Assembly (NCBI GenBank): GCA_017993835.1
Contig: JAGOLX010000002.1
Span: forward strand, 124,001 to 188,000
Origin: Phycisphaerae bacterium
GTDB taxonomy: Bacteria > Planctomycetota > Phycisphaerae > Sedimentisphaerales > Anaerobacaceae
DNA: 64,000 nt
Direction of reading: 5' to 3'
Shown: positions 1 through 64,000 of the stretch, in pieces
How positions within the stretch are numbered: position 1 is the stretch's first letter
Layout of the letters: the number at the start of each line of letters is the position of its first letter
Notes under the pieces: model-generated
Seen by the model: only the letters and a program-made list of their open reading frames with translations
Told to the model about the DNA's origin: nothing
The model's database searches: none
Program-made: the position numbers and the translations under genes

Positions 1-507
1 CTCGCGGTAGTTGATGGTCTGCCAGTATCCGTAGACCTTGGCGCACGCATAGGGGCTTCGCGGATAGAAGGGCGTGGTTTCCGTCTGGGGGGTCTCGACG
101 ACCTTGCCGAACATCTCGCTGCTGGAGGCTTGGTAGTAGCGTATCGGCGTGTGACAAGAGCGTACCGCCTCAAGCATCCGAAGCGTGCCCAGCCCATCCG
201 CGTTGACGGTGTAGATGGGCATGTCAAAGCTGACTCGTACGTGGCTCTGGGCGCCCAGGTTGTAAACCTCGTCGGGCCTGATGTCGTTGAGGATGGCCGA
301 GAGGTTGCTGCCGTCGGTCAGGTCCCCGTAGACCAGGCGCAACTTGGGCTGCTCGTGCGGGTCGCGGTACAAATGATCGATCCGGTCCGTGTTGAAGGAC
401 GAGCTTCGACGGATGATGCCCCAGACCTCATAGCCCTTCTTCAGCAGCAATTCCGCGAGGTACGAACCGTCCTGCCCTGTGATTCCGGTGATCAGTGCTT
501 TTCGCAT
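1..507 (-). CDS. gmd: GDP-mannose 4,6-dehydratase, partial (3' end outside window)
   Basis: The frame gives 169 residues from an ATG at 507 and runs off the left edge without a stop. The N-terminus has the family NAD(P)-binding signature ([18 protein letters not shown]) followed by [18 protein letters not shown]. Further on are ASSSEMFG and the extended-SDR catalytic Tyr-x3-Lys in [12 protein letters not shown]. The family converts GDP-mannose to GDP-4-keto-6-deoxymannose in the cytosol, the first step of de novo GDP-fucose or GDP-rhamnose synthesis. It lies 41 nt after the fucokinase/pyrophosphorylase gene on the same strand, so both probably belong to one nucleotide-sugar operon. The identification is firm; the C-terminal part is not visible. 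Confidence 0.95.
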
Positions 508-548
508 GAGTTTTCCTCTCGGACGTCTCACCGCAGACATGTGCCTGC

Positions 549-3500
549 TCAGCAGACAGTCACCACCAGTCCCTCGTTGCTGACGGCAAAATCAAAGAAC
601 CGTGCGCGAGCGTTGGGTGGGTCGTCGTCGAGCATGCGTCGCACCGCCGACGCGTCCTCGGGCGATTTGCAGATCAGGAGCATGAATCCGCCGCCGCCGG
701 CGCCGAGGAGCTTGCCGCCGTAGATGTGCGGCCCGACCCGCGCGAACAGGGCCTCGATCTCGTTGTTGCTGCTGTTCGGGTCCAGTTGCTTGTTGAGCCG
801 CCAGGCGACGTCCATGAGCCGACCGAATCGCTCCATGTCCTTGCGGATGAAGGCGTCCATGACCTCCCGGGCCACCGACCCGATGCGTCGGAGCGTCGCC
901 ACTGCGTCGCGATCCCGATTCAGGTACCTTCCGACGACTTGATGGAGGATGTTCTTTGCCAGGCGGGTGATCCCTGTGTAGTACAGCAGGGTGCGACCGC
1001 TGTTGGTGGTCGGGTTCAGGATGTCCGAGGGCACGTAGTGGATGCGCGCGTCCGGGACCAGACCAGGCTCGGCGACGATCATCTTGACGCCGCCCACGGC
1101 GCCGCCGATCTGGTCCTGCCAGCCGCCGCCGGTGGTGAGGGCCTGCTCCAGGCGGAGCACGCTGTGGAACAGCTCCCGCGGCGAGGGCCGTCGGCCCATG
1201 GTCCTGGCCAGCGCCGCGACGATCACGGCGCCCATGATGCTGGACGTCCCGAGTCCGCTGCCCTTGGGGATCGCCGCCAGGGTCGTCAGTTCGATGCCGC
1301 CTCCGAAGGCTTCGAGGGTCTTCTTGAGAGTCTTCTTCCCGCCTCGGCCTCCATTGGGCGCCAGGCCGGAGAGGGCCACCGCTGCTTTCGCCAGGGCGAA
1401 GTTGCTGGTTGGCTCCGGGTAGTCCATCAGCTCCTCGAACTCCCTTACCTCGATACGCACGCCCTGATCGATGGAGCCGATCTGAATGACCGGTTTGTCT
1501 ATCACTCGTACATAGGCTTGAATGGGAGGCTGGCCGTTCAGATCGATGGCGGCGTTGGTGACGCAACCGCCCCATTCGAGGGAATACGGCGGGGTGTCCG
1601 TCCAGCCGCCGCCGATATCGAGCCGGGCGGGGGCTCGCGCCCACACGATCTCGTCGCTTCGCAACACGCTATGTGGAGGGGCGTCGCCTTCGGTTCCGCT
1701 GGCGACGATCACCCGGCCCAGGCCTTCGAACGCCGCATCCTGCATTCGGCCCCGCCATTGGGAGAGAGCGGTCCCGCCGCTGGGGTCCAGACCGATTGGA
1801 CGGAGCCGGTCCCGGGTCGCCGAGTCGAGCATTTCCATCAGACCGGGCAATGCTCGATCCACCGATCTGTCGGCGCCCTTGTATGCCTCGGTCAGGGCCG
1901 AGCCCAACGTGTGGATCACGCGTGGGAACACCAGCGCTGCGGTCCCCTGTCCCTCTTCGTCTGACGAGCATCGACATGCCTGTCTCAGGGTCTCGGCTAC
2001 CCACTGCGCGGGGCGCCGGGCCGTCTTCACGAGCCAGGCGAGTTCTCGCGAGGAGAATCCGCTCTCCGGTCGAAAGGCCCACTGCAGCGAGCTACGGATC
2101 AACTCCGCTCGGATTTGGCTGCGCCGCTCATAGAACGCCTTGTGATCGGCCAGTGCCAGGATCTGTTCGAGACTGTACCGGAGGGTGGACCGCCACGCCT
2201 GTCGCTGATCCTGCGAGGCGCCGGCCGGGTCGAACATCCAGAGCCACTGCCGATACTGCGCGTGTTCGCGGACCGCCGGGAAGAGGCGGGCATTCCAGAT
2301 CGTCCGGTCTTTCGGTCCGACGCTTGCGTCCCAGACCTCCTCCTGGTTTGCCCCGACGTCCGCGAGCCATACAGACAACTCCATGCCGCAGAAGACCGCC
2401 CCTTCGTCGACAGGCACTTTGAAGGCGTCGTCTACGCCGTAGCATCGCACGAACCAGACGTTGCGACCCGTTGCGTCGCGTCCGCCGATTACGTCGAGAC
2501 ACGCGCCGGTCGGCAGGGAGACCGGCTCCTCCAGATCGACGCCGACCACGACGTTGTTGCCGCCCAGAGTCAGCGACGAGCGAATTCGGCATCCCTCGAC
2601 CCAGCTCGCGGATCCTTGTACCGACCCCTCCACGGCGATCTCGTTGTTGATGTCGAGGAAGGTCCGCAGTTGCGAGACGCCGCGATCCTCCTGGAGCAGG
2701 CGGGCGCCGCTGCTGAGGATTCCCCGACTGGCCCCGAAATCCAGAAAATCGCAGCGGGAAAGCAATTGCACGTTGAAAGGGATGCTCGACAGGGCCTTGA
2801 ATAGATCGCCCAGCATGGCGGGTGTCCATCGAGATCCGCTGTCCCGCGCCGAGCGGACATGGTGATCGGCGGTTGCCTCCGTGCCCATGGCGCAGCAGAT
2901 CTCGCGATAGAAATCCAATCCGCGATCCATGACGGCCTGTCCGCGTTTACCCGTCAGGACGAGCTTTCCGCGAGCGTCGGCTCTGGCGTCGAACAACTGC
3001 AGGAGCCGGACCGCGGTGGCGGCGTCGAAGTGCATCACGCCGATGTCGAGACACGACTGGCCGTAGGAGTCGATTGCGCCCTGTTTCCTCTGCTCGGCAA
3101 TGGGAGGTTTCTGGAGGTACCGTTTGACCTGATCGTCCTGGCCACGGCAGAAGACGCCGTGGCGGCTTGCCTGCTCCGGCTGGGCGTAACACGCCAGGCC
3201 GGTGATGCCGCTTCTCGTGAACCGAACGCTCGTCGGGTCGAATCGCAGCAGGACGTCGCCCGAGGTGATGACGATCTGCCCGCATCCAGGCGCCGACGCC
3301 GGCAGGGCCAGGTACGTCGGCAACTGGCGGTCGAACAGGCTCAGGCAGACGGCGCTGTCGTTCTCGCCCGGTACCGGGATGAAGATCTTCCCGCAGGGGC
3401 CGTAAGCCGGCAGGCGCCGAGAATCGCCGCCTGCATGGACGATGAGGATGCGAAGCTCGCTCAGCGTCCGTTCCCACGCTCGCGGGTCCGATTTCGTCAG

Positions 3501-3785
3501 TCTGGGACCCATCTGCCGATGCAGGACCTCCATCAGGCACAAGAGGGTGCTGCCGCCGCTGCCGATTCGCTTGCCGCCGGGATCGGCGACCACGATGGCC
3601 TCGCGGATGTCGGCCAGCAGACCGAGCTCGCGGCGCAGGGTCAGTTGCGCCTCGTAGGCCTGCGCCTGCCGCTCGTTCGATGCGGTGACAATCAGGAAGT
3701 CCCAGGACCCCGCCTCGTTCTGGGCATCAGAGGAATCTAACCGCAGATGACGCAGGGGACGCGAAGGATTGCGCTTCGCATTCAT
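549..3785 (-). CDS. fkp: Bifunctional L-fucokinase / GDP-fucose pyrophosphorylase
   Basis: A 1078-residue protein of Fkp type. The N-terminal half is the pyrophosphorylase domain: [14 protein letters not shown] around residues 75-90 and a nucleotide-binding [16 protein letters not shown] around 117-132. The C-terminal third is a GHMP kinase, with [16 protein letters not shown], the ATP loop [10 protein letters not shown] near residue 845, [10 protein letters not shown], and [12 protein letters not shown] near the end. The family phosphorylates L-fucose at C1 and transfers it to GTP, giving GDP-fucose for glycan decoration (salvage route). It is somewhat longer than Bacteroides Fkp. The first ~25 residues are encoded by a low-complexity stretch resembling the adjacent intergenic DNA, so the true start could be slightly downstream. 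It sits between the SDR gene (57 nt upstream) and gmd. Confidence 0.93.
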
Positions 3786-3842
3786 AGATGACTCACCATT
3801 CTCTTGATCTCCATCCTCTGTGACCCTCCGCGACCTCTGCGG

Positions 3843-4814
3843 TTACGAGTTCTTCCTGTAGTGCTCCACGATGATCCGCAGGGTCTGATCGAGGGTCGTC
3901 TTCGGCTGCCAGCCGACGGCGCTGCGAATTCGCTCGGTGTTCGGCACGCGTCGCATCAGGTCCTCGATGGGCCGGCCATAGGCGACCTCGTAGGGCACGA
4001 ACTGCTTGCTGCTCCTGCTGCCTGTGATCTTGATGATCCGGTCCGCCAGGACCTCCATGGTCACTTCTTCCGAAGACCCGATGTTGAAGACCTTGCCCGC
4101 AGCCTGATCGCAGTCCATCAGGGCGATCACCGCATCGACCAGGTCCTCGACGTAGCAGAAGCACCGGGTTTGTCTGCCTGTGCCGTAGATTTGGATGGGC
4201 TCGTTCTTGAGGGCCCACTGTACGAAGCGGGGAACGACCATGCCGTACCGACCGGTCTGCCGCGGCCCGATGGTGTTGAAGAATCGCGCGCTCACGACGC
4301 CCAGGCCATATTGCTGGTGAAACGCCTGGCCCAGGAACTCGTCGATGGCCTTGCTGCACGCATAGGCCCAACGGGAGAACGCGGTACTGCCAAGCACGAA
4401 ATCATCGTCCTCACCAAAGGGGATCTTCTCGCTCTTGCCGTAGACCTCGCTGCTCGACGCCAGGAGAATCTTGCGGCCGAACTTGTTCGCCGCTTCCAGG
4501 ACGACCTCCGTGCCGGCAATGTTGGTCTCGATCGTATGAACCGGGGTGTCGGCGATGAGCTGTACGCCAACCGCCGCTGCCAGGTGGAAGACCACCTCGC
4601 ACTGGGAGACGAGCAACTGCATCAGGTTCACGTCGCGGATGTCGCCCTTGACGAACTGGAAGCCGCCGTGATGGCGGAAGGTGTCCAGGTTGGCGAGCCG
4701 GCCTGTGCTGAGGTTGTCCACGACGATTACGTCGCTGCCGTTGCGGAGCAGTCGTTCCGCCAAGTGAGAGCCGATAAAACCCGCTCCGCCCGTGATGAGT
4801 GCTTTCATACCCAT
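3843..4814 (-). CDS. NAD-dependent epimerase/dehydratase (extended SDR)
   Basis: A 323-residue extended SDR. It starts with a Rossmann motif GGAGFIGSHLAERLL, has the active-site segment SSSEVYG, and a Tyr-x3-Lys in WAYACSKAIDEF. RFFNTIGPRQTGRYGMVVPR and the C-terminal substrate-binding segments are typical of UDP-glucuronate decarboxylase, UDP-glucose 4-epimerase and dTDP-glucose dehydratase relatives. The exact nucleotide-sugar substrate cannot be read from the sequence. It is the first gene of a leftward operon with fkp and gmd, so it likely supplies another activated sugar for the same polysaccharide or glycoprotein pathway. It lacks the close features of GDP-fucose synthase (Fcl), so I do not call it fcl. 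An upstream ATG two codons before MKALITGG is included here. Confidence 0.85.
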   Translation of the reverse strand: MGMKALITGGAGFIGSHLAERLLRNGSDVIVVDNLSTGRLANLDTFRHHGGFQFVKGDIRDVNLMQLLVSQCEVVFHLAAAVGVQLIADTPVHTIETNIAGTEVVLEAANKFGRKILLASSSEVYGKSEKIPFGEDDDFVLGSTAFSRWAYACSKAIDEFLGQAFHQQYGLGVVSARFFNTIGPRQTGRYGMVVPRFVQWALKNEPIQIYGTGRQTRCFCYVEDLVDAVIALMDCDQAAGKVFNIGSSEEVTMEVLADRIIKITGSRSSKQFVPYEVAYGRPIEDLMRRVPNTERIRSAVGWQPKTTLDQTLRIIVEHYRKNS

Positions 4815-5356
4815 GTTGCCTTTACTGAACCCTCTTTGGCACGGTCTCGCGAACGTCGCTCAACGTCCGGTAAAAGACATGGCGTCCACCGTGCAGGGAC
4901 CACACTACTCGATTTGGAGGGCACAGGCAATCCGCAAGCTGGGCGCACTCCGTGCCCGTCGGACGTGCAGAAGGGAGAAAAGGCATCCCTGCCGTATCCG
5001 TTGGTCCGATGGCACCGCGCTCCCCGGGACTCTATTTACCCATACCACAGCCACCGGCTCGATATTGTGTTCTATCGGCAAACAGGCAGTCCTTTTATCA
5101 CATAAGTATCCGAAGGCAAAGAACATGGAAGAAGCGGGATGGCCACCCACACGGCGCCATGAACTGAGCGCGAAGCTGAGTTGTTCCGAACATAAAATGA
5201 GGTGAGAGAGCAGGTCGGGAAACCTCGGTACCCAAACGCCTTTTATGCTGCTGCCCCTGTCTCGACTCTGCAGAGCGATGAAAAGGGGGTAAGGCGTCCC
5301 GCGTGACAAATCGAATGTATATATGGATAAACTGGCGATTATGGGAAGAAATGAAC
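4815..5356. other. Intergenic region between divergent genes
   Basis: About 540 bp separating the leftward nucleotide-sugar operon from the rightward ADP-ribosylglycohydrolase gene. It must hold the operon promoter, but I could not identify one convincingly. No coding frame here looks real and no clear hairpin stood out. Confidence 0.5.
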
Positions 5357-5385
5357 TTGAATCTCTTGTTCTAAATTGGTACAAT
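5357..5385 (+). promoter_or_regulatory. Sigma-70-type promoter for the ADP-ribosylglycohydrolase gene
   Basis: TTGAAT at 5357-5362 and TACAAT at 5380-5385 are separated by exactly 17 bp. Predicted transcription starts around 5392-5394, on or next to the first possible start codon (TTG 5393). The transcript would therefore be leaderless or have a leader of under 30 nt. Confidence 0.55.
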
Positions 5386-5392
5386 ACACTGA

Positions 5393-7213
5393 TTGGGTAG
5401 GGTGATCTTGGGGGTCCAGTTGCGTAACGCGTGTCCACTTCTGTCTGTCGCATTCTGGGTAGGCGCCTCCGTGTGCTCCGCCGCACACGCCGAGCAGGTG
5501 ATAACAACATCCGACCTGTTCGATAGGATGCGCGGCATGTGGCTCGGGCAGCTCATCGGCAACGCCGCCGGCCGCGAGACGGAAGGGCTCTTCAGTGGTT
5601 CCTCACCCAATCCGGCTGACTCCGTTCCCTGGCAGATCAAGCTCCTCTGGGATGCCGACGACGACACGGATGTCGAGTACATCGCCCTGCACACCTTGTG
5701 CACCTGTGGGTTTGACTGCAATTCCAGCGAGATTACCGGCCAGTGGCTCGAACACATGACCGCCAACGGCATTTACGTCGCCAACCGACAGGCCTGGTGC
5801 CTGATGCTCGACGGCCTGATGCCGCCCGAGACGGGAAGCCGGACGTTCAACGAGCATTGGTACTCCATCGATAGCCAGATCGGCACCGAGATTCTCGGGG
5901 CGGTCTCGCCGGGGTTGCCTCAGGTTGCGGTCGATCTTGCCGGGAGGTTCGGCCGGATTACGAACGATGGTTTCGCGGTCCATGCGGCCCAGTTCTACGC
6001 CGCGATGTATGCCCAGGCCTTCTTCGAGTCGGATGTGATCGAGCTCGTCCGCTATGGTCTGGAAGCCGTCCCGACGAGCAGTCGGACGGCCGCGGTGGTG
6101 AACGATGTGCTCGGATGGTACCTGGAAGACGCCAACGACGACATCCTCGACTGGCGGGCCGCCCGCCGGAAACTCTACGACGCCTACCAGGGCGACGGCA
6201 GCTTCGGTCGTTACTACAACTGGGTCGAGTCCACGATCAACACAGGGGCCGCCGTCCTGGCCCTGCTCTACGGCGGGGGCGATTTCAAGCAGACCGTGCA
6301 GATCGCTGTCCTGGCGGGCTGGGACTGCGACTGCAACCCCGCGACAGCGGGCGGCCTGCTGGGGATCATCCTCGGCTTCTCAGGTCTGCCAAGCGATTTG
6401 ACCGACCCGGCCCTCTGCGGCAACGCGTACCAGAATGTCTCGCGTCCGGGTCTGCCCGATCCGACGGCCGGCGTCCCGCAGTCGGATGCGATCACGACGA
6501 TTGCGATCTATATGCTCGTCATGGCCCGCGAGAACATCCTGCGAAACGGCGGTTCCTGTGCGAGCGATGGGCTGACCACGACCTATCGGATCCCGGATCT
6601 GGCCGGCGTTGTTCCAGGGTCCGAGAATCCCGATCCGAATGGCCCTGCCGGCTTGGCGGCCAAGGCGCTTGCCGCGGGTATCACCGTGACGGCGGCCGCC
6701 TCCGTCGAGCGATACGATTCCGCGAAGGACCGCAACAATCTCTCCTCTATCTCCGACGGCGTCACGGACAACTCCCACAACGGCCGCAGGCCCTATTACA
6801 CGTACGTCCCGAACGCCGCGGAGCCCGCGGAGTCGGATTGGTACGAACTGAGCTTCTCGCAGCCTGTCGGGTTCGAGGGGGTGACCTTCCACGAGGGCGA
6901 CCTCGTCTGGGGCAAACTGAACACGTACTACAGGGACGACGAGCCGCTTGGCGGGTACTTCGAGGACCTCACCGTGCAGATCCGACAGGACGGCCAGTAC
7001 ATCGTGCCCGCGGACCTGGAGATGTCCCCCGAACTGGACCGCTTCCGGATGTATCAGGCGATTACCTTCCGTTTCACTCCGACCGTCGGTGATGCGATCC
7101 GCATCGTCGGCACGCCGGGAGGGACGAAACGGTTCACCACGATCATGGAGTTGGAAGTCGAAGGCGATCTTTGTGAGGATTCCCATGGAGCGACCATCGA
7201 CACCGGGGACTGA
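5393..7213 (+). CDS. Secreted ADP-ribosylglycohydrolase-family protein
   Basis: About 600 residues. An N-terminal Sec signal (hydrophobic core LLSVAFWVGASVCSAAHA) precedes an ADP-ribosylglycohydrolase fold. Seen are GMWLGQLIGNAAGRETEG, the metal-binding cluster WDADDDTD near residue 88, and the C-terminal counterpart GWDCDCNPATAGGLLG near 308, equivalent to the family G-D-x-D-T motif. Residues ~430-600 form a beta-rich extension that could be a carbohydrate- or ligand-binding sandwich. Intracellular relatives remove ADP-ribose from proteins; this copy should be exported, so its substrate is unclear. The start is ambiguous: TTG 5393, GTG 5402, or TTG 5420, which has a GGGGG stretch 5 nt upstream and starts right at the signal peptide. 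A good promoter lies immediately upstream. Confidence 0.82.
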   Translation: MGRVILGVQLRNACPLLSVAFWVGASVCSAAHAEQVITTSDLFDRMRGMWLGQLIGNAAGRETEGLFSGSSPNPADSVPWQIKLLWDADDDTDVEYIALHTLCTCGFDCNSSEITGQWLEHMTANGIYVANRQAWCLMLDGLMPPETGSRTFNEHWYSIDSQIGTEILGAVSPGLPQVAVDLAGRFGRITNDGFAVHAAQFYAAMYAQAFFESDVIELVRYGLEAVPTSSRTAAVVNDVLGWYLEDANDDILDWRAARRKLYDAYQGDGSFGRYYNWVESTINTGAAVLALLYGGGDFKQTVQIAVLAGWDCDCNPATAGGLLGIILGFSGLPSDLTDPALCGNAYQNVSRPGLPDPTAGVPQSDAITTIAIYMLVMARENILRNGGSCASDGLTTTYRIPDLAGVVPGSENPDPNGPAGLAAKALAAGITVTAAASVERYDSAKDRNNLSSISDGVTDNSHNGRRPYYTYVPNAAEPAESDWYELSFSQPVGFEGVTFHEGDLVWGKLNTYYRDDEPLGGYFEDLTVQIRQDGQYIVPADLEMSPELDRFRMYQAITFRFTPTVGDAIRIVGTPGGTKRFTTIMELEVEGDLCEDSHGATIDTGD

Positions 7214-7400
7214 CCACAATCCATCGTGCGAGGAAACCATGCCAAAGAAGGGTGATGGAAGACAGGCGAGTCAAGCGTTGGACTTCGCGAAAGCTGGCAA
7301 GGCCATTCTGTCGGGCAAACCGGGCCGGATTGGCTTTACCCGTTTCATCCACCTTGCATTTCGTCCGCCGTACCGCCGAACCGCGGGCACTGCAGATGCG

Positions 7401-8579
7401 TCATCGGACGCGTGACTGCTCCAGCCACTCCGGCACCTTGCAGACGGGACAGGCGGTGATGCGCTCGCTTAGCGGCCAGGTCTCATTGCCAGGGTAGACG
7501 ACGAGGAGCTTGTCGAGTTTCAGAGACTCGACGGCTGCCGACATAGACTTGGTCGCGTGCGGTGCCTCGCTGAACTTGCACTCGACGCCATACCGCCGGC
7601 CGTTGATGATGAAGAACAGGTCCAGTTCCGCGCCACTGTAGGTGGCCCAGAAGTACGCCTGTGCCGGTCGAACGATCCGGAGGACTTGCTCGATGGCAAA
7701 CCCTTCCCAGGAGGCCCCGGCCTGCGGGTGGCCGACGATCCCGTGAAAGTCCCGCAAATCGAGGAGGCTGTGCAACAGGCCGGTGTCGCGGAAATAGACC
7801 TTGGGCGACCGGACCTGTCGCTTGCGGAGGTTCTCGTGCCAGGGTTGAAGCTGGCGCAACATGTACGTTTCGCTGAGCAGATCCAGGTAGGAGCGAATCG
7901 TCTTGTCGCTCAGGCCGAGGGCGATGGCGATTTGCGAGGCATTCCAGATCTGCCCATGATAGTGGGCGAGCATGGTCCAGAACCGGCGCATGGCCGCAGC
8001 TCCGATCCGAATGCCCAGTTGGGGGATGTCCCGTTGCAGAAAGGTCCGGATGAATCCCTCGCGCCAGGCGAAGCTGTCGTCCTCGCTCTGGGCCAAATAG
8101 GAACGTGGGAAACCTCCGCGTACCCAGAGGGGCTGCCAGGCGTTCGGTCCCAGCTCACCCAGGTCGAAACCGGCGAGGTCCACAAACTCGACGCGTCCGG
8201 CCAGGGTCTCTGATACGTTGCGGACGACATGAGGGGAGGCACTGCCCAGGATGAGGAACCGGCAGGGATTGTCGGGCCTGTCGACCAGGACCCGCAGGAC
8301 GGAAAAGAGCCCAGGCAGGGTCTGGATCTCGTCGATGACCGTCAGTCCCGTCAATGATCCCAGCACCATCTCCGGATTCGCCAGCCGGCGAAGATCCACC
8401 TGGCTTTCCAGATCGAAGTACGTGCTGGCCTGATCGCCGGACCACCTGTCGCAGACCATATGTGCCAGCGTGGTTTTGCCGCACTGACGTGGTCCCATAA
8501 GTGCGATGATCGGGGATCGACCCAGTGCCCTGTGAATCTGTTCGACAAAGCCTTTGCGTTCGATCAGTGGTGTCTTCAT
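7401..8579 (-). CDS. AAA-family ATPase with DUF4143 C-terminus
   Basis: A 392-residue protein with Walker A GPRQCGKTT at residues 29-37 and a Walker B-like segment GLTVIDEIQTLPG. A winged-helix segment (ASQIAIALGLSDKTIRSYLDLLSETYML) follows. The C-terminal DUF4143 region has the nuclease-like pattern SGAELDLFFIINGRRYGVECKF. The family is widespread and mostly uncharacterised; members are often patchily distributed or linked to mobile and defence loci. The gene is transcribed toward the ADP-ribosylglycohydrolase gene (convergent). An 8-bp inverted repeat lies 9 nt before the start codon, and AGGA directly precedes the ATG. The family call is firm, the function unknown. Confidence 0.85.
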   Translation of the reverse strand: MKTPLIERKGFVEQIHRALGRSPIIALMGPRQCGKTTLAHMVCDRWSGDQASTYFDLESQVDLRRLANPEMVLGSLTGLTVIDEIQTLPGLFSVLRVLVDRPDNPCRFLILGSASPHVVRNVSETLAGRVEFVDLAGFDLGELGPNAWQPLWVRGGFPRSYLAQSEDDSFAWREGFIRTFLQRDIPQLGIRIGAAAMRRFWTMLAHYHGQIWNASQIAIALGLSDKTIRSYLDLLSETYMLRQLQPWHENLRKRQVRSPKVYFRDTGLLHSLLDLRDFHGIVGHPQAGASWEGFAIEQVLRIVRPAQAYFWATYSGAELDLFFIINGRRYGVECKFSEAPHATKSMSAAVESLKLDKLLVVYPGNETWPLSERITACPVCKVPEWLEQSRVR

Positions 8580-8587
8580 TCCTGTAA

Positions 8588-8610
8588 TATTCGGATCTAT
8601 CCTCCGAATA
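8588..8610 (-). promoter_or_regulatory. Operator-like inverted repeat upstream of the AAA/DUF4143 gene
   Basis: TATTCGGA (8588-8595) and TCCGAATA (8603-8610) are perfect 8-bp arms separated by 7 bp. The element lies between the likely promoter and the start codon at 8579, so it could be a repressor site or a 5' leader hairpin. No regulator gene is adjacent. Confidence 0.45.
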
Positions 8611-8663
8611 GTAAAGGATAAAATCCACAGATCGACAATGCGAGAGATGGGTCGTGGACGCTG

Positions 8664-11033
8664 CTACTTCTTCGCCGCGACGGCTTTTTCGCCCTTGATT
8701 TCGTTGAGGATCTCCTGGGCCCGTTGCGGATCCTTGGGCGGCCATTCGCCTGCGGCCTGGAGCTCCTTGAGCCGGTCGATCCCCTTGGCACTGACGATGG
8801 TTCGGCACCGCGGGAACTTGTTGCACCCGAGGAATGGGCCTCGCTTGCTCTTGCGGATGACCAGTTCGCCGGTCTTGCACTTGTGGCACTTGATTCCCGT
8901 CGATTCGGCCGGCGGTTTCGGCGGCAGTGGGTTGCCTTCCTTGTCCAGCCGCAACGTCGTCTTGCACGTCGGGTAGTCGCTGCACCCGAGGAAGGCGCCG
9001 AACCGACCGTTCTTGCGGATCATCGGCTTGCCGCAGTTCGGGCACTTGTGCTCGCTGACTTCGTCTTTCATCATCTTGCCCTCTTTGTCGCAAGGGCAGG
9101 CGAACTTGCACTCGGGATACCCCGAGCAGCTCAGGAACTTGCCGTTCTTGCCGAACTTGTACATGAGCTGCCGGCCGCAGTCCGGGCAGTTGTACTCGCT
9201 GGGTGTGGCTTCCGCCTTCGCGTGCTTCATCTCCGCAGTGGCCGTCGCGAGATTGGCCTTGAACGGACCGTAGAACTCCTGGAGAACGCGGACCCAGTCG
9301 AGATGCTGTTCCTCGATCCGGTCGAGTTGCTCTTCCATCTGGCGGGTGAACGCGATGTCCATGATCCGCGGGAAGTACTCGTCGAGCTTGGTTGTTACGA
9401 CCTCGCCCAGGTCGGTGGCGAAGAACTTACGGTCCTTCTGCTCCACGTAGCCGCGATCCTGGATCGTACTGATGATCGGCGCATAAGTGCTCGGCCGGCC
9501 GATCCCTTCCTTCTCCAACGCCTTCACCAGCGAGGCTTCCGTGTATCGGGCGGGCGGTTTCGTGAAGTGCTGCTCGGCCTCGATGTCCACGGTGGCGAGC
9601 GACTGGCCCACCTGGGTGGGCGGGAGCTGCTGCTCGCTCGATCCGGTCTGCCAGACCCTGCTGTAGCCGTCGAAGACGAGACTCCGTCCCGCGGCCTTGT
9701 ACAGAGCTGTCCCGACGCTGGTTGGCGTGGTGATGTTCAATGTGGTAACGTTCCAGCGGGCCGGTTCCATCTGACAGGCGACGAAACGGCGCCAGATGAG
9801 GTCATAGAGCTTGAACTGCTCCTCGTTGAGGTGCTCGCGGATCTCCTGCGGCGTCAGATCGACGTCCGTGGGACGGATGGCCTCGTGGGCCTGCTGCGCG
9901 GATTTCTTGTCCGCGTAGAAGTTGGGCTTCTCCGGCAGATACGTGGGCCCGAAGTGGCTCTGGATGTAGTTGCGGACCTCGCCCAGGGCCTCGCCGGACA
10001 GGTGCGTGCTGTCGGTTCGCATGTAGGTGATCAGACCGAGCGAACCCATCGAGCCCAGGTCGATGCCTTCGTAGAGCTGCTGGGCGACCGCCATCGTCCG
10101 CTTGGCGGTGAAACCCAGACGGTTGGCTGCTGCCTGCTGCAACGTCGACGTGATGAACGGCGGCGACGCCTTCGACGTGGATTCCTTCGTCTCGATCTCC
10201 GCGATCTTGAACTGTGCGTTCTGGAGTTCGCGGAAGACCTTCTGGGCATCCTGCTCGTTGGCGGCGTTGAATCTCTGGTCGCCGATCTTGGACAGCTCCG
10301 CCTTGAAGGCGTTGCGCTGGGCCAGCCAATCGCTCTGCTGCTCGATGGTGGGAGCCTTGCCGTCGGGGGTCCTGGGTGTGACGAAATCGATCCACTGCTG
10401 GTGGTAGTTGGCGTTCAGGTCGGTGGTGAAGACCGCAGGGATCAGCCAGTACTCCTCCGGCTTGAACGCGCGGATCTCCCTTTCCCGCTCGACGATGATC
10501 TTGACCGCGACGGACTGCACGCGACCGGCGGACAGGCCCCGCGTGACCTTCTTCCACAACAGCGGGCTGATCTCGTACCCCACGATCCGGTCGAGCACGC
10601 GGCGCGCCTGCTGGGCCATGACCTTGTCCGTATCGATCCGACCGGGATCGGCGAATGCCTCTTTGATCGCGGTCTTCGTGATCGCGTTGAAGATGACCCG
10701 GTAGGTGCGGTCCTCGGGGACGCCCAAGACTTGCGCGAGGTGCCAGGCGATCGCCTCGCCCTCGCGGTCAAGGTCTGTCGCCAGGTACAGCTTGTCGCAC
10801 TTCTTGGCGGCCGCCTTCAGTTGGGTGACGACGCGCTTCTTGCCCGGCATGATGTCGTAGGTGGGTTCGAAGTTGTTCTCGATGTTCACGTTCAAGCCCT
10901 TCGAGGGCAGATCGCGAATGTGACCCATCGAGGCATGGACCTCATAGTCGGGACCCAGGTATCTATTGATCGTCTTGGCCTTCGCGGGCGACTCGACGAT
11001 AACGAGCGATTTGTGCGAATTCGATTTTGCCAT
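8664..11033 (-). CDS. topA: DNA topoisomerase I (type IA)
   Basis: A 789-residue omega protein. The TOPRIM domain is at the N-terminus (SLVIVESPAKAKTINRYLG, and ATDLDREGEAIAWHL with the acidic metal-binding residues). The catalytic tyrosine is in GLITYMRTDST at about residue 334. The C-terminus carries three four-cysteine zinc ribbons starting near residues 613 (CPDCGRQLMYKFGKNG), 661 (CPNCGKPMIRKNGRFG) and 714 (CHKCKTGELVIRKSKRG). It relaxes negative supercoils and is essential in most bacteria. The start at 11033 has AAGGA about 9 nt upstream. It is separated from the ATPase gene by 84 nt and may be read with it. The identification is secure. Confidence 0.97.
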   Translation of the reverse strand: MAKSNSHKSLVIVESPAKAKTINRYLGPDYEVHASMGHIRDLPSKGLNVNIENNFEPTYDIMPGKKRVVTQLKAAAKKCDKLYLATDLDREGEAIAWHLAQVLGVPEDRTYRVIFNAITKTAIKEAFADPGRIDTDKVMAQQARRVLDRIVGYEISPLLWKKVTRGLSAGRVQSVAVKIIVEREREIRAFKPEEYWLIPAVFTTDLNANYHQQWIDFVTPRTPDGKAPTIEQQSDWLAQRNAFKAELSKIGDQRFNAANEQDAQKVFRELQNAQFKIAEIETKESTSKASPPFITSTLQQAAANRLGFTAKRTMAVAQQLYEGIDLGSMGSLGLITYMRTDSTHLSGEALGEVRNYIQSHFGPTYLPEKPNFYADKKSAQQAHEAIRPTDVDLTPQEIREHLNEEQFKLYDLIWRRFVACQMEPARWNVTTLNITTPTSVGTALYKAAGRSLVFDGYSRVWQTGSSEQQLPPTQVGQSLATVDIEAEQHFTKPPARYTEASLVKALEKEGIGRPSTYAPIISTIQDRGYVEQKDRKFFATDLGEVVTTKLDEYFPRIMDIAFTRQMEEQLDRIEEQHLDWVRVLQEFYGPFKANLATATAEMKHAKAEATPSEYNCPDCGRQLMYKFGKNGKFLSCSGYPECKFACPCDKEGKMMKDEVSEHKCPNCGKPMIRKNGRFGAFLGCSDYPTCKTTLRLDKEGNPLPPKPPAESTGIKCHKCKTGELVIRKSKRGPFLGCNKFPRCRTIVSAKGIDRLKELQAAGEWPPKDPQRAQEILNEIKGEKAVAAKK

Positions 11034-11285
11034 TTGCGGTCCTTATCGGTTATTCCGCCGCTGACGTTTAGATGTGGACAGATAATGGGGGAGGTGGAAT
11101 CTGTCAATGATCGATTGCGGATAATCTGCGAATGGTGGGCTGGCCGGCGCCAAACCTCCCTGTTTCTCACCGCTCGGTGCGATCTCGAACAAACGAGCGA
11201 TCCAAAGCGTAAATACTACGGTTGCACACAAAGGCTGAGGCGAAGACGTCCTCCTTCTTCCTGCCTCGGCCTTTCTCCTGCGCGC

Positions 11286-12173
11286 TCACATCAGGGCTGT
11301 GCTGAAGTACCGCTCGGCCCGGTCGGGCAGGACGGTCGTGATATTGCCCCCAGTCCTCTCGGCCAGCCGTCGGGCGGCCCAGACGTTGGCCCCGGAGCTG
11401 ATCCCGACCAGCAGGCCGAAATCGCGGCCCAGCCTGCGGGTGGTCTCGATCGCGTCCTCGTCGGAGACCTCCACGACCTCGTCGACCATAGACACATCCA
11501 GCACGTCGGGAACGAAGCCGTCGCCAATGCCCTGGATCTGGTGCAGGCCGGGCTCGTGTCCCAGCAACGCGGAGCGGTGCTCCGGCTCGACGGCGACGAC
11601 GCGGATGTTCCTGTCCTGCTCCTTGAGGTACTTGCCGACGCCCTGGAGGGTCCCGCCGCTGCCGACGCCGGCGACGAAGCAGGCCACTTTACCATCGATC
11701 TGCCGCCAGAGCTCGCGGGCGGTTTGCTCGTAATGCGCCTGCGGGTTTGCTGGGTTTCTAAACTGTTGCGGGACAAAGACTTGCGTGTCTTCCGCGGCCA
11801 TTTCTTCCACCCGACGGACCGCGCCGGTGATGCCTTGGTCGTCGGGCACGAGGATCAACTCGGCGCCGAGACCTCGGATGAGCTTCTTGCGTTCCTCGCT
11901 CATGCCCTCCGGCATGACGATCCGCACGCGGTGGCCCATGAGCCGGCCAACCAAAGCCAGGCCGATGCCGGTGTTGCCGCTGGTGGGCTCGCAGATGATC
12001 GCACCAGGCTTGAGCGTGCCGTCCCGCCGGCCTGCCTCCAGCATCGCCAGCGCGATACGGTCCTTGATGCTCCCGCCGGGATTGAGGAATTCCGCCTTGG
12101 CAAAGACCCTCTCGCCACGAAGCTGAAGCAGCGGCGTATTGCCAATCAAGCTCAGAACACTGTCTATCGCCAT
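11286..12173 (-). CDS. cysK: Cysteine synthase (O-acetylserine sulfhydrylase family)
   Basis: A 295-residue fold-type II PLP enzyme. The PLP lysine is K37 in NPGGSIKDR, and the substrate-binding loop PTSGNTGIG spans residues 63-70. The phosphate-binding GVGSGGTLQGVGKYL and the C-terminal SSGANVWAA segment are also present. It makes L-cysteine from O-acetylserine and sulfide. At 295 residues it is on the short side for the family, so CysM-like substrate use (thiosulfate or O-phosphoserine) is possible. I use cysK as the generic symbol. The gene is convergent with nothing nearby and is separated from topA by about 250 bp. The family is certain, the subtype not. Confidence 0.88.
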   Translation of the reverse strand: MAIDSVLSLIGNTPLLQLRGERVFAKAEFLNPGGSIKDRIALAMLEAGRRDGTLKPGAIICEPTSGNTGIGLALVGRLMGHRVRIVMPEGMSEERKKLIRGLGAELILVPDDQGITGAVRRVEEMAAEDTQVFVPQQFRNPANPQAHYEQTARELWRQIDGKVACFVAGVGSGGTLQGVGKYLKEQDRNIRVVAVEPEHRSALLGHEPGLHQIQGIGDGFVPDVLDVSMVDEVVEVSDEDAIETTRRLGRDFGLLVGISSGANVWAARRLAERTGGNITTVLPDRAERYFSTALM

Positions 12174-12629
12174 ATAGAGAGTCTTGTCGGCCTACGAGCG
12201 TTACGTCTCAAGACCGATTATATTGTAGCAGCGAAAGAACAGGTACTGAAGAATCTGATCCCGCGGGCGTATAACACTCGGGGAATCTCGCCACTCCCAA
12301 GATGTTGGGGGATGTTCGTCCTCAAGGCCCACATATGGGGCTTCATGCCGGCCTGTGAATGCCCGCTGTCTGTCGGTCATGAATCGCTCTATGCAGGATT
12401 TGACTAACTTTGTGAAAAAATGTGCTTGCTTGAATTGAACCCACCACGGTATAGTGCCGTACGTCAGTTTGGATCTTGGATACGCATTGCACTATAACAG
12501 GGCTGGGGTTATCTCGCTTTTCCTCTCCCTCCGCTCCTCAGCCCTGTTTTTCTTTTGCGCACACATCGACCGCCTGCTGCGCAGAACCCTCGCGTGGTGG
12601 CAGAATCCGGTGAGTCCCTACCCTCTCGC
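12174..12629. other. Intergenic region between cysteine synthase and an unknown gene
   Basis: About 455 bp without a credible protein gene. The right half holds a possible plus-strand small RNA unit, described separately at 12450-12556. The left part (12174-12420) shows nothing I can interpret. Confidence 0.5.
12450..12556 (+). ncRNA. Candidate small RNA: -10 box followed by an intrinsic terminator
   Basis: TATAGT at 12450-12455 could be a -10 box; its only -35 candidate, TTGCTT at 12426-12431 (18-bp spacer), is weak. Downstream, AACAGGGCTG (12496-12505) pairs perfectly with CAGCCCTGTT (12539-12548), with three more pairs inside including one G-U. A T-rich run (TTTTTCTTTT, 12547-12556) follows. 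No gene lies upstream on this strand, so the terminator has no obvious mRNA to end. The predicted transcript is about 95 nt. Its loop is almost pure pyrimidine and complementary in character to Shine-Dalgarno sequences. Both functions are inferred. Confidence 0.35.
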
Positions 12630-13373
12630 TCAATACTCGTTGTTCAGGAATCTGAGCAACTCGTCAGGGACGTAGTCACTGGCAAAGGCGAGAACGTCCG
12701 TGACCGCGGCCTTGGTCAGGTCGTTGCCGGTTTGGCGATTGTTGATATCGACGTTGACGATGATGCCGAATTTCATTTCCTGTGCGGCGCTCGGATCGTG
12801 CGGACCTGTCCGCTGCAGGTGGGTGGGCCGAAGCTCGATGTTGACGTTCTTGTCCTCGGTGGGCGCCTCGATGCAGATGCGGAGGTTCTTCGCCTTCTCT
12901 CGCCACAGCTCGTACTTGAGACTGCTGGCGATCACGTCGAGCGAATCCGTGAACCCCGTGTCGAAAACGAGTTCGTGGACGACGCCGACCCGAAGGACGG
13001 TCCGTTCGACGAATCGCCCCCGCAGCTCGTCGAAGGCCCTGCGGAAGATCTTGTCCTTGTCCGGAATGGCCAGTTCGTGCGTCTGGTCGATGAACAGCCG
13101 CTCGGGGAACGTGAACACCGGGCCGCGATTCGTCAGCACGAACGTCGCCAGCTCGATCCGCTTGGCGTTGGGCAGCAGGAACGTTCGCTGCACCCGCAGC
13201 TCGCGAGGGCCGACCAGCATGGTTTCGAAGACCTCCGGAAACTGCTTGACGAGCCAGTTGCCGTAGTCCTGAAGCTTGGCCCGGTCCTCCTCGGGTGACA
13301 ACGGCGGCCGGATGTCCACCCCGTACTTGACGAGGTGCTGCGATATCTTGTCTTTGTCGAACTGGTAATTCAT
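12630..13373 (-). CDS. Conserved hypothetical protein, 247 residues
   Basis: I do not recognise this protein. It is soluble and mixed alpha/beta in character, with no signal peptide and no membrane segment. It begins MNYQFDKDKISQHLVKYG and ends ELLRFLNNEY. The composition is rich in charged residues, with no nucleotide-binding or metal-binding motif I can name. The ATG at 13373 is chosen because GAG lies 6 nt upstream; an ATG two codons earlier (13379) is also possible. Longer upstream extension would run into the divergent SDR gene and is unlikely. Normal codon usage for this window and an intact frame argue it is a real gene. Confidence 0.7.
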   Translation of the reverse strand: MNYQFDKDKISQHLVKYGVDIRPPLSPEEDRAKLQDYGNWLVKQFPEVFETMLVGPRELRVQRTFLLPNAKRIELATFVLTNRGPVFTFPERLFIDQTHELAIPDKDKIFRRAFDELRGRFVERTVLRVGVVHELVFDTGFTDSLDVIASSLKYELWREKAKNLRICIEAPTEDKNVNIELRPTHLQRTGPHDPSAAQEMKFGIIVNVDINNRQTGNDLTKAAVTDVLAFASDYVPDELLRFLNNEY

Positions 13374-13545
13374 ATCCATCTCGGTCAAACAAGCGTCTGG
13401 CGGAGTATACGGCGGTCCTGGAGCGAAGTCAAAGAAAAGCACGAACGAGCAGACACATCGGAGGGGAAGGAACCGGGGTTTTTCTCCTCGGTGGAATTGT
13501 CCTGGTATATAATCCCGGGATTGTTCTTTCGATTGGAGTGTCTCT

Positions 13546-14277
13546 ATGGCTGGACGTTTGGACGGGAAAGTCGCGATTGTCACCGGGGGCAGTCGCGGCA
13601 TCGGGCGGGCGATCGGCGTCGCGCTGGCGGGGGAGGGGGCTTCCGTCGTCCTGGCGGCGAGGTCGCTCGATTCGCTCCACGAGGCGGCGGACCTGGTCCG
13701 TCGCGCTGGGGGACGAGCCGAGACGGTGGTTGTCGAACTCGCGGATGAAGAGTCCATTCGCAACCTCGTGCAGGCGGTGCAGGAGCGATTCGGCCGCCTG
13801 GATATCCTCGTCAACAACGCGGGTGTCACGCATTCCGCGAGATTCGACCAGACGCGGACCGAGGACCTGGATCGCTGCTGGACGATCAACGCGAGGGCGC
13901 CGTTCATCTTGTGCCGGGAGGCGTTGCCCCTGCTGCGACAGGCCGAGGCTGGTTTCATTGTCAACATCTCCTCAGTGGTGGGGGTCAAAGGCTACCCGCT
14001 GCAGAGTGCCTATACTGCCTCGAAACACGCCCTTCGCGGCCTGACGATGTCCCTGGCTGAGGAACTGCGGGGCACGAACATCCGCGTACATGTCGTCTGT
14101 CCGGGTGCGGTCGATACGGGCATGGTCGGCAACGTGCGGCCCGATATCCAGACGGCGGATCTCATCCAGCCGAACGAGATCGCGGAATTGGTCCTGTATC
14201 TGGTGACGCGGACAGGCAATGCGGTGGTGGACGAACTGCACATCCGGCGTGCCGCCGCGGCGCCATGGTTCGGATGA
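13546..14277 (+). CDS. Short-chain dehydrogenase/reductase (FabG-like)
   Basis: A 243-residue classical SDR. The NAD(P)-binding motif TGGSRGIG is at residues 13-20, NNAG is in DILVNNAGVTHSARF, and the catalytic Ser/Tyr/Lys are at about S143, Y156 and K160 (NISSVVG...SAYTASKHAL). PGAVDTGMVG is the typical C-terminal loop. The family reduces or oxidises hydroxyl/keto groups; fabG itself is one possibility, but the short C-terminus (AAAAPWFG) and the isolated setting do not establish it. A TATAAT at 13508-13513 and GGAG 8 nt before the ATG support the start. The gene ends 19 nt before dtd on the same strand, so the two are likely cotranscribed. Confidence 0.85.
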   Translation: MAGRLDGKVAIVTGGSRGIGRAIGVALAGEGASVVLAARSLDSLHEAADLVRRAGGRAETVVVELADEESIRNLVQAVQERFGRLDILVNNAGVTHSARFDQTRTEDLDRCWTINARAPFILCREALPLLRQAEAGFIVNISSVVGVKGYPLQSAYTASKHALRGLTMSLAEELRGTNIRVHVVCPGAVDTGMVGNVRPDIQTADLIQPNEIAELVLYLVTRTGNAVVDELHIRRAAAAPWFG

Positions 14278-14296
14278 CGATTGAAGGTGAGCGACG

Positions 14297-14746
14297 ATGC
14301 GAGCAGTCATACAGCGAGTCAGTGAAGCAAGGGTCGAGGTCGAGGGAAAGGTCGTCGGTCAGGTCGGGCCCGGACTGCTGGTCTATCTCGGCGTCGGCCA
14401 GGGCGACACCGAGGCCGATGTCCAGTTCATGGCCGAGAAGCTGGCCCATCTCCGGATCTTCGCCGACGAGGCGGGCAAGATGAACCGCAGTGTGATCGAC
14501 ATCGGCGGCGGGGTCCTGCTCGTGAGCAACTTCACCCTGCACGGGGATTGTCGCAAGGGCCGTCGGCCCGGCTTCGACGGCGCCGCCGATCCGGCGGTCG
14601 CCGAGGGCCTGTACGAGAAGGTGGCGCAGGTCATTTCCAAGCAGGGTGTCCCGGTCGAGAAGGGCGTCTTCGGTGCGCACATGCACGTGACAAGCGTCAA
14701 CGACGGTCCCGTCACGTTCCTGCTCGACAGTACCCGCCTGTTCTGA
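14297..14746 (+). CDS. dtd: D-aminoacyl-tRNA deacylase
   Basis: A 149-residue protein of DTD1 type, full length for the family. The signature Gly-cisPro motif appears as NDGPVT near the C-terminus, and the SQFTL-type motif appears as SNFTLHGD, with Asn in place of the common Gln. The enzyme hydrolyses D-amino acids (and mischarged glycine) from tRNA, a translation proofreading step in the cytosol. A GAAGGTGAG stretch lies just upstream of the ATG. It follows the SDR gene by 19 nt. Confidence 0.95.
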
Positions 14747-14942
14747 TCTGGAATAGCGGCAACTCCGCAGAATTCTTCGCCGACGTCTCAGGCACGGCCA
14801 TACACGGCTACAATAGTGTAGGCATGGCCATGCCTGCCTACATTTATGTTGCTCAGTCAAAGCCCGTCTCCTGGGCCATGCGCAGCATGTAACCTATTGC
14901 CAGCGCAAGACTTGTGACGATACGGCGAGAAATGTGTTGCCC
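14747..14942. other. dtd-amt intergenic region with an inverted repeat
   Basis: GTAGGCA (14818-14824) and TGCCTAC (14835-14841) flank a self-complementary core (TGGCCA and flanks). This forms a compact hairpin in the roughly 200 bp between dtd and the amt promoter. No T-run follows it, so it is not a clear terminator. It could be an extragenic repeat or an upstream regulatory site. Confidence 0.4.
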
Positions 14943-14959
14943 TGGCACGGCGCTTGCAA
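14943..14959 (+). promoter_or_regulatory. Sigma-54 promoter of the amt-PII operon
   Basis: TGGCACGGCGCTTGCAA contains the invariant GG (14944-14945) and GC (14956-14957) with the required 10-bp spacing. It matches the RpoN consensus TGGCAC-N5-TTGCA completely. Transcription should start near 14968, giving a leader of about 105 nt before amt. Sigma-54 control by an NtrC-type activator is the usual arrangement for ammonium-transport genes. I did not find a clear enhancer palindrome upstream. Confidence 0.85.
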
Positions 14960-15072
14960 TCTACCCACCCAGCCCGTGTCGGGGACCATGGATTGAGTGC
15001 GGGCACAAGTAGTCGGGAATGCGTCGGCGTGGCGACGCGGGTTCACAAGTGCATGTTGGAAAGGGTAGAGAC

Positions 15073-16425
15073 GTGAGAGTCAGACGACAGTTGCCTCGAT
15101 TTGCTATTCTCGCCGTGTTGGCGATGTCCATTCCTGCGTGGGCGGGCGACGCGCCCCCCGCGGCCATCGATACGGTCAAGACCGAACTCCAGACGAACAT
15201 CAACGTGGTCTGGACGCTGGTCGCCGCGTTCCTGGTTTTTTTCATGCAGGCCGGATTTGCCATGGTCGAGACCGGCTTCACCCGGGCCAAGAACTCCGTG
15301 AACATCCTGATGAAGAACGCCTTCGACTTCGTCATCGGTTCGCTTGTGTTCTTCTTCATCGGCTTCGGCCTGATGTTCGGGAAGAGCAATGGCCTGTTTG
15401 GAACCACCCTGTTCGGGCTGTCCGGGGTTGAGCCCGCGGGCAACGATTGGATGTGGACGTTCCTGATCTTCCAGACAGTCTTTGCCGCCACTGCCGCCAC
15501 GATCGTGTCGGGCGCGATGGCCGAGCGGACCAAGTTCGTGTCCTATCTGATGTACAGCGGCATCATCTCATTGCTGATCTACCCGATCTTCGGGTCCTGG
15601 GCCTGGGGCAGCCTCGGCGGCCAGGGCACCAGCGGCTGGCTCGAGAAACTCGGCTTCCATGATTTCGCCGGCTCAACGGTCGTGCACTCCATCGGCGGAT
15701 GGCTGGCGCTGGCGGGCGCGATCATTCTCGGCCCGCGAATCGGCAAGTACGGGGCCGACGGCAAACCCCGCGCGCTCCCGGGGCACAACATCCCTCTGGC
15801 CACGCTAGGCGTGTTCATCCTGTGGTTCGGGTGGTTCGGCTTCAACCCGGGCAGCACGACCGCGGGCGTGGGCCTGGCGGGCTACATAGCCGTGACCACG
15901 AACCTGGGGGCTGCGGCGGGAGCCATGATGGCCTTGGCCACTTCGTGGCTCCTCCTGAAGAAGCCGGATGTCTCCATGGCCCTCAACGGAATCCTGGCGG
16001 GTCTGGTGGCCATCACGGCGCCCTGCGACGGGGTTTCCCCGGTCGGCGCGGTGTTCATCGGAGGGATCGCAGGAATCCTCGTCGTGCTCAGCGTGCTGTT
16101 CATCGACTACGTTCTGAAGATCGACGACCCGGTCGGCGCCGTGAGCGTCCACTGCGTCTGCGGCGTGTGGGGCACGATCTCCTACGGGCTCTTCAGTCTC
16201 CACAGCGGCCTGTTCTACGGGCATGGATTCAAGCAGCTCGGCGTGCAACTCGCCGGAGCCGGCGCCGCGGCGGCGTGGGCCCTCGGGCTTGGGCTGGTCC
16301 TGTTCCTCGGGTTGAGCAAGACCATCGGATTGCGTGTCACCGACGACGAGCAACTCAAGGGTCTCGACATCGGCGAACATGGGAACGAGGCGTACTCGGG
16401 TTTCCAGGTCTTCACCACTGCGTAA
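15073..16425 (+). CDS. amt: Ammonium transporter
   Basis: 450 residues with a cleavable signal peptide (LAVLAMSIPAWAG) and about 11 membrane helices. The N-terminal segment MQAGFAMVETGFTRAKNSVN is the Amt signature. The two pore histidines are in GSTVVHSIGGW and GAVSVHCVCGVWG. FGWFGFNPGSTT is also typical. It conducts ammonium/ammonia across the inner membrane. The GTG at 15073 is preferred because a GGGTAGAG stretch precedes it and it starts directly at the signal peptide. The gene is the first of an operon with the PII gene 60 nt downstream and lies behind a sigma-54 promoter, so it is presumably induced under nitrogen limitation. Confidence 0.95.
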   Translation: MRVRRQLPRFAILAVLAMSIPAWAGDAPPAAIDTVKTELQTNINVVWTLVAAFLVFFMQAGFAMVETGFTRAKNSVNILMKNAFDFVIGSLVFFFIGFGLMFGKSNGLFGTTLFGLSGVEPAGNDWMWTFLIFQTVFAATAATIVSGAMAERTKFVSYLMYSGIISLLIYPIFGSWAWGSLGGQGTSGWLEKLGFHDFAGSTVVHSIGGWLALAGAIILGPRIGKYGADGKPRALPGHNIPLATLGVFILWFGWFGFNPGSTTAGVGLAGYIAVTTNLGAAAGAMMALATSWLLLKKPDVSMALNGILAGLVAITAPCDGVSPVGAVFIGGIAGILVVLSVLFIDYVLKIDDPVGAVSVHCVCGVWGTISYGLFSLHSGLFYGHGFKQLGVQLAGAGAAAAWALGLGLVLFLGLSKTIGLRVTDDEQLKGLDIGEHGNEAYSGFQVFTTA

Positions 16426-16485
16426 CGAGCCGACGAGAATCCGAGAGAATCGACGGGCCGCGAGCCCGATTCAGGAGATACGGAA

Positions 16486-16827
16486 ATGAAGTTGATTATC
16501 GCATACATCCAGCCGCACAAGCTCAACGACGTGAAACAATCGTTGTACAAGGCTAAGGTCTACAAGATGTCCGTCACGAACTCGTTGGGCTGCGGCCAGC
16601 AGAAGGGCTACCACGAATCATATCGCGGCGTCCCCATGGAGGTGAATCTGCTGCGCAAGGTCCGCCTTGAAATCGCGGTCAACGAGGATTTCGTTGAGCG
16701 GACGGTCGACGCGATTGTCGAAGGCGCCCGCACGGGCCAGATCGGAGACGGCAAGATCTTCATTCTGGACCTGCCCGAGTGCATTCGCATCCGAACCGGG
16801 GAACGCGGAGGAAATGCCATAGGTTGA
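16486..16827 (+). CDS. glnK: PII-family nitrogen regulatory protein (GlnK-like), lacking Tyr51
   Basis: A 113-residue trimeric PII protein with the standard length and fold: [18 protein letters not shown] at the N-terminus, then a T-loop (residues 37-55), then [23 protein letters not shown] proteins bind ATP/ADP and 2-oxoglutarate; GlnK-type members plug AmtB when nitrogen is plentiful. Pairing with amt in one operon supports the GlnK role. The unusual point is that residue 51, the tyrosine uridylylated by GlnD in proteobacteria, is methionine here (VPM51EVNLLRKV), although Tyr46 is kept. GlnD-type modification at the canonical site is therefore ruled out. A clear terminator follows. Confidence 0.93.
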
Positions 16828-16884
16828 TACGATGGGTCGCTACCGCAAGACCATCATTTCTGCGCCCTTCGTTGGGCCGGAAAC

Positions 16885-16920
16885 GGGTCCTGCCGCCATC
16901 GGCAGGACCCCTTTTCTCTT
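16885..16920 (+). terminator. Intrinsic terminator after the amt-PII operon
   Basis: GGGTCCTGCCG (16885-16895) and CGGCAGGACCC (16900-16910) form a perfect 11-bp stem with a 4-nt loop, followed by CCTTTTCTCTT. Confidence 0.85.
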
Positions 16921-16990
16921 GGGTCTATCAAGGGAATCCTGGGGATCCGCCGGCTTCGATGTGTGCGGACCATGGCGGAGGATCAGAATG

Positions 16991-17020
16991 AAAAGGGCTG
17001 CGAGAACCGCTCGCAGCCCT
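16991..17020 (-). terminator. Intrinsic terminator of the PEP-CTERM gene
   Basis: Read on the minus strand, GGGCTGCGAG and CTCGCAGCCC form a perfect 10-bp stem with a 5-nt loop, followed by TTTTCATT. It lies about 25 nt beyond the stop codon of the leftward gene. Confidence 0.85.
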
Positions 17021-17045
17021 GGAATCGATGCGTTTGCCGTAGGGA

Positions 17046-17618
17046 TCACAGCGTGCTTCGACGGCGCATCCAGCCGACCAAGCCCGCGCCGAGAGAGCCC
17101 AGAAGAATCGCGCCCGGCGCTGGGACTGTCCCAACGGGCGGTTCGCTGATGTGGTCCACCGAGTTCAGCGCCTCGACGGCATCGAGGTCGAAGCCCTGGC
17201 TGCCGCCACCGTTGTCCAACCCAACAAACCTCACGAAGTTGACGTAGTCGAGGCCCGTGCCCGACAGATCAAACTCAGTATCGCGGTCGATCCTTCCCAG
17301 AAGGACATATGTGATATTGTCCTCGCTGCCGTAGACATCCACGTCCGAATCCCCGGCGATGACTTGCCAGACCTTCAGGTCGTTCCCGGCGCCGTCATCG
17401 GCGGTGTTGTCCGTGAAGGCCAGGATCAACGTCTCGGGGATGTCGACCGAGACATACAGGGTGTCGTTGGCTCCCAATGCGTCCGTTGGGTCATTGGCGT
17501 TCGTGCTGGAACCAGCAGGCTGGTCAAACAGGACGACTTCATCCAGCCAGACCGTTCCCGCCGCCAGACACGCCTGGCTGCCCAGCAGGACCACCGCAAT
17601 CAACGCCATCTTCCTCAT
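17046..17618 (-). CDS. PEP-CTERM sorting-domain protein
   Basis: 190 residues. A Sec signal (MALIAVVLLGSQACLAAG) is followed by a beta-rich, Asp/Asn-rich body with the pattern of small extracellular beta-sandwich proteins (about residues 20-150). A C-terminal sorting tail follows: VPAPGAILLGSLGAGLVGW then a basic cluster. The Pro-x-Pro, a 16-residue hydrophobic stretch and Arg-rich end define a PEP-CTERM signal, recognised by an exosortase that is not in this window. The protein should be surface-associated, and its ligand is unknown. It is the sole gene of its unit: a strong promoter lies about 220 nt upstream and a terminator immediately downstream. Confidence 0.85.
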   Translation of the reverse strand: MRKMALIAVVLLGSQACLAAGTVWLDEVVLFDQPAGSSTNANDPTDALGANDTLYVSVDIPETLILAFTDNTADDGAGNDLKVWQVIAGDSDVDVYGSEDNITYVLLGRIDRDTEFDLSGTGLDYVNFVRFVGLDNGGGSQGFDLDAVEALNSVDHISEPPVGTVPAPGAILLGSLGAGLVGWMRRRSTL

Positions 17619-17839
17619 ACTCGTCCCCTTTCCATTTCTCCCAACACTTCTCTTCTCTCACAACACGCCGTCAGAGACTCCGGAGGGCACTCGACTTCTC
17701 ACGTTTGAGCCCGATCTGACATAGGCACAAGCGCTGCCGAACCGTTCGTGCGACGGGTTCGCGACTGTACACATGATCCTCGCGCACCCAAACGAAAATG
17801 CAATCCTCCTCCAGTGAGGCTCCAATCTACCAGATTCCA
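17619..17839. other. Long 5' leader of the PEP-CTERM gene
   Basis: If the promoter at 17840-17867 is used, the PEP-CTERM mRNA has a leader of about 215 nt. The only local pairing I noticed is GAACC/GGTTC (minus strand) around 17735-17760. I recognise no known riboswitch here. Confidence 0.4.
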
Positions 17840-17867
17840 AGTATATCTGATGTAGAGGCGGTGTCAA
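17840..17867 (-). promoter_or_regulatory. Strong sigma-70-type promoter, leftward
   Basis: On the minus strand, TTGACA (17867-17862) and TATACT (17845-17840) are separated by 16 bp. This is the best sigma-70 match I saw in the window. It should drive the PEP-CTERM gene at 17618. Confidence 0.7.
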
Positions 17868-17953
17868 GTGAAATTTATCGGCCTATTGGAACGGTGTGTC
17901 CGTGGGATAAAGTCGGATTTACATACCGGATGCCCGCAAGGACCGCCGTGAGT

Positions 17954-19978
17954 TCAGTTCGCTCTGGCGTCGGCTTTCACCGTCGGCAGGCCGGACGGGA
18001 AATGGCTCGTGAAGAATTCCTGCATCGAGCCGTCGTAGAGGGCAATGCGGACGGCGCCCCAGGTGGCCTGGTCGCCGGTGGCGTACGTGAGGTACGTCTT
18101 GCCCTCCCACTCGAAGAGGTCCACGTCGGAGTTGTTGATCCCCTCGCCGGGACCGGCTTCGAGGATCGGATTGAACGGGCTCAGCTCCCAGTCGGCCAGG
18201 TCCTTCGAGCGGGCCATGAACGGCGTGTATCCTCTGTGGCCCGGGATGAAGTTGTGCAAGTAGATGACGTAATAGTAGGGGGAGAAGTAGCGAAGCGCCG
18301 GGCAGGCGCTGTACTCGTGATTCACGCCGGTGAAGACCAGACCAGGGATCTTCTCCCACTTTGACAGGTCGGTCGAGCGCGCGAACTTGAAGCAGAACGA
18401 CACCGGCTTGTTCGACTCGTAGGCCATGACGAAGCCCTTCTCGTCCCGGCAGACGGACGCGTTGAACAGGTGCTCGTCACCGTCCTGGGCGATGGCGGGC
18501 TCGCGGGTCCAGGTCTTGAGATCGCGGGTCGTGAAGTGAAAGAGGCCCTGGAACCAGTCACGATTGGTCCCCTCGCTGGCGAAGACGTGGAGGTCGGAGC
18601 CATTGACGAACGCATTGGCAAAGGAATGACCCTCGCCGAAGCGGGACACCTCCTCGCCCGTGTCCATATCGACCGCATAGAGGTACATGCTCTTGACGTA
18701 ATCGTTGGTGCCGTTCTTCGTGTCGTCGCGACGATTGAGGATGTGCAGGGGCCGGCCGTTCCAGATGACCGGGGTGTTCTCCATGGCTTTGGCGATGGCC
18801 AGGGGCAGCTTCGTCAGCACGGGCCGCGTGGGGGCCACCGCCGACGGAGAACCGAGCTTGGGTGGTGCGATCTGTGCGAACAGGTCCGTGGGCCACAGAC
18901 CCAGACGCTCGAAGCCGGCAGGCATTTCCTGCTTGAACTGCACGTAAGCTTGTGTCCTGCCCTTGGTCGTGTACGTGACGGCCTTAGCCTCCTCGCCCGA
19001 CGTGAAGACGCTGTAGCCCGCGAGGATGCAGTCTTCCAGATCGACGTGCAGCTTGCCGGTGGGGGAGTGTCCCTGGGTGCAGAGGATGCCGGTCGATTTG
19101 CCGCCCATTTCCGGCTGCGTGAAGTTCAGCACGATCATCCGGCAGTTGACGAACTTGGCCCGGGCGCAGTGGCTGGCGTAGGAGATGGCGACCGCGTTGT
19201 CGGTGTGTACGAGCGTGCAGTCCTCGAATACGACGTGCGGCTCGTCGGGCATTGTCTTCTCCCATCCGCCCACGAGGATGGCCGCGGTGTCGCCCACCCA
19301 GTCGAGGGCCAGGAAATAGCAGCGACGAAACACGCTCGGCTCGCCCGGCCGGACGGTCGGGTAGGCGACGCCTCCGCCGAAGGCGCGGCCGGTGCCGACG
19401 CAGTCCTCGACGACGACGGTGAAGCCCTCGCCGCTCTTGTTGGTGAGGTCCCAGAAGAAGCCGCCGTCGCCGCCGGCGGTGTAGAGATGGCTCAGCGCCC
19501 AGCGGTCCCAGATGATGCTGGAAAAGGTCTCTTGGTTGTTTCCGGTCGGCCAGTGCTTGTCCGAAGCGCGGACGGGACCCCACCAGTCCCAGCTCTTGAA
19601 GCCCTTTTCGGGATCGCCGGAATCGATGAGGACCCAGCCGGTGGCGCCGGAACCGAGCGAGCCGTCGAAGTCGCCGATCAGGCTGTTGTAGGCGCCTGCG
19701 GCCCCCTTGTGGACCGGCGCGAGGTTGGCCTCGACATAGGTGTCGGGCCGGACGACGATCCGATGACCGCCCTGGTCGTCGGGCACCGCGTCCAGGGCCT
19801 TTTGAATCGTGTGGAACGCCGTCCCCCAGGTCCGCCCGTCTGAGTTGTCGCCAAGCTTGGAGACGTACAGTGTCGTGCCACCATTGGCGACGCACGGCGG
19901 AAGACTCACGACGAATGCCGCGAGCAGAAGAAGAGTTCTGACGGCGGATCGGGCGACCAGGGAATTGGCACGTTTCAT
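17954..19978 (-). CDS. Secreted beta-helix plus glycosidase-like propeller protein
   Basis: 674 residues with a Sec signal (LLLLAAFVVSLPPCVANG). Residues ~35-330 look like a right-handed parallel beta-helix of pectate-lyase/DUF1565 type, starting TTLYVSKLGDNSDGRTWGTAFHTIQKALD with repeated VEDC/FEDC/VNC rungs. Residues ~390-670 have the alternating bladed pattern of GH43/GH32/GH130-type five-bladed propellers, with FTTRDLKTWTREP, ARSTDLSKWEKIP and ARSKDLADWELSP as repeated blade signatures. Such a protein probably binds and cleaves an extracellular polysaccharide, but I cannot name the catalytic acids or the substrate. The ATG has GGAG 6 nt upstream and lies 40 nt after thrC, so the two may be cotranscribed. 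Confidence 0.7.
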   Translation of the reverse strand: MKRANSLVARSAVRTLLLLAAFVVSLPPCVANGGTTLYVSKLGDNSDGRTWGTAFHTIQKALDAVPDDQGGHRIVVRPDTYVEANLAPVHKGAAGAYNSLIGDFDGSLGSGATGWVLIDSGDPEKGFKSWDWWGPVRASDKHWPTGNNQETFSSIIWDRWALSHLYTAGGDGGFFWDLTNKSGEGFTVVVEDCVGTGRAFGGGVAYPTVRPGEPSVFRRCYFLALDWVGDTAAILVGGWEKTMPDEPHVVFEDCTLVHTDNAVAISYASHCARAKFVNCRMIVLNFTQPEMGGKSTGILCTQGHSPTGKLHVDLEDCILAGYSVFTSGEEAKAVTYTTKGRTQAYVQFKQEMPAGFERLGLWPTDLFAQIAPPKLGSPSAVAPTRPVLTKLPLAIAKAMENTPVIWNGRPLHILNRRDDTKNGTNDYVKSMYLYAVDMDTGEEVSRFGEGHSFANAFVNGSDLHVFASEGTNRDWFQGLFHFTTRDLKTWTREPAIAQDGDEHLFNASVCRDEKGFVMAYESNKPVSFCFKFARSTDLSKWEKIPGLVFTGVNHEYSACPALRYFSPYYYVIYLHNFIPGHRGYTPFMARSKDLADWELSPFNPILEAGPGEGINNSDVDLFEWEGKTYLTYATGDQATWGAVRIALYDGSMQEFFTSHFPSGLPTVKADARAN

Positions 19979-20018
19979 GGACTTCTCCTGTTGCAGGTCG
20001 GACTTGCTTCTGCGTGAG

Positions 20019-21365
20019 TCAGCGGATCAGCTTGATGATCTCCTGCAGGTCGTTCGGGGCCGAGAGGGGCGGATTGCTGAACGGGCCCTGCTTGTCCTTG
20101 TGGTAGTTCACGGTGACATTGGGGTCCTTGAGCGTGTGCCCGGTCAGGACACACGCGACTCGTGCGTCTTTGGCGATGGCGCCCTCCGCCAGCAGGTGCT
20201 TGAGACCCGCGACAGTGGCCGCGGAGGCGGGCTCGCAGCCCAGGCCGAACTTGCCGATCAGGGCCTTGGCGTCGCAGATCTCCTGGTCCGAAACCGCTCG
20301 CACGACGCCCTGGCAGACGTCGATGGCCCGCAGGCACTTCTTGAGGTTCACCGGGCGGGAGATCTCGATGGCCGATGCGCAGGTATGCGGCGAGAAGTGT
20401 CTGGCCGTCAGGTCCGCGTAGTAGTCGTCGATGATCTTCTGGTTCACATGGCCGCCGTTCCATGCGAGCTTCTTGTTGTTCACGAGGTCGGTGAGTGTGT
20501 CGGCGCCGGTGGCGTTGATGATCGCCATCCGCGGGACGCGGTCGATCAGGCCGAGCTGCTTGAGTTCCGCGAACGCCTTGCCGAACGCGGAGGAATTGCC
20601 GAGGTTGCCGCCAGGGACGACGATCCAGTCGGGGACCTGCCAGCCGAGGGCCTCGATGATGCGGAACATGATCGTCTTCTGGCCTTCGAGCCGGAAGGGG
20701 TTGAGCGAATTGAGCAGGTACAGGCCCAGCTCGACGCAGACCGCCTGGACCTGCTTCATGCAGTCGTCGAAGTCGCCCTGGATCTGGACGGTTTGGGCGC
20801 CGTAGTCCATCGCCTGGCTGAGCTTGCCGAACGCGATCCGGCCGGAGCCGATGAACACGGTACACTTGAGTCCGCCGCTCTGGGCATAGAGCGCGACCGA
20901 CGCGGACGTGTTGCCGGTCGATGCGCAGGCGCAGCTTTTGGCGCCCACCATCATCGCGTGACTGAAGGCGGCGGTCATGCCGTTGTCCTTGAAGGAGCCC
21001 GAGGGGTTGAGTCCCTCGTACTGGAGGAAAAGACACTCGGGTTTCATGCCCAGATGCTGGGCGATCGGGCGGTTCTGCTGCAAAATGGTCTGACCTTCGC
21101 CGATGGTGATCTTGTGCCGGTCCGGGCAGAAGTCCAGCAGTTCGCGGAACCGCCACACGCCGGAGAAATCCAGCGGCTTGTCACGCGTGGCCCACCGCTT
21201 GCCGAAATCGGCGAGCTTCCTGGGCACTGGGACCTTGGCCCAGTTGTACTGGATATCGAGCAGATCGCCGCACTTGGGGCATTTGAAGATCGACTCCTTG
21301 CAGTCGAACTCGGCCCCACAGGCGGGATTGATGCACTTTTGAAACGCCGCATCCTGTATCGTCAT
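20019..21365 (-). CDS. thrC: Threonine synthase
   Basis: 448 residues, fold-type II PLP enzyme. The N-terminal zinc-ribbon-like segment (CINPACG...CPKCG) occurs in the plant/archaeal-type branch of threonine synthases. The PLP lysine is at about residue 125 in [10 protein letters not shown], followed by STGNTSAS and [13 protein letters not shown]. It converts O-phosphohomoserine to threonine. The ATG at 21365 is chosen over one eight codons earlier because AGGAG lies 8 nt upstream and the promoter at 21401-21429 leaves a leader of about 30 nt. Confidence 0.93.
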
Positions 21366-21400
21366 GCCGTAGGCTCCTAAGGAATCCATATACGGCGGCG

Positions 21401-21429
21401 ATTATAAGGGATGCCCCGCGCTTCCGCAA
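21401..21429 (-). promoter_or_regulatory. Sigma-70-type promoter of thrC
   Basis: On the minus strand, TTGCGG (21429-21424) and TATAAT (21406-21401) are separated by 17 bp. Confidence 0.6.
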
Positions 21430-21606
21430 TTCACTCTCCACTCATGGGCTGGAGGTGCATCACTCGAAACCTGCGCCTTCTCAATAGCCTCCAGCCCCCT
21501 TCCCCACAATGTACCTATGGGGCGGTTGTTGTACTCACCCTGCACAGATGCTCGCGCTGCCTCATATCTCTAAACAAGGTACCGCGTAACCCGACGCTAA
21601 ATCGCG

Positions 21607-22209
21607 TCAACTGGCCGGAGAATCCCCGCTCCTCCGTCTCAGGCGCCAACCCGAGTAACTCAAACCAAGCACGCCCAGCAAGGCCGCGCCCGGTAGAGGG
21701 ACAACGCTCGTGGAGACGACAGCATAAGGCCAATTGGTTGCGCGTGTATCCCCACCGCCCGAAAAGTCATAGGTCACGTACTCATTATACCAAACATACT
21801 GGGGCGGGATAAACGTAGAATTGCCGCGAAGGAACTCGTATAGACCCTCATCCGTGACACCGATAGGAACACGGTAGCCACTCATCTTGCCGTCGCCTTC
21901 AAACATGAGGAACCCGCTCACGGTTGTCTCACTATTAAGGGCCTGATCTACAAGATCAAAAACTTCGGTAGCCAGCGCCTGATCGTCCCAGAAAGTAGGG
22001 GGAGTCCACGTAGGATCTGCCGGATCCCCCCACAAATCGTCAAACGAATCATAGACAAAAGATACATCGTACACTGCCTCGCCGACTACCACCCCAGTCA
22101 CTGCCGATGGATAACCACTTGTGTACACGACCTCAATGTCAGCTCCCGCTCCTGCCGTTAATACGACCAGCAAGAGCAACGCCATGAAGTTCCTGGCTCT
22201 CGTTACCAT
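21607..22209 (-). CDS. PEP-CTERM sorting-domain protein
   Basis: 200 residues. The N-terminal signal (FMALLLLVVLTAGAGADI) is followed by a body rich in Tyr, Trp and Asp with no family I recognise. The C-terminal tail VPLPGAALLGVLGLSYSGW plus RLRRR is a PEP-CTERM-type sorting signal, so the protein should be anchored or released at the surface. The ATG at 22209 has GGAGGT 8 nt upstream, which decides the start over more upstream codons. Base composition is a little more AT-rich than the neighbours. A homopolymeric tract lies in its possible promoter (22305-22330). Confidence 0.8.
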   Translation of the reverse strand: MVTRARNFMALLLLVVLTAGAGADIEVVYTSGYPSAVTGVVVGEAVYDVSFVYDSFDDLWGDPADPTWTPPTFWDDQALATEVFDLVDQALNSETTVSGFLMFEGDGKMSGYRVPIGVTDEGLYEFLRGNSTFIPPQYVWYNEYVTYDFSGGGDTRATNWPYAVVSTSVVPLPGAALLGVLGLSYSGWRLRRRSGDSPAS

Positions 22210-22527
22210 AAGACCGCACCTCCAGAAAGCACTCCCAATGATTACTTGCCCCACGAATGCTCCTTGCGAATTGACCGGCCGACGCAACCGGCCATCTTCG
22301 CGCAATCCTACCCCCCCCCGTTTGAGTCAAGCATTTCCTTGTTGAAATTCACATTTTTTTCGGGCGTAACAGAGAGATGGCTTCGCGTCTCGTCGCCAGG
22401 ATGCAGGGGGACTTTCGCCGTGAAAAGGGACTTTGAAAGACCGGGAAGGAAAGGCTGCGACTCCAGAAATCGCCTACAATGCCTGTATGGTTAATATTAC
22501 ATCGTGCGGGCGAGGCACGGAAACCAA
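22210..22527. other. Intergenic region with a nine-base homopolymer tract
   Basis: On the minus strand a TTGACT (22330-22325) and a TAGGAT (22310-22305) flank a run of nine G (22319-22311). The spacer is 14 bp, shorter than the optimum. The rest (22331-22527) shows no gene or clear hairpin. Confidence 0.45.
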
Positions 22528-23055
22528 CTATTCCGCAGGGGTACAGTCACTCTCAAACAACTGTTCAACCATCGCGGGCCGGTCTCCGTCGTAGTAGCCG
22601 ATTTCGAGTATCATCTGACTGCCAACAATCACGTCTCCCTGTCGCAGATCGTTGGCGGACGTCACACCAAGGTAGCAACGCAAAGCCAGAGTAATGGATT
22701 TCACCTGTGTCCTTCTTGCTCCAAGACGGACGTACCTGCCCAAGGCCGGGTTGCGAAGTTCTCGCACCGGTCTCTCGAGTCGACCCGTAAGTACCAAGGC
22801 TCGCTTCTCTGGGTCCAAGAACGCGGTCGCGTGCGACCCTGATTGACCCCACCCTGCGAAGACCCAGACATCGTGATCGGCTCGATTCGCGATTTGATAC
22901 GACAGTTGCAGAGCCTTACCGGTTTGCCTTTGCTCCAGCAGCGTGATCGTCACGCCGGGTGTGTCGCCGGGTGAATCGGCCTGGAGGTTCTGCGACTGGG
23001 CTGCCGATGCGGCACACATGAGCAGAGCGGCCACCAAGCTCAGATGCGCGTTCAT
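22528..23055 (-). CDS. Secreted hypothetical protein, 175 residues
   Basis: Not recognised as a named family. A Sec signal (LSLVAALLMCAASAAQSQ) precedes a beta-rich domain with segments such as GVTITLLEQRQTGKALQLSYQIANRADHDVW split over several strands, suggesting an immunoglobulin-like or DUF4352-like sandwich. The ATG at 23055 is chosen because it begins the signal peptide and has AAGGACA just upstream; the 27 codons before it are Arg-rich and implausible. It stands alone between two leftward genes. Confidence 0.65.
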   Translation of the reverse strand: MNAHLSLVAALLMCAASAAQSQNLQADSPGDTPGVTITLLEQRQTGKALQLSYQIANRADHDVWVFAGWGQSGSHATAFLDPEKRALVLTGRLERPVRELRNPALGRYVRLGARRTQVKSITLALRCYLGVTSANDLRQGDVIVGSQMILEIGYYDGDRPAMVEQLFESDCTPAE

Positions 23056-23219
23056 TGCCTGTCCTTTCCGACGTCGTTGCCCTTGTGATTTGGGTTCTCC
23101 GCTGCGCAATCTTCTCCTGCCATAATCACCCTGCATTGTAGCAAATCAAAGGGCGACAGGCAAGAAGCAAGGCAGAAGACTTCAAATGAGCGACTACGTT
23201 TTTGTCAGGGACGCCCAGC

Positions 23220-24608
23220 CTATGAAGAGGGCCGCTGCCAGGGGATTGTGCCGGACCGGTTGATGTGGGCTTGGAGGGCGTTGAAGAGTCTGCGGTACAT
23301 CGGGTGCTTGTCGTCGAGCGGGTTCTGTTCCTGCGGGTCTTCGGCCAGATTGTAGAGTCTCAGCGGCTCGAAGGGACTGTTCTGGAGGAGCTTGTAGTCG
23401 CCTTGCCTAGCGGCGTAGTAGGCCCGACCGCCGTACTGCGCGCCGCCCTCGCGACGGACCCAGAACAGGATTCGGTCGTCTGCAAGCTGTCCCTTGCCCA
23501 GCAGGGTGGGCAGGAAGGTGACGCCGTCGATCTTGTGGTCGATCTTCACGCCGGCTGCCTCGCAGATGGTGGGGAAGATGTCCATTGTCAGGGCGACGCA
23601 GTTACTTCGCGAACCCGGCTCGATCCTGTTCGGCCAGACCGCGCACATCGGTTCACGGATGCCACCCTCGTACATGTCGCCCTTGCCCGCCCGCAGCGGT
23701 CCGTTCGAAGCGCCGACGCCGAGTTGGCCGCCATTGTCGGAGGTGAAGAGTACGAGGGTGTTGTCGGCCAAGCCGGTCTGCTTCAGGGCATCGATTACCT
23801 TTCCGATCCCGGCATCGAGGTGTTCGATCAGCGCGACGAGCTTCGCCCGCTTGTCGCTGATCCCGGACTCCCGCTGCTTGACCCGCTCGATCCACTCTGC
23901 CGGCGGCTGGATCGGCGTGTGCGGCGCGTTGTAGGCCAGATACAGGAAGAAGGGCCGGCTCGCGTTCTTTCGCCCGCGCAGGTAGTCGATAGCCCATTGG
24001 GTGAACAGATCGGTCGCATGGCCCTCGGGATCGATCTCCCGGTCGTTGAGTCGCATGTAGTTGATCCCGTGCCGGCGGTGACTGGTGTAGTCGTCCATCA
24101 TGTCGCCGAGGAAACCGTGGAAGTGGTCGAAGCCCCGCTCGTTGGGCGTGTTGGGCGAGCTCAAGCCCAGGTGCCACTTGCCGACGAGGGCGGTGTGGTA
24201 GCCGGCGTCTTGGAGCACGCGAGGCAGCAGGACCGCCTGCTCGGCCAGGTTGCCCCAGTTGTCGCGGATATCCGTACGGATGACGCCAGGAACGCCGACG
24301 AGATCGGGGAACCGCCCGGTCAGCAGCGCTGCCCGTGTCGGCGAGCACACGGGCGAGTTGGCATAGAACCGGTCGAACCGCATCCCGCTCGCGATGAGTC
24401 GGTCGATGTTCGGCGACTTGAGGTCCGTCGCTCCATAGCAGGAGAGATCGCCGTAACCGAGATCGTCCACGAGGATCACCAGCACGTTCGGTCTGGAAGG
24501 TGACTCGCCGGCGAACGTGCCCTGGGCCTGCGTCACTGCCAGCGAAGCAGCCCCAAGGCCAGCGAGCTTCAGAAAGTCACGACGTGTCTGGGCGGGTTGT
24601 CTCATCAT
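23220..24608 (-). CDS. Tat-exported type I sulfatase
   Basis: 462 residues. A twin-arginine signal (TRRDFLKLAGLGAASLAV) precedes an alkaline-phosphatase-fold sulfatase: NVLVILVDDLGYGDLSCYG with metal ligands, the formylglycine motif CSPTR with Cys88 (NSPVCSPTRAALLTGRF), then VGKWHLG and LFTSDNGG. Cys88 must be oxidised to formylglycine by a maturase that is not in the window. Members remove sulfate esters from algal or host glycans in the periplasm. The start at 24608 has AGGAG 5 nt upstream. It is followed, 23 nt upstream on the same strand, by the penicillin-acylase-family gene, so the two may form an operon. Confidence 0.92.
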   Translation of the reverse strand: MMRQPAQTRRDFLKLAGLGAASLAVTQAQGTFAGESPSRPNVLVILVDDLGYGDLSCYGATDLKSPNIDRLIASGMRFDRFYANSPVCSPTRAALLTGRFPDLVGVPGVIRTDIRDNWGNLAEQAVLLPRVLQDAGYHTALVGKWHLGLSSPNTPNERGFDHFHGFLGDMMDDYTSHRRHGINYMRLNDREIDPEGHATDLFTQWAIDYLRGRKNASRPFFLYLAYNAPHTPIQPPAEWIERVKQRESGISDKRAKLVALIEHLDAGIGKVIDALKQTGLADNTLVLFTSDNGGQLGVGASNGPLRAGKGDMYEGGIREPMCAVWPNRIEPGSRSNCVALTMDIFPTICEAAGVKIDHKIDGVTFLPTLLGKGQLADDRILFWVRREGGAQYGGRAYYAARQGDYKLLQNSPFEPLRLYNLAEDPQEQNPLDDKHPMYRRLFNALQAHINRSGTIPWQRPSS

Positions 24609-24631
24609 TGTCTCTCCTGCGTGCCATCTCT

Positions 24632-27322
24632 CTACGGCTTCAGAATGGTTCGAGACGCTGCGAGGTCTTGAACGGCTCTTCGGGAGAGGGGAGCCGGGTG
24701 GAGCTTGCCTTGGCCCCACAGATCGTAATTGGACAGGCGATAGGGGCTTTCCGGCTGCTCCGACTGGCCGATGGGCAGGATGCTCATCGATTTGTCCGCG
24801 TCGTCGAGTCGGACGTATTGCGTGTAGGACTGCGCCTGCTGCGAGAGGATCGTGCCGCCGTCGGTGCAGCGCAGCGCGGGCATCGTGATGTCCCTGTCCT
24901 CGTCGAGCGAGCCGAAACCGTCCAGTGTGGACATATAGGGCAGCTTCGTTTCGAGAAGGGCCTGTCGGCCCCGTTCGTGCCAGCGGGTCGCGTCGTCGCC
25001 GAAGCGGGCCTTGCCGTACCGCCAGGCGGCGCGGACGATGAGATTGACGTACTCGGCTTCTTCGTCGGTCAGCGCCGCGTTCGGGTCTGCTGCGATCCGC
25101 TGGTCGATGGTCTGGAGCATGCTGCACAGGCCGGAGAGCCCGCCGCCGTAGGTGACGGCCGCCGCGAAGTTCTGCCGGAACGCCATGGGCATCAGGTTCA
25201 CGATCTCGGTGCCCTTGATGGACATGTCCGATTTGCAGCCGGCGGCACGCCAGTCTTCGAGATACTCGAGCGCCAGCAAGGTATCCTCGTCCAGCGGGTA
25301 CTTCTGCACGTCGCGGAGATGGCAGCCGAGACGGACGAGGTCCCGTTTGATCGGGGCGACGGTGTCGTAATGGATGTCGAGCACATCTTGCGGCGTGATA
25401 GAGGGTTCGGACGAAGGCAGATCGGGCCTACTTTGAGGGGGCACGCCCAACACGTCGCTTGTCCCTGGTCCCTCGTCGCTCGGCCCGACTCGCGGGTCTC
25501 GCCGGGATCCGCGAGTGGCCCAGCCGCCCCCGGCTGGGGAAAGAACACCCCCGAGGGCGGGGGTGCCACAGACGAGGGACGAACCCGGGGATTTCGTTGA
25601 AGAGTATAGGCCCGATGTACTTCTTCCCGAGCCGCTCGTCATCGCCCGCATGCGTTCCTTGAGTCGCCAGGAGCGGTCGGTGTCGCCGCCGCTGCCGGTG
25701 GAGATACCGAGCGAGAGCGGGTAGAACGACGCGATCGGACGGTGGTTGGCGCTGACGAGCCAGCCCTGCTCAGGATTGATCACCTGGGGCAGCAGCTCGT
25801 GGGGCACGATGCCCTGCCAGTCGTTGTCGCTGTCCCAACCCTCGTGGGCGGCCCGGTCGTCCAGCAGCGAATGGGCCGGGCGAACGGGCAGGCTGAGGAT
25901 TGTTTTGAAGCCGATGTTGCCCTTGCGATCCCCGAAGACGCAGTTGGCGCTGGGGAAGCTCCAGCCGCCGAGGGCCCGCTGGAACTCGTACACGTCCCGC
26001 GATCGGATCATGTCGAGGACGGCGCGAAACGTGTCGCGCTCCGGCTCGCAGATCGGAATCCGCTTGAGGGCGACCTCGTCGCCTCGACGGACACCCATTG
26101 CGATGGCGGTCACGACCGGGCCGAACCGCGTCCTGCGAAACGTGAGCGTGCGCGGTGTCCCGTTCCTGACCTGGATCGTCTCGGTGCGGACCTCCATGTC
26201 GTGCCAGGAGCCGTCGAGGAGGTATTGGTTCGGGCGGTTCGGGTCGGTCTTGAGCAGGAACAAGTCCGCCTGGTCGGCGCCGAGCGCGGTCAGGCCCCAG
26301 GCGACGTTCAGCGTGAAGCCGATCAGGAAACTGGGGCAGCCGGCCACCCCGATTCCACGGGCGTTGAAGGTCTGGCCGCTGATGTGATATTCGCAGAACA
26401 GCGACGGATTGCGGACCGGGGTTTGCGGGTCGCTGATGAGCACTGCGGAACCGGTTGTGGTTCTCTTGCCGCCCACGACCCAGGCATGGCTGAATCTGGG
26501 CCCGGGCCGACCCTCGGCTGCCGGCACGTCCACCTTCCTTGCCAGGTTGTGTTCCGTCGCGTAGTCCATCACCTCCTGCAACCACGCGTTGCTCACGTCC
26601 GCTCGCTGGATCACGGACGCATCGTCTCGAATACGGAGGCCCTCCGTGGCCCCGGCGCTATCCGTCGCCGTAAGGCGCCGCACCGTCCTGGCGCCGTCTC
26701 TGATTTCGTAGTAGGGGATCAGTTCCCGCAGGCCGTCGCCGGAGAAGAACAGACTCAGTCGCCACCAGGAGGCGATGCACGCCGCGGGTGTCCACGACTC
26801 GGGCTCCAGGCCGTACTTCTCGAACAGGTAACCTCGGCTGTTTGGATCGTCGGCCAGGCAATCGTTGATGCCCTGACTGTACGCTTCGAGGAGGCTGCGG
26901 GCCTCCGGGTCGAGCCTGTTCGCGGTCTCCTGGGCCGCCTGCCAGTAGCCAATGGTCCGCATCGCGATGTCGTTGCGCAACGCGGAATTGCGGCCCTCCG
27001 GCTGCTGGCGGGTGACCCCCACCTTGACATCGCCGACCAGTTCGGCCAGCCGGCCCTGGATGATCCGCAGGTTGTAGTACATCTGAAAGGCCCGGTCTTG
27101 TGCCGTGGCATAGCCGAGACCGTACATCGCACCGGCATCGGTATCTGCGAAAACGTGCGGCACGCCCCAGGCGTCTCGCAACAGCTCGATCCGACCGTAC
27201 CCACCCCCTTGTCTTGCCGATGCCGCCTCGGAATCGGGGACGCCCATGGAATCGCAACCGCTGATGCCTGCTCCCACCAGCGAGAGAAGGCCGACGATGA
27301 AGGGGACGAACGACTTGCTCAT
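24632..27322 (-). CDS. Penicillin acylase (S45) family lipoprotein with an in-frame repeat insertion
   Basis: 896 residues. A lipoprotein signal ends in GAGISGC, so the protein should be lipid-anchored outside the inner membrane. The Ntn-hydrolase nucleophile is Ser278 in FSHAWVVGGKRT, where the precursor would be cut into alpha and beta chains. WGVPHVFA and YGLGYATAQDRAFQM are the family's N-terminal motifs. Substrates could be acyl-homoserine lactones, peptides or other amides; the sequence does not say. A stretch of about 80 residues (roughly 565-645, Gly/Ser/Pro-rich) interrupts the domain between SWRLKERMRAM and ITPQDVLDIHYDTVAP. Part of it is encoded by a palindromic repeat that also occurs at 37848-37897. 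The frame stays open across it. Confidence 0.85.
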   Translation of the reverse strand: MSKSFVPFIVGLLSLVGAGISGCDSMGVPDSEAASARQGGGYGRIELLRDAWGVPHVFADTDAGAMYGLGYATAQDRAFQMYYNLRIIQGRLAELVGDVKVGVTRQQPEGRNSALRNDIAMRTIGYWQAAQETANRLDPEARSLLEAYSQGINDCLADDPNSRGYLFEKYGLEPESWTPAACIASWWRLSLFFSGDGLRELIPYYEIRDGARTVRRLTATDSAGATEGLRIRDDASVIQRADVSNAWLQEVMDYATEHNLARKVDVPAAEGRPGPRFSHAWVVGGKRTTTGSAVLISDPQTPVRNPSLFCEYHISGQTFNARGIGVAGCPSFLIGFTLNVAWGLTALGADQADLFLLKTDPNRPNQYLLDGSWHDMEVRTETIQVRNGTPRTLTFRRTRFGPVVTAIAMGVRRGDEVALKRIPICEPERDTFRAVLDMIRSRDVYEFQRALGGWSFPSANCVFGDRKGNIGFKTILSLPVRPAHSLLDDRAAHEGWDSDNDWQGIVPHELLPQVINPEQGWLVSANHRPIASFYPLSLGISTGSGGDTDRSWRLKERMRAMTSGSGRSTSGLYSSTKSPGSSLVCGTPALGGVLSPAGGGWATRGSRRDPRVGPSDEGPGTSDVLGVPPQSRPDLPSSEPSITPQDVLDIHYDTVAPIKRDLVRLGCHLRDVQKYPLDEDTLLALEYLEDWRAAGCKSDMSIKGTEIVNLMPMAFRQNFAAAVTYGGGLSGLCSMLQTIDQRIAADPNAALTDEEAEYVNLIVRAAWRYGKARFGDDATRWHERGRQALLETKLPYMSTLDGFGSLDEDRDITMPALRCTDGGTILSQQAQSYTQYVRLDDADKSMSILPIGQSEQPESPYRLSNYDLWGQGKLHPAPLSRRAVQDLAASRTILKP
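25515..25569. repeat. Palindromic repeat family A, copy inside a coding gene
   Basis: A double-hairpin element: CCAGCCG/CGGCTGG around a C-rich loop, then ACCCCCG/CGGGGGT, bounded by GTGGC and GCCAC. It differs from the copy at 37848-37897 mainly in the short linker between the two hairpins. Here it is translated on the minus strand as CGTPALGGVLSPAGGGWAT. Confidence 0.85.
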
Positions 27323-27455
27323 GGCGGGTCTCCGGTTGCCGCAGCGGAACCGCGGCAGGGTTGCACTTTCTCGACCACTCAGACAGCGTACGGAAAGACG
27401 CGGGACCGCCCCGACTTATTGCCTGCAGCGATGCCGGATCGGCGCGACCTGCATA

Positions 27456-29159
27456 TTACTTGGGCGGCGCGATCTTGAGTTCGATGCCGTCCCACTGGAG
27501 GCCGCCGATGACGGCCTGGGCGATGTTCGTGAGGTGGTCGCCTGTCTTTTCGACGTTGTCCACCAGATCGATGAAGATCAGTCCGGCCTCCGGCGTACAC
27601 TGTCCATCTCGCATCCGCTGGACGTGGTTTCGCCGGAAGTCGATCTGCATCCGGTTGAGGTTCTGCTCGTTCGGGAGCGCCGATCGGGCCGCCTGGGAGT
27701 CGTCCTTGTCCAGAGCCTCGATGACCCGGTCGAACATCTCGTCGATCTCCTTGTTGAGCTGGTGTATTTCGGTCAGCGCCGAGTCGGTGAACGTGAGCTT
27801 CTGCTCGATCTTGCGGATCGCGATCTCCACCACGTTGACCGCGTGATCGCCGATGCGCTCCAAGTCGTTGACCGTGTGCAGCAGGACCGGCAGGGCGACC
27901 GCGACACTCTCGGAGAGTTCTCCGCGAGACAGTTCGGTCAAGTACGTCGTGATCTCGTACTGGAGCGTGTCGGTGAAGTCCTCCGCTACGTGGGCGGATT
28001 CGAGCTTTCGCTTGTCGTCGTCGAGCATACCAGTGAGAGCATCCATGAAGCCACCCTTGGCGATCTTGGCCATGTGTACGATCTCTCGTCGGGCCTGCTC
28101 CAGCGCGATGTCCGGTGTGTGGAGCAGATGGCGTTCGAGGACGACGGTCTGGGCCGCTGTCTCGGTCTCGCGAACCGGCACGATTCTGAGCACAGCCTTC
28201 TCCAGGATCGCCGCCAGCGGGAGGAAGATGACGGAGTAGACCACGCTGGTTGCCGTATGGGCAACGGCAATACTCCCTGCGATCGACTTGGCGGAGAGTT
28301 CCCAGGGGATCAGATAGCCCACGAGGTCGCCATACCAGCCCAGGAGAACGAACGGAAGGACAAACACGCCCCCGAGGACATTGAACATGGTGTGCGCCCA
28401 GGCTGCCCGCTTGGCGGTGCGATTGGCCTGGAGGGCTGCTAGCTGTGCCGTGATTGTCGTGCCGACGTGGGCGCCCAGCACGAACGGGATCGCCATGTCG
28501 AGCGCCACCTGCCAGTTGGTCCCGAACGCTCCGCCCATCGCGAGCAACTGCACGATCGCGATCGATGCCGAACTGCTCTGGATCAGCATGGTCAATCCCA
28601 TCCCGACGAAGATGGCGAAGAACGGACTGCTCCCATAGGCGACGAAGATCTCCTGCACGCGTTTGCTCTGCTCGAGCGGCCCGAATGCCTCCTTCACGTA
28701 CTCGATTCCGAGGAAGAGCAAGCCGAAGCCCAGCAGGATCGTGCCCACGCTTTTCATCGATCGGGTGCGGCCGCCCGCCTCGAGCAGAAAGCCAAGCCCC
28801 ACTGCCGGCAAGGCGTACAACTCAACGCTCAGTCCGCCGAAACCTGCGATCGAGACCAGCCAGGCGGTGGCGGTGGTGCCCACGTTGCTGCCCATGATGA
28901 CGCCGATGGATTGTTTGAGGGTGAGCAGTCCGGCGTTGACCAGTCCGATAACAATGACGCTCGTAGCAGAACTAGACTGGATGAAGGCGGTTACGAGTGC
29001 GCCGACGACGAAGCCCACATACGTGTTCTTCGTCATGGTCTCCAGCACAATCTTGAGCTTGCGGCCTGCGACCTTCTTCAAACCATTCGACATCTGGACC
29101 ATTCCGTAGAGGAAAAGCCCCAGACCGCCAATCACACCCAGAATTATACTACGGACCAT
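27456..29159 (-). CDS. Na/Pi cotransporter family protein with PhoU-like C-terminus (copy 1)
   Basis: 567 residues. The N-terminal ~340 residues are membrane helices with the duplicated QSSSA motif of the NptA/PNaS family (VTAFIQSSSATSVIVIGLV and LTMLIQSSSASIAIVQLLA), plus GSNVGTTATAWLV and GAHVGTTITAQLAAL. Residues ~350-560 are a helical PhoU-like domain, with the tail VDNVEKTGDHLTNIAQAVIGG. It probably imports phosphate with sodium, and the cytosolic PhoU part may gate it. It lies 249 bp after a close paralogue (29408-31108) on the same strand; coding and upstream sequences are both similar, showing tandem duplication. Confidence 0.9.
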   Translation of the reverse strand: MVRSIILGVIGGLGLFLYGMVQMSNGLKKVAGRKLKIVLETMTKNTYVGFVVGALVTAFIQSSSATSVIVIGLVNAGLLTLKQSIGVIMGSNVGTTATAWLVSIAGFGGLSVELYALPAVGLGFLLEAGGRTRSMKSVGTILLGFGLLFLGIEYVKEAFGPLEQSKRVQEIFVAYGSSPFFAIFVGMGLTMLIQSSSASIAIVQLLAMGGAFGTNWQVALDMAIPFVLGAHVGTTITAQLAALQANRTAKRAAWAHTMFNVLGGVFVLPFVLLGWYGDLVGYLIPWELSAKSIAGSIAVAHTATSVVYSVIFLPLAAILEKAVLRIVPVRETETAAQTVVLERHLLHTPDIALEQARREIVHMAKIAKGGFMDALTGMLDDDKRKLESAHVAEDFTDTLQYEITTYLTELSRGELSESVAVALPVLLHTVNDLERIGDHAVNVVEIAIRKIEQKLTFTDSALTEIHQLNKEIDEMFDRVIEALDKDDSQAARSALPNEQNLNRMQIDFRRNHVQRMRDGQCTPEAGLIFIDLVDNVEKTGDHLTNIAQAVIGGLQWDGIELKIAPPK

Positions 29160-29407
29160 CCTGGTTCTTTCTACTGCGATATAAGAATGAACGCACGACT
29201 CATGCCGCTCCGCGCGGCCTGTGCCGAACCACTGTGGAACATTCTACTTTGCCAGCGCGGAAGCGGCAACTGTCATGGAGGTTTTCTCGCTCGGACTTGC
29301 CATCCGGCCGAGAGGATCATTGTGCCTGGCGGGGCAATGCCCATCGTCTGGTGAGGACCGATCGCAGAGAACGGCGCAGCGCCGCGACGATCCGGCGAAA
29401 ACCCATG

Positions 29408-31108
29408 CTATCTCGGCGGTGCGATCTTGAGCTCGATGCCGTCCCACTGGAGGCCGCCGATGACGGCTTGGGCGATGTTCGTGAGGTGGTCGCCCGTCTT
29501 CTCGACGTTGTCCACCAGATCGATGAAGATCAGTCCGGCCTCCGGCGTACACTGTCCGTCTCGCATCCGCTGGACGTGGCTGCGCCGCAACTCGACCTGC
29601 ATGCGATTGAGATTCCGTTCATTGGGCAAGGCCAGTCTCGCCACTGCAGCGTCGTCCTGCTCCAGGGCTTCGATGACCCGATCAAACATGCTCTCAACCT
29701 CTTTGCGCAGCTCGTTCATCTCGGCCAGCGCCACATCGGTGAAGGCGAGCTTCTGCTCGATCTTACGCAGGGCGATCTCGACCACGTTGACCGCGTGATC
29801 GCCGATGCGCTCCAGATCGTTGACGGTGTGCAGCAGGACGGGCAGGCTGCTGGAGACCTCCTCGGAGAGCTGCCTGCGGGACAACTCCGTCAGGTAGGTT
29901 GTGATCTCGTACTGCTGCGTGTCGGTGAAGTCCTCGGCGACCTGGGCGGATTCGAGCTTTCTCTTGTCATCACCCAGCAGACCATCCATCGCATCGACGA
30001 ATCCCATCTTGGCAGTCCTGGCCATTCGTACGATCTCCCGGCGGGCCTGCTCCAATGCGATCTCCGGCGTGCTGAGCAGATGGCGTTCGAGGACCACGCC
30101 CTGGGCGCCCGCTTCGGAGGAGCGGACGGGCACCAGCTTGAGCACGGTCTTCTCCAGCACGCTGGCCAGGGGCAGGAAGATGATCGAGTTCACCACATTG
30201 AACGTCGTGTGGGCCACCGCGATGCTCGCGGCGATGGTGTCGTGGGAGAGCGGCCAAGGCGTCAGGAAGTCGACCAGGACGCCGTACCAGCCCAAGAGAA
30301 CACAAGGATACGCAATCACCGTGCCGAGGATGTTGAACATCGAGTGCGCCCACGCCGTCCGACGGGCCGTGCGACTGGCCTGGAGGGCCGCAAGCTGCGC
30401 CGTAATCGTCGTGCCGATGTTCGCGCCCATCACGAAGGGGATGGCCATGTCCAGTGCGATATGCCAGTTGTCCCCAAACGCTCCGCCCATCGCCAGCAAC
30501 TGCACGATGGCGATGGCGGCCGAGCTGCTCTGGACCAGCATGGTCATGCCCCACCCGACCAGGATGGCGAACAGAGGCTTGCTGCCGTAGGTGACGAAGA
30601 TGTGCTTGACCCGCTCGCTCTGCTCCAGCGGGCCGAACGCCTCCTTGAGGTACTCGATGCCGAGGAAGAGCAGGCCGAAGCCGAGGATGATGGTGCCCAC
30701 GCTCTTCATCGTTCGCGACCGCCCGCCCAGCTGGAGCACGAATCCCAGGCCGATGGCGGGCAGGGCATAGGTCTCGATGCTCAGTCCGAAACCCGCGATG
30801 GAGACCAGCCAGGCGGTGGCGGTGGTGCCCACGTTGCTGCCGATGATGACGCCGATGGATTGCTTGAGGGTGAGCAATCCCGCGTTGACCAGTCCGATAA
30901 CGATGACCGTCGTAGCCGAGCTGGACTGGATGAAGGCCGTCACCAATGCGCCGACGACGAAGCCCACGTAGGTGTTCTTCGTCATCGTTTCCAGGACAAC
31001 CTTGAGCTTGTGGCCCGCGACCTTCTTCAAACCATCCGACATCAGGAGCATTCCGAAGAGGAAAAGCCCCAAGCCGCCGATCACCCCGAGAATCATGCTG
31101 CGGATCAT
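29408..31108 (-). CDS. Na/Pi cotransporter family protein with PhoU-like C-terminus (copy 2)
   Basis: 566 residues, closely similar to the copy at 27456-29159 throughout, with nearly identical C-terminal DNA. It has the same duplicated QSSSA motifs (TAFIQSSSATTVIVIGLV and LVQSSSAAIAIVQLL) and the same PhoU-like tail. The start at 31108 matches the N-terminus of the paralogue (MIRSMILGVIGGLGLFLFG); about 37 further codons upstream would be non-homologous and are left out. Having two copies could raise capacity or allow different affinities. The ~65 bp before each start codon are also conserved, so both copies kept their own promoter. Confidence 0.9.
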   Translation of the reverse strand: MIRSMILGVIGGLGLFLFGMLLMSDGLKKVAGHKLKVVLETMTKNTYVGFVVGALVTAFIQSSSATTVIVIGLVNAGLLTLKQSIGVIIGSNVGTTATAWLVSIAGFGLSIETYALPAIGLGFVLQLGGRSRTMKSVGTIILGFGLLFLGIEYLKEAFGPLEQSERVKHIFVTYGSKPLFAILVGWGMTMLVQSSSAAIAIVQLLAMGGAFGDNWHIALDMAIPFVMGANIGTTITAQLAALQASRTARRTAWAHSMFNILGTVIAYPCVLLGWYGVLVDFLTPWPLSHDTIAASIAVAHTTFNVVNSIIFLPLASVLEKTVLKLVPVRSSEAGAQGVVLERHLLSTPEIALEQARREIVRMARTAKMGFVDAMDGLLGDDKRKLESAQVAEDFTDTQQYEITTYLTELSRRQLSEEVSSSLPVLLHTVNDLERIGDHAVNVVEIALRKIEQKLAFTDVALAEMNELRKEVESMFDRVIEALEQDDAAVARLALPNERNLNRMQVELRRSHVQRMRDGQCTPEAGLIFIDLVDNVEKTGDHLTNIAQAVIGGLQWDGIELKIAPPR

Positions 31109-31400
31109 CCTGGTTCTTTCAACTGCGATATACGAATGAGCACGCGATTCGGGCCGCTCCGCATGGCCTGCGATGCGCAACTGGAGGGCGATTATACCGG
31201 GTCGTCTCGCCGGCCGCAAACGATATCCCCGGTCATCTCGGCCGTTTGCCGCTGAGAGGTTGCTCCCGGTCGTGCATCAACGGTCCGTCGGCCTATTGAC
31301 TTGCCGACAGCCGGCGACTACCTTGATGCCCAGCTCATCGCGGGTCGTTGGCGATGTGGGCTCGACCGTTTCAATGATCGGAGTCGCTGTGAGAGGTTCT

Positions 31401-32012
31401 ATGAAGACATGCCGTGTGTTCTGCACCCTCGTCGTTGCCTTGACGCTCGTGACCACTTCCTGCACCACGTGCCCGTGCAAGAAAGCCGCGGAATGCGGCG
31501 CCGGGGGCCGCGTGCCCCTGTTCGACGGCCGGACCCTTGCCGGCTGGACCGTCCTGAACTGCGAGGCCACCGTGGACAATGGAGACCTGCTGATCGTAGC
31601 AGGCAACGGCCTGGTCCAGACCGAGAAGAAGCATGGCGATTTCGTCCTGGAGTTCGAGTGGAAGGCGCTGCGGGACGAAAAGTGGGACAGCGGCGTCTAC
31701 TTCCGCTATGATACTGTGCCTGAGGGCAGGCCTTGGCCAGATCGGTATCAGGCCAATCTCCTGCAGGACCAGGAAGGCAATGTCAACGACCTGCCGGAGG
31801 CCCGAAGCACGGGCTTGATCCAGACGGGCCAGTGGAACCGGTTGAAGCTGACCGTCCGCGGGACGAAAGCCGCCCTGGTCATCAACGACACCCCGGCTTG
31901 GGAGGCAGATGGCCTCGCCGGGCCGTCGGAGGGATACATCTCGCTGCAAGCCGAGGTCCCCGGCGGCGGCCAACATCGTTTCCGAAATATCTACCTGACC
32001 GATCTCAAGTGA
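31401..32012 (+). CDS. DUF1080 (3-keto-disaccharide hydrolase) family lipoprotein
   Basis: 203 residues. The signal peptide ends in LVTTSC, a lipobox-like cysteine. The mature part has the DUF1080 signature LFDGRTLAGWTVLN, then FVLEFEWKALRDEKWDSG and VYFRYD, and ends in the concanavalin-like strand FRNIYLTDLK. Members cleave or bind 3-keto-glycosides and are abundant in Planctomycetota. GAGAGG lies 4 nt before the chosen ATG (31401). A decayed relative of the central part of this gene is found at 54087-54272. It converges with the sugar ABC transporter operon. Confidence 0.88.
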   Translation: MKTCRVFCTLVVALTLVTTSCTTCPCKKAAECGAGGRVPLFDGRTLAGWTVLNCEATVDNGDLLIVAGNGLVQTEKKHGDFVLEFEWKALRDEKWDSGVYFRYDTVPEGRPWPDRYQANLLQDQEGNVNDLPEARSTGLIQTGQWNRLKLTVRGTKAALVINDTPAWEADGLAGPSEGYISLQAEVPGGGQHRFRNIYLTDLK

Positions 32013-32214
32013 GTCGCCCGGTGCCTGTCAGGCAGCCGTCACGTGAAGACGAGGATCGCCTTTTCCGGACGGTGAGAGCGGGCCTGTCAAGTCCGGCGGG
32101 CTCGTTCGTAGTGACGCCGTACGGCGTCATCTTCCTTGGGCATGAGGAAGACACCCGTCCCGCGAGTTCGGGACAGACTTCAGACCCTTACGAGGGCACA
32201 GCGGACAATCCGGC

Positions 32215-33171
32215 CTATCGGCTCTCGACCGCCTTGGCGCGGGCCATCTGGTCGAGGGCGACGGCGCCGATGATGATCGCACCGATGACGACGAGCTGGA
32301 TGTTCGTCGAGATGCCCAGCAGGGTCAGGCCGTTTCGCAGGAAGCTGATGAGCAGCGTGCCGATGACGGTGCCGACGACGGTACCCCGGCCGCCGGAGAG
32401 GCTGGCGCCGCCGATGACGACCGCCGCGATGACATCGAGCTCCAGGCTCTGGCCCGCCGTCGGTTGGGCGGAAACCGTTCGGCTGGTCGCGATCATGGCG
32501 GCCAAGCCGATGAAGACGCCCGTGAGGGTGTAGATCAGCAGCAGGCTGCGATTGACGTTCACGCCGGCATGGTAGGCCGCCTGGCGGTTCGAGCCGATGG
32601 CGTAGGTGTACCGACCGAGCGGCATGTACCGCAGGATGAAGAACGCCAGCAGGACAATCGCGAGGCAGACCAGCACGTTCACGGGAATCCCAGCGACGCT
32701 GGCCTGGCCCAGGAAGGTGTACGTGGGCACGTCGAACATCATCCCGTCGTTCATGACGTAGGAGATGCCGCGAAAGGCGCTCATGGTGCCGAGCGTGACA
32801 ATGAAGGGCGGCAGGTTCAACCTCGTGATCAGGGCGCCGTTGAGCAGGCCGCAGACTAGACCTGTGCCGATGCCGGCGGCGGTGCCGATCCACATCAACC
32901 CCGGGGTGGGGACGATCGTGCCGTTCTTGCTCATGATCAGGCCGGCGACCATGCCGCACATGGCCATCATGGAGCCGACGGACAGGTCGATGCCGCCGGA
33001 GATGATGACCGCGGTCATGCCCATCGCGATGATCCCGTTGACGCTCGAGCGGCTCAGGACGTTGAAGAAGTTCTCCGCCTTCAGGAACGCATCGGGTTCA
33101 AGGGCCGAAAGCACCGCGATCAGCAGGATCAGCGTGCCGAAGGGCAGCAGTTGTCGAACGAATCGGTTCAT
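32215..33171 (-). CDS. rbsC: Sugar ABC transporter permease (RbsC type)
   Basis: 318 residues, 8-10 membrane helices. The family signature is GGIDLSVGSMMAMCGMVAG, then GLLNGALITRLNLPPFIVTLGT, IGSNRQAAYHAGVNV and VVIGGASLSGGRGTVVGT. It forms the membrane channel of a ribose/galactose-type importer with the ATPase and binding protein encoded upstream. The ATG at 33171 has AGGGA 4-5 nt upstream; a longer frame exists but adds an Arg-rich tail. The rbs symbol refers to the family; the transported sugar is not known. A 70-bp gap with short repeats separates it from the ATPase gene. Confidence 0.88.
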   Translation of the reverse strand: MNRFVRQLLPFGTLILLIAVLSALEPDAFLKAENFFNVLSRSSVNGIIAMGMTAVIISGGIDLSVGSMMAMCGMVAGLIMSKNGTIVPTPGLMWIGTAAGIGTGLVCGLLNGALITRLNLPPFIVTLGTMSAFRGISYVMNDGMMFDVPTYTFLGQASVAGIPVNVLVCLAIVLLAFFILRYMPLGRYTYAIGSNRQAAYHAGVNVNRSLLLIYTLTGVFIGLAAMIATSRTVSAQPTAGQSLELDVIAAVVIGGASLSGGRGTVVGTVIGTLLISFLRNGLTLLGISTNIQLVVIGAIIIGAVALDQMARAKAVESR

Positions 33172-33183
33172 AGTTCCCTGTAC

Positions 33184-33252
33184 CTCGCGAAGCGGGCCTC
33201 GTGAAGCGTGGATTCGCGTCCTTCGCTTCACGCTTCATGCTTCACCCTTCAC
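33184..33252. repeat. Short imperfect repeats between transporter genes
   Basis: Several copies of a CTTCACGCTTCA-like unit (such as CTTCACGCTTC, ATGCTTCACC and CTTCACG) follow an inverted copy CGTGAAGCGTG. The last codons of the ATPase gene (VEEKREG) are encoded by this repeat, so it has extended or replaced the C-terminus of that protein. Confidence 0.6.
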
Positions 33253-34777
33253 GTTTTTCCTCCACGGCCGCCAGGTGCATCACTTCCTCCGGCGTCGTGT
33301 CCTTCGTCTTGAGATTGCCGACGAGCTTCCCTCGGCGCATGACGAGGATGCGGTCGGCGACGCCGAACAGCTCGGGCAGCTCCGAGGAGATGAACAGGAT
33401 CGCCTTGCCTTCCTCGGCGAGCCGGTTCAGCAGCAGGTAGATCTCCGCCTTGGCGCCCACATCGATGCCCCGCGTGGGCTCGTCGAAGATCATGCATTTC
33501 GAGTTGGCCAGGAGCCAGCGGGCGATGAGCAGCTTCTGCTGGTTGCCGCCGGAAAGGGAACTGGCCGGCGCGCGGGGCGACGACCACTTGATCGCGATGC
33601 GCGAGCCCACGTCGTCGGCGATTCGATTCTCCTGTCCCGGCTTGATGAACGGCCGGAAACCGATCTGCCCGAAGTTCGGCAGTGTGATATTCCAACTGCA
33701 CGCGAGTTCCAGGCACAGGCCTGTGCGTTTGCGGTCCTCGGTGAGCAGGGCGATCCCATGGGCGATGGCGTCGGCAGGCGAAGCGATCGCCAGTTCCCGG
33801 CCCTCCAGGACCACCCTTCCGGCGGTCTTCTCATCCACGCCGAAGATGGCCCGGGCGACCTCCGTCCGTCCGGCTCCGACCAGGCCCGCCATCCCGACGA
33901 TCTCGCCGCGACGGACCTCGAAGCTCACCTCGTCGATCCCGGCCTGGGAGGACAGGCCTTCCACCTGCAGGAGGACCTCGCCGACACGGGCCGAGCGGCT
34001 CGGGAAGAAATCCGTCAGCTCGCGTCCCACCATGTGGTGTACGATCTTGGGGATGTCCATCGCGGCGACGGGCTCGGAGTGCACGAGTCGCCCGTCGCGG
34101 AGGACGCTGACCTCATCCGCCAGGTCGATGATCTCTTCGAGTCGGTGCGAGATATAGATGATGGACAACCCCTGGCTGCGAAGACGCCGGACGGCTTCGA
34201 ACAGTCTCTTGGCCTCGCTCTCGGAGAGCGAGGACGTCGGCTCGTCCATCACCAGGATCGATGCGTTGTGGCGCAGCGCCTTGAGGATCTCGACGACCTG
34301 GCAGTCGCCTGTGGCGAGGCTCTCGACTCTGGCGCTCGGCTCGATCTCGAAGTCGTACCGCCGGGCGAGTTGGGCCGCCTGGGCGGCCATTCGCCCATGG
34401 CTCACCACGAACGGTAGGCGGCCCCTGGGCTCGGCGCCGAGATAGATGTTCTCAGCGACCGTGAGGTGCTCAGCGAGGTCGAGCTCCTGGTAGATCATCG
34501 AGACGCCGGCCTCGATGGCCTGGGCGGGATTGGCGAGGACCTGTCTTTGGCCGCGGATCTCGATCTCGCCCGTGTCCGGCTGGTACACGCCGGACAGGAT
34601 CTTCATCAGTGTGGACTTGCCCGCGCCGTTCTCGCCGACCAGAGCGTGCACCGTGCCCGCGCGGACGGTCAGGCTCACGTCGCTCAGCGCCTGGACCGGA
34701 CCGAAACGCTTCGAGATGCCCGTCATTCGAAGGGCGACCGGGGCGGTATCGGGATTCTGCGTCTGAGCGGGGATCAT
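33242..34777 (-). CDS. rbsA: Sugar ABC transporter ATP-binding protein (RbsA type)
   Basis: 511 residues, two fused ABC domains as usual for carbohydrate uptake type 2. The first domain has Walker A GENGAGKST, the signature-type segment, and LVMDEPTSSLSE. The second has a degenerate Walker A (GLVGAGRTEVARAIFG), SGGNQQKLLIARWL and FDEPTRGIDVGAK. It hydrolyses ATP to drive import through the RbsC-type permease. Its start codon overlaps the binding-protein stop codon (ATGA at 34774-34777), showing translational coupling. The last residues lie in a repeat-derived stretch. Confidence 0.92.
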   Translation of the reverse strand: MIPAQTQNPDTAPVALRMTGISKRFGPVQALSDVSLTVRAGTVHALVGENGAGKSTLMKILSGVYQPDTGEIEIRGQRQVLANPAQAIEAGVSMIYQELDLAEHLTVAENIYLGAEPRGRLPFVVSHGRMAAQAAQLARRYDFEIEPSARVESLATGDCQVVEILKALRHNASILVMDEPTSSLSESEAKRLFEAVRRLRSQGLSIIYISHRLEEIIDLADEVSVLRDGRLVHSEPVAAMDIPKIVHHMVGRELTDFFPSRSARVGEVLLQVEGLSSQAGIDEVSFEVRRGEIVGMAGLVGAGRTEVARAIFGVDEKTAGRVVLEGRELAIASPADAIAHGIALLTEDRKRTGLCLELACSWNITLPNFGQIGFRPFIKPGQENRIADDVGSRIAIKWSSPRAPASSLSGGNQQKLLIARWLLANSKCMIFDEPTRGIDVGAKAEIYLLLNRLAEEGKAILFISSELPELFGVADRILVMRRGKLVGNLKTKDTTPEEVMHLAAVEEKREG

Positions 34778-35760
34778 ATCTGCGAAGCGAGCAACTCCAT
34801 GACCTTCGGATCGCTGAGCCGGTCCTGGGTGAGCAGTTCGACGCCGGTATCGACGTCCTTGGGCACCTCCTTGCCCTCGAGCCGGCGGCAGATTGCCTTG
34901 ACGCCTTCATAGCCCATCTTGTGCGGGTTCTGAATGATCAGGCTGTCCAGGTCGCCCTTCTTGAGCCCATCGACCAGCATGGGCCAGGCATCGAAGCCGA
35001 CCATCTTGATCTTCTTGGAACCCTGGCTCTGCTGGAAACTCAGCAGGGCGGTCAGGGCGCCGCCTGCGGTCGTCGCGTTGCAGGCGAAAACGCCGTCCAC
35101 GCCGGGATTCTTCGTCAGCATGTCCTGAGACACGTCGCGGGCCTTTTCCATCGTGGGCGGGTTGGGGTACTGGGAATCGACGATCTCGATCTCGGGGAAC
35201 TCCTTGGTCAGCGTGTCGCGGAATCCCTGGAAGCGGGCATCCGTCGAGGCGGAGTTGGGGGTCCAGGCAACGACGATGATCTTGCCCTTGCCGGCGAGGA
35301 TTTCGCCGATGCGTTTGGCGGCCAGAACGCCTCCCTTGTAGTTGTCGGTCGCCATGAAGGACAGGTATTTGTCGGTCTCGACGCCGGAATCGACGATGAC
35401 GCACGGGACGTTGCGGGCAGCGATCATTTCGACGACCGGGACCAGGGCCTTGCGGCTGCCGGGGGCCAGGATGATGCCATCGACCTTCTGCGCGAGCATG
35501 TCCTCGGCGATTTGCCTCTGCCGCTCGAAGTCGGTCTCCACCTCCGGCCCATTCCACAGGATGGTGACCTTCTCTTCCTTGGCGGCCTGCTCGGCCCCGT
35601 TCTTCACGCCTTTCCAGTACTGGGAGGCCGTTTCCTTCGGGATCACGCCGATTCGAATGCCTCCGATGGTCTTGGCACCCCCTTTGCGATACAGGCCAAT
35701 CCCCACGAAGACCGCAAGGACAACGACGAACAGGATGATCCAAACCGCGTTCTTCTTCAT
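34774..35760 (-). CDS. rbsB: Sugar ABC transporter substrate-binding protein (RbsB/LacI-like)
   Basis: 328 residues, periplasmic-binding-protein-like fold type I. An N-terminal uncleaved or cleaved signal anchor (AVWIILFVVVLAVFVGIGL) has no lipobox cysteine. The mature part starts IRIGVIPKETASQYWKGV and carries QVDGIILAPG-type and VFACNATTAGGAL segments typical of ribose/galactose binders. It captures the sugar outside the membrane and delivers it to the permease. The ATG at 35760 has GGAG 8 nt upstream. It is the first gene of the three-gene leftward operon; the sigma factor gene diverges from it 189 bp away. Confidence 0.9.
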   Translation of the reverse strand: MKKNAVWIILFVVVLAVFVGIGLYRKGGAKTIGGIRIGVIPKETASQYWKGVKNGAEQAAKEEKVTILWNGPEVETDFERQRQIAEDMLAQKVDGIILAPGSRKALVPVVEMIAARNVPCVIVDSGVETDKYLSFMATDNYKGGVLAAKRIGEILAGKGKIIVVAWTPNSASTDARFQGFRDTLTKEFPEIEIVDSQYPNPPTMEKARDVSQDMLTKNPGVDGVFACNATTAGGALTALLSFQQSQGSKKIKMVGFDAWPMLVDGLKKGDLDSLIIQNPHKMGYEGVKAICRRLEGKEVPKDVDTGVELLTQDRLSDPKVMELLASQI

Positions 35761-35949
35761 GTTCTTCTCTCCTATTACTTCAACCCGCACGATCCCGGCC
35801 TGTCGCCATACCACCGCTCCAGCGACGGAACCCTGAGGATAACGGTTTCCAAGTCGTCCTGCAACTGTTACCCTCTCCGTGGCCGGTACAATTGTGCCCG
35901 CCCCCAACAAAGGTTTCTCTTTCTGCATCCGGCCTTTATAATGGACTTC

Positions 35950-36564
35950 ATGATGGCACATCCCTATGAGAACCTGACGGATGCAGAACTCCTGCAGCAT
36001 TACGCCAAGGGCGACGACGCCGCGTTCCGGGAGATCGTCCACCGGTACAAGAACAGCCTGTATGCGTTCCTCAAGCAGTTCCTCAACCAGTCGGACCTTG
36101 TCGATGACGTCTTCCAGGAGACGTTCCTGCAACTATTCGCCAGCTACAAGAGCTTCGACCCGAGCCGGCCGCTTCGCCCCTGGCTGTTCACCATCGCGGC
36201 CAACAAGGCGAAGGACGCCCTGCGCAAGGCGCAGCGGACCGCCGCGGTGCCGATCGGCAGTCTCACCGAATCCGAGGAAATGAGCTTCGACGAGATGCTC
36301 AGTGCTCTAAGTTCCGACACGGCCGTGCCTTACGATGACGTCGAACGAGGCGAGACCGTGTCGCTCGTCAACGAGGTGATGGCCAACATGCCCGATAACC
36401 TCCGCGAGATCCTCGCGATGGCGTACTTCCAGCAGTTTTCCTACAAACAAATGGCCGAGGTCCTCAGTATACCGATTGGGACTGTGAAGAGCAGGTTACA
36501 CGCTGCTGTGGCTCGTTTCGCCAAGGATTGGAAAGCGGCAGTTGGGAGTAAAGAGGTCAAATGA
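35950..36564 (+). CDS. ECF-type RNA polymerase sigma factor
   Basis: About 204 residues. Region 2 is YKNSLYAFLKQFLNQSDLVDD and VFQETFLQLFASYKSF, with the PLRPWLFTIAANKAKDALRK helix. Region 4 is MPDNLREILAMAYFQQFSYKQMA then IPIGTVKSRLHAAVARF. It directs RNA polymerase to a small regulon, probably envelope-related. Its stop overlaps the ATG of the next gene by 4 nt (36561-36564). A TATAAT at 35937-35942 overlaps the first possible ATG (35941) and ends exactly 7 nt before the ATG at 35950, so I prefer 35950; 35941 and 35953 remain possible. Confidence 0.9.
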   Translation: MMAHPYENLTDAELLQHYAKGDDAAFREIVHRYKNSLYAFLKQFLNQSDLVDDVFQETFLQLFASYKSFDPSRPLRPWLFTIAANKAKDALRKAQRTAAVPIGSLTESEEMSFDEMLSALSSDTAVPYDDVERGETVSLVNEVMANMPDNLREILAMAYFQQFSYKQMAEVLSIPIGTVKSRLHAAVARFAKDWKAAVGSKEVK

Positions 36565-37607
36565 CGCCGTTAAGTGATCGTCAGAGGCAATTGCTTTTTG
36601 ATTATTCAGTGGGTCTGACCTGCGAGCAGGAAACAAGAGAGGCCGAGATCCTGATTGCGTCCAGTGAGGAGGCGGCCCAACTGTATGAGTCCTTCCACCA
36701 TGCCCTGGCTCCCCTGGAGAGTGTCGAGTTGGAGCCGTGTCCCGACGAGCTGATGGAGCGGCTCTTCGCTCGCATGCATGAGGCGGCCGCGCCGGGAGAG
36801 GGCAAAGAGCGAATGGGCGAGTTGCTCACCGCCAGGCAATCCGCCCGGCGTCCGATCCGAATCCCCCTGTGGCGCAACTGGAGCGAGGTGGTTGCCGCTG
36901 CGGCTGCAGTCGTTCTGTTCGTGGGCATCCTGTTCCCCGCGGTCGGCCAGATGCGGAGCCGCTACCAGCAGGGCAAATGTGGGTCCAATCTCCGCGACGT
37001 GTATGCCGGGTTGCGCAGTTATGCGTCCGATCACGACGGGTTCCTGCCGGCCGTAGCCACGGCGCCCGGCGCGTCCTGGTGGAAAGTGGGCGATCAGGGG
37101 AAGGAGAACAACTCGAACACGCGACAGCTCTGGGTGCTCAGCAGGGACGGGTACGTGGATCCCTGCCGATTCCTCTGTCCCGGCAGGCATGAGGAACGCG
37201 GGCTTTCGTTCGACGGCTTCAACATCCCGGACTTCAGCGATTTCCCGAGCAGCGCCTACATCCAGTACAGCGTCCGCATTCGCTGCCGGACCTCCAACGG
37301 ACGAGACCTCGCGTGCGAGGGAGTCCTCATGGCCGATCGCAACCCGCTGAGCGAGAAGCTGCCGTCGGATCATTCGGCGAGACTCCAGCTCCAGTTGCGC
37401 GAGGAGGAGACGACATCCAACAGCGCCAATCACAAGGGCCGCGGCCAGAACGCCCTGCGCAACGACGGATCGGTCGAGTTCATGAAGCAGCGGCGGGTCC
37501 GCAATCTCGATGACGACATGTACCTTCTTCGGGACATGTCGCCCGGCACCGAGATCCGCGGCGACGAACTGCCCGCCAGCGACGGGGACATCTTCCTGGC
37601 GCCGTAG
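36561..37607 (+). CDS. Membrane anti-sigma-like protein with prepilin-like extracellular part
   Basis: 348 residues. The cytosolic N-terminus (1-110) resembles planctomycete anti-sigma proteins; the membrane segment is about 115-136 (VVAAAAAVVLFVGILFPAVG). After it comes QMRSRYQQGKCGSNLRDVYAGL-like sequence and a C-terminal NHKGRGQNALRNDGSVEF. These two segments match the DUF1559/pseudopilin-type proteins abundant in Planctomycetota (SNLRQI...YADDH and a His...Asp-Gly-Ser-Val tail). The ATGA overlap with the sigma gene argues it controls that sigma factor. No zinc-binding anti-sigma motif is seen, so sigma inhibition is inferred from position and topology. Confidence 0.7.
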   Translation: MTPLSDRQRQLLFDYSVGLTCEQETREAEILIASSEEAAQLYESFHHALAPLESVELEPCPDELMERLFARMHEAAAPGEGKERMGELLTARQSARRPIRIPLWRNWSEVVAAAAAVVLFVGILFPAVGQMRSRYQQGKCGSNLRDVYAGLRSYASDHDGFLPAVATAPGASWWKVGDQGKENNSNTRQLWVLSRDGYVDPCRFLCPGRHEERGLSFDGFNIPDFSDFPSSAYIQYSVRIRCRTSNGRDLACEGVLMADRNPLSEKLPSDHSARLQLQLREEETTSNSANHKGRGQNALRNDGSVEFMKQRRVRNLDDDMYLLRDMSPGTEIRGDELPASDGDIFLAP

Positions 37608-38009
37608 GCGCTGAGTCTCCCGGAAAGTACATCCGCGATCGCATGGGAAGCCCGCGAGGTCCGTTCTCTGGAATCAACTCCCACCACAGGTTTGGATAGT
37701 CCTTGTCTGCGTCGATCCACCTGATATCCTCGGCGTCATCCACCGGCTCGCCTGATGAGTTTCGACAGACAAGCTCGGTAGCGTGTACCAGCGCGTCGGC
37801 GGACTTCGTCCGCCTGGTTCGGAGTTCCTTCAGCCGACAGGAATAATGTAGCCCAGCCGCCCCCGGCTGGGGTCACCCCCGAGGGCGGGGGTGCCACACC
37901 GAGCCTCACAGTTGACGCCTGGACGATGCGATTCCATACGTAGGAGTGCGTATTTTCAGACCAGGCATCGAGAATCACCGCTTTCCGGTTTGTGTCCCCC
38001 GTTCGCACT
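37608..38009. other. Intergenic region with a family A repeat
   Basis: About 400 bp between convergent genes. The clear element is the palindromic repeat at 37848-37897. I saw no credible gene in the rest. Confidence 0.5.
37848..37897. repeat. Palindromic repeat family A, extragenic copy
   Basis: Same double-hairpin as at 25515-25569, with a 2-nt linker between the hairpins instead of 7 nt. Stems are CCAGCCG/CGGCTGG and ACCCCCG/CGGGGGT. It may also act as a transcription barrier between the convergent genes on either side. Confidence 0.85.
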
Positions 38010-38939
38010 TCAAACGCGACACTTCAGACACTGTCTCGCATTGTCTTTCAGCTTGTCCAATCCGAGCTGCCTGATGGGGGAGTCGTGGAATCGCGACTGG
38101 AACGTCTCCGGGGTCATCTCGATCACCTCCTGAAGATCTAGTCTGGCGCGCTCGGGATACCGCTTGAATTCCCGATTTGCGGATGTCGGCGCCCGCTGAT
38201 GATGGGGGCACGCCAGGAGGCATTCGTCGCATCCGAAGAGCCAATCGCCGCTTGCCGGCGGGGGTCCGTACTGGGTGAGGCAACTGATGCAGCGGCGGGT
38301 GTCGAGAAAGCCGTCCCGCTGCAGCGCGCCCGTCGGGCAGGCGCTAAGGCACAGGTCGCAGTCGCCGCAGTCGCCCCGACCGGGTTCGTCGGGCTTCAGT
38401 TCCGCGGTCGTGACCAGTTCGCCCAGCAGGACTTGCGGGCCGAGTTGAGGGTGGATGAGCAGGTGGTTCTTGCCGATGAACCCCAGGCCCGCTCGGACCG
38501 CCAGGGCCTTCTCCGCCAGCGGCGCGGAATCCACACAGATCTTGAATCGGCAGGTTTCATCCATTCGACTCTGCAAGAAGTCGGCAAGCTTCCGCAGGAG
38601 CGGCTTCATGAAGTCGTGGTAGTCCTCGTATTGGGCATACTGGGCCACCTTGCCCGTGGGAACGGTGGGCGGAGCCCACCCTACCGCTGTCGCCGACACG
38701 GGGGGGCCGTAGCTCAACGCTGCGACGATGACCGAGCGGGCGCCGTCGAGCAACTGTGCCGGATCGAAGCGTTTCCCTGCGTTGCGATGCATGTACTCCA
38801 TCGGGCCGGCGTACCCGGACCACAGCCACGTCTCGAAATGCTCCACATGCCCGCGACCGAGCGGCGAGGCGTCCGTGATGCCCGCCGCGTCGAAGCCAAG
38901 CTCCAGCGCCTTTTCCCTAATCTCCTGTTCCAGGCCCAT
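38010..38939 (-). CDS. queG: Epoxyqueuosine reductase
   Basis: 309 residues. A vitamin-B12-binding N-terminal part (GFDAAGITDASPLG), DSAPLAEKALAVRAGLGFIGKN, and two [4Fe-4S] clusters: CGDCDLCLSACPTGAL and CISCLTQYG followed by CDECLLACPHH. It reduces epoxyqueuosine to queuosine at tRNA position 34. Residues ~80-97 (PPVSATAVGWAPPTVPT) are encoded by a palindromic repeat (38663-38688) that also occurs between genes at 50252-50277. They lie in a loop before GKVAQYAQYEDYH. A TATAAT on this strand ends exactly 7 nt before the ATG and no Shine-Dalgarno is visible, so the mRNA could be leaderless. Confidence 0.9.
   Translation of the reverse strand: MGLEQEIREKALELGFDAAGITDASPLGRGHVEHFETWLWSGYAGPMEYMHRNAGKRFDPAQLLDGARSVIVAALSYGPPVSATAVGWAPPTVPTGKVAQYAQYEDYHDFMKPLLRKLADFLQSRMDETCRFKICVDSAPLAEKALAVRAGLGFIGKNHLLIHPQLGPQVLLGELVTTAELKPDEPGRGDCGDCDLCLSACPTGALQRDGFLDTRRCISCLTQYGPPPASGDWLFGCDECLLACPHHQRAPTSANREFKRYPERARLDLQEVIEMTPETFQSRFHDSPIRQLGLDKLKDNARQCLKCRV
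38663..38688. repeat. Palindromic repeat family B, copy inside queG
   Basis: GGTGGGC and GCCCACC pair around a 3-nt loop, with CTACCGCT on one side. The related extragenic copy at 50252-50277 has compensating changes in both arms. Confidence 0.8.
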
Positions 38940-39060
38940 GAAAAGGATTATACTACCCCGAGCGCGAAGCAGGGTAGGTCTTGTGGGTCCTATCCATCCG
39001 ATGGGTGTCAGGGTCCGCTTTGCGATGGAACGCTCTCGCTGCATTCGGAGGTTCGTTGCG

Positions 39061-41763
39061 ATGCATATCGACAGGATCAAGATGGCCGGCGGGTTCCTGG
39101 TGCTTGCGCTGGCGGCAGGCTCCTGCGCGGTCGCCCGGGGCAAAGAGGTCGTCCGCTGGGACTTCGCACAGGGCCAACAGGGCTGGCAGGCCAATCCGCA
39201 CGTGAAGGACCTTGTCGTGTCGGCGGAGGGCCTGGCTTTTTCATCGACCGGCATCGATCCGTGGATCGAGAGCCCGCCGATGGACCTGTCCACCAGCGGC
39301 ATGACGCGGGTCCGCGTGCGGATGAAGTCGGATGCCGACCCCCACGCCGAGCTGTTCTACGGCCCGACGTTCCAGGCTGATCGATCCGTCCGATTCACCG
39401 TTGTCAACGACGGCCAATGGCACGAGTATCCCGTGTGGATTCCACAACCGCTCGGTTTGGGCACGCGGCTGCGCCTGGACCCGACCGGCTCCGAAGGGCG
39501 GATCGTCGTCGCTTCCATCCAGGTCGAGACGCTTGTCTCGCTGGAGCCGCCGCAGTTCAAACGTCCCAGGAAGCCCAGCAAAGGGTTGGCGAGGGCGGCG
39601 ACAGTCAGTTCCGGCGAGTTGCGACTGGAGCACTACCGAAGAGACCTCGGCGATTTCGTGCTCAAGGTGGATGGCAAGGAAATGGCTGGCGGGTATCGTA
39701 CGGAACAGATCGGACTGATGATCGACGAGGGAGCTTGCTGGCTGCCGCTGGAGAAGGCCGACGTCTCACACGCCTCCGGGTCGAAGAACGAAATCACCAT
39801 CACTGCGCTGTTGAAGGACGACCGGGCCGGACAATGGAAGGTGGTTCGCAGTTTCAAAGCGGGCCCGCAGCCGGGATCGATTTGCGTCGAAACGACATTC
39901 GCGGTGGATCGGGATTGCGAGGTCATCCACCTCCCCTGGCTGACTCTCTTTCCCGGCTTGGGCGCCTTTGGCGAGCGCAAGACCCAGGGGCTCTTGGCCG
40001 GCCTGGAGTACCTCGACAACGAGCCCAGCAGCAGCGAAGCGGACATCACGACGCCCGAGCACATCCGCCGGGTGCCCGATCCGGTCAAGATCACGTTCCC
40101 GCTGATGGCGGTCAACTACGGCGGTCGCTACGTCGGCCTGATCTGGGAGCCGTCGGACTTGACCGCGGTGGTCTTCGACTCGCCCGACCGGATCTACAAC
40201 AGCGGCGCCCACGTTATGGCCCTTTCCGCGCCGGTCGTCGGCGACGGGCGATTCGAGAATGCCCTGGTTGCGCACAGTCCCTTCGTGATCAAGGCCGGCC
40301 AGCCTCTGACCGCGCGGGCCACGATCATCGGCGGCTTGGGCGACACGGTTGTGCCTGCGGTCCGTCAGTACGTGGAGATTCGAGGTCTGCCGGCCGTGCC
40401 TGAGTTCAAAGGCGGTTTCGATGCGGCCGTGAGGCTGCTGTCCCATGGTTGGCTCGATTCCGCCATCAATGAAGGGGGTTTCTTCCGGCACGCCGTCTGG
40501 GGCGAGAGCTTCAAGGCCGGCCCGGCAGCCGACGCGGTCGTGTACATGGACTGGTTGGCGAATCACGCCCGCGAGCCGAACATGGTCGAGCGTCTAACTA
40601 GTTCCAGGGATCTGGCCATGAAGAAGCTGCCGCAGGACCAGCCGCACATGAGCGCCGTATCGCATACGCGTACCCCGAACCCGCCGCTCGTCCTGGGCGG
40701 TGTCTTCCCCTACGTCGAGCGCCGAGGGGCCGATGCCGAGAGCCTCCTGGCCCATTTCGACGAGCAGGGCGTCAAGCTCTACCGTCCCGGTACGGTTGAT
40801 TACGGCAGCACCCATTTCGCCCAGCACGCCAACGGGCACGCCGCACCCGATATCGTGCACATTCTCGAAGCCGCGACCCTGTCTGCCGATCCGAAACTGA
40901 CCGAGCAGGGGCTCGCACTGCTCGATAAGCAGACGGCGCTCTACGCGAACACGACGCCAAGAGGGGCGCAGGTCTGGGAGGTCCCCCTGCATACGCCCGA
41001 TATTCTCGCAAGTGCCTACCTTGTCCGGGCCTATACGCTCGGATACTTGATTTCGGGCAAGCCCGAGTACCTGGAACAGGCGCGCTACTGGGCATGGACG
41101 GGTGTGCCTTTCGTATACCTCGCCAATCCGACCGAAGGCCAGGTCGGGCCCTACGCGACCATCGCAGTGCTCGGCGCGACGAACTGGAAGGCGCCGATCT
41201 GGTTCGGCCAGCCGGTCCAATGGTGCGGCCTGGTCTACGGCTCGGCCCTGCACCTGCTCAGCCAGTATGACCCCGAGGGGCCCTGGGCGACCCTTGCCAA
41301 CGGCATCACAGCCGCCGGCCTGCAGATGACCTGGCCGACCAGTGATGCAAAACGCCAGGGCCTGTTGCCCGATTACTTTCTCCTGCGACCGCAGCGCAGC
41401 GAGGGTCCTGCCATCAATCCCGGCACGGTTCAGACCCACCTGCCGGAGCTGTTCGACAAGGGATCGTTCTACGAGGTCCGCAGACTGTCGAAGACAGGCC
41501 GATTCCTCCACGCTCCCTGCGCTATCCACGACCTCCAGGAGGCAAACGGCTCGGTCACGTTCTCCGTGGACGGATGGGGCAGCAAGGTTTTCTACGTCCT
41601 GCTTGCAGGGGTGGAGAAAGCCCCGATGGTGACAGTCCGCCCGACCAGGCCCAACGCCCGCCCGCAGGACAGCGCGGGCCAGGGCGCCACCGAGTTCAAT
41701 GCCCAACGCCGGCTGCTGACAATCACTCTGCGTCAACCCTCGGAGATCCAGGTGCGGTTCTGA
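39061..41763 (+). CDS. Large secreted protein of unknown family
   Basis: 900 residues. The signal peptide (GGFLVLALAAGSCAVARG) suggests export, possibly as a lipoprotein. Residues ~30-170 form a carbohydrate-binding-like beta-sandwich (VVRWDFAQGQQGW..., DGQWHEYPVWIP). The middle (170-470) is beta-rich, and residues ~480-800 look helical with aromatic patches, as in an (alpha/alpha)6 toroid of polysaccharide lyases or GH-type enzymes. I cannot assign a CAZy family. The ATG at 39061 has GGAGG 9 nt upstream. The gene stands alone, divergent from queG, and is probably part of the extracellular polysaccharide machinery of this organism. Confidence 0.6.
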   Translation: MHIDRIKMAGGFLVLALAAGSCAVARGKEVVRWDFAQGQQGWQANPHVKDLVVSAEGLAFSSTGIDPWIESPPMDLSTSGMTRVRVRMKSDADPHAELFYGPTFQADRSVRFTVVNDGQWHEYPVWIPQPLGLGTRLRLDPTGSEGRIVVASIQVETLVSLEPPQFKRPRKPSKGLARAATVSSGELRLEHYRRDLGDFVLKVDGKEMAGGYRTEQIGLMIDEGACWLPLEKADVSHASGSKNEITITALLKDDRAGQWKVVRSFKAGPQPGSICVETTFAVDRDCEVIHLPWLTLFPGLGAFGERKTQGLLAGLEYLDNEPSSSEADITTPEHIRRVPDPVKITFPLMAVNYGGRYVGLIWEPSDLTAVVFDSPDRIYNSGAHVMALSAPVVGDGRFENALVAHSPFVIKAGQPLTARATIIGGLGDTVVPAVRQYVEIRGLPAVPEFKGGFDAAVRLLSHGWLDSAINEGGFFRHAVWGESFKAGPAADAVVYMDWLANHAREPNMVERLTSSRDLAMKKLPQDQPHMSAVSHTRTPNPPLVLGGVFPYVERRGADAESLLAHFDEQGVKLYRPGTVDYGSTHFAQHANGHAAPDIVHILEAATLSADPKLTEQGLALLDKQTALYANTTPRGAQVWEVPLHTPDILASAYLVRAYTLGYLISGKPEYLEQARYWAWTGVPFVYLANPTEGQVGPYATIAVLGATNWKAPIWFGQPVQWCGLVYGSALHLLSQYDPEGPWATLANGITAAGLQMTWPTSDAKRQGLLPDYFLLRPQRSEGPAINPGTVQTHLPELFDKGSFYEVRRLSKTGRFLHAPCAIHDLQEANGSVTFSVDGWGSKVFYVLLAGVEKAPMVTVRPTRPNARPQDSAGQGATEFNAQRRLLTITLRQPSEIQVRF

Positions 41764-41883
41764 TCGAGCCGCCGGATTGGCGTTGACGGGCGCGGGTCAG
41801 CCGGTACGATATCCGGCCGATGGGCGGATAGGGTGGGCTGTGCCCCCTGGTCCCACCGACGAATCATAGTGGTCTGGAGGAAT

Positions 41884-44673
41884 ATGAGCCACCTTGCATC
41901 GACGAACGACGTCTATAAGACTCTGGGCATCTCCCCGTCGGGCCTCTCGGAATCGCAGGTCCAGGAGCGTCTGACGCAACACGGGCCCAACGAACTGCAG
42001 AGCGTCGCACGATTCAAGCTGCTGACGATGATCCTCTCGCAGTTCTCGAACATGTTCCTGATCCTGCTGCTGTTCGCGAGCTTCGTATCCTGGCTCACCG
42101 GCGCGGGCGGAGACGCCCTGATCATCGCGTGCATCGTCCTGGCCAATGCGACGATCAGCTTCATCCAGGAGTACAAGGCCGAGCAGTCGCTCAAGTCGTT
42201 GCAGAGCATGATGGCGGACCTCACGCACGTCATCCGCGATGGGACCGTCAAACGAATCCCCGCCAAGCTCATTGTCCCGGGCGACCTCGTCCAGGTCGAA
42301 GCGGGCGACCGCGTCCCCGCCGACGGCGTCATCCTCGAGTGCATCAACGGCATGGTCAACGAGTCCTCCCTCACCGGCGAATCGGTCCCGGTGTCAAAGC
42401 GGGCCTACCGCCCGATGGGCGAAAAGGAGAAGGTAAGAGGGTCGGAAGGCAAGAAGGCAAGCATGGAAGAAGACAAGACTGTCCGACCTTCCGACCTTCT
42501 CACCTTCTCACCTTCTGTGTCCGATCTGCCTTTTTCTGCGGCCGAGCCTCACGACGAAGAGAAGGTCTTCGCCGGCACGACCCTCAGCTACGGCCGATTG
42601 ACTTTTCTCGTACGCCAGACGGGGATGGGCACGCGGATCGGCAGCATCGCCCGGGTGACCACCGATATCGGCATGGAGAAGAGCCCGCTGCAGGTCGAGC
42701 TGGACGCCATCGGTCATCGGATCGCCCGAATCGCGGCGGGCATCTGCCTGGCGGTCTTCCTGATCATGGCAGTCCGCTACGATCTGACCCTCACCTCGCT
42801 CAAGGACGCGTTCCTGTTCGCGATCGCGCTGGCGGTGGCCATCGTGCCGGAAGGCCTGCCCGCGACGGTGACCATCGGCCTGGCCTTCGGCATGAGGAAG
42901 ATGGCCCGCGAGAACGCGATCATCCGCAAGCTCTCCGCGGTCGAGACGCTCGGCTGCACCACCGTGATCTGCACCGACAAGACGGGCACCCTGACGAAGA
43001 ACGAAATGACCGTTCGGGCGGTGTACACGGCGGGCGAGTATCTGAACGTCTCCGGCGCTGGCTACGAGCCGCAAGGCGATTACAGCGACGAAACAGGCAA
43101 GGTCGTCGAATCCGCCGACGAGCGGCTCGTGCGACTGTTGCGACTGGCCGCGCTGTGCAACAACGCCCAGTACACCGCCCACACGGCGCTGGGCGACCCG
43201 ACCGAAATCGCCCTGCTGGTCGCGGCCGTCAAGGCCGACGTCCAGCCTGCTTCGCTTCGGACCCATTTCCCCCGCCTGGACGAGCTGCCCTTCGACTCCG
43301 ACCGGCGGATGATGACCACCGTCCACGAGCACGTGGAGAAGGGAACATTCTTCTCGGCAACGAAAGGCGCTCCCGACCGCATCCTCGATTGCTGCACGCG
43401 ATACTTCGACGGTCGCAGCGTCCTGCCCCTCGACAAGGCGGTCCTCAAGAACCTGTTTGCGGTGCGGTCGCGCATGGCGACGGGCGCGATGCGGGTCCTC
43501 GCCTTCGCGTTCAAGGAGATCCCGACCGCCGATCCCGAGGGTCGCGGCAATCTGGAAGGGGACATGGTCTTCGCCGGGTTCATCGGGATGGCCGACCCAC
43601 CCCGGCCGGACGTCGAGGAGGCCATCCGCCTGTGCAAACGGGCCGGCATCCGTGTCATCATGACCACTGGAGATCAGAAGGAGACCGCCCTGGCCGTCGC
43701 ACGAGAGACCGGCATCGTCCCGATGGACGACGACCAGGTCATCCTCGCGCAGGAACTGCGGGCCCTGAGCGACGCCCAGCTCGACCACACCCTGGAGCAG
43801 GTCAGTGTCTTCGCTCAGATCTCGCCCGAGGACAAAATGCGCCTGGTCGAGAGCCTCAAGCGGCAAGGCGAGATCGTCGCCATGACCGGCGACGGAGTGA
43901 ACGACGCCCCCGCCCTCAAACGCGCCGACATCGGCGTCGCCATGGGCAAGAGCGGCACGGACATCGCCAAGGACGCCTCGAAGATGGTTATCGCCGACGA
44001 CTCGTTCTCCTCGATCGTCACCGCGGTCATGGAGGGACGGGCCATCTACGACAACATCAAGAAGTTCATTCTCTACGCCTTCTCCGGGATCACCGCGGAG
44101 TTCTTCGTCGTCTGCTTCTCCCTGCTGCCGGGCGTCGGACAACTCCTGTCGGCGATCCAGATTCTCTGGATCGATCTGGGGGTCGAGGTGCTGCCGGCCC
44201 TGTCGTTGAGCATGGACCCGCCGGCGCCGGGTATCATGGTGCGAAAGCCCCGCAAGCGACAGGACCGCCTGATCGACAAGGACCTGCTGCTGCACGTCGG
44301 CTTCAACAGCACGATCATCGCGATCGGGGCCGTGCTGCTGTACTTCTGTTACCGGTGGGCGGGCGCGCCCGAGAAGGCCGCGACGCTGCCTCTGGTGTCG
44401 ATGGTTCTGTTCCAGATGTTCAATATCTTCAACTGCCGCAACCCCAAGGGCTCGATTCTCAATCGCTCGCTCTGGAAGAATCGGTACGTGCTCGGCGCCG
44501 TCGGAATCTCGACCCTGGCGACGGTGCTGCTCGTGTCGCTGCCCGGGTCCGCGAGGATGTTCCATGTGACGCCCTTGTCCGTGGCCGACTGGGGGATCAT
44601 GGCGGTCGTCGCCGCGTCGATCATCGCGTTGAACGAGGTGGGCAAGGGGATCGTGTACCGCCGGGCCGCCTGA
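41884..44673 (+). CDS. Calcium-type P-type ATPase with an in-frame repeat insertion
   Basis: 929 residues, type II P-ATPase. Seen in order are the actuator motif SSLTGESVPV, the M4 motif VAIVPEGLPATVTIGLAF, the phosphorylation site CTDKTGTLTKNE with Asp365, and GDGVNDAPALKRADIGVAMG. The PEGLP motif and overall pattern fit calcium (or Mn/Ca) export; sodium or other cations are not excluded. Just after TGESVPVSKRAYRPMG about 40 residues rich in Lys, Glu and Ser interrupt the actuator domain before EEKVFAGTTLSYGRL. They are encoded by an imperfect palindrome (42428-42508). GGAGGA directly precedes the ATG at 41884. Confidence 0.9.
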   Translation: MSHLASTNDVYKTLGISPSGLSESQVQERLTQHGPNELQSVARFKLLTMILSQFSNMFLILLLFASFVSWLTGAGGDALIIACIVLANATISFIQEYKAEQSLKSLQSMMADLTHVIRDGTVKRIPAKLIVPGDLVQVEAGDRVPADGVILECINGMVNESSLTGESVPVSKRAYRPMGEKEKVRGSEGKKASMEEDKTVRPSDLLTFSPSVSDLPFSAAEPHDEEKVFAGTTLSYGRLTFLVRQTGMGTRIGSIARVTTDIGMEKSPLQVELDAIGHRIARIAAGICLAVFLIMAVRYDLTLTSLKDAFLFAIALAVAIVPEGLPATVTIGLAFGMRKMARENAIIRKLSAVETLGCTTVICTDKTGTLTKNEMTVRAVYTAGEYLNVSGAGYEPQGDYSDETGKVVESADERLVRLLRLAALCNNAQYTAHTALGDPTEIALLVAAVKADVQPASLRTHFPRLDELPFDSDRRMMTTVHEHVEKGTFFSATKGAPDRILDCCTRYFDGRSVLPLDKAVLKNLFAVRSRMATGAMRVLAFAFKEIPTADPEGRGNLEGDMVFAGFIGMADPPRPDVEEAIRLCKRAGIRVIMTTGDQKETALAVARETGIVPMDDDQVILAQELRALSDAQLDHTLEQVSVFAQISPEDKMRLVESLKRQGEIVAMTGDGVNDAPALKRADIGVAMGKSGTDIAKDASKMVIADDSFSSIVTAVMEGRAIYDNIKKFILYAFSGITAEFFVVCFSLLPGVGQLLSAIQILWIDLGVEVLPALSLSMDPPAPGIMVRKPRKRQDRLIDKDLLLHVGFNSTIIAIGAVLLYFCYRWAGAPEKAATLPLVSMVLFQMFNIFNCRNPKGSILNRSLWKNRYVLGAVGISTLATVLLVSLPGSARMFHVTPLSVADWGIMAVVAASIIALNEVGKGIVYRRAA
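42428..42508. repeat. Imperfect inverted repeat inserted in the P-type ATPase gene
   Basis: The 22-nt arms at 42428-42449 and 42487-42508 are complementary apart from two positions; the motif is AGAAGGTNAGANGGTCGGAA. It stays in frame, adding Lys/Glu-rich sequence on one arm and SDLLTFSPS on the other. I did not find a second copy in the window. Confidence 0.7.
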
Positions 44674-44980
44674 CGGGTGGCAGCGGAGCCCAAAGAATTG
44701 TGCGTCCCTTCCTCCGTCGCGGGCGGAGGGTCCGAGAATGGCCATGACTCGCGACTTCGTCCCCGGACGTTTATCGGGACCTTCCGGGCCGGCTGTCGCG
44801 CGGGGCTGCGCGCCTTGATTTACAGGCCCAAATCGGGTATCCTAAGGGAACAATTGGACTGGGGGTCCTGAACAGGTAGGGGGGTGCCTACAGACTGTCG
44901 CACCGGGATCGTTTTCATGCTGAAGGTCCAGGTTCGGCGGGCACCGCTCGGGTCAATGCCACATAGGGGGTGGTGGGACA

Positions 44981-45547
44981 ATGACCTGCCCAAGGGGGAT
45001 GCATTGGAGGTCGCTGCTGGTGTCGGCGGCGCTGGCCTTCGGGCTGGCCGCACGCGGAGACGGTGCGCCCGCGACCTACGATCTGTGCATCGAGCAGAGC
45101 CCCGCCCGGGCCGGCAGAATCACGCCGGGCTCGGGGACACACCAATTCTCCGCCGACTCCCTGGTCACGCTGGTCGCGGAACCGCAGCCCGGTTATCAAT
45201 TCGCCTATTGGCTTGGCGACGTCGTCGATCCCAGCGCCAAGGAGACTACCGTACACGTCAATGCAGCGAAAGTGATTGTCGCGGTCTTCCGGCCCGCCGA
45301 GGACGACCCCTTCGAGAGACGACCCTCCAGCGGGGGCGGCGGAGGCCAGCTCTGGCCCGCGGTCACCGATCTGAGCACCCCCGCCTTCACCGCCCCCAGC
45401 GGCGGCGGGACCACTACGACCACGGTCATCACCATCCCCACCCCCGAGCCGACAACGCTCGCGCTCCTGGCTCTCGGCGCAGTCGCCCTCCGCCGACGGG
45501 CCCGAGGCCCCGCCCGTCGCGCTGCGTGCAGGCTCGCAAAGGCATGA
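44981..45547 (+). CDS. PEP-CTERM protein with an InlB-like B-repeat
   Basis: 188 residues. A Sec signal (SLLVSAALAFGLAARGDGA) is followed by a divergent InlB B-repeat-like domain (about residues 32-105, with GRITPGSGTHQFSADSLVTL and GYQFAYWLGD as hallmarks). A Gly/Thr-rich linker then leads to the sorting tail PTPEPTTLALLALGAVAL plus RRRAR. This is a canonical PEP-CTERM signal with Pro-Glu-Pro. The protein should be surface-displayed; such domains bind glycans or proteins. The start at 44981 has GGTGG about 4 nt upstream; an ATG six codons later (44999) with AAGGGGG directly before it is also possible. Confidence 0.78.
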   Translation: MTCPRGMHWRSLLVSAALAFGLAARGDGAPATYDLCIEQSPARAGRITPGSGTHQFSADSLVTLVAEPQPGYQFAYWLGDVVDPSAKETTVHVNAAKVIVAVFRPAEDDPFERRPSSGGGGGQLWPAVTDLSTPAFTAPSGGGTTTTTVITIPTPEPTTLALLALGAVALRRRARGPARRAACRLAKA

Positions 45548-45787
45548 GATGGCAGGACGGGCCGCACCCGTTGAAAACCCGCCTGCGCCGCCGGCGTGCC
45601 CTCTTGCGTCGGGCGCCTTCGCGGGGTAAACTCGCGCCTTGTGATCGAGGGCAGGGAGTGTTCCCCCGCCCAAACCCGACAACTGGAGAAGATCGGATAA
45701 CCGAATTCAACAACTGATAGTCGCGTAGCTTCGGCTGCTGTCCACATCGAAACTGGCAATTTCAATCTCAGGACGGCGCTTCGAGGT
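45548..45787. other. Intergenic region before the restriction-modification operon
   Basis: About 240 bp with no credible gene. Together with the hairpins at 45788-45887 it separates the PEP-CTERM gene from the methyltransferase gene. No convincing promoter boxes were found. Confidence 0.45.
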
Positions 45788-45887
45788 ACGCCCACAAGCT
45801 GGGCGTGCCCGAAAGCGTTCCTGAGAGGGCATGCCAGTGCCTGATGTGGGGCGTTAGTAGGTCACGCCCCTCTGATCTTTCAGGCAC
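45788..45887 (+). promoter_or_regulatory. Structured leader with competing hairpins upstream of the RM operon
   Basis: Hairpin 1: ACGCCC (45788-45793) with GGGCGT (45801-45806). Hairpin 2 is nested: GTGCCTGA (45837-45844) with TCAGGCAC (45880-45887), and inside it GGGGCGT (45848-45854) with ACGCCCC (45864-45870). The four ACGCCC/GGGCGT arms can also pair across hairpins, so two alternative folds exist. The region ends 65 nt before the methyltransferase start, a natural position for a regulatory leader. Confidence 0.5.
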
Positions 45888-45952
45888 GACACACCTTCAC
45901 AGGAACAAGCCATCCTTCGACAGGGCTGATTCGCACGCGAGCGAGGATGCCC

Positions 45953-47863
45953 ATGTCCAAGGAGACAAATGGGAAGGGGAGAGTCGGTCCGGCCAAAGGT
46001 GATTTTGTCACGCCGCCTGACGTGCCGGAAACTGACGAGCGTGCGGATGCGCTGCCCGCACAAGAGGAATTCTGGCGACCGCCCGCACGATTCGGAAGCG
46101 TGCCGGTCGAGAAGGAACCACTGGGCTGGGATCGTCGCAAGGGGTACCGCAAGCTCTTCCCGCAGGTCATGTTACCGTTCCAGGTGGTCGAGCGCGTTCA
46201 GTTCGGGCACCCCGACCTGGAACCGAATCGCCTCTTCTGGGGTGACAACCTTCACGTCATGCGCCAACTACCCAGTGAGAGTATTGATCTGATCTACATT
46301 GACCCGCCATTCTTCTCGGGCCGGCAGTACAACGTCATCTTTGGCGACCAGAACGAACTACGCTCGTTCTCCGACATCTGGGAGGGCGGCATGCCCGGAT
46401 ACCTCATCTGGCTCAACGCCCGCCTCTACGAGATGAAACGCCTGCTCAAGAGGACGGGCAGTATCTATGTGCATTGTGACTGGCACGCCAGCCACTACAT
46501 CAAGGCCGAGATGGATAGGATCCTCGGTTTCGATAACTTCCGGAATGAGATCATATGGCATTACGAGAAGTGGACGGCTAACTCGCGGAGTCTTCAGAAG
46601 AACCATGACGTCATCTTGTTCTACTCCCGGACCGACAACTGGACGTTCAATATCCAGAAGGAGGTTACCGAGAATCTGGCCGAGAAGCATAAGAAGGGGT
46701 ATTTGATTGGCGGTGGTTATGGTTCGACAGGACTTGTTGTCTATGACCGCAATCATCCGGACGCCAAAGAGAAGATAGAATCGGGAAAGTATAACGTAGT
46801 CTATGCCGATAAGGAGGGGAAGCCATTGAGCGACGTGTTTCGGATTCCTTTCATCAATCCAGTTGCTAAAGAACGCATAGGATATCCAACACAAAAGCCC
46901 GAGAGGCTTCTCGAGCGCATTGTACTTCTTGGCAGCAATGAAGGGGATGTCGTGGCCGACTTCTTTGCCGGAGGGGGTACGTCCGCGTCCGTCGCTCAAC
47001 GTCTTGGTCGCCGTTGGATCGCCTGCGACCAATCCCGTGTGGCAGTGGCGATCACCGCCGATCGGCTGACGCGACAGGTGGAGGAGCACGTCGGCAAGTT
47101 ATTCCGCGTGCCAGACTTCACGGTCGAGCATTGGGGTGTGTACGAAGCCAAGCGGCTGGGCGAAGCACCGCGCGAACAGTTTCGTGCCTTTGTCTTGAAA
47201 TGCTTCGGGGCAGCGATAGAGGAAAGCGAAGAGGGCATCCACGGCTACAAAGGCGCGATTCCGGTTTGGGTCGGCGAGCCGGATCAGAAGAAGAGCGTGA
47301 CAGCGCCGAACGTGCAGGCATTCGCCAACGCCATTCGCAAGACCTTGCGATACAAACAGGACAACCTCCGTGACGGCATCATGCTGGCCTGGGCCTTTCG
47401 TCTCGATGCGATGGAGGCAGCGGAGCGACTGAGGCGACTGGAACGGACAGACCTGAACTTCATCCGTCTGGATACGATTCGTATCGATTCCCTGCGTTTC
47501 CGCGAGCATGTGACGGCCCTTTCGACAGACCACGCCGACTATGAAAACTTCCTGACTTTCGTTCAGCCGCCTAGGGTGGAGGTGGGCTACAAGCGTATTT
47601 TGCTTCGTACCTACAAATTCGACGTGAGCGAGACGGTAGTCCTGAACCCCGGTGGCAGGATCATCAACGTACAATGGGACTTCGATTACGACAGGCGGTT
47701 CAGCAGCACGCCCGGCTATTCCTTTGCGCGCGGCAGCAAAAAGGAACCGGTGCTCCAAGTGCAATACGAATTCCCATCAGAGGGCAAACAGCGGATCGCC
47801 TGCAAGGTGCAAGATGACATGGGCGGCGAGGGGCTGTGGACAGCCGAGATTGAGGTGAGTTGA
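45953..47863 (+). CDS. Type III-like DNA methyltransferase (Mod)
   Basis: 636 residues, beta-class N6-adenine or N4-cytosine methyltransferase. The catalytic motif comes first (IDPPFFSGRQYN, D117-P-P-F) and the S-adenosylmethionine motif later (DFFAGGGTS, about 336-344), with TQKPERLLERIV between them. The segment between the motifs, about 200-320, should hold target recognition and is visibly more AT-rich at the DNA level (about 46550-46980). It would protect the recognition site and give the helicase/nuclease subunits their specificity. The ATG at 45953 has GAGG 6 nt upstream; an ATG two codons earlier is alternative. The next gene begins 3 nt after its stop, so the operon is tightly coupled. 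Confidence 0.88.
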   Translation: MSKETNGKGRVGPAKGDFVTPPDVPETDERADALPAQEEFWRPPARFGSVPVEKEPLGWDRRKGYRKLFPQVMLPFQVVERVQFGHPDLEPNRLFWGDNLHVMRQLPSESIDLIYIDPPFFSGRQYNVIFGDQNELRSFSDIWEGGMPGYLIWLNARLYEMKRLLKRTGSIYVHCDWHASHYIKAEMDRILGFDNFRNEIIWHYEKWTANSRSLQKNHDVILFYSRTDNWTFNIQKEVTENLAEKHKKGYLIGGGYGSTGLVVYDRNHPDAKEKIESGKYNVVYADKEGKPLSDVFRIPFINPVAKERIGYPTQKPERLLERIVLLGSNEGDVVADFFAGGGTSASVAQRLGRRWIACDQSRVAVAITADRLTRQVEEHVGKLFRVPDFTVEHWGVYEAKRLGEAPREQFRAFVLKCFGAAIEESEEGIHGYKGAIPVWVGEPDQKKSVTAPNVQAFANAIRKTLRYKQDNLRDGIMLAWAFRLDAMEAAERLRRLERTDLNFIRLDTIRIDSLRFREHVTALSTDHADYENFLTFVQPPRVEVGYKRILLRTYKFDVSETVVLNPGGRIINVQWDFDYDRRFSSTPGYSFARGSKKEPVLQVQYEFPSEGKQRIACKVQDDMGGEGLWTAEIEVS

Positions 47864-47866
47864 CCC

Positions 47867-49885
47867 ATGTTCAATCAGTTTGCGAAATACGAGGATGCCT
47901 TTGGAGACTGGCGCCGGGATGGAATGCCACGTTTGAAGGCTGACTCGTACAAGTACATCGAGTTTCTTACGTCTCCCGACGATGAACAGGCGGCGAGACC
48001 GGGCACGCTCTGGCCACATCAGTGGGAATCCTTCCTGCGCGTGGTCTACGCTCACGAGGTTCTGGGCAAGGCCGAAATCGGAGCAGATGGGCTCCTACTG
48101 AACATCGTGACAGGCGGCGGCAAGACGGCAGTGATTGCGGCAGTCGTCGCATGGCTGCGGATCGCCCATAACATCCAGAAATTCGCGATGCTTTGCCCGA
48201 ATCTTATCGTGCGTGACCGGTTGGAGGACGATTTCCAAGGAGGTAAGGTCTTCAAGGACCGCGACCTTCTGCCGGCGTGGACGGCCTACCGCGCCGAGGA
48301 CTTCATTCTGACGACGCTGGGCAGCGGCAAAGAAGGCGGCTGGGCCAGCCTGCTCAGTGCCAGCATCGTGCTCGGCAACATCCACCAGTTCTACTTGAGC
48401 AACAAGAGTGGCCAGAGCAACCTGTCGGCGTTGATGAACGGTCCACAATTTGCCCTGTTCAATGACGAAGCGCACAACTCCCCCGCGGCGGAATATGATG
48501 CCACGTTGAAACGAATGCGTGAGAAGATCATCCTGCGGGTGGACACCACGGCCACGCCCGATCGGGCCGATGGCAGGGCTCCTGACAGCGAGATGATCTA
48601 CGAGTATGGTGTGACCGATGCTCTGGCCGACGGGATTGTGAAGACCCCCGTGGTCTACCAGCCAGACATCAAGACAGTGCAGTTGACCTATAGCGATGCT
48701 CGCACCGGTGAAAAGCGTAAAGTTGAAGAGATTGATTGGGATGAAGTGGATCGACTGGGGCTGAACGCCACACAGTGGGTGACGGACGACGAGCCGATGC
48801 GCCAACAAATGGCCATCGCGCTACGTCGCCTTGAGGAGCAAGAACGGCGGGCCAAAGGACGATACCAGCCGATCCTCTTCGTCGTGGCCGTGTGCAAGGC
48901 CGATGCCGAGAAGGCCGAGCAAACACTGAGCAAGTACTTCAAGGTCAGAACCCTGCTCGTGACAGAGGATAGCGATGAAGCAGACCGGCAGAAGGCCCGC
49001 GAACTCGGCAGGCAACAGAAGAGTGGCAAGCCCTACCGAGCCGTGGTCAGCGTGCTCATGCTGCGTGAGGGCTGGGACGTGCCGGAGGTGGGTGTCATCC
49101 TTCTGTTACGCAAGTTCGGGAGCAAGGTCTACGGACAACAAGTGGTCGGCCGTGGCCTGAGACGAGTGCGAGTCAAGGGTGTCGAGTCAACTGAACCGCA
49201 GATTTGCGCTGTAGTTGATCATCCCAAGTTGGATCATCAATGGCTGTGGGACATCTTCAACGCCAAGAAGCGCACCGGCGTTCTGATCGATGACCTTTTC
49301 GATGAGACGGAAGATCTTCCGACGCCCCCGCCGAAGCAGGAACTTGCGAGACCGGATCTGGTGATCGACGTGCCCCCGGCGGATTCTTCAGCAGTAGATG
49401 ATGAGGAGTTTGACGTGGGGAATATCCCGGCGCCACCGAAGCCGATTGAAGACTGGCGAAAGGTGTTGGACGGTATCGCATATGATCCGACAGTAATTGA
49501 AATCACGAAGGTCGGGATTACGGGTGTGGTTGGCAAGGAACTGGGCGGCGAAGGCTGGAAGACCATCCACTCTGCTCCAGACGCGAACCAGCCGGTTGGG
49601 ACAGTTGCGCAGGCAACCGATGAAGCGGTGCGAGAGGCAGTGAAGGAGGGACTGCTTGAGATCGCCGAAACCCTGACAGTTGAGGCGGGCTATGCAGCAG
49701 CGTTCAAGGACAAAGTCTATAGTGCATTACTCCACCACTGTCGGGCCAAGTTTCTCAATGGTTCTTCGTTAGGCTTAGCGGAACGTGCAGAAGTCGATTT
49801 TGCATGGAAGATGCTCCAACAAGTGAAAACCAGAGTCGGAGCCATCCCGGGGTTAACGGCGGGGATCATCGAATATGGCGACTAG
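47867..49885 (+). CDS. Type III-like restriction helicase subunit (Res without nuclease domain)
   Basis: 672 residues, superfamily 2 helicase. Walker A is LLNIVTGGGKTAVIAAV (GGGKT about 82-86), and the Walker B box is FNDEAHNSPA (DEAH about 199-202). SVLMLREGWDVPEV and VVGRGLRRVR are helicase motifs V and VI. Type III Res proteins are about 900-1000 residues and end in a PD-(D/E)XK nuclease domain. Here the C-terminus (after ~500) shows no such motif and the protein is about 300 residues short; the nuclease is the next gene, which overlaps it by 11 nt. It presumably translocates on DNA after Mod binds a site. Confidence 0.87.
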   Translation: MFNQFAKYEDAFGDWRRDGMPRLKADSYKYIEFLTSPDDEQAARPGTLWPHQWESFLRVVYAHEVLGKAEIGADGLLLNIVTGGGKTAVIAAVVAWLRIAHNIQKFAMLCPNLIVRDRLEDDFQGGKVFKDRDLLPAWTAYRAEDFILTTLGSGKEGGWASLLSASIVLGNIHQFYLSNKSGQSNLSALMNGPQFALFNDEAHNSPAAEYDATLKRMREKIILRVDTTATPDRADGRAPDSEMIYEYGVTDALADGIVKTPVVYQPDIKTVQLTYSDARTGEKRKVEEIDWDEVDRLGLNATQWVTDDEPMRQQMAIALRRLEEQERRAKGRYQPILFVVAVCKADAEKAEQTLSKYFKVRTLLVTEDSDEADRQKARELGRQQKSGKPYRAVVSVLMLREGWDVPEVGVILLLRKFGSKVYGQQVVGRGLRRVRVKGVESTEPQICAVVDHPKLDHQWLWDIFNAKKRTGVLIDDLFDETEDLPTPPPKQELARPDLVIDVPPADSSAVDDEEFDVGNIPAPPKPIEDWRKVLDGIAYDPTVIEITKVGITGVVGKELGGEGWKTIHSAPDANQPVGTVAQATDEAVREAVKEGLLEIAETLTVEAGYAAAFKDKVYSALLHHCRAKFLNGSSLGLAERAEVDFAWKMLQQVKTRVGAIPGLTAGIIEYGD

Positions 49886-50225
49886 CATACACGGCCAATA
49901 CGCAAATCCGAAGAAGAGTCCGTGGAACTATGAGAAGTACCAGAGCGACCTGGAGCGGCGAATGATGGAACGCCTGGATCGTGACCCGCACGTTGCGAAA
50001 TGGATGAAGCGCCACGGTGTCACCATCCCCTGGATCGACGGCCAGAAGCACCAACGACGGTACATCCCGGACTTCTTCGTCGAATATGACAACGGGGACA
50101 AGGCTGTCATCGAAGTGAAGGACCCAAGCAGAATTGACTCCGATGATGTCCAGCGCAAACGGAAGGCCGCTCAGATATGGTGCAAACAGCGGCACATGGA
50201 ATACGTTCTGGCGACAGTGCCATAA
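49875..50225 (+). CDS. Small PD-(D/E)XK nuclease (TnsA-like) of the RM operon
   Basis: 116 residues. The catalytic core is complete: Asp66 in RRYIPDFFVEY, then Glu80 and Lys82 in AVIEVKDPSR, with Glu25 or a neighbour in the N-terminal helix as the likely additional ligand. The layout YIPDF...G...IEVK followed by helices (KRKAAQIWCKQRHMEYVLAT) resembles TnsA-type and short phage-type endonucleases. It overlaps the helicase gene by 11 nt, so synthesis is coupled. I infer it is the cutting subunit missing from the helicase protein. No transposase, TnsB or TnsC gene is nearby, so a Tn7-like origin is not supported. Confidence 0.8.
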   Translation: MATSIHGQYANPKKSPWNYEKYQSDLERRMMERLDRDPHVAKWMKRHGVTIPWIDGQKHQRRYIPDFFVEYDNGDKAVIEVKDPSRIDSDDVQRKRKAAQIWCKQRHMEYVLATVP

Positions 50226-50251
50226 GGCAATACGCGCGAAACCTTAGAAGG

Positions 50252-50277
50252 CGGTGTGCGGAGCACACCCTACCGCT
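50252..50277. repeat. Palindromic repeat family B, extragenic copy
   Basis: GGTGTGC and GCACACC pair around a 3-nt loop and share the CTACCGCT flank with the copy inside queG (38663-38688). The stem bases differ at one position per arm and remain paired. Confidence 0.8.
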
Positions 50278-50354
50278 GATGCCGATTCTTTCGTCCCCTC
50301 CGCGTCACTGCGGCTCTGCGCGAGAAAAGAGAATTGGAGGGCTGACGAAATGAG

Positions 50355-50392
50355 GAAGGGAGAAGGCAGCGTCGAGGCCGCCTTCTCCCTTC
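50355..50392. terminator. Strong hairpin between convergent operons
   Basis: GAAGGGAGAAGGC (50355-50367) and GCCTTCTCCCTTC (50380-50392) form a perfect 13-bp stem with a 12-nt loop. It lies between the nuclease gene end (plus) and the GH2 gene end (minus) and could stop transcription from both sides. No T-run follows on either strand, so it is not a classical intrinsic terminator. Confidence 0.5.
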
Positions 50393-50424
50393 AATCCCGT
50401 GTCACTATGTCCTGGCCGCGTCGG

Positions 50425-54060
<3,636 letters not shown>

Positions 54061-54272
54061 ATGAAGAGGCTCAGCATATTCATCGCGACAATGGGGACAT
54101 CTTGATCGTCGGAGGCAACGGCCTGGTCCAGACCGAGAAGAAATACGCCGACTTCGTCCTCGAGTACGAGTGGAAGCCGTTGCGCGACAGCAACTGGGAC
54201 AGCGGCGTCTACTTCCGCTACGATTCCGTGCCCGGAAGCGAATCGGGAGACCGTCTGCAAAATGCATGGTAG
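54061..54272 (+). pseudogene. Decayed DUF1080 lipoprotein gene
   Basis: An ATG at 54061 has a strong Shine-Dalgarno (AAGGAGGAGG) and begins a signal-like peptide (MKRLSIFIATMGTS) that stops after 14 codons. A second frame, 54087-54272, continues DILIVGGNGLVQTEKKYADF and WDSGVYFRYDSV. These match residues ~60-105 of the DUF1080 protein at 31401-32012 at both protein and DNA level. The N-terminal and C-terminal parts of the domain are missing, and a stop follows at 54270. This is a truncated, frameshifted relic, probably a former paralogue. Confidence 0.75.
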
Positions 54273-54370
54273 GTTCGAACGCCGACGGCCAGTATAATGA
54301 ACCAAGTGGGAACTTGCGTATGGCAACGTAAGATCGACGGTCCATTGAGAGTACGAGGACGGGAAACAGC

Positions 54371-55669
54371 ATGATGAGCAGACGCGCAACGGTGTGGACG
54401 GTTCTCTGGATAGCGACATGGGCGGGACAGGTGTCCGCTGCGGACTGGACCGGGTTTCGCGGACCGGGCGCGCGAGGCGTCAGCGAGGAGACGGGTCTGG
54501 CCGTGTCATGGAGCGAGACGGAGAACCTCGCGTGGAAGACCCCTCTTCCGGGGCCGGGGTCGTCCAGTCCCATTGTCTTGGGCGAGCGGGTCTTCGTGAC
54601 GTGTTATTCCGGCTATGGTCTGGACCCGAACAGACCGGGCGACCCGAACCATTTGAAGCGTCACCTGCTATGTATCCGCGCAACGGACGGAGAAGTGCTC
54701 TGCGATACAGCCGTGCCGGCGGCGCGCCCGGAGGATTCCTACCACGGCATGTTGCGCGAGCATGGCTATGCCAGCCAGACCCCCGTTACCGATGGGCAGC
54801 GAGTCTATGTGTTCTTCGGCAAGACCGGCGTGCTCGCCTTCGACCTGGACGGCAAACAACTCTGGCAAACAAGCGTGGGGACCGATTCGGATCAGAAACG
54901 CTGGGGCACTGCGGCCAGCCCGGCCCTCTACAAGAACCTGCTCTTCGTCAATGCCTGGGACGAGAGCAAGACCTTGTACGCCCTGGATACGCAAACCGGC
55001 CGCGAGGTCTGGAAGAAGGATGTGTCCAAGACAGGACTGTCGTTCTGCACGCCCGTGGTGACCACGCGAGAGGATGGGGGCGCGGAACTGGTCGTGGTTG
55101 TGCCATCCCAGGTCTGGGGGCTGGACCCGGAAACGGGCTGGCAACTCTGGCTCGCCCGGACGGGCATCAACGACGACATGATCCCCACCCCCGTGATCCT
55201 CGACGGCGTCGCGTACATCCACGGAGGCGGCCCTCGACAATACGGTTCTCTGGCCGTGCGCACGGGCGGCGACGGGGATGTCACCGATACGCACGTGGTC
55301 TGGTCGGGTAAGAATGTCACCAGTCCGCCGTCGCCGGTGGTTGTCGATGGTCGGATGTACTGGGCGGACGGCTACGGCCGGGCCTGCTGTGCGGACGCCA
55401 AGACGGGCGAACTCCTGTACAGCGAGAAACTGCCCATCACCCAGCGCTTCGCGATCTACGGCTCGATGGTGGCGGCCGAGGGAAGACTCTACGTGGTGAC
55501 GCGAAACGACGGCACGTTCGTCCTGGCCGCCAAGCCGCAGTATCAGATCATCGCCCACAACCAGTTCGCATCCGACGCCAGCGATTTCAACGCGTCTCCT
55601 GCCGTCAGCAACAAGTGCCTGTTCCTCCGCTCCAACCGCTTCCTCTATTGTGTCCGGCAGTCGCATTGA
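54371..55669 (+). CDS. Secreted PQQ-like beta-propeller protein
   Basis: 432 residues. A Sec signal (WTVLWIATWAGQVSAADW) is followed by WTGFRGPGARGVSEETGLAV and repeated propeller blades with the W-docking pattern, such as GVLAFDLDGKQLWQTSVG, TLYALDTQTGREVWKKD and QVWGLDPETGWQLWLAR. The family resembles BamB and PQQ dehydrogenases but lacks the catalytic quinoprotein residues, so it is more likely a periplasmic binding or scaffold protein, common in Planctomycetota. The start MMSRR at 54371 is the first in frame. It lies 98 nt after the DUF1080 relic and converges with the DUF1593 gene. Confidence 0.85.
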   Translation: MMSRRATVWTVLWIATWAGQVSAADWTGFRGPGARGVSEETGLAVSWSETENLAWKTPLPGPGSSSPIVLGERVFVTCYSGYGLDPNRPGDPNHLKRHLLCIRATDGEVLCDTAVPAARPEDSYHGMLREHGYASQTPVTDGQRVYVFFGKTGVLAFDLDGKQLWQTSVGTDSDQKRWGTAASPALYKNLLFVNAWDESKTLYALDTQTGREVWKKDVSKTGLSFCTPVVTTREDGGAELVVVVPSQVWGLDPETGWQLWLARTGINDDMIPTPVILDGVAYIHGGGPRQYGSLAVRTGGDGDVTDTHVVWSGKNVTSPPSPVVVDGRMYWADGYGRACCADAKTGELLYSEKLPITQRFAIYGSMVAAEGRLYVVTRNDGTFVLAAKPQYQIIAHNQFASDASDFNASPAVSNKCLFLRSNRFLYCVRQSH

Positions 55670-55708
55670 GGAACCTCGGGATATCGTCTCGCGAGCCGTG
55701 GCCGCCAT

Positions 55709-57007
55709 TCATCGCGACTTGCAGCGGTCCATGCGGGTCGCGAAGTCGCGCAGAAAGTCCTCGCGCCACCGGCTCACCGTTTGGGCACCGAGGTGTGGGC
55801 CCTCCGCGACCTCGGGCGAGGGATCGTCCGTCCACCAGTTGGGCAGTCGCGATGAAGGTCGCTGTGCGGCGTCGGACGCCGGACGCACGGCGGTCAACTC
55901 GCCGGTCTTTCCGTCCAGCGCGGGCACGTTGCTTCGAATCGTGTAGCGGTACGTCTTCGCGTCTTTGGGCGAGAAGCGAAAGTGCATCGCACCATCTGAG
56001 CCCACAGACCCGGTCGAGGACTGGTTCTCGATCACCATGCTCGCCTGCGGCTGCTCGGGCGCTTGCTCGCCCAACGGCAGGGCCAGCTCGAAAACGCCGA
56101 ACTGCTCGATTTGGTCCTCCGCGCCGGTGAACCGCTGGAACACCACGTGCGGCCGATCCCAGGCCCGGACGAATCGCCCACCCCAACCAGGTTGCGTCGG
56201 GTCTTCAGGCGTCTCTCTCAGCAGGTAGACGACGGAAGGCGTGTCCCCCATCTTGATCGTGCCGGTCAGCAGCGTCGCGAAGAAATCGCCCAACGCGCCA
56301 TGGCCTGCGACGTGCGCCGCGACGAACGCCTTGTTGCCCCATTCGCCCTGCTGGTTGCCGCCGACGAACCAGCCGCGATAGGTGGCGTTGGCCTCGATGA
56401 TCCACAGCGTCGGATGGTTCGTCGCGATGTACTGATAGGCGTCGACGCTCCACTTCTTGTTTGGGCCGCCGATGAAATAGACGCGGAGCTTGGGCAGGAT
56501 CTCGGGTGCATCGTGCAGTGCCTGGGCGAGATCGTCGATCCCGCCCCAGACCAGGACCCAGAGTGGCCGCGGATTGTCCCGACGTGCACACCGGACGATC
56601 CAATCGGAGCCCTCCGTAGGCACCCCAAACCCCTCATAGCCCGCGCCGTCCGACGACCCCTGTTTGGCAACCGCCCGCAGCGCATCGGGACTGGGGTACT
56701 TGTCGGAGTACGTCCGCAGGTTGGAGTAGTCGCGTTCACACAGGTCGATAACCCGCAAGATATGCTCTTTGCGTCCTGGCCCATACGGCGACGAGATCAG
56801 ACCCTCGATATCGAAGCAGTCCGCATAGACCAGCAGATGAACCATCGACTGAAAATCATCCGGATCCGTCCCGCCGATATCCGTGGAGACGATCACCCGC
56901 CGCCCCGTCTCGGCTTTGCCGCCAGCCTCCTGGGACCCGCACCATCCAACACAGCCGCCGAGTCCCAACAGCACGATGACCAACACAGCGATCTTCTTCG
57001 TCTTCAT
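55709..57007 (-). CDS. DUF1593 lipoprotein (nucleoside-hydrolase-like fold)
   Basis: 432 residues. The signal peptide ends in a lipobox (VLLGLGGC). The main domain (about 38-310) has VIVSTDIGGTDPDDFQSMVH, an acidic cluster like the calcium-binding DxDxxxDD of nucleoside hydrolases, then RPLWVLVWGGIDDLAQAL and NATYRGWFVGG. A C-terminal domain (about 330-432) is beta-rich, often annotated as cellulose-binding-like. DUF1593 proteins are found mainly in polysaccharide degraders; their substrate is unknown. No good Shine-Dalgarno is visible before the ATG. A ribosyl-hydrolase activity is plausible but not shown. Confidence 0.82.
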   Translation of the reverse strand: MKTKKIAVLVIVLLGLGGCVGWCGSQEAGGKAETGRRVIVSTDIGGTDPDDFQSMVHLLVYADCFDIEGLISSPYGPGRKEHILRVIDLCERDYSNLRTYSDKYPSPDALRAVAKQGSSDGAGYEGFGVPTEGSDWIVRCARRDNPRPLWVLVWGGIDDLAQALHDAPEILPKLRVYFIGGPNKKWSVDAYQYIATNHPTLWIIEANATYRGWFVGGNQQGEWGNKAFVAAHVAGHGALGDFFATLLTGTIKMGDTPSVVYLLRETPEDPTQPGWGGRFVRAWDRPHVVFQRFTGAEDQIEQFGVFELALPLGEQAPEQPQASMVIENQSSTGSVGSDGAMHFRFSPKDAKTYRYTIRSNVPALDGKTGELTAVRPASDAAQRPSSRLPNWWTDDPSPEVAEGPHLGAQTVSRWREDFLRDFATRMDRCKSR

Positions 57008-57103
57008 CCGGGTATTCTCTGCCTGTTCGTCCCCGTGAATGCGCCAGTAACCGTTTGTGAAATGTGTACGTTTGACCCTCTACTCTCTGGGAACCAAAGT
57101 CGA

Positions 57104-58030
57104 TTAGAGGGAATTGTAATCGGTTATGACCCCTAATACTTCAGGCTCTGCGGTGGCCTTAATGTCCGCAATGACCTTCCAGCGACCGGAGGCGGGTCTG
57201 GTCTTGGCCTGATCCAGAGTCTCGCGAATTCTTGACACGGGCTCAATTATGCCAAAATCGAGAGATCTAGTTGTCGCACTGACAAGTCCAAGCAATCTCG
57301 GCCTCGCATTCCCGAGTCTGATTTGATTCATGACTGGACCACCGCTGTTGCCCGGAAACATCCTTGCGTCTATGAGATAGCAGCGTTCCTCAGCAAACTT
57401 CTTTGCGCCATCCACCTCCAGGGTTAGGAACTCATCCCCAGCACCCATTGATATAATGCCGAAACGCCCTATAGGTCTCTGTTCCGACAGTGTGAAACCA
57501 ACCAGAGAGGGAAAGCCAAACACAAGAACCGGTTCTGGCGGCTCAGCATCAACCGAAGGCAATTGGTTGTCTTTCTGCATGTTTGGGTCTGCTGGTTCAT
57601 ATCTGAAGCATTTTGGTACGTGTTTCGTCGGGATACAGATCTTCATGGCGGCGACATCCACAAAATGAGTATCCTCGTCACCCCCACCAGGATGATAGAC
57701 CCAGTCACCATGGGGCAGTTCAAGCACGAATCGTGCAACGTCCCGTGTTTCGTAGTTCTGCAACTGCACGCGCGAGCGCATATTATATCCGGCGCCAACA
57801 ACGTGCCTTGCAGTGACGACAAATATCTCATGGCCAGTACGAACGAAGAAAGCCGTCCCAGTGTGAAGCCGAGTCTGAGGTGTGCCTTGTTTGTTGAGGA
57901 TGGTTTCGATCCCCTCAAGACGTATCACCGCACGAGTCAATTGGCTGTAGAGGGATTCTTGATCGGTGCCAGAGACAACTTCACAACCAAGAGCCAATAC
58001 GAGTAACATGGTGTATGCAGCGCGCGTCAT
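57104..58030 (-). CDS. Secreted trypsin-like serine protease
   Basis: 308 residues. A short signal (TMLLVLALGCEVVSG) may be a lipoprotein signal. The catalytic triad is visible: His in FVVTARHVVGAG, Asp in HFVDVAAMKI and Ser in MFPGNSGGPVMNQ. There is no PDZ domain, so this is not DegP-like. The base composition is more AT-rich than the neighbours. AGGAGAG lies about 7 nt before the ATG. It is flanked by the DUF1593 gene and a gap with a 30-bp palindrome. Its target proteins are unknown. Confidence 0.82.
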   Translation of the reverse strand: MTRAAYTMLLVLALGCEVVSGTDQESLYSQLTRAVIRLEGIETILNKQGTPQTRLHTGTAFFVRTGHEIFVVTARHVVGAGYNMRSRVQLQNYETRDVARFVLELPHGDWVYHPGGGDEDTHFVDVAAMKICIPTKHVPKCFRYEPADPNMQKDNQLPSVDAEPPEPVLVFGFPSLVGFTLSEQRPIGRFGIISMGAGDEFLTLEVDGAKKFAEERCYLIDARMFPGNSGGPVMNQIRLGNARPRLLGLVSATTRSLDFGIIEPVSRIRETLDQAKTRPASGRWKVIADIKATAEPEVLGVITDYNSL

Positions 58031-58498
58031 ATCAGTTCTCTCCTATAGGGAGTCGTACACTATCAGTATGAAGTCGCCAGGACATGGCCGACAATTTCGC
58101 GCATTTCACATCTCGGCGTATCTCTCGAGTCGCCCGTGATGCCCGTCGCGCTGGCCGGATGCCGTAGGACCTTTGGTTCTGTTCGTCTTCTGGACTTCAG
58201 CTTCTTCATGTTTTCGGCGAGCAGGAGATTCTCGGACATGGTTTCACACGCGACCATTTCGGTGATGTCACCGAAATGGTCCCCGATCTGCCAGCCATCG
58301 CAGGGAGGCGGGAGTCTTGCCTCTTCAATCACAGGGGCCTCCCGTTCACAGACGTAATTGTAGGACAAGAGCACCGGAAAGGCAAGGGGCAAGTTCGTGA
58401 AGCGTCACGAGGGTCGGGAAGTCGTGTCGATCCTTGTGAATCCGTGTCGGGGGAGAGAAAGACTATCCCAGAGAGCGGGTTTCGGGTAGAATAAGGTT
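58031..58498. other. Intergenic region with a 30-bp palindrome
   Basis: About 470 bp. The main element is the palindrome at 58252-58281. A minus-strand frame (58063-58392) spans it, but its composition and lack of any family give no support for a gene. Confidence 0.5.
58252..58281. repeat. 30-bp near-perfect palindrome
   Basis: GACCATTTCGGTGA (58252-58265) and TCACCGAAATGGTC (58268-58281) are perfect 14-bp arms around a TG centre. This is much longer than expected by chance. It could be an operator for a dimeric regulator or an extragenic repeat. The nearest genes are the protease (minus) and the antitoxin-like gene (plus, start 58499). Confidence 0.7.
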
Positions 58499-58723
58499 AT
58501 GGAGAAATCGCAAGAACAGCTCGTCCGTCAGTGGATCGAGAATTGGAGGGCGGCGGGACCTGTGGTGGAGAGCGTACGTGCGGAGGAAATCCGCCGGACC
58601 GACACCGCCGCAGCCATCGAGCAACTCTCGGACGCTTTCGAATCCGCTCGGCGCGAGTGGTCGCCGCCGGCCACCTCGGGCCTCGTCGAACAACAGCGGC
58701 TCTTTGCGAGGCTGCGGCCGTGA
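58499..58723 (+). CDS. Small antitoxin-like partner protein
   Basis: 74 residues, all-helical in appearance: MEKSQEQLVRQWIENWRAAG then IRRTDTAAAIEQLSDAFES. I do not recognise a family. Its stop codon overlaps the GTG start of the next gene by 4 nt (58720-58723), the usual coupling of toxin-antitoxin pairs, and its size fits an antitoxin. The partner is a nucleotidyltransferase, so a type of MNT/AbiE-related module is plausible; without a known antitoxin domain this is inference from position. Confidence 0.6.
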   Translation: MEKSQEQLVRQWIENWRAAGPVVESVRAEEIRRTDTAAAIEQLSDAFESARREWSPPATSGLVEQQRLFARLRP

Positions 58724-59310
58724 AATCGCTCTTTCACACCGCGGCGGAGCTGGAGACCTTCCTGGTCGAACGAGGCTGGCGATACTGCTTCATTGGCGGG
58801 ATTGCCTTGCAGCGATGGGGACAGCCTCGCCTGACAAACGATGTTGATCTGACGATTCTCGCGGGTTTTGGCAACGAGGCCGCCTATGTCGATGTCTTGT
58901 TGGAACGGTATCACGCGCGGATTCCTGAGGGCCGCGAGTTCGCTCTGACACATCGAGTGCTTCTGCTCCAATCCCACGACGGGATACCCATCGACGTGGC
59001 GCTGGGCGGGATTCCCTTTGAAGAACAAGTCGTCTTACGGGCAACTCGGCACGAGTTCCTTCCTGGCTTGTCTCTCCTGATCTGTTCAGCGGAGGACCTT
59101 ATCGTCCTCAAGGCATTCGCCAATCGGCCCAGAGACTGGGGGGATGTGGAAACGATCATCACCCGCCAGCGGGGGCACCTTGATTGGAGTTACGTATTCG
59201 AGCAGTTGGAGCCCTTGTGCCAAGTCAAGGAGGCCCCTGAGATCGTGGATCGGCTGCACCGACTCGCGGGCACTGATGTTGGGCAAGAACCCGGACAGGG
59301 ATCGGAATAG
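58720..59310 (+). CDS. Nucleotidyltransferase-fold protein (toxin candidate)
   Basis: 196 residues. The NTase core shows CFIGGIALQRWGQPRLTNDVDL: Gly26-Gly27 and the metal-binding D41-x-D43. This matches the AbiEii/MNT-type nucleotidyltransferase group, whose toxin members add nucleotides to tRNA or other targets. GTG at 58720 overlaps the upstream gene stop. The C-terminus (ICSAEDLIVLKAFANRPRDWGDVETII) is typical of this group. No abortive-infection operon is around it, so it may be a stand-alone toxin-antitoxin unit. The family call is good; toxicity is inferred. Confidence 0.78.
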   Translation: MKSLFHTAAELETFLVERGWRYCFIGGIALQRWGQPRLTNDVDLTILAGFGNEAAYVDVLLERYHARIPEGREFALTHRVLLLQSHDGIPIDVALGGIPFEEQVVLRATRHEFLPGLSLLICSAEDLIVLKAFANRPRDWGDVETIITRQRGHLDWSYVFEQLEPLCQVKEAPEIVDRLHRLAGTDVGQEPGQGSE

Positions 59311-59339
59311 GAACGAAGGGAATCCGTGTCCCAGGCGGA

Positions 59340-59472
59340 CTATTGGGACTTCGCTGCGTCGGCGATTGTCTTGCGGAGGATCGGAAGGAGGGATCGGGCC
59401 TGGCGGTCCATGCGGAGGTCGCTGAGGTGGACGCCGTCTGCCGTGACCTCGGCGCAATGGCGATCCTTGTGG
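59340..59472 (-). pseudogene. Relic of an SGNH hydrolase C-terminus
   Basis: A minus-strand frame of about 44 codons reads AEVTADGVHLSDLRMDRQA then RSLLPILRKTIADAAKSQ and a stop. It matches the C-terminal block of the SGNH domain in the fusion protein at 60631-62535 (DGVHPNDLGMDRQARSLLPIV). The DNA is also similar. It lacks the N-terminal catalytic part and has no start of its own. It lies just after the end of the sialidase-like gene. Confidence 0.75.
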
Positions 59473-59476
59473 TTGG

Positions 59477-60631
59477 CTATTGGGGCTCGTGCCAGAGGGT
59501 TCCGGCGATGTGCGTGATGTTGTCGGCGGTCTTGAAGTAGTAGGCGGTGAAGAGGGTTCCGTCGGCGAGCTGGACGGACATCGGATAGCCCAGATCGCCG
59601 TTGCGGCCGTCCTCTCGGAGGATGAACTCGTCGCCCCAGGTCTTTCCCTCGTCCTTGCTGATTACCGCGCGGACGCCGAATGGCTGGTGACGATAGCCGT
59701 AGGCGAGCAGAATGTGGCCGTTGCGGAGCCTGAGCAGGTCCGGCGGATGACCCGTGATGCCCGAATCGGTGAGCCGACCCCAGGTGACGCCGCCGTTGAC
59801 GGACTCGGCCCGTAGCATGTGATCCGCGCCGGCGCCGGTTCGGGCGAAGGCGAGGATGTGTCCGGCGCCGAGGTCGAGAATCGAGGTCTCGTTCACCGGC
59901 AGCTCGCCGCGGGCGTCGGCCATGATCTCGTGGAAGGTCCAGGTCCGGCCGGAATCCGCGGAACGGTAGACGTAGGAGTGGCCCAGATCGCCGGGCAGTG
60001 GCGAGCCGTAGACAGGCCACAGGATAACGCCCTGGTCCGTGACGATACCGCCGTGAAAGGCCATGACTCCCGGGGCATTGGGCAACGGCAGCTCCCGGTC
60101 CTCCCAGGTCTTGCCGGCGTCGCGGGAAACCCTGGCGGCGTGCCCGCTGAGGGCGGCGACGAACCCTTCGCCGGCATTGGCGACATCCCAGCCGGCCGCT
60201 TCCAGCTCGGGACGCTTGGCCTGGGGATAGTACTCCCAGCCTGCGTGCAGGGTCACGAGCGTCCCGTCGGGCGCCTTCATAGCCTGGATCGCGTCGGTCT
60301 CCTCCGGACTGCCATACTCGTCGCTGCGGAGATGGACCTCCCACGTTCGGCAGCCGTCGGTGGACCGCATGATGGCCGTCCCGCCGGCGGGATCGTCATG
60401 GGAGGAATGGATGCGCGTGCAAAAGCTGATGTGGATCGCGTCCTGCGGCTGCACCCTCGGCAGAAAGGGGAAGCAGGCGTAGACTCCCCTCTGTTTGAAG
60501 ACGATCACGTTCTCGGCATTCTCCGGCTTGACCGACTTCCTCTCCTGGGCATGGGACACCGATGCGGCGAAGAGCAGCATGAAGCAGCATGTGACAGGAT
60601 ACGACGAGGGCAAGATGAGGTCTCCTTCCAT
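59477..60631 (-). CDS. Secreted sialidase-like (BNR repeat) protein
   Basis: 384 residues. The signal peptide region is PSSYPVTCCFMLLFAASVSHAQ. The body is a six-bladed propeller with Asp-box-type repeats (MRSTDGCRTWEVHL, SRDAGKTWEDREL, YRSADSGRTWTFHEI, SKDEGKTWGDEFI) typical of sialidase/BNR-repeat proteins. Members hydrolyse or bind sialic acids and related sugars; many planctomycete ones are of unknown specificity. The ATG at 60631 overlaps the stop of the upstream gene (TGATG), suggesting coupling. A TTG at 60613 with AGGAG 8 nt upstream is an alternative start beginning directly at the signal peptide. Confidence 0.8.
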   Translation of the reverse strand: MEGDLILPSSYPVTCCFMLLFAASVSHAQERKSVKPENAENVIVFKQRGVYACFPFLPRVQPQDAIHISFCTRIHSSHDDPAGGTAIMRSTDGCRTWEVHLRSDEYGSPEETDAIQAMKAPDGTLVTLHAGWEYYPQAKRPELEAAGWDVANAGEGFVAALSGHAARVSRDAGKTWEDRELPLPNAPGVMAFHGGIVTDQGVILWPVYGSPLPGDLGHSYVYRSADSGRTWTFHEIMADARGELPVNETSILDLGAGHILAFARTGAGADHMLRAESVNGGVTWGRLTDSGITGHPPDLLRLRNGHILLAYGYRHQPFGVRAVISKDEGKTWGDEFILREDGRNGDLGYPMSVQLADGTLFTAYYFKTADNITHIAGTLWHEPQ

Positions 60632-62535
60632 CAATTGGCATTGGGTTCTTGGAGCTCCGTTGCCGCCCAGTAGTCGGCCTGCATGGCTTCCCTGTCGACG
60701 CAAGTCCAGACCCGGACTGTGGCGCCGTCCATCGAGACCTTCTCCAGTCTCGCATACTCCGGATTCAGAAAGGCCTCGAACACGGCGGTGTCCCACAGGA
60801 TGCGATGGGTCGCGGTCGGCGCCCAGGACTCCCAGCGATTGACCAGGTAGTCCCGGATGCCGGAACGGCCCTTGAAGTGCGCATCCACGTTGGCTTTCGC
60901 CCACTGGTAGTCGCGAAGCGTGCTGGCCGGCATCACATACAGTTCCACGCCGGTCCTTGGCAGGCAGGCGGCGGCATTCAAATCACCCTGGCAGTTGAAC
61001 TCGTCCGTCTGGAACCGCCCGTCAACGTAGTTGTAGCCCATTACATAGACGGCCATCTTGTCCTTGATGGCCGGTTCCATCAGCAATGCGGACGCGACAT
61101 TCGTATAGGCCCCAAGGATGAAGACATGGAGCTTGCGACCGGCGGGCGTCTCCTTCGCCTTCGCGATGATGTCCCGCGACGCGGGTGAATCGACCGGCGT
61201 GGAGGCATTGGGCATCGGCTGGTGCGCTCCGAGCGGATGGGAGACGCGATCCGTCAGCATCATCAGCGAGAGAATCTCCTTGTTCATCCGCTGGCTCCGG
61301 CTCGCTCCGGCGGCGAAATCCATGTCCCTCCAGCTCATCGAGGACAGGCCGACGACGTCCAACTCCGGGGCGATGAGGGCGCGGAAGACGGCGTAGGGGT
61401 CGTCGATCTCGTTGGCCGTATCGGTGTCGATGTAGACGCGGGGCTTCGCCGGCTTGCCCACCGCCTCGCTGACGATCGGGAGCAGGGATCGGGCCTGGCG
61501 GTCCATGCCGAGGTCGTTGGGGTGGACTCCGTCCACCGTGCCCTCGCCGTCGTGGCCGATCAGGTCCGCGCCGGGAACCAGAATGAGACCTTCGACTCCC
61601 TCTTTTTGCAGGGCCTGCACGGCGGTCTCCTGGCGGAGAGTGAGTTCCGTGGGGTGGGCCTCCGGCCGCAGGTGGGACTGGCCCACGAAGAGGATCGGCG
61701 TGACAGGGTGCGCCTTTCGGATCGTTCGCACGAGCTGGCCGACTCGATCCATGTACGCTTCCTGGCCGACGCCCATGTTCCAGGTGCAGTCGATGACGTA
61801 GGCCGCAGGGTCCAGGTCGGCCAGCACCTCCGCTACGGGCGGTTCCATCGTGCCCGAGCCGGAGAAGCCGAGATTGATCACGGGACGATCCAGGAGCCGG
61901 CCCAGAATCGCCGGCCATGCCATGCCCGGTCGCGACGCGCAGCCGCCTTGGGCAATCGACGTGCCATAGACGACAATCGGTTTTCGCAGACCCTCGGGCC
62001 GCGGCGCGGGCGGGTCCAGATGGGCGCCCGACGGAATTCCGATTTCCAGGGACTTCGTGCCGTTGTACAGAGGCAGATAGAGCAGGCACTCGCGCGAGCC
62101 TTTGGCGCCGTCCGGGAACTTGAACGTGGCGAGATTGCCTTCTGCCTTCCCTGGCCTGCCGTTGCCGACGAACCGCCAGGAGCCATCGGCGAGCCGGGCG
62201 TAGAGGTCCACGCCGCTGACGCCTGTCGCGGGCATGTGCGGCATGGCGAGCGACTCACTGGTGAGCGACCATCGAACACTGACCGCGTTGGCGTCCGTGA
62301 CGAAGCGAACGCAGATGCCCGCGCTGTGTTTGCTCAGCCCCCAGACCGCGGGAGAAACCTTACTCTGGGCCCAGTCGGGGAGTCGGTCGAATGGGTTTGC
62401 GGTCTGAGCCCAGCCTTTGCCTTCGACTTCGAGCGAAGCCGCGTCTTGCCATTGCACCTCCTGCGCGGTGACCAGACCGGGGTCCAGCAGGAACGCGACC
62501 AGCACGACCAACACAACACGACATGAGGCAGTCAT
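60631..62535 (-). CDS. Fusion of SGNH esterase and nucleoside-hydrolase domains
   Basis: 634 residues, exported (VVLVVLVAFLLDPGLVTAQ). Residues ~25-170 are an SsfX3-like N-terminal sandwich. Residues ~175-360 form an SGNH/GDSL-type esterase: VVYGTSIAQGGCASRPG with the Ser, GFSGSGTMEPPV, and DGVHPNDLGMDRQA with the Asp/His. It is fused in frame to a nucleoside hydrolase domain (about 370-634) with YIDTDTANEIDDPYAVFRAL, the calcium-binding DxDxxxDD motif, and VFILGAYTNVASALL. An extracellular deacylase joined to a ribosyl hydrolase is an unusual pair. The ATG at 62535 has GGAG 6 nt upstream; 62547 is alternative. The downstream sialidase-like gene is translationally coupled. Confidence 0.85.
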   Translation of the reverse strand: MTASCRVVLVVLVAFLLDPGLVTAQEVQWQDAASLEVEGKGWAQTANPFDRLPDWAQSKVSPAVWGLSKHSAGICVRFVTDANAVSVRWSLTSESLAMPHMPATGVSGVDLYARLADGSWRFVGNGRPGKAEGNLATFKFPDGAKGSRECLLYLPLYNGTKSLEIGIPSGAHLDPPAPRPEGLRKPIVVYGTSIAQGGCASRPGMAWPAILGRLLDRPVINLGFSGSGTMEPPVAEVLADLDPAAYVIDCTWNMGVGQEAYMDRVGQLVRTIRKAHPVTPILFVGQSHLRPEAHPTELTLRQETAVQALQKEGVEGLILVPGADLIGHDGEGTVDGVHPNDLGMDRQARSLLPIVSEAVGKPAKPRVYIDTDTANEIDDPYAVFRALIAPELDVVGLSSMSWRDMDFAAGASRSQRMNKEILSLMMLTDRVSHPLGAHQPMPNASTPVDSPASRDIIAKAKETPAGRKLHVFILGAYTNVASALLMEPAIKDKMAVYVMGYNYVDGRFQTDEFNCQGDLNAAACLPRTGVELYVMPASTLRDYQWAKANVDAHFKGRSGIRDYLVNRWESWAPTATHRILWDTAVFEAFLNPEYARLEKVSMDGATVRVWTCVDREAMQADYWAATELQEPNAN

Positions 62536-62676
62536 TAGCTTCTCCATCCTAATGTTTGAGGGGAGCACACCTGTGATTTCTATCGTGGGCCCGATTGTAC
62601 GAGCAGGACATCGGACCGGCAAGGCCAAGATCGTGCCGCGCGAAGCGTAAGATGAGCCAAACCAAGTATGGACGGT

Positions 62677-64000
62677 TTACACGGGCTGGCGGTTTTTCTT
62701 GAGGGACCAGTAGAGGTAGCCGGGGATTCCGAGGGCGACCCAGACCAGGCCCATCAGCGAGTTGATCAGGGGGGCCTCGCCTTTGCGGAAGTTCAGGATG
62801 TCCGTGTAGAGCGTGAAGACGACGTAGACCGAGGCGAAAGCGATGAACAGGATGGGCGTCCAGGGGTAGCCCCAGACCTTGTACGGTCGCGGCGTGTCGG
62901 GCATCCGCCTGCGGAGGGTGAAGACGCTGGCCGCAGCCAATGCGTAGAAAATCCAACTGACGAAGATCAGCATGTCCGTCAGTTGGTCGAAGGTCCCGCT
63001 CAGGACGAGTATCGAGGTCCAGATCCCCTGTACGACGAGCGACCGGGCCGGCGTGCGGAACCGCGGATGGACCTCGCCCAGACTGCGGAAGAACAGGCCC
63101 TCGCGAGCCATCGCGAAGTAGACCCGCGCGGACATCATCGTGGTCCCGTTCACCGCGCCGAAGGTCGAGACCATGATGGCGGCGGCGATGATCGCGCCGC
63201 CCCATTTGGCATGGAAGCTGTTGGCGACGTCTATCGCGACGATATAGCCTCCGCCCGTGGCCTCGGCGGCCCGATACCGCTGGGCGATCTCGGGGACCGG
63301 GATGACGTAGAGGTAGGCGAGGTTGACCAGGACGTAGACGCCGATGACGATCATCACGGCGGTCGCCATCGACTTGGGCAGGTTCCGCTGGACGTCGCGG
63401 ATCTCGCCGGCCATGTAGGTGACGTTGATCCACCCGTCGTAGGCCCAGAACGCGCCGGCCATGGCCATGATGACCATCAGGAAGACCGAGGTCGAGCCCC
63501 CGGCCGCTGAGCCCGCGTCAGCCGTCGACTGCGTGAGGTTCGCGAGGTCGCCGTGTCCCAGGACGAACGCCAGCAGGACGATGCCCAGGATGATCGCGAC
63601 CTTCATCGCCGCGAAGACGACCTGGATGGCGCTGCCCAGCTTGACACCCAGGTAGTTCATCGCGGTCAGGAACACGACCAGGACGATGGTGCAGAGCTTC
63701 AGGCCGATGAATCTGAAGGGGGTCATCGCGCCGATGAAGGGGATGGGGATGCTCCACTGCTCCCAGGCTGCGGGCAGGCGGGGCATCGGGACGAAGTAGC
63801 TCAGGGAATCGGAGAAGACGTAGGCGATCGAGGCAATGGAGCCGGTCTGAATGATGATGAAGACCGCCCAGCCGTAGAGGTAGCCGACGAAGCGGTTGTA
63901 GCCGCGGTTGAAGTAGATGTACTGGCCGCCGGGATCGCGGAACATACCGGAGATCTCCGCGATGGACAGCGCCCCGAACAGCGTCAGGATGCCCGCGACG
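62677..64000 (-). CDS. APC-family amino acid permease, partial (5' end outside window)
   Basis: At least 441 residues, running off the right edge without a start. About 11-12 membrane helices are visible, such as LCTIVLVVFLTAMNYLGVKL and MVIMAMAGAFWAYDGWINV. The latter is the typical LAT/APC segment, followed by AGEIRDVQRNLPKSM. The first visible residues (ILTLFGALSIAEISGMF) belong to an early helix, so only a short N-terminal part is missing. It imports or exchanges amino acids; the specific substrate is not clear. The gene is on the same strand as the fusion gene, with a 141-nt gap. Confidence 0.88.
   Translation of the reverse strand, partial: VAGILTLFGALSIAEISGMFRDPGGQYIYFNRGYNRFVGYLYGWAVFIIIQTGSIASIAYVFSDSLSYFVPMPRLPAAWEQWSIPIPFIGAMTPFRFIGLKLCTIVLVVFLTAMNYLGVKLGSAIQVVFAAMKVAIILGIVLLAFVLGHGDLANLTQSTADAGSAAGGSTSVFLMVIMAMAGAFWAYDGWINVTYMAGEIRDVQRNLPKSMATAVMIVIGVYVLVNLAYLYVIPVPEIAQRYRAAEATGGGYIVAIDVANSFHAKWGGAIIAAAIMVSTFGAVNGTTMMSARVYFAMAREGLFFRSLGEVHPRFRTPARSLVVQGIWTSILVLSGTFDQLTDMLIFVSWIFYALAAASVFTLRRRMPDTPRPYKVWGYPWTPILFIAFASVYVVFTLYTDILNFRKGEAPLINSLMGLVWVALGIPGYLYWSLKKNRQPV

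Follow-up and report, generated by a model that had tools for sequence, protein, structure and literature searches.

The locus described here raises the question of whether a Type III-like restriction-modification system can work with a nuclease that is not part of its motor protein, but a small protein in its own right. Type III enzymes have the composition Mod2Res1, methylate one strand of an asymmetric site and perform an ATP-dependent cleavage ~25-27 bp away from it, two inverted sites being required. In the window (i.e. the whole stretch of 64,000 nucleotides from a Phycisphaerae bacterium analysed in this work), the genes for a methyltransferase (Mod), a Res-like translocase (Hel) and a small PD-(D/E)XK protein (Nuc) follow one another (Table 1), and we suggest, with a probability of about 0.82, that they constitute a three-gene Type III-like restriction-modification system endowed with a separate cutting subunit.

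The first-pass annotation had read Mod, the helicase and the small protein as three coupled genes, and this arrangement was confirmed: all the open reading frames are present, with a 3-nt gap between Mod and Hel and an 11-nt overlap between Hel and Nuc, the three genes forming one tight operon. An in-frame ATG at 45953, which was the start adopted by that annotation, represents an alternative start of Mod. The overlap, together with a GGGG stretch ~10 nt upstream, makes a translational coupling of Hel and Nuc likely.

Table 1. Features of the Mod-Hel-Nuc operon (nucleotide positions in the window; residue numbers for features within proteins)
Feature	Position	Strand	Description	Pfam match
Mod	45947..47863	+	638 aa, beta-class DNA amino-methyltransferase	PF01555 (N6_N4_Mtase), 1.2e-45
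Mod motif IV	residue 119		DPPF	
Mod motif I	residue 338		DFFAGGGT	
Mod hypervariable target-recognition region	residues ~190-340		between motifs IV and I	
Hel	47867..49885	+	672 aa, Res-like SF2 translocase (ResIII)	PF04851, 7.2e-13
Hel motifs			TGGGKT, DEAH, TATP, REGWDVP, GRGLR	
Hel stop/Nuc start overlap	49875..49885	+	11 nt (ATGGCGACTAG), +1 frame	
Nuc	49875..50225	+	116 aa, stand-alone PD-(D/E)XK, TnsA-fold	PF08722 (Tn7_TnsA-like_N), 1.9e-12

As in Type III systems, a Res-type SF2 motor is encoded beside Mod, which lies directly 5' of it, at times with inserted genes, and the motifs of the motor are all conserved in 23/23 cases (motif VI with one I/V alternative). What Hel appears to lack, as previously proposed for this locus, is a nuclease of its own. 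A Pfam search of Hel with E-values up to 1 retrieved no nuclease family, and no signal emerged (Prob 0.1-0.2) when residues 436-672 were compared, profile against profile, with Nuc and with the nuclease domain and the spacer of the fused Res; moreover, no conserved (D/E)XK motif was found in the C-terminus, whose conserved polar residues (D451, H452, H457, D475 and H624) form no PD-(D/E)XK pattern. The AF2 model of Hel, for which 25 sequences with 49-94% identity to the query were used, is of low quality (mean pLDDT 56) and covers the C-terminus only in part, its usable portions being limited to residues ~1-160 and ~585-672, with the region 436-580 poorly modelled; the fold comparison of this model supports the SF2 motor only. 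Residues 585-672 are helical (pLDDT ~80-88) and recall the helical spacer located before the nuclease of EcoP15I (PMC4490356). Since the C-terminal region of Hel does not detectably resemble the fused Res spacer, the attachment of the nuclease may differ from that of EcoP15I. The PD-(D/E)XK nuclease, a C-terminal domain of the Res chain in Type III enzymes, is a separate protein here.

The cutting activity would reside in Nuc. Its residues D66, E80 and K82, which had been regarded as intact on inspection of the single sequence, do not vary among 29 homologues, and neither does E27; the four residues represent the putative active site; Nuc displays the core fold, the acidic residue, the PD and the (D/E)XK of the superfamily. 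The AF2 model (pLDDT 92) matched TnsA in Foldseek with a TM of 0.69, far above any other match, and in VIA-align with a Z of 11.4 over 112 residues (1f1z/1t0f, rmsd 2.8-2.9). The TnsA-like nature attributed to the small protein from its sequence agrees with this fold and with the Pfam match reported in Table 1, a second match being to PF19778 RE_endonuc (6.9e-6). A sequence search of the PDB gave no match to Nuc, whereas the fold search did find TnsA. In the transposition of Tn7, TnsA acts together with TnsB. Reading the translations of the open reading frames beside Nuc in the window revealed no transposase, and the core loci carry Hel and Mod instead. One might argue that Nuc is a structure-specific or regulatory nuclease, or an assembly factor, and that Mod and Hel act alone, e.g. 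in replication arrest or epigenetic regulation, given that the TnsA fold is also seen in domains of phage head-completion and homing enzymes. We consider this reading quite unlikely, in that every catalytic residue is kept, fused relatives, which also lie beside Mod, have this domain as their C-terminal nuclease, and the system without Nuc would have no recognisable nuclease.

Concerning the methyltransferase, Mod is of the beta class and, as in Type III enzymes, has its recognition domain between motifs IV and I; its relatives in the PDB include EcoP15I Mod (4zcf_A, E 4.5e-10). The DPPF of motif IV, kept in 23/23 cases, fits either m6A or m4C, because DPPY/F has been reported in m4C Type III Mods (PMC8259958). 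In the comparison with the nearest relative (L005), most of the N-terminal part of Mod is 85-100% identical and Hel is 94% identical, whereas Mod residues 200-300 are only 15-25% identical; the recognition region has a GC content of 0.48 vs 0.565 for the whole Mod. It is the target-recognition region of Mod that is exchanged in this system. The turnover of recognition domains is a familiar trait of Type III Mods. On a viral contig (L069, 323-2824), Mod is interrupted by ~2.5 kb that lie between aligned residues 235 and 237, inside the recognition region.

The scan of genomes with Hel retrieved 30 loci, 29 of which belong to the family (Hel identity 47-94%). They come, mostly as MAGs, from Planctomycetota, Chloroflexi, Verrucomicrobiota, Armatimonadota, Acidobacteriota, Aminicenantes, Omnitrophota, Hydrogenedentes, Nitrospirae, Bacillota, Cyanobacteria, Pseudomonadota, Actinomycetota, Yanofskybacteria and others. 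Nuc is located 3' of Hel in 29/29 family loci (degraded in L031) and Mod 5' of Hel in each of the 25 genome loci where Hel is complete and the upstream sequence long enough. The order Mod-Hel-Nuc was also found in 3/3 viral contigs retrieved with the Nuc alignment, and in L107, L108 and L109 among the five deeper members fetched in full (30-40% identity), no Mod match being detected 5' of Hel on the short contigs of L106 and L110. The co-occurrence of the small nuclease with Mod and the helicase, in a fixed order and in many phyla, is in agreement with what had been predicted from this locus, and these comparisons indicate that the three-piece system is an old and intact one, conserved across a dozen bacterial phyla or more. 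The comparison with L005 (dN/dS 0.042/0.516 for Nuc and 0.031/0.468 for Hel) points to purifying selection on both proteins.

The junction between Hel and Nuc allows two other readings to be weighed. According to the first one, an ordinary single-chain Res was split by a sequencing error or a recent mutation, the small protein being its broken C-terminus. Hel and Nuc do match opposite ends of one REase_III model, a +1 overlap is what a single indel leaves, and a locus inside the fused clade (L112, ~80-nt overlap) probably is such a case. However, in the 28 loci measured, from many phyla, Nuc always starts with its own ATG in the +1 frame, with an overlap of 11 nt in 20 loci and of 14 nt in eight; the split systems form one clade on a long branch (100/99), and the alignment of Hel with the fused Res ends with the helicase core. 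Since the split recurs in dozens of independent assemblies under purifying selection, it is not a chance or assembly frameshift, and we regard a broken Res as scarcely credible. According to the second one, Hel and Nuc are joined in one polypeptide through a programmed +1 ribosomal frameshifting, giving a functionally classical single-chain Res, which might explain why the register is always +1 and the length of the overlap nearly fixed. This also appears very unlikely: all 28 core loci retain the ATG, which frameshifting would not require, and have a purine-rich stretch 5' of it, the deep members L106 and L107 overlap by 4 nt in the other frame, and a slippery motif is not evident by eye.

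Two further features of the split loci deserve mention. The Mod-Hel gap holds extra genes in eight loci (L007, L010, L013, L020, L021, L029, L107 and L108), several of them toxin-antitoxin-like: MNT/HEPN in L013 and a pair resembling it in L020, a PIN protein whose partner had no match in L010 and L021, an HTH/IrrE-type protein with DUF4411 in L007, DUF5131 in L029 and, by eye, a trypsin-like protease in L108 and a membrane protein in L107. This gap seems to be a slot for accessory/addiction genes. Besides, in the divergent split systems L110 (G946, 466-3484) and L111/L095 (G1018) two tandem Nuc-like proteins follow Hel, both keeping PD and (D/E)XK, the second one with a hydrophobic, possibly transmembrane tail.

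Nuc was searched in samples of 392 genomes of the host phylum, 398 of Pseudomonadota and 388 of the phylum of the Verrucomicrobiota locus, and the Nuc of L028 in 380 genomes of the phylum of the Yanofskybacteria locus. Nearly all of the weaker Nuc relatives in these four samples are C-termini of single-chain Res, encoded by open frames of ~900-1000 aa. Those stand-alone copies that were inspected (L037, L038, L070, L082, L084/L096, L097-L100) adjoin a Hel relative, with the exception of two transposon TnsA-like genes (L064 and L076, with a transposase neighbour by eye) and one remnant (L083); short Nuc-like open frames are also present in a few sampled genomes (e.g. G217, G296, G358). Hel and Nuc match positions 119-365 and 737-826, respectively, of the single-chain model PADLOC PDLC03648 REase_III (871 long), and opposite ends of NCBIfam BPTD_3080 (NF046055), where their 80.7 and 40.1 bits are both well below the curated cut-off of 800 bits for full-length membership. 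In profile-profile comparisons Nuc matched the C-terminal nuclease of single-chain Res with Prob 99.5, and Hel the fused Res with Prob 99.8 over the helicase core. These scores indicate that the small Nuc and the C-terminal domain of single-chain Res are homologous; in the single-chain relatives, too, Mod comes first and Res lies 3' of it.

The helicase core yielded a tree (36 rows, 403 columns) in which a long branch with 100/99 support sets the 21 split systems apart, as one helicase clade, from the common fused Res; some of the fused rows are long branches, so that the tree places the exact neighbour of this clade only loosely. The fixed order across phyla and this one clade agree with the earlier suggestion of a distinct subtype, in which a small gene of its own encodes the nuclease. 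The further suggestion that the nuclease is exchangeable was not borne out: the Hel and Nuc distances correlate with r=0.95 (0.84 without two outliers; 0/5000 permutations), therefore the pair is co-inherited, and every split locus has the same TnsA-like family as its nuclease. As for apparent splits outside this clade, L112 looks like a frameshifted fused Res rather than an independent split. The relatives on Leptospira and Priestia plasmids were likewise rejected as further splits, their small proteins matching no nuclease family and their helicases falling outside the group; there, a ~110-aa protein outside any known family comes after a distantly related DEAD/DEAH helicase (L121, 4902-7148; L124, 4953-7160), with a caspase-family gene 5' of the helicase on the Leptospira plasmid, possibly another helicase + small-partner defence system.

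As to its origin, and compatibly with a three-gene system as proposed here, the split might have arisen when a Mod-helicase pair lacking a nuclease recruited a free TnsA-like protein, and not by fission of a fused Res. We can put this forward only tentatively. The Hel spacer is unlike that of fused Res, and a phage homing endonuclease (Moonbeam) scores 67.9 bits against the Nuc profile, compared with ~50-62 for the fused Res nucleases, but the weaker cellular relatives of Nuc in the sampled genomes are nearly all Res C-termini, and the helicase, nuclease and Mod families are the same in split and fused systems; a tree of the Nuc domain (105 columns) did not tell fission from recruitment. Among the phage sequences, the endonuclease of the Bacillus phage Moonbeam carries NUMOD3, and an ORF of an uncultured phage contains a similar nuclease domain (L125, L127).

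The base composition and distribution of the operon bear on how it reached its host. Its GC content (0.55-0.58) and GC3 (0.68-0.71) are below those of the neighbours (~0.64, and GC3 0.80-0.90 in 5/6 genes tested), as expected for an acquired module. No match was found in the ten sampled genomes of the host's order, and the nearest relatives in the helicase-core tree are scattered across phyla. On this basis, the operon looks like a horizontally acquired module and the subtype like a widely transferred one. In L014 a gene for a tyrosine (phage-type) integrase lies directly 3' of Nuc (9486-10544), which suggests that this system is carried on an integrating element. Elsewhere in the window, an ORF at 57104-58030, by eye a trypsin-like serine protease, has a GC content of 0.52 vs ~0.64 for its neighbours and is possibly another recent import.

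If homology to Type III enzymes is a guide, the three proteins might act as follows. The central region of Mod would read an asymmetric site and the enzyme would methylate an amino group on one strand, of adenine or cytosine; on unmethylated DNA, Mod would recruit the Res-like SF2 motor Hel, which would use ATP to enter a moving or sliding state. Nuc, presumably made in step with Hel through the overlapping start codon, would bind Hel, and the break would be made when two complexes meet. The system, even though it deviates from one formal feature of Type III enzymes (the nuclease within Res), very probably works like them. A rather unlikely elaboration of this scheme is that cleavage is a detachable step, with a free Nuc binding only activated (ATP-switched or colliding) motors, possibly in more than one copy per motor. 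If so, recognition and sliding would be possible without a tethered nuclease, and the two different tandem nuclease subunits of G946 could supply both strand cuts from one collision.

Among the closest known systems are the single-chain Res proteins represented by BPTD_3080 and PDLC03648 (~900-950 aa, ResIII plus a C-terminal RE_endonuc or TnsA-like domain), which share a homologous core, the nuclease and a Mod immediately 5', but keep helicase and nuclease on one chain with a different spacer; a literature search for BPTD_3080 returned no paper. The single-chain operons on plasmids, of the type [SNF2]-Mod-Res, have an additional SNF2-type helicase gene 5' of Mod, absent in the window, and recall the group that carries an extra helicase-like gene (PMC8259958). 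EcoP15I (Mod2Res1; PMC4490356) has in common with this system a beta-class Mod with the recognition domain between motifs IV and I, an SF2 Res-like motor with a helical part after it and the PD-(D/E)XK chemistry, but its nuclease sits at the C-terminus of Res as a flexibly tethered domain, in contrast with the separate 116-aa protein found here. The m4C Type III systems Eco86II and BspHIV are also three-gene operons with Mod and Res, whose third gene, however, codes for an extra helicase-like ATPase, Res keeping the nuclease (PMC8259958), whereas the third gene of the present operon is the nuclease itself. A precedent for ATP-dependent restriction with separate nuclease and helicase-like proteins and a methyltransferase gene is given by CglI and NgoAVII (PMC5737866, PMC4267653), whose nuclease belongs to the PLD family and has its own B3 DNA-recognition domain; Nuc, in contrast, is a minimal PD-(D/E)XK protein devoid of such a domain. 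Tn7 TnsA (1f1z, 1t0f) has the same nuclease fold as the Nuc model.

No published description of the Mod-Hel-Nuc split was found in the open-access literature, which excludes REBASE and most subscription journals, and we propose it as a subtype of Type III-like restriction-modification whose nuclease is a subunit apart, apparently undescribed in that literature. Annotation tools register it only as partial matches, Hel and Nuc each matching one end of a single-chain model. In the EcoP15I structure the nuclease is tethered to the motor and disordered (PMC4490356), so that what triggers the cut after sliding is hard to test. With a natural, separate 13-kDa nuclease, the cutter can be added, omitted, titrated or mutated apart from recognition and sliding, and this gives a direct test of whether two nucleases must meet.
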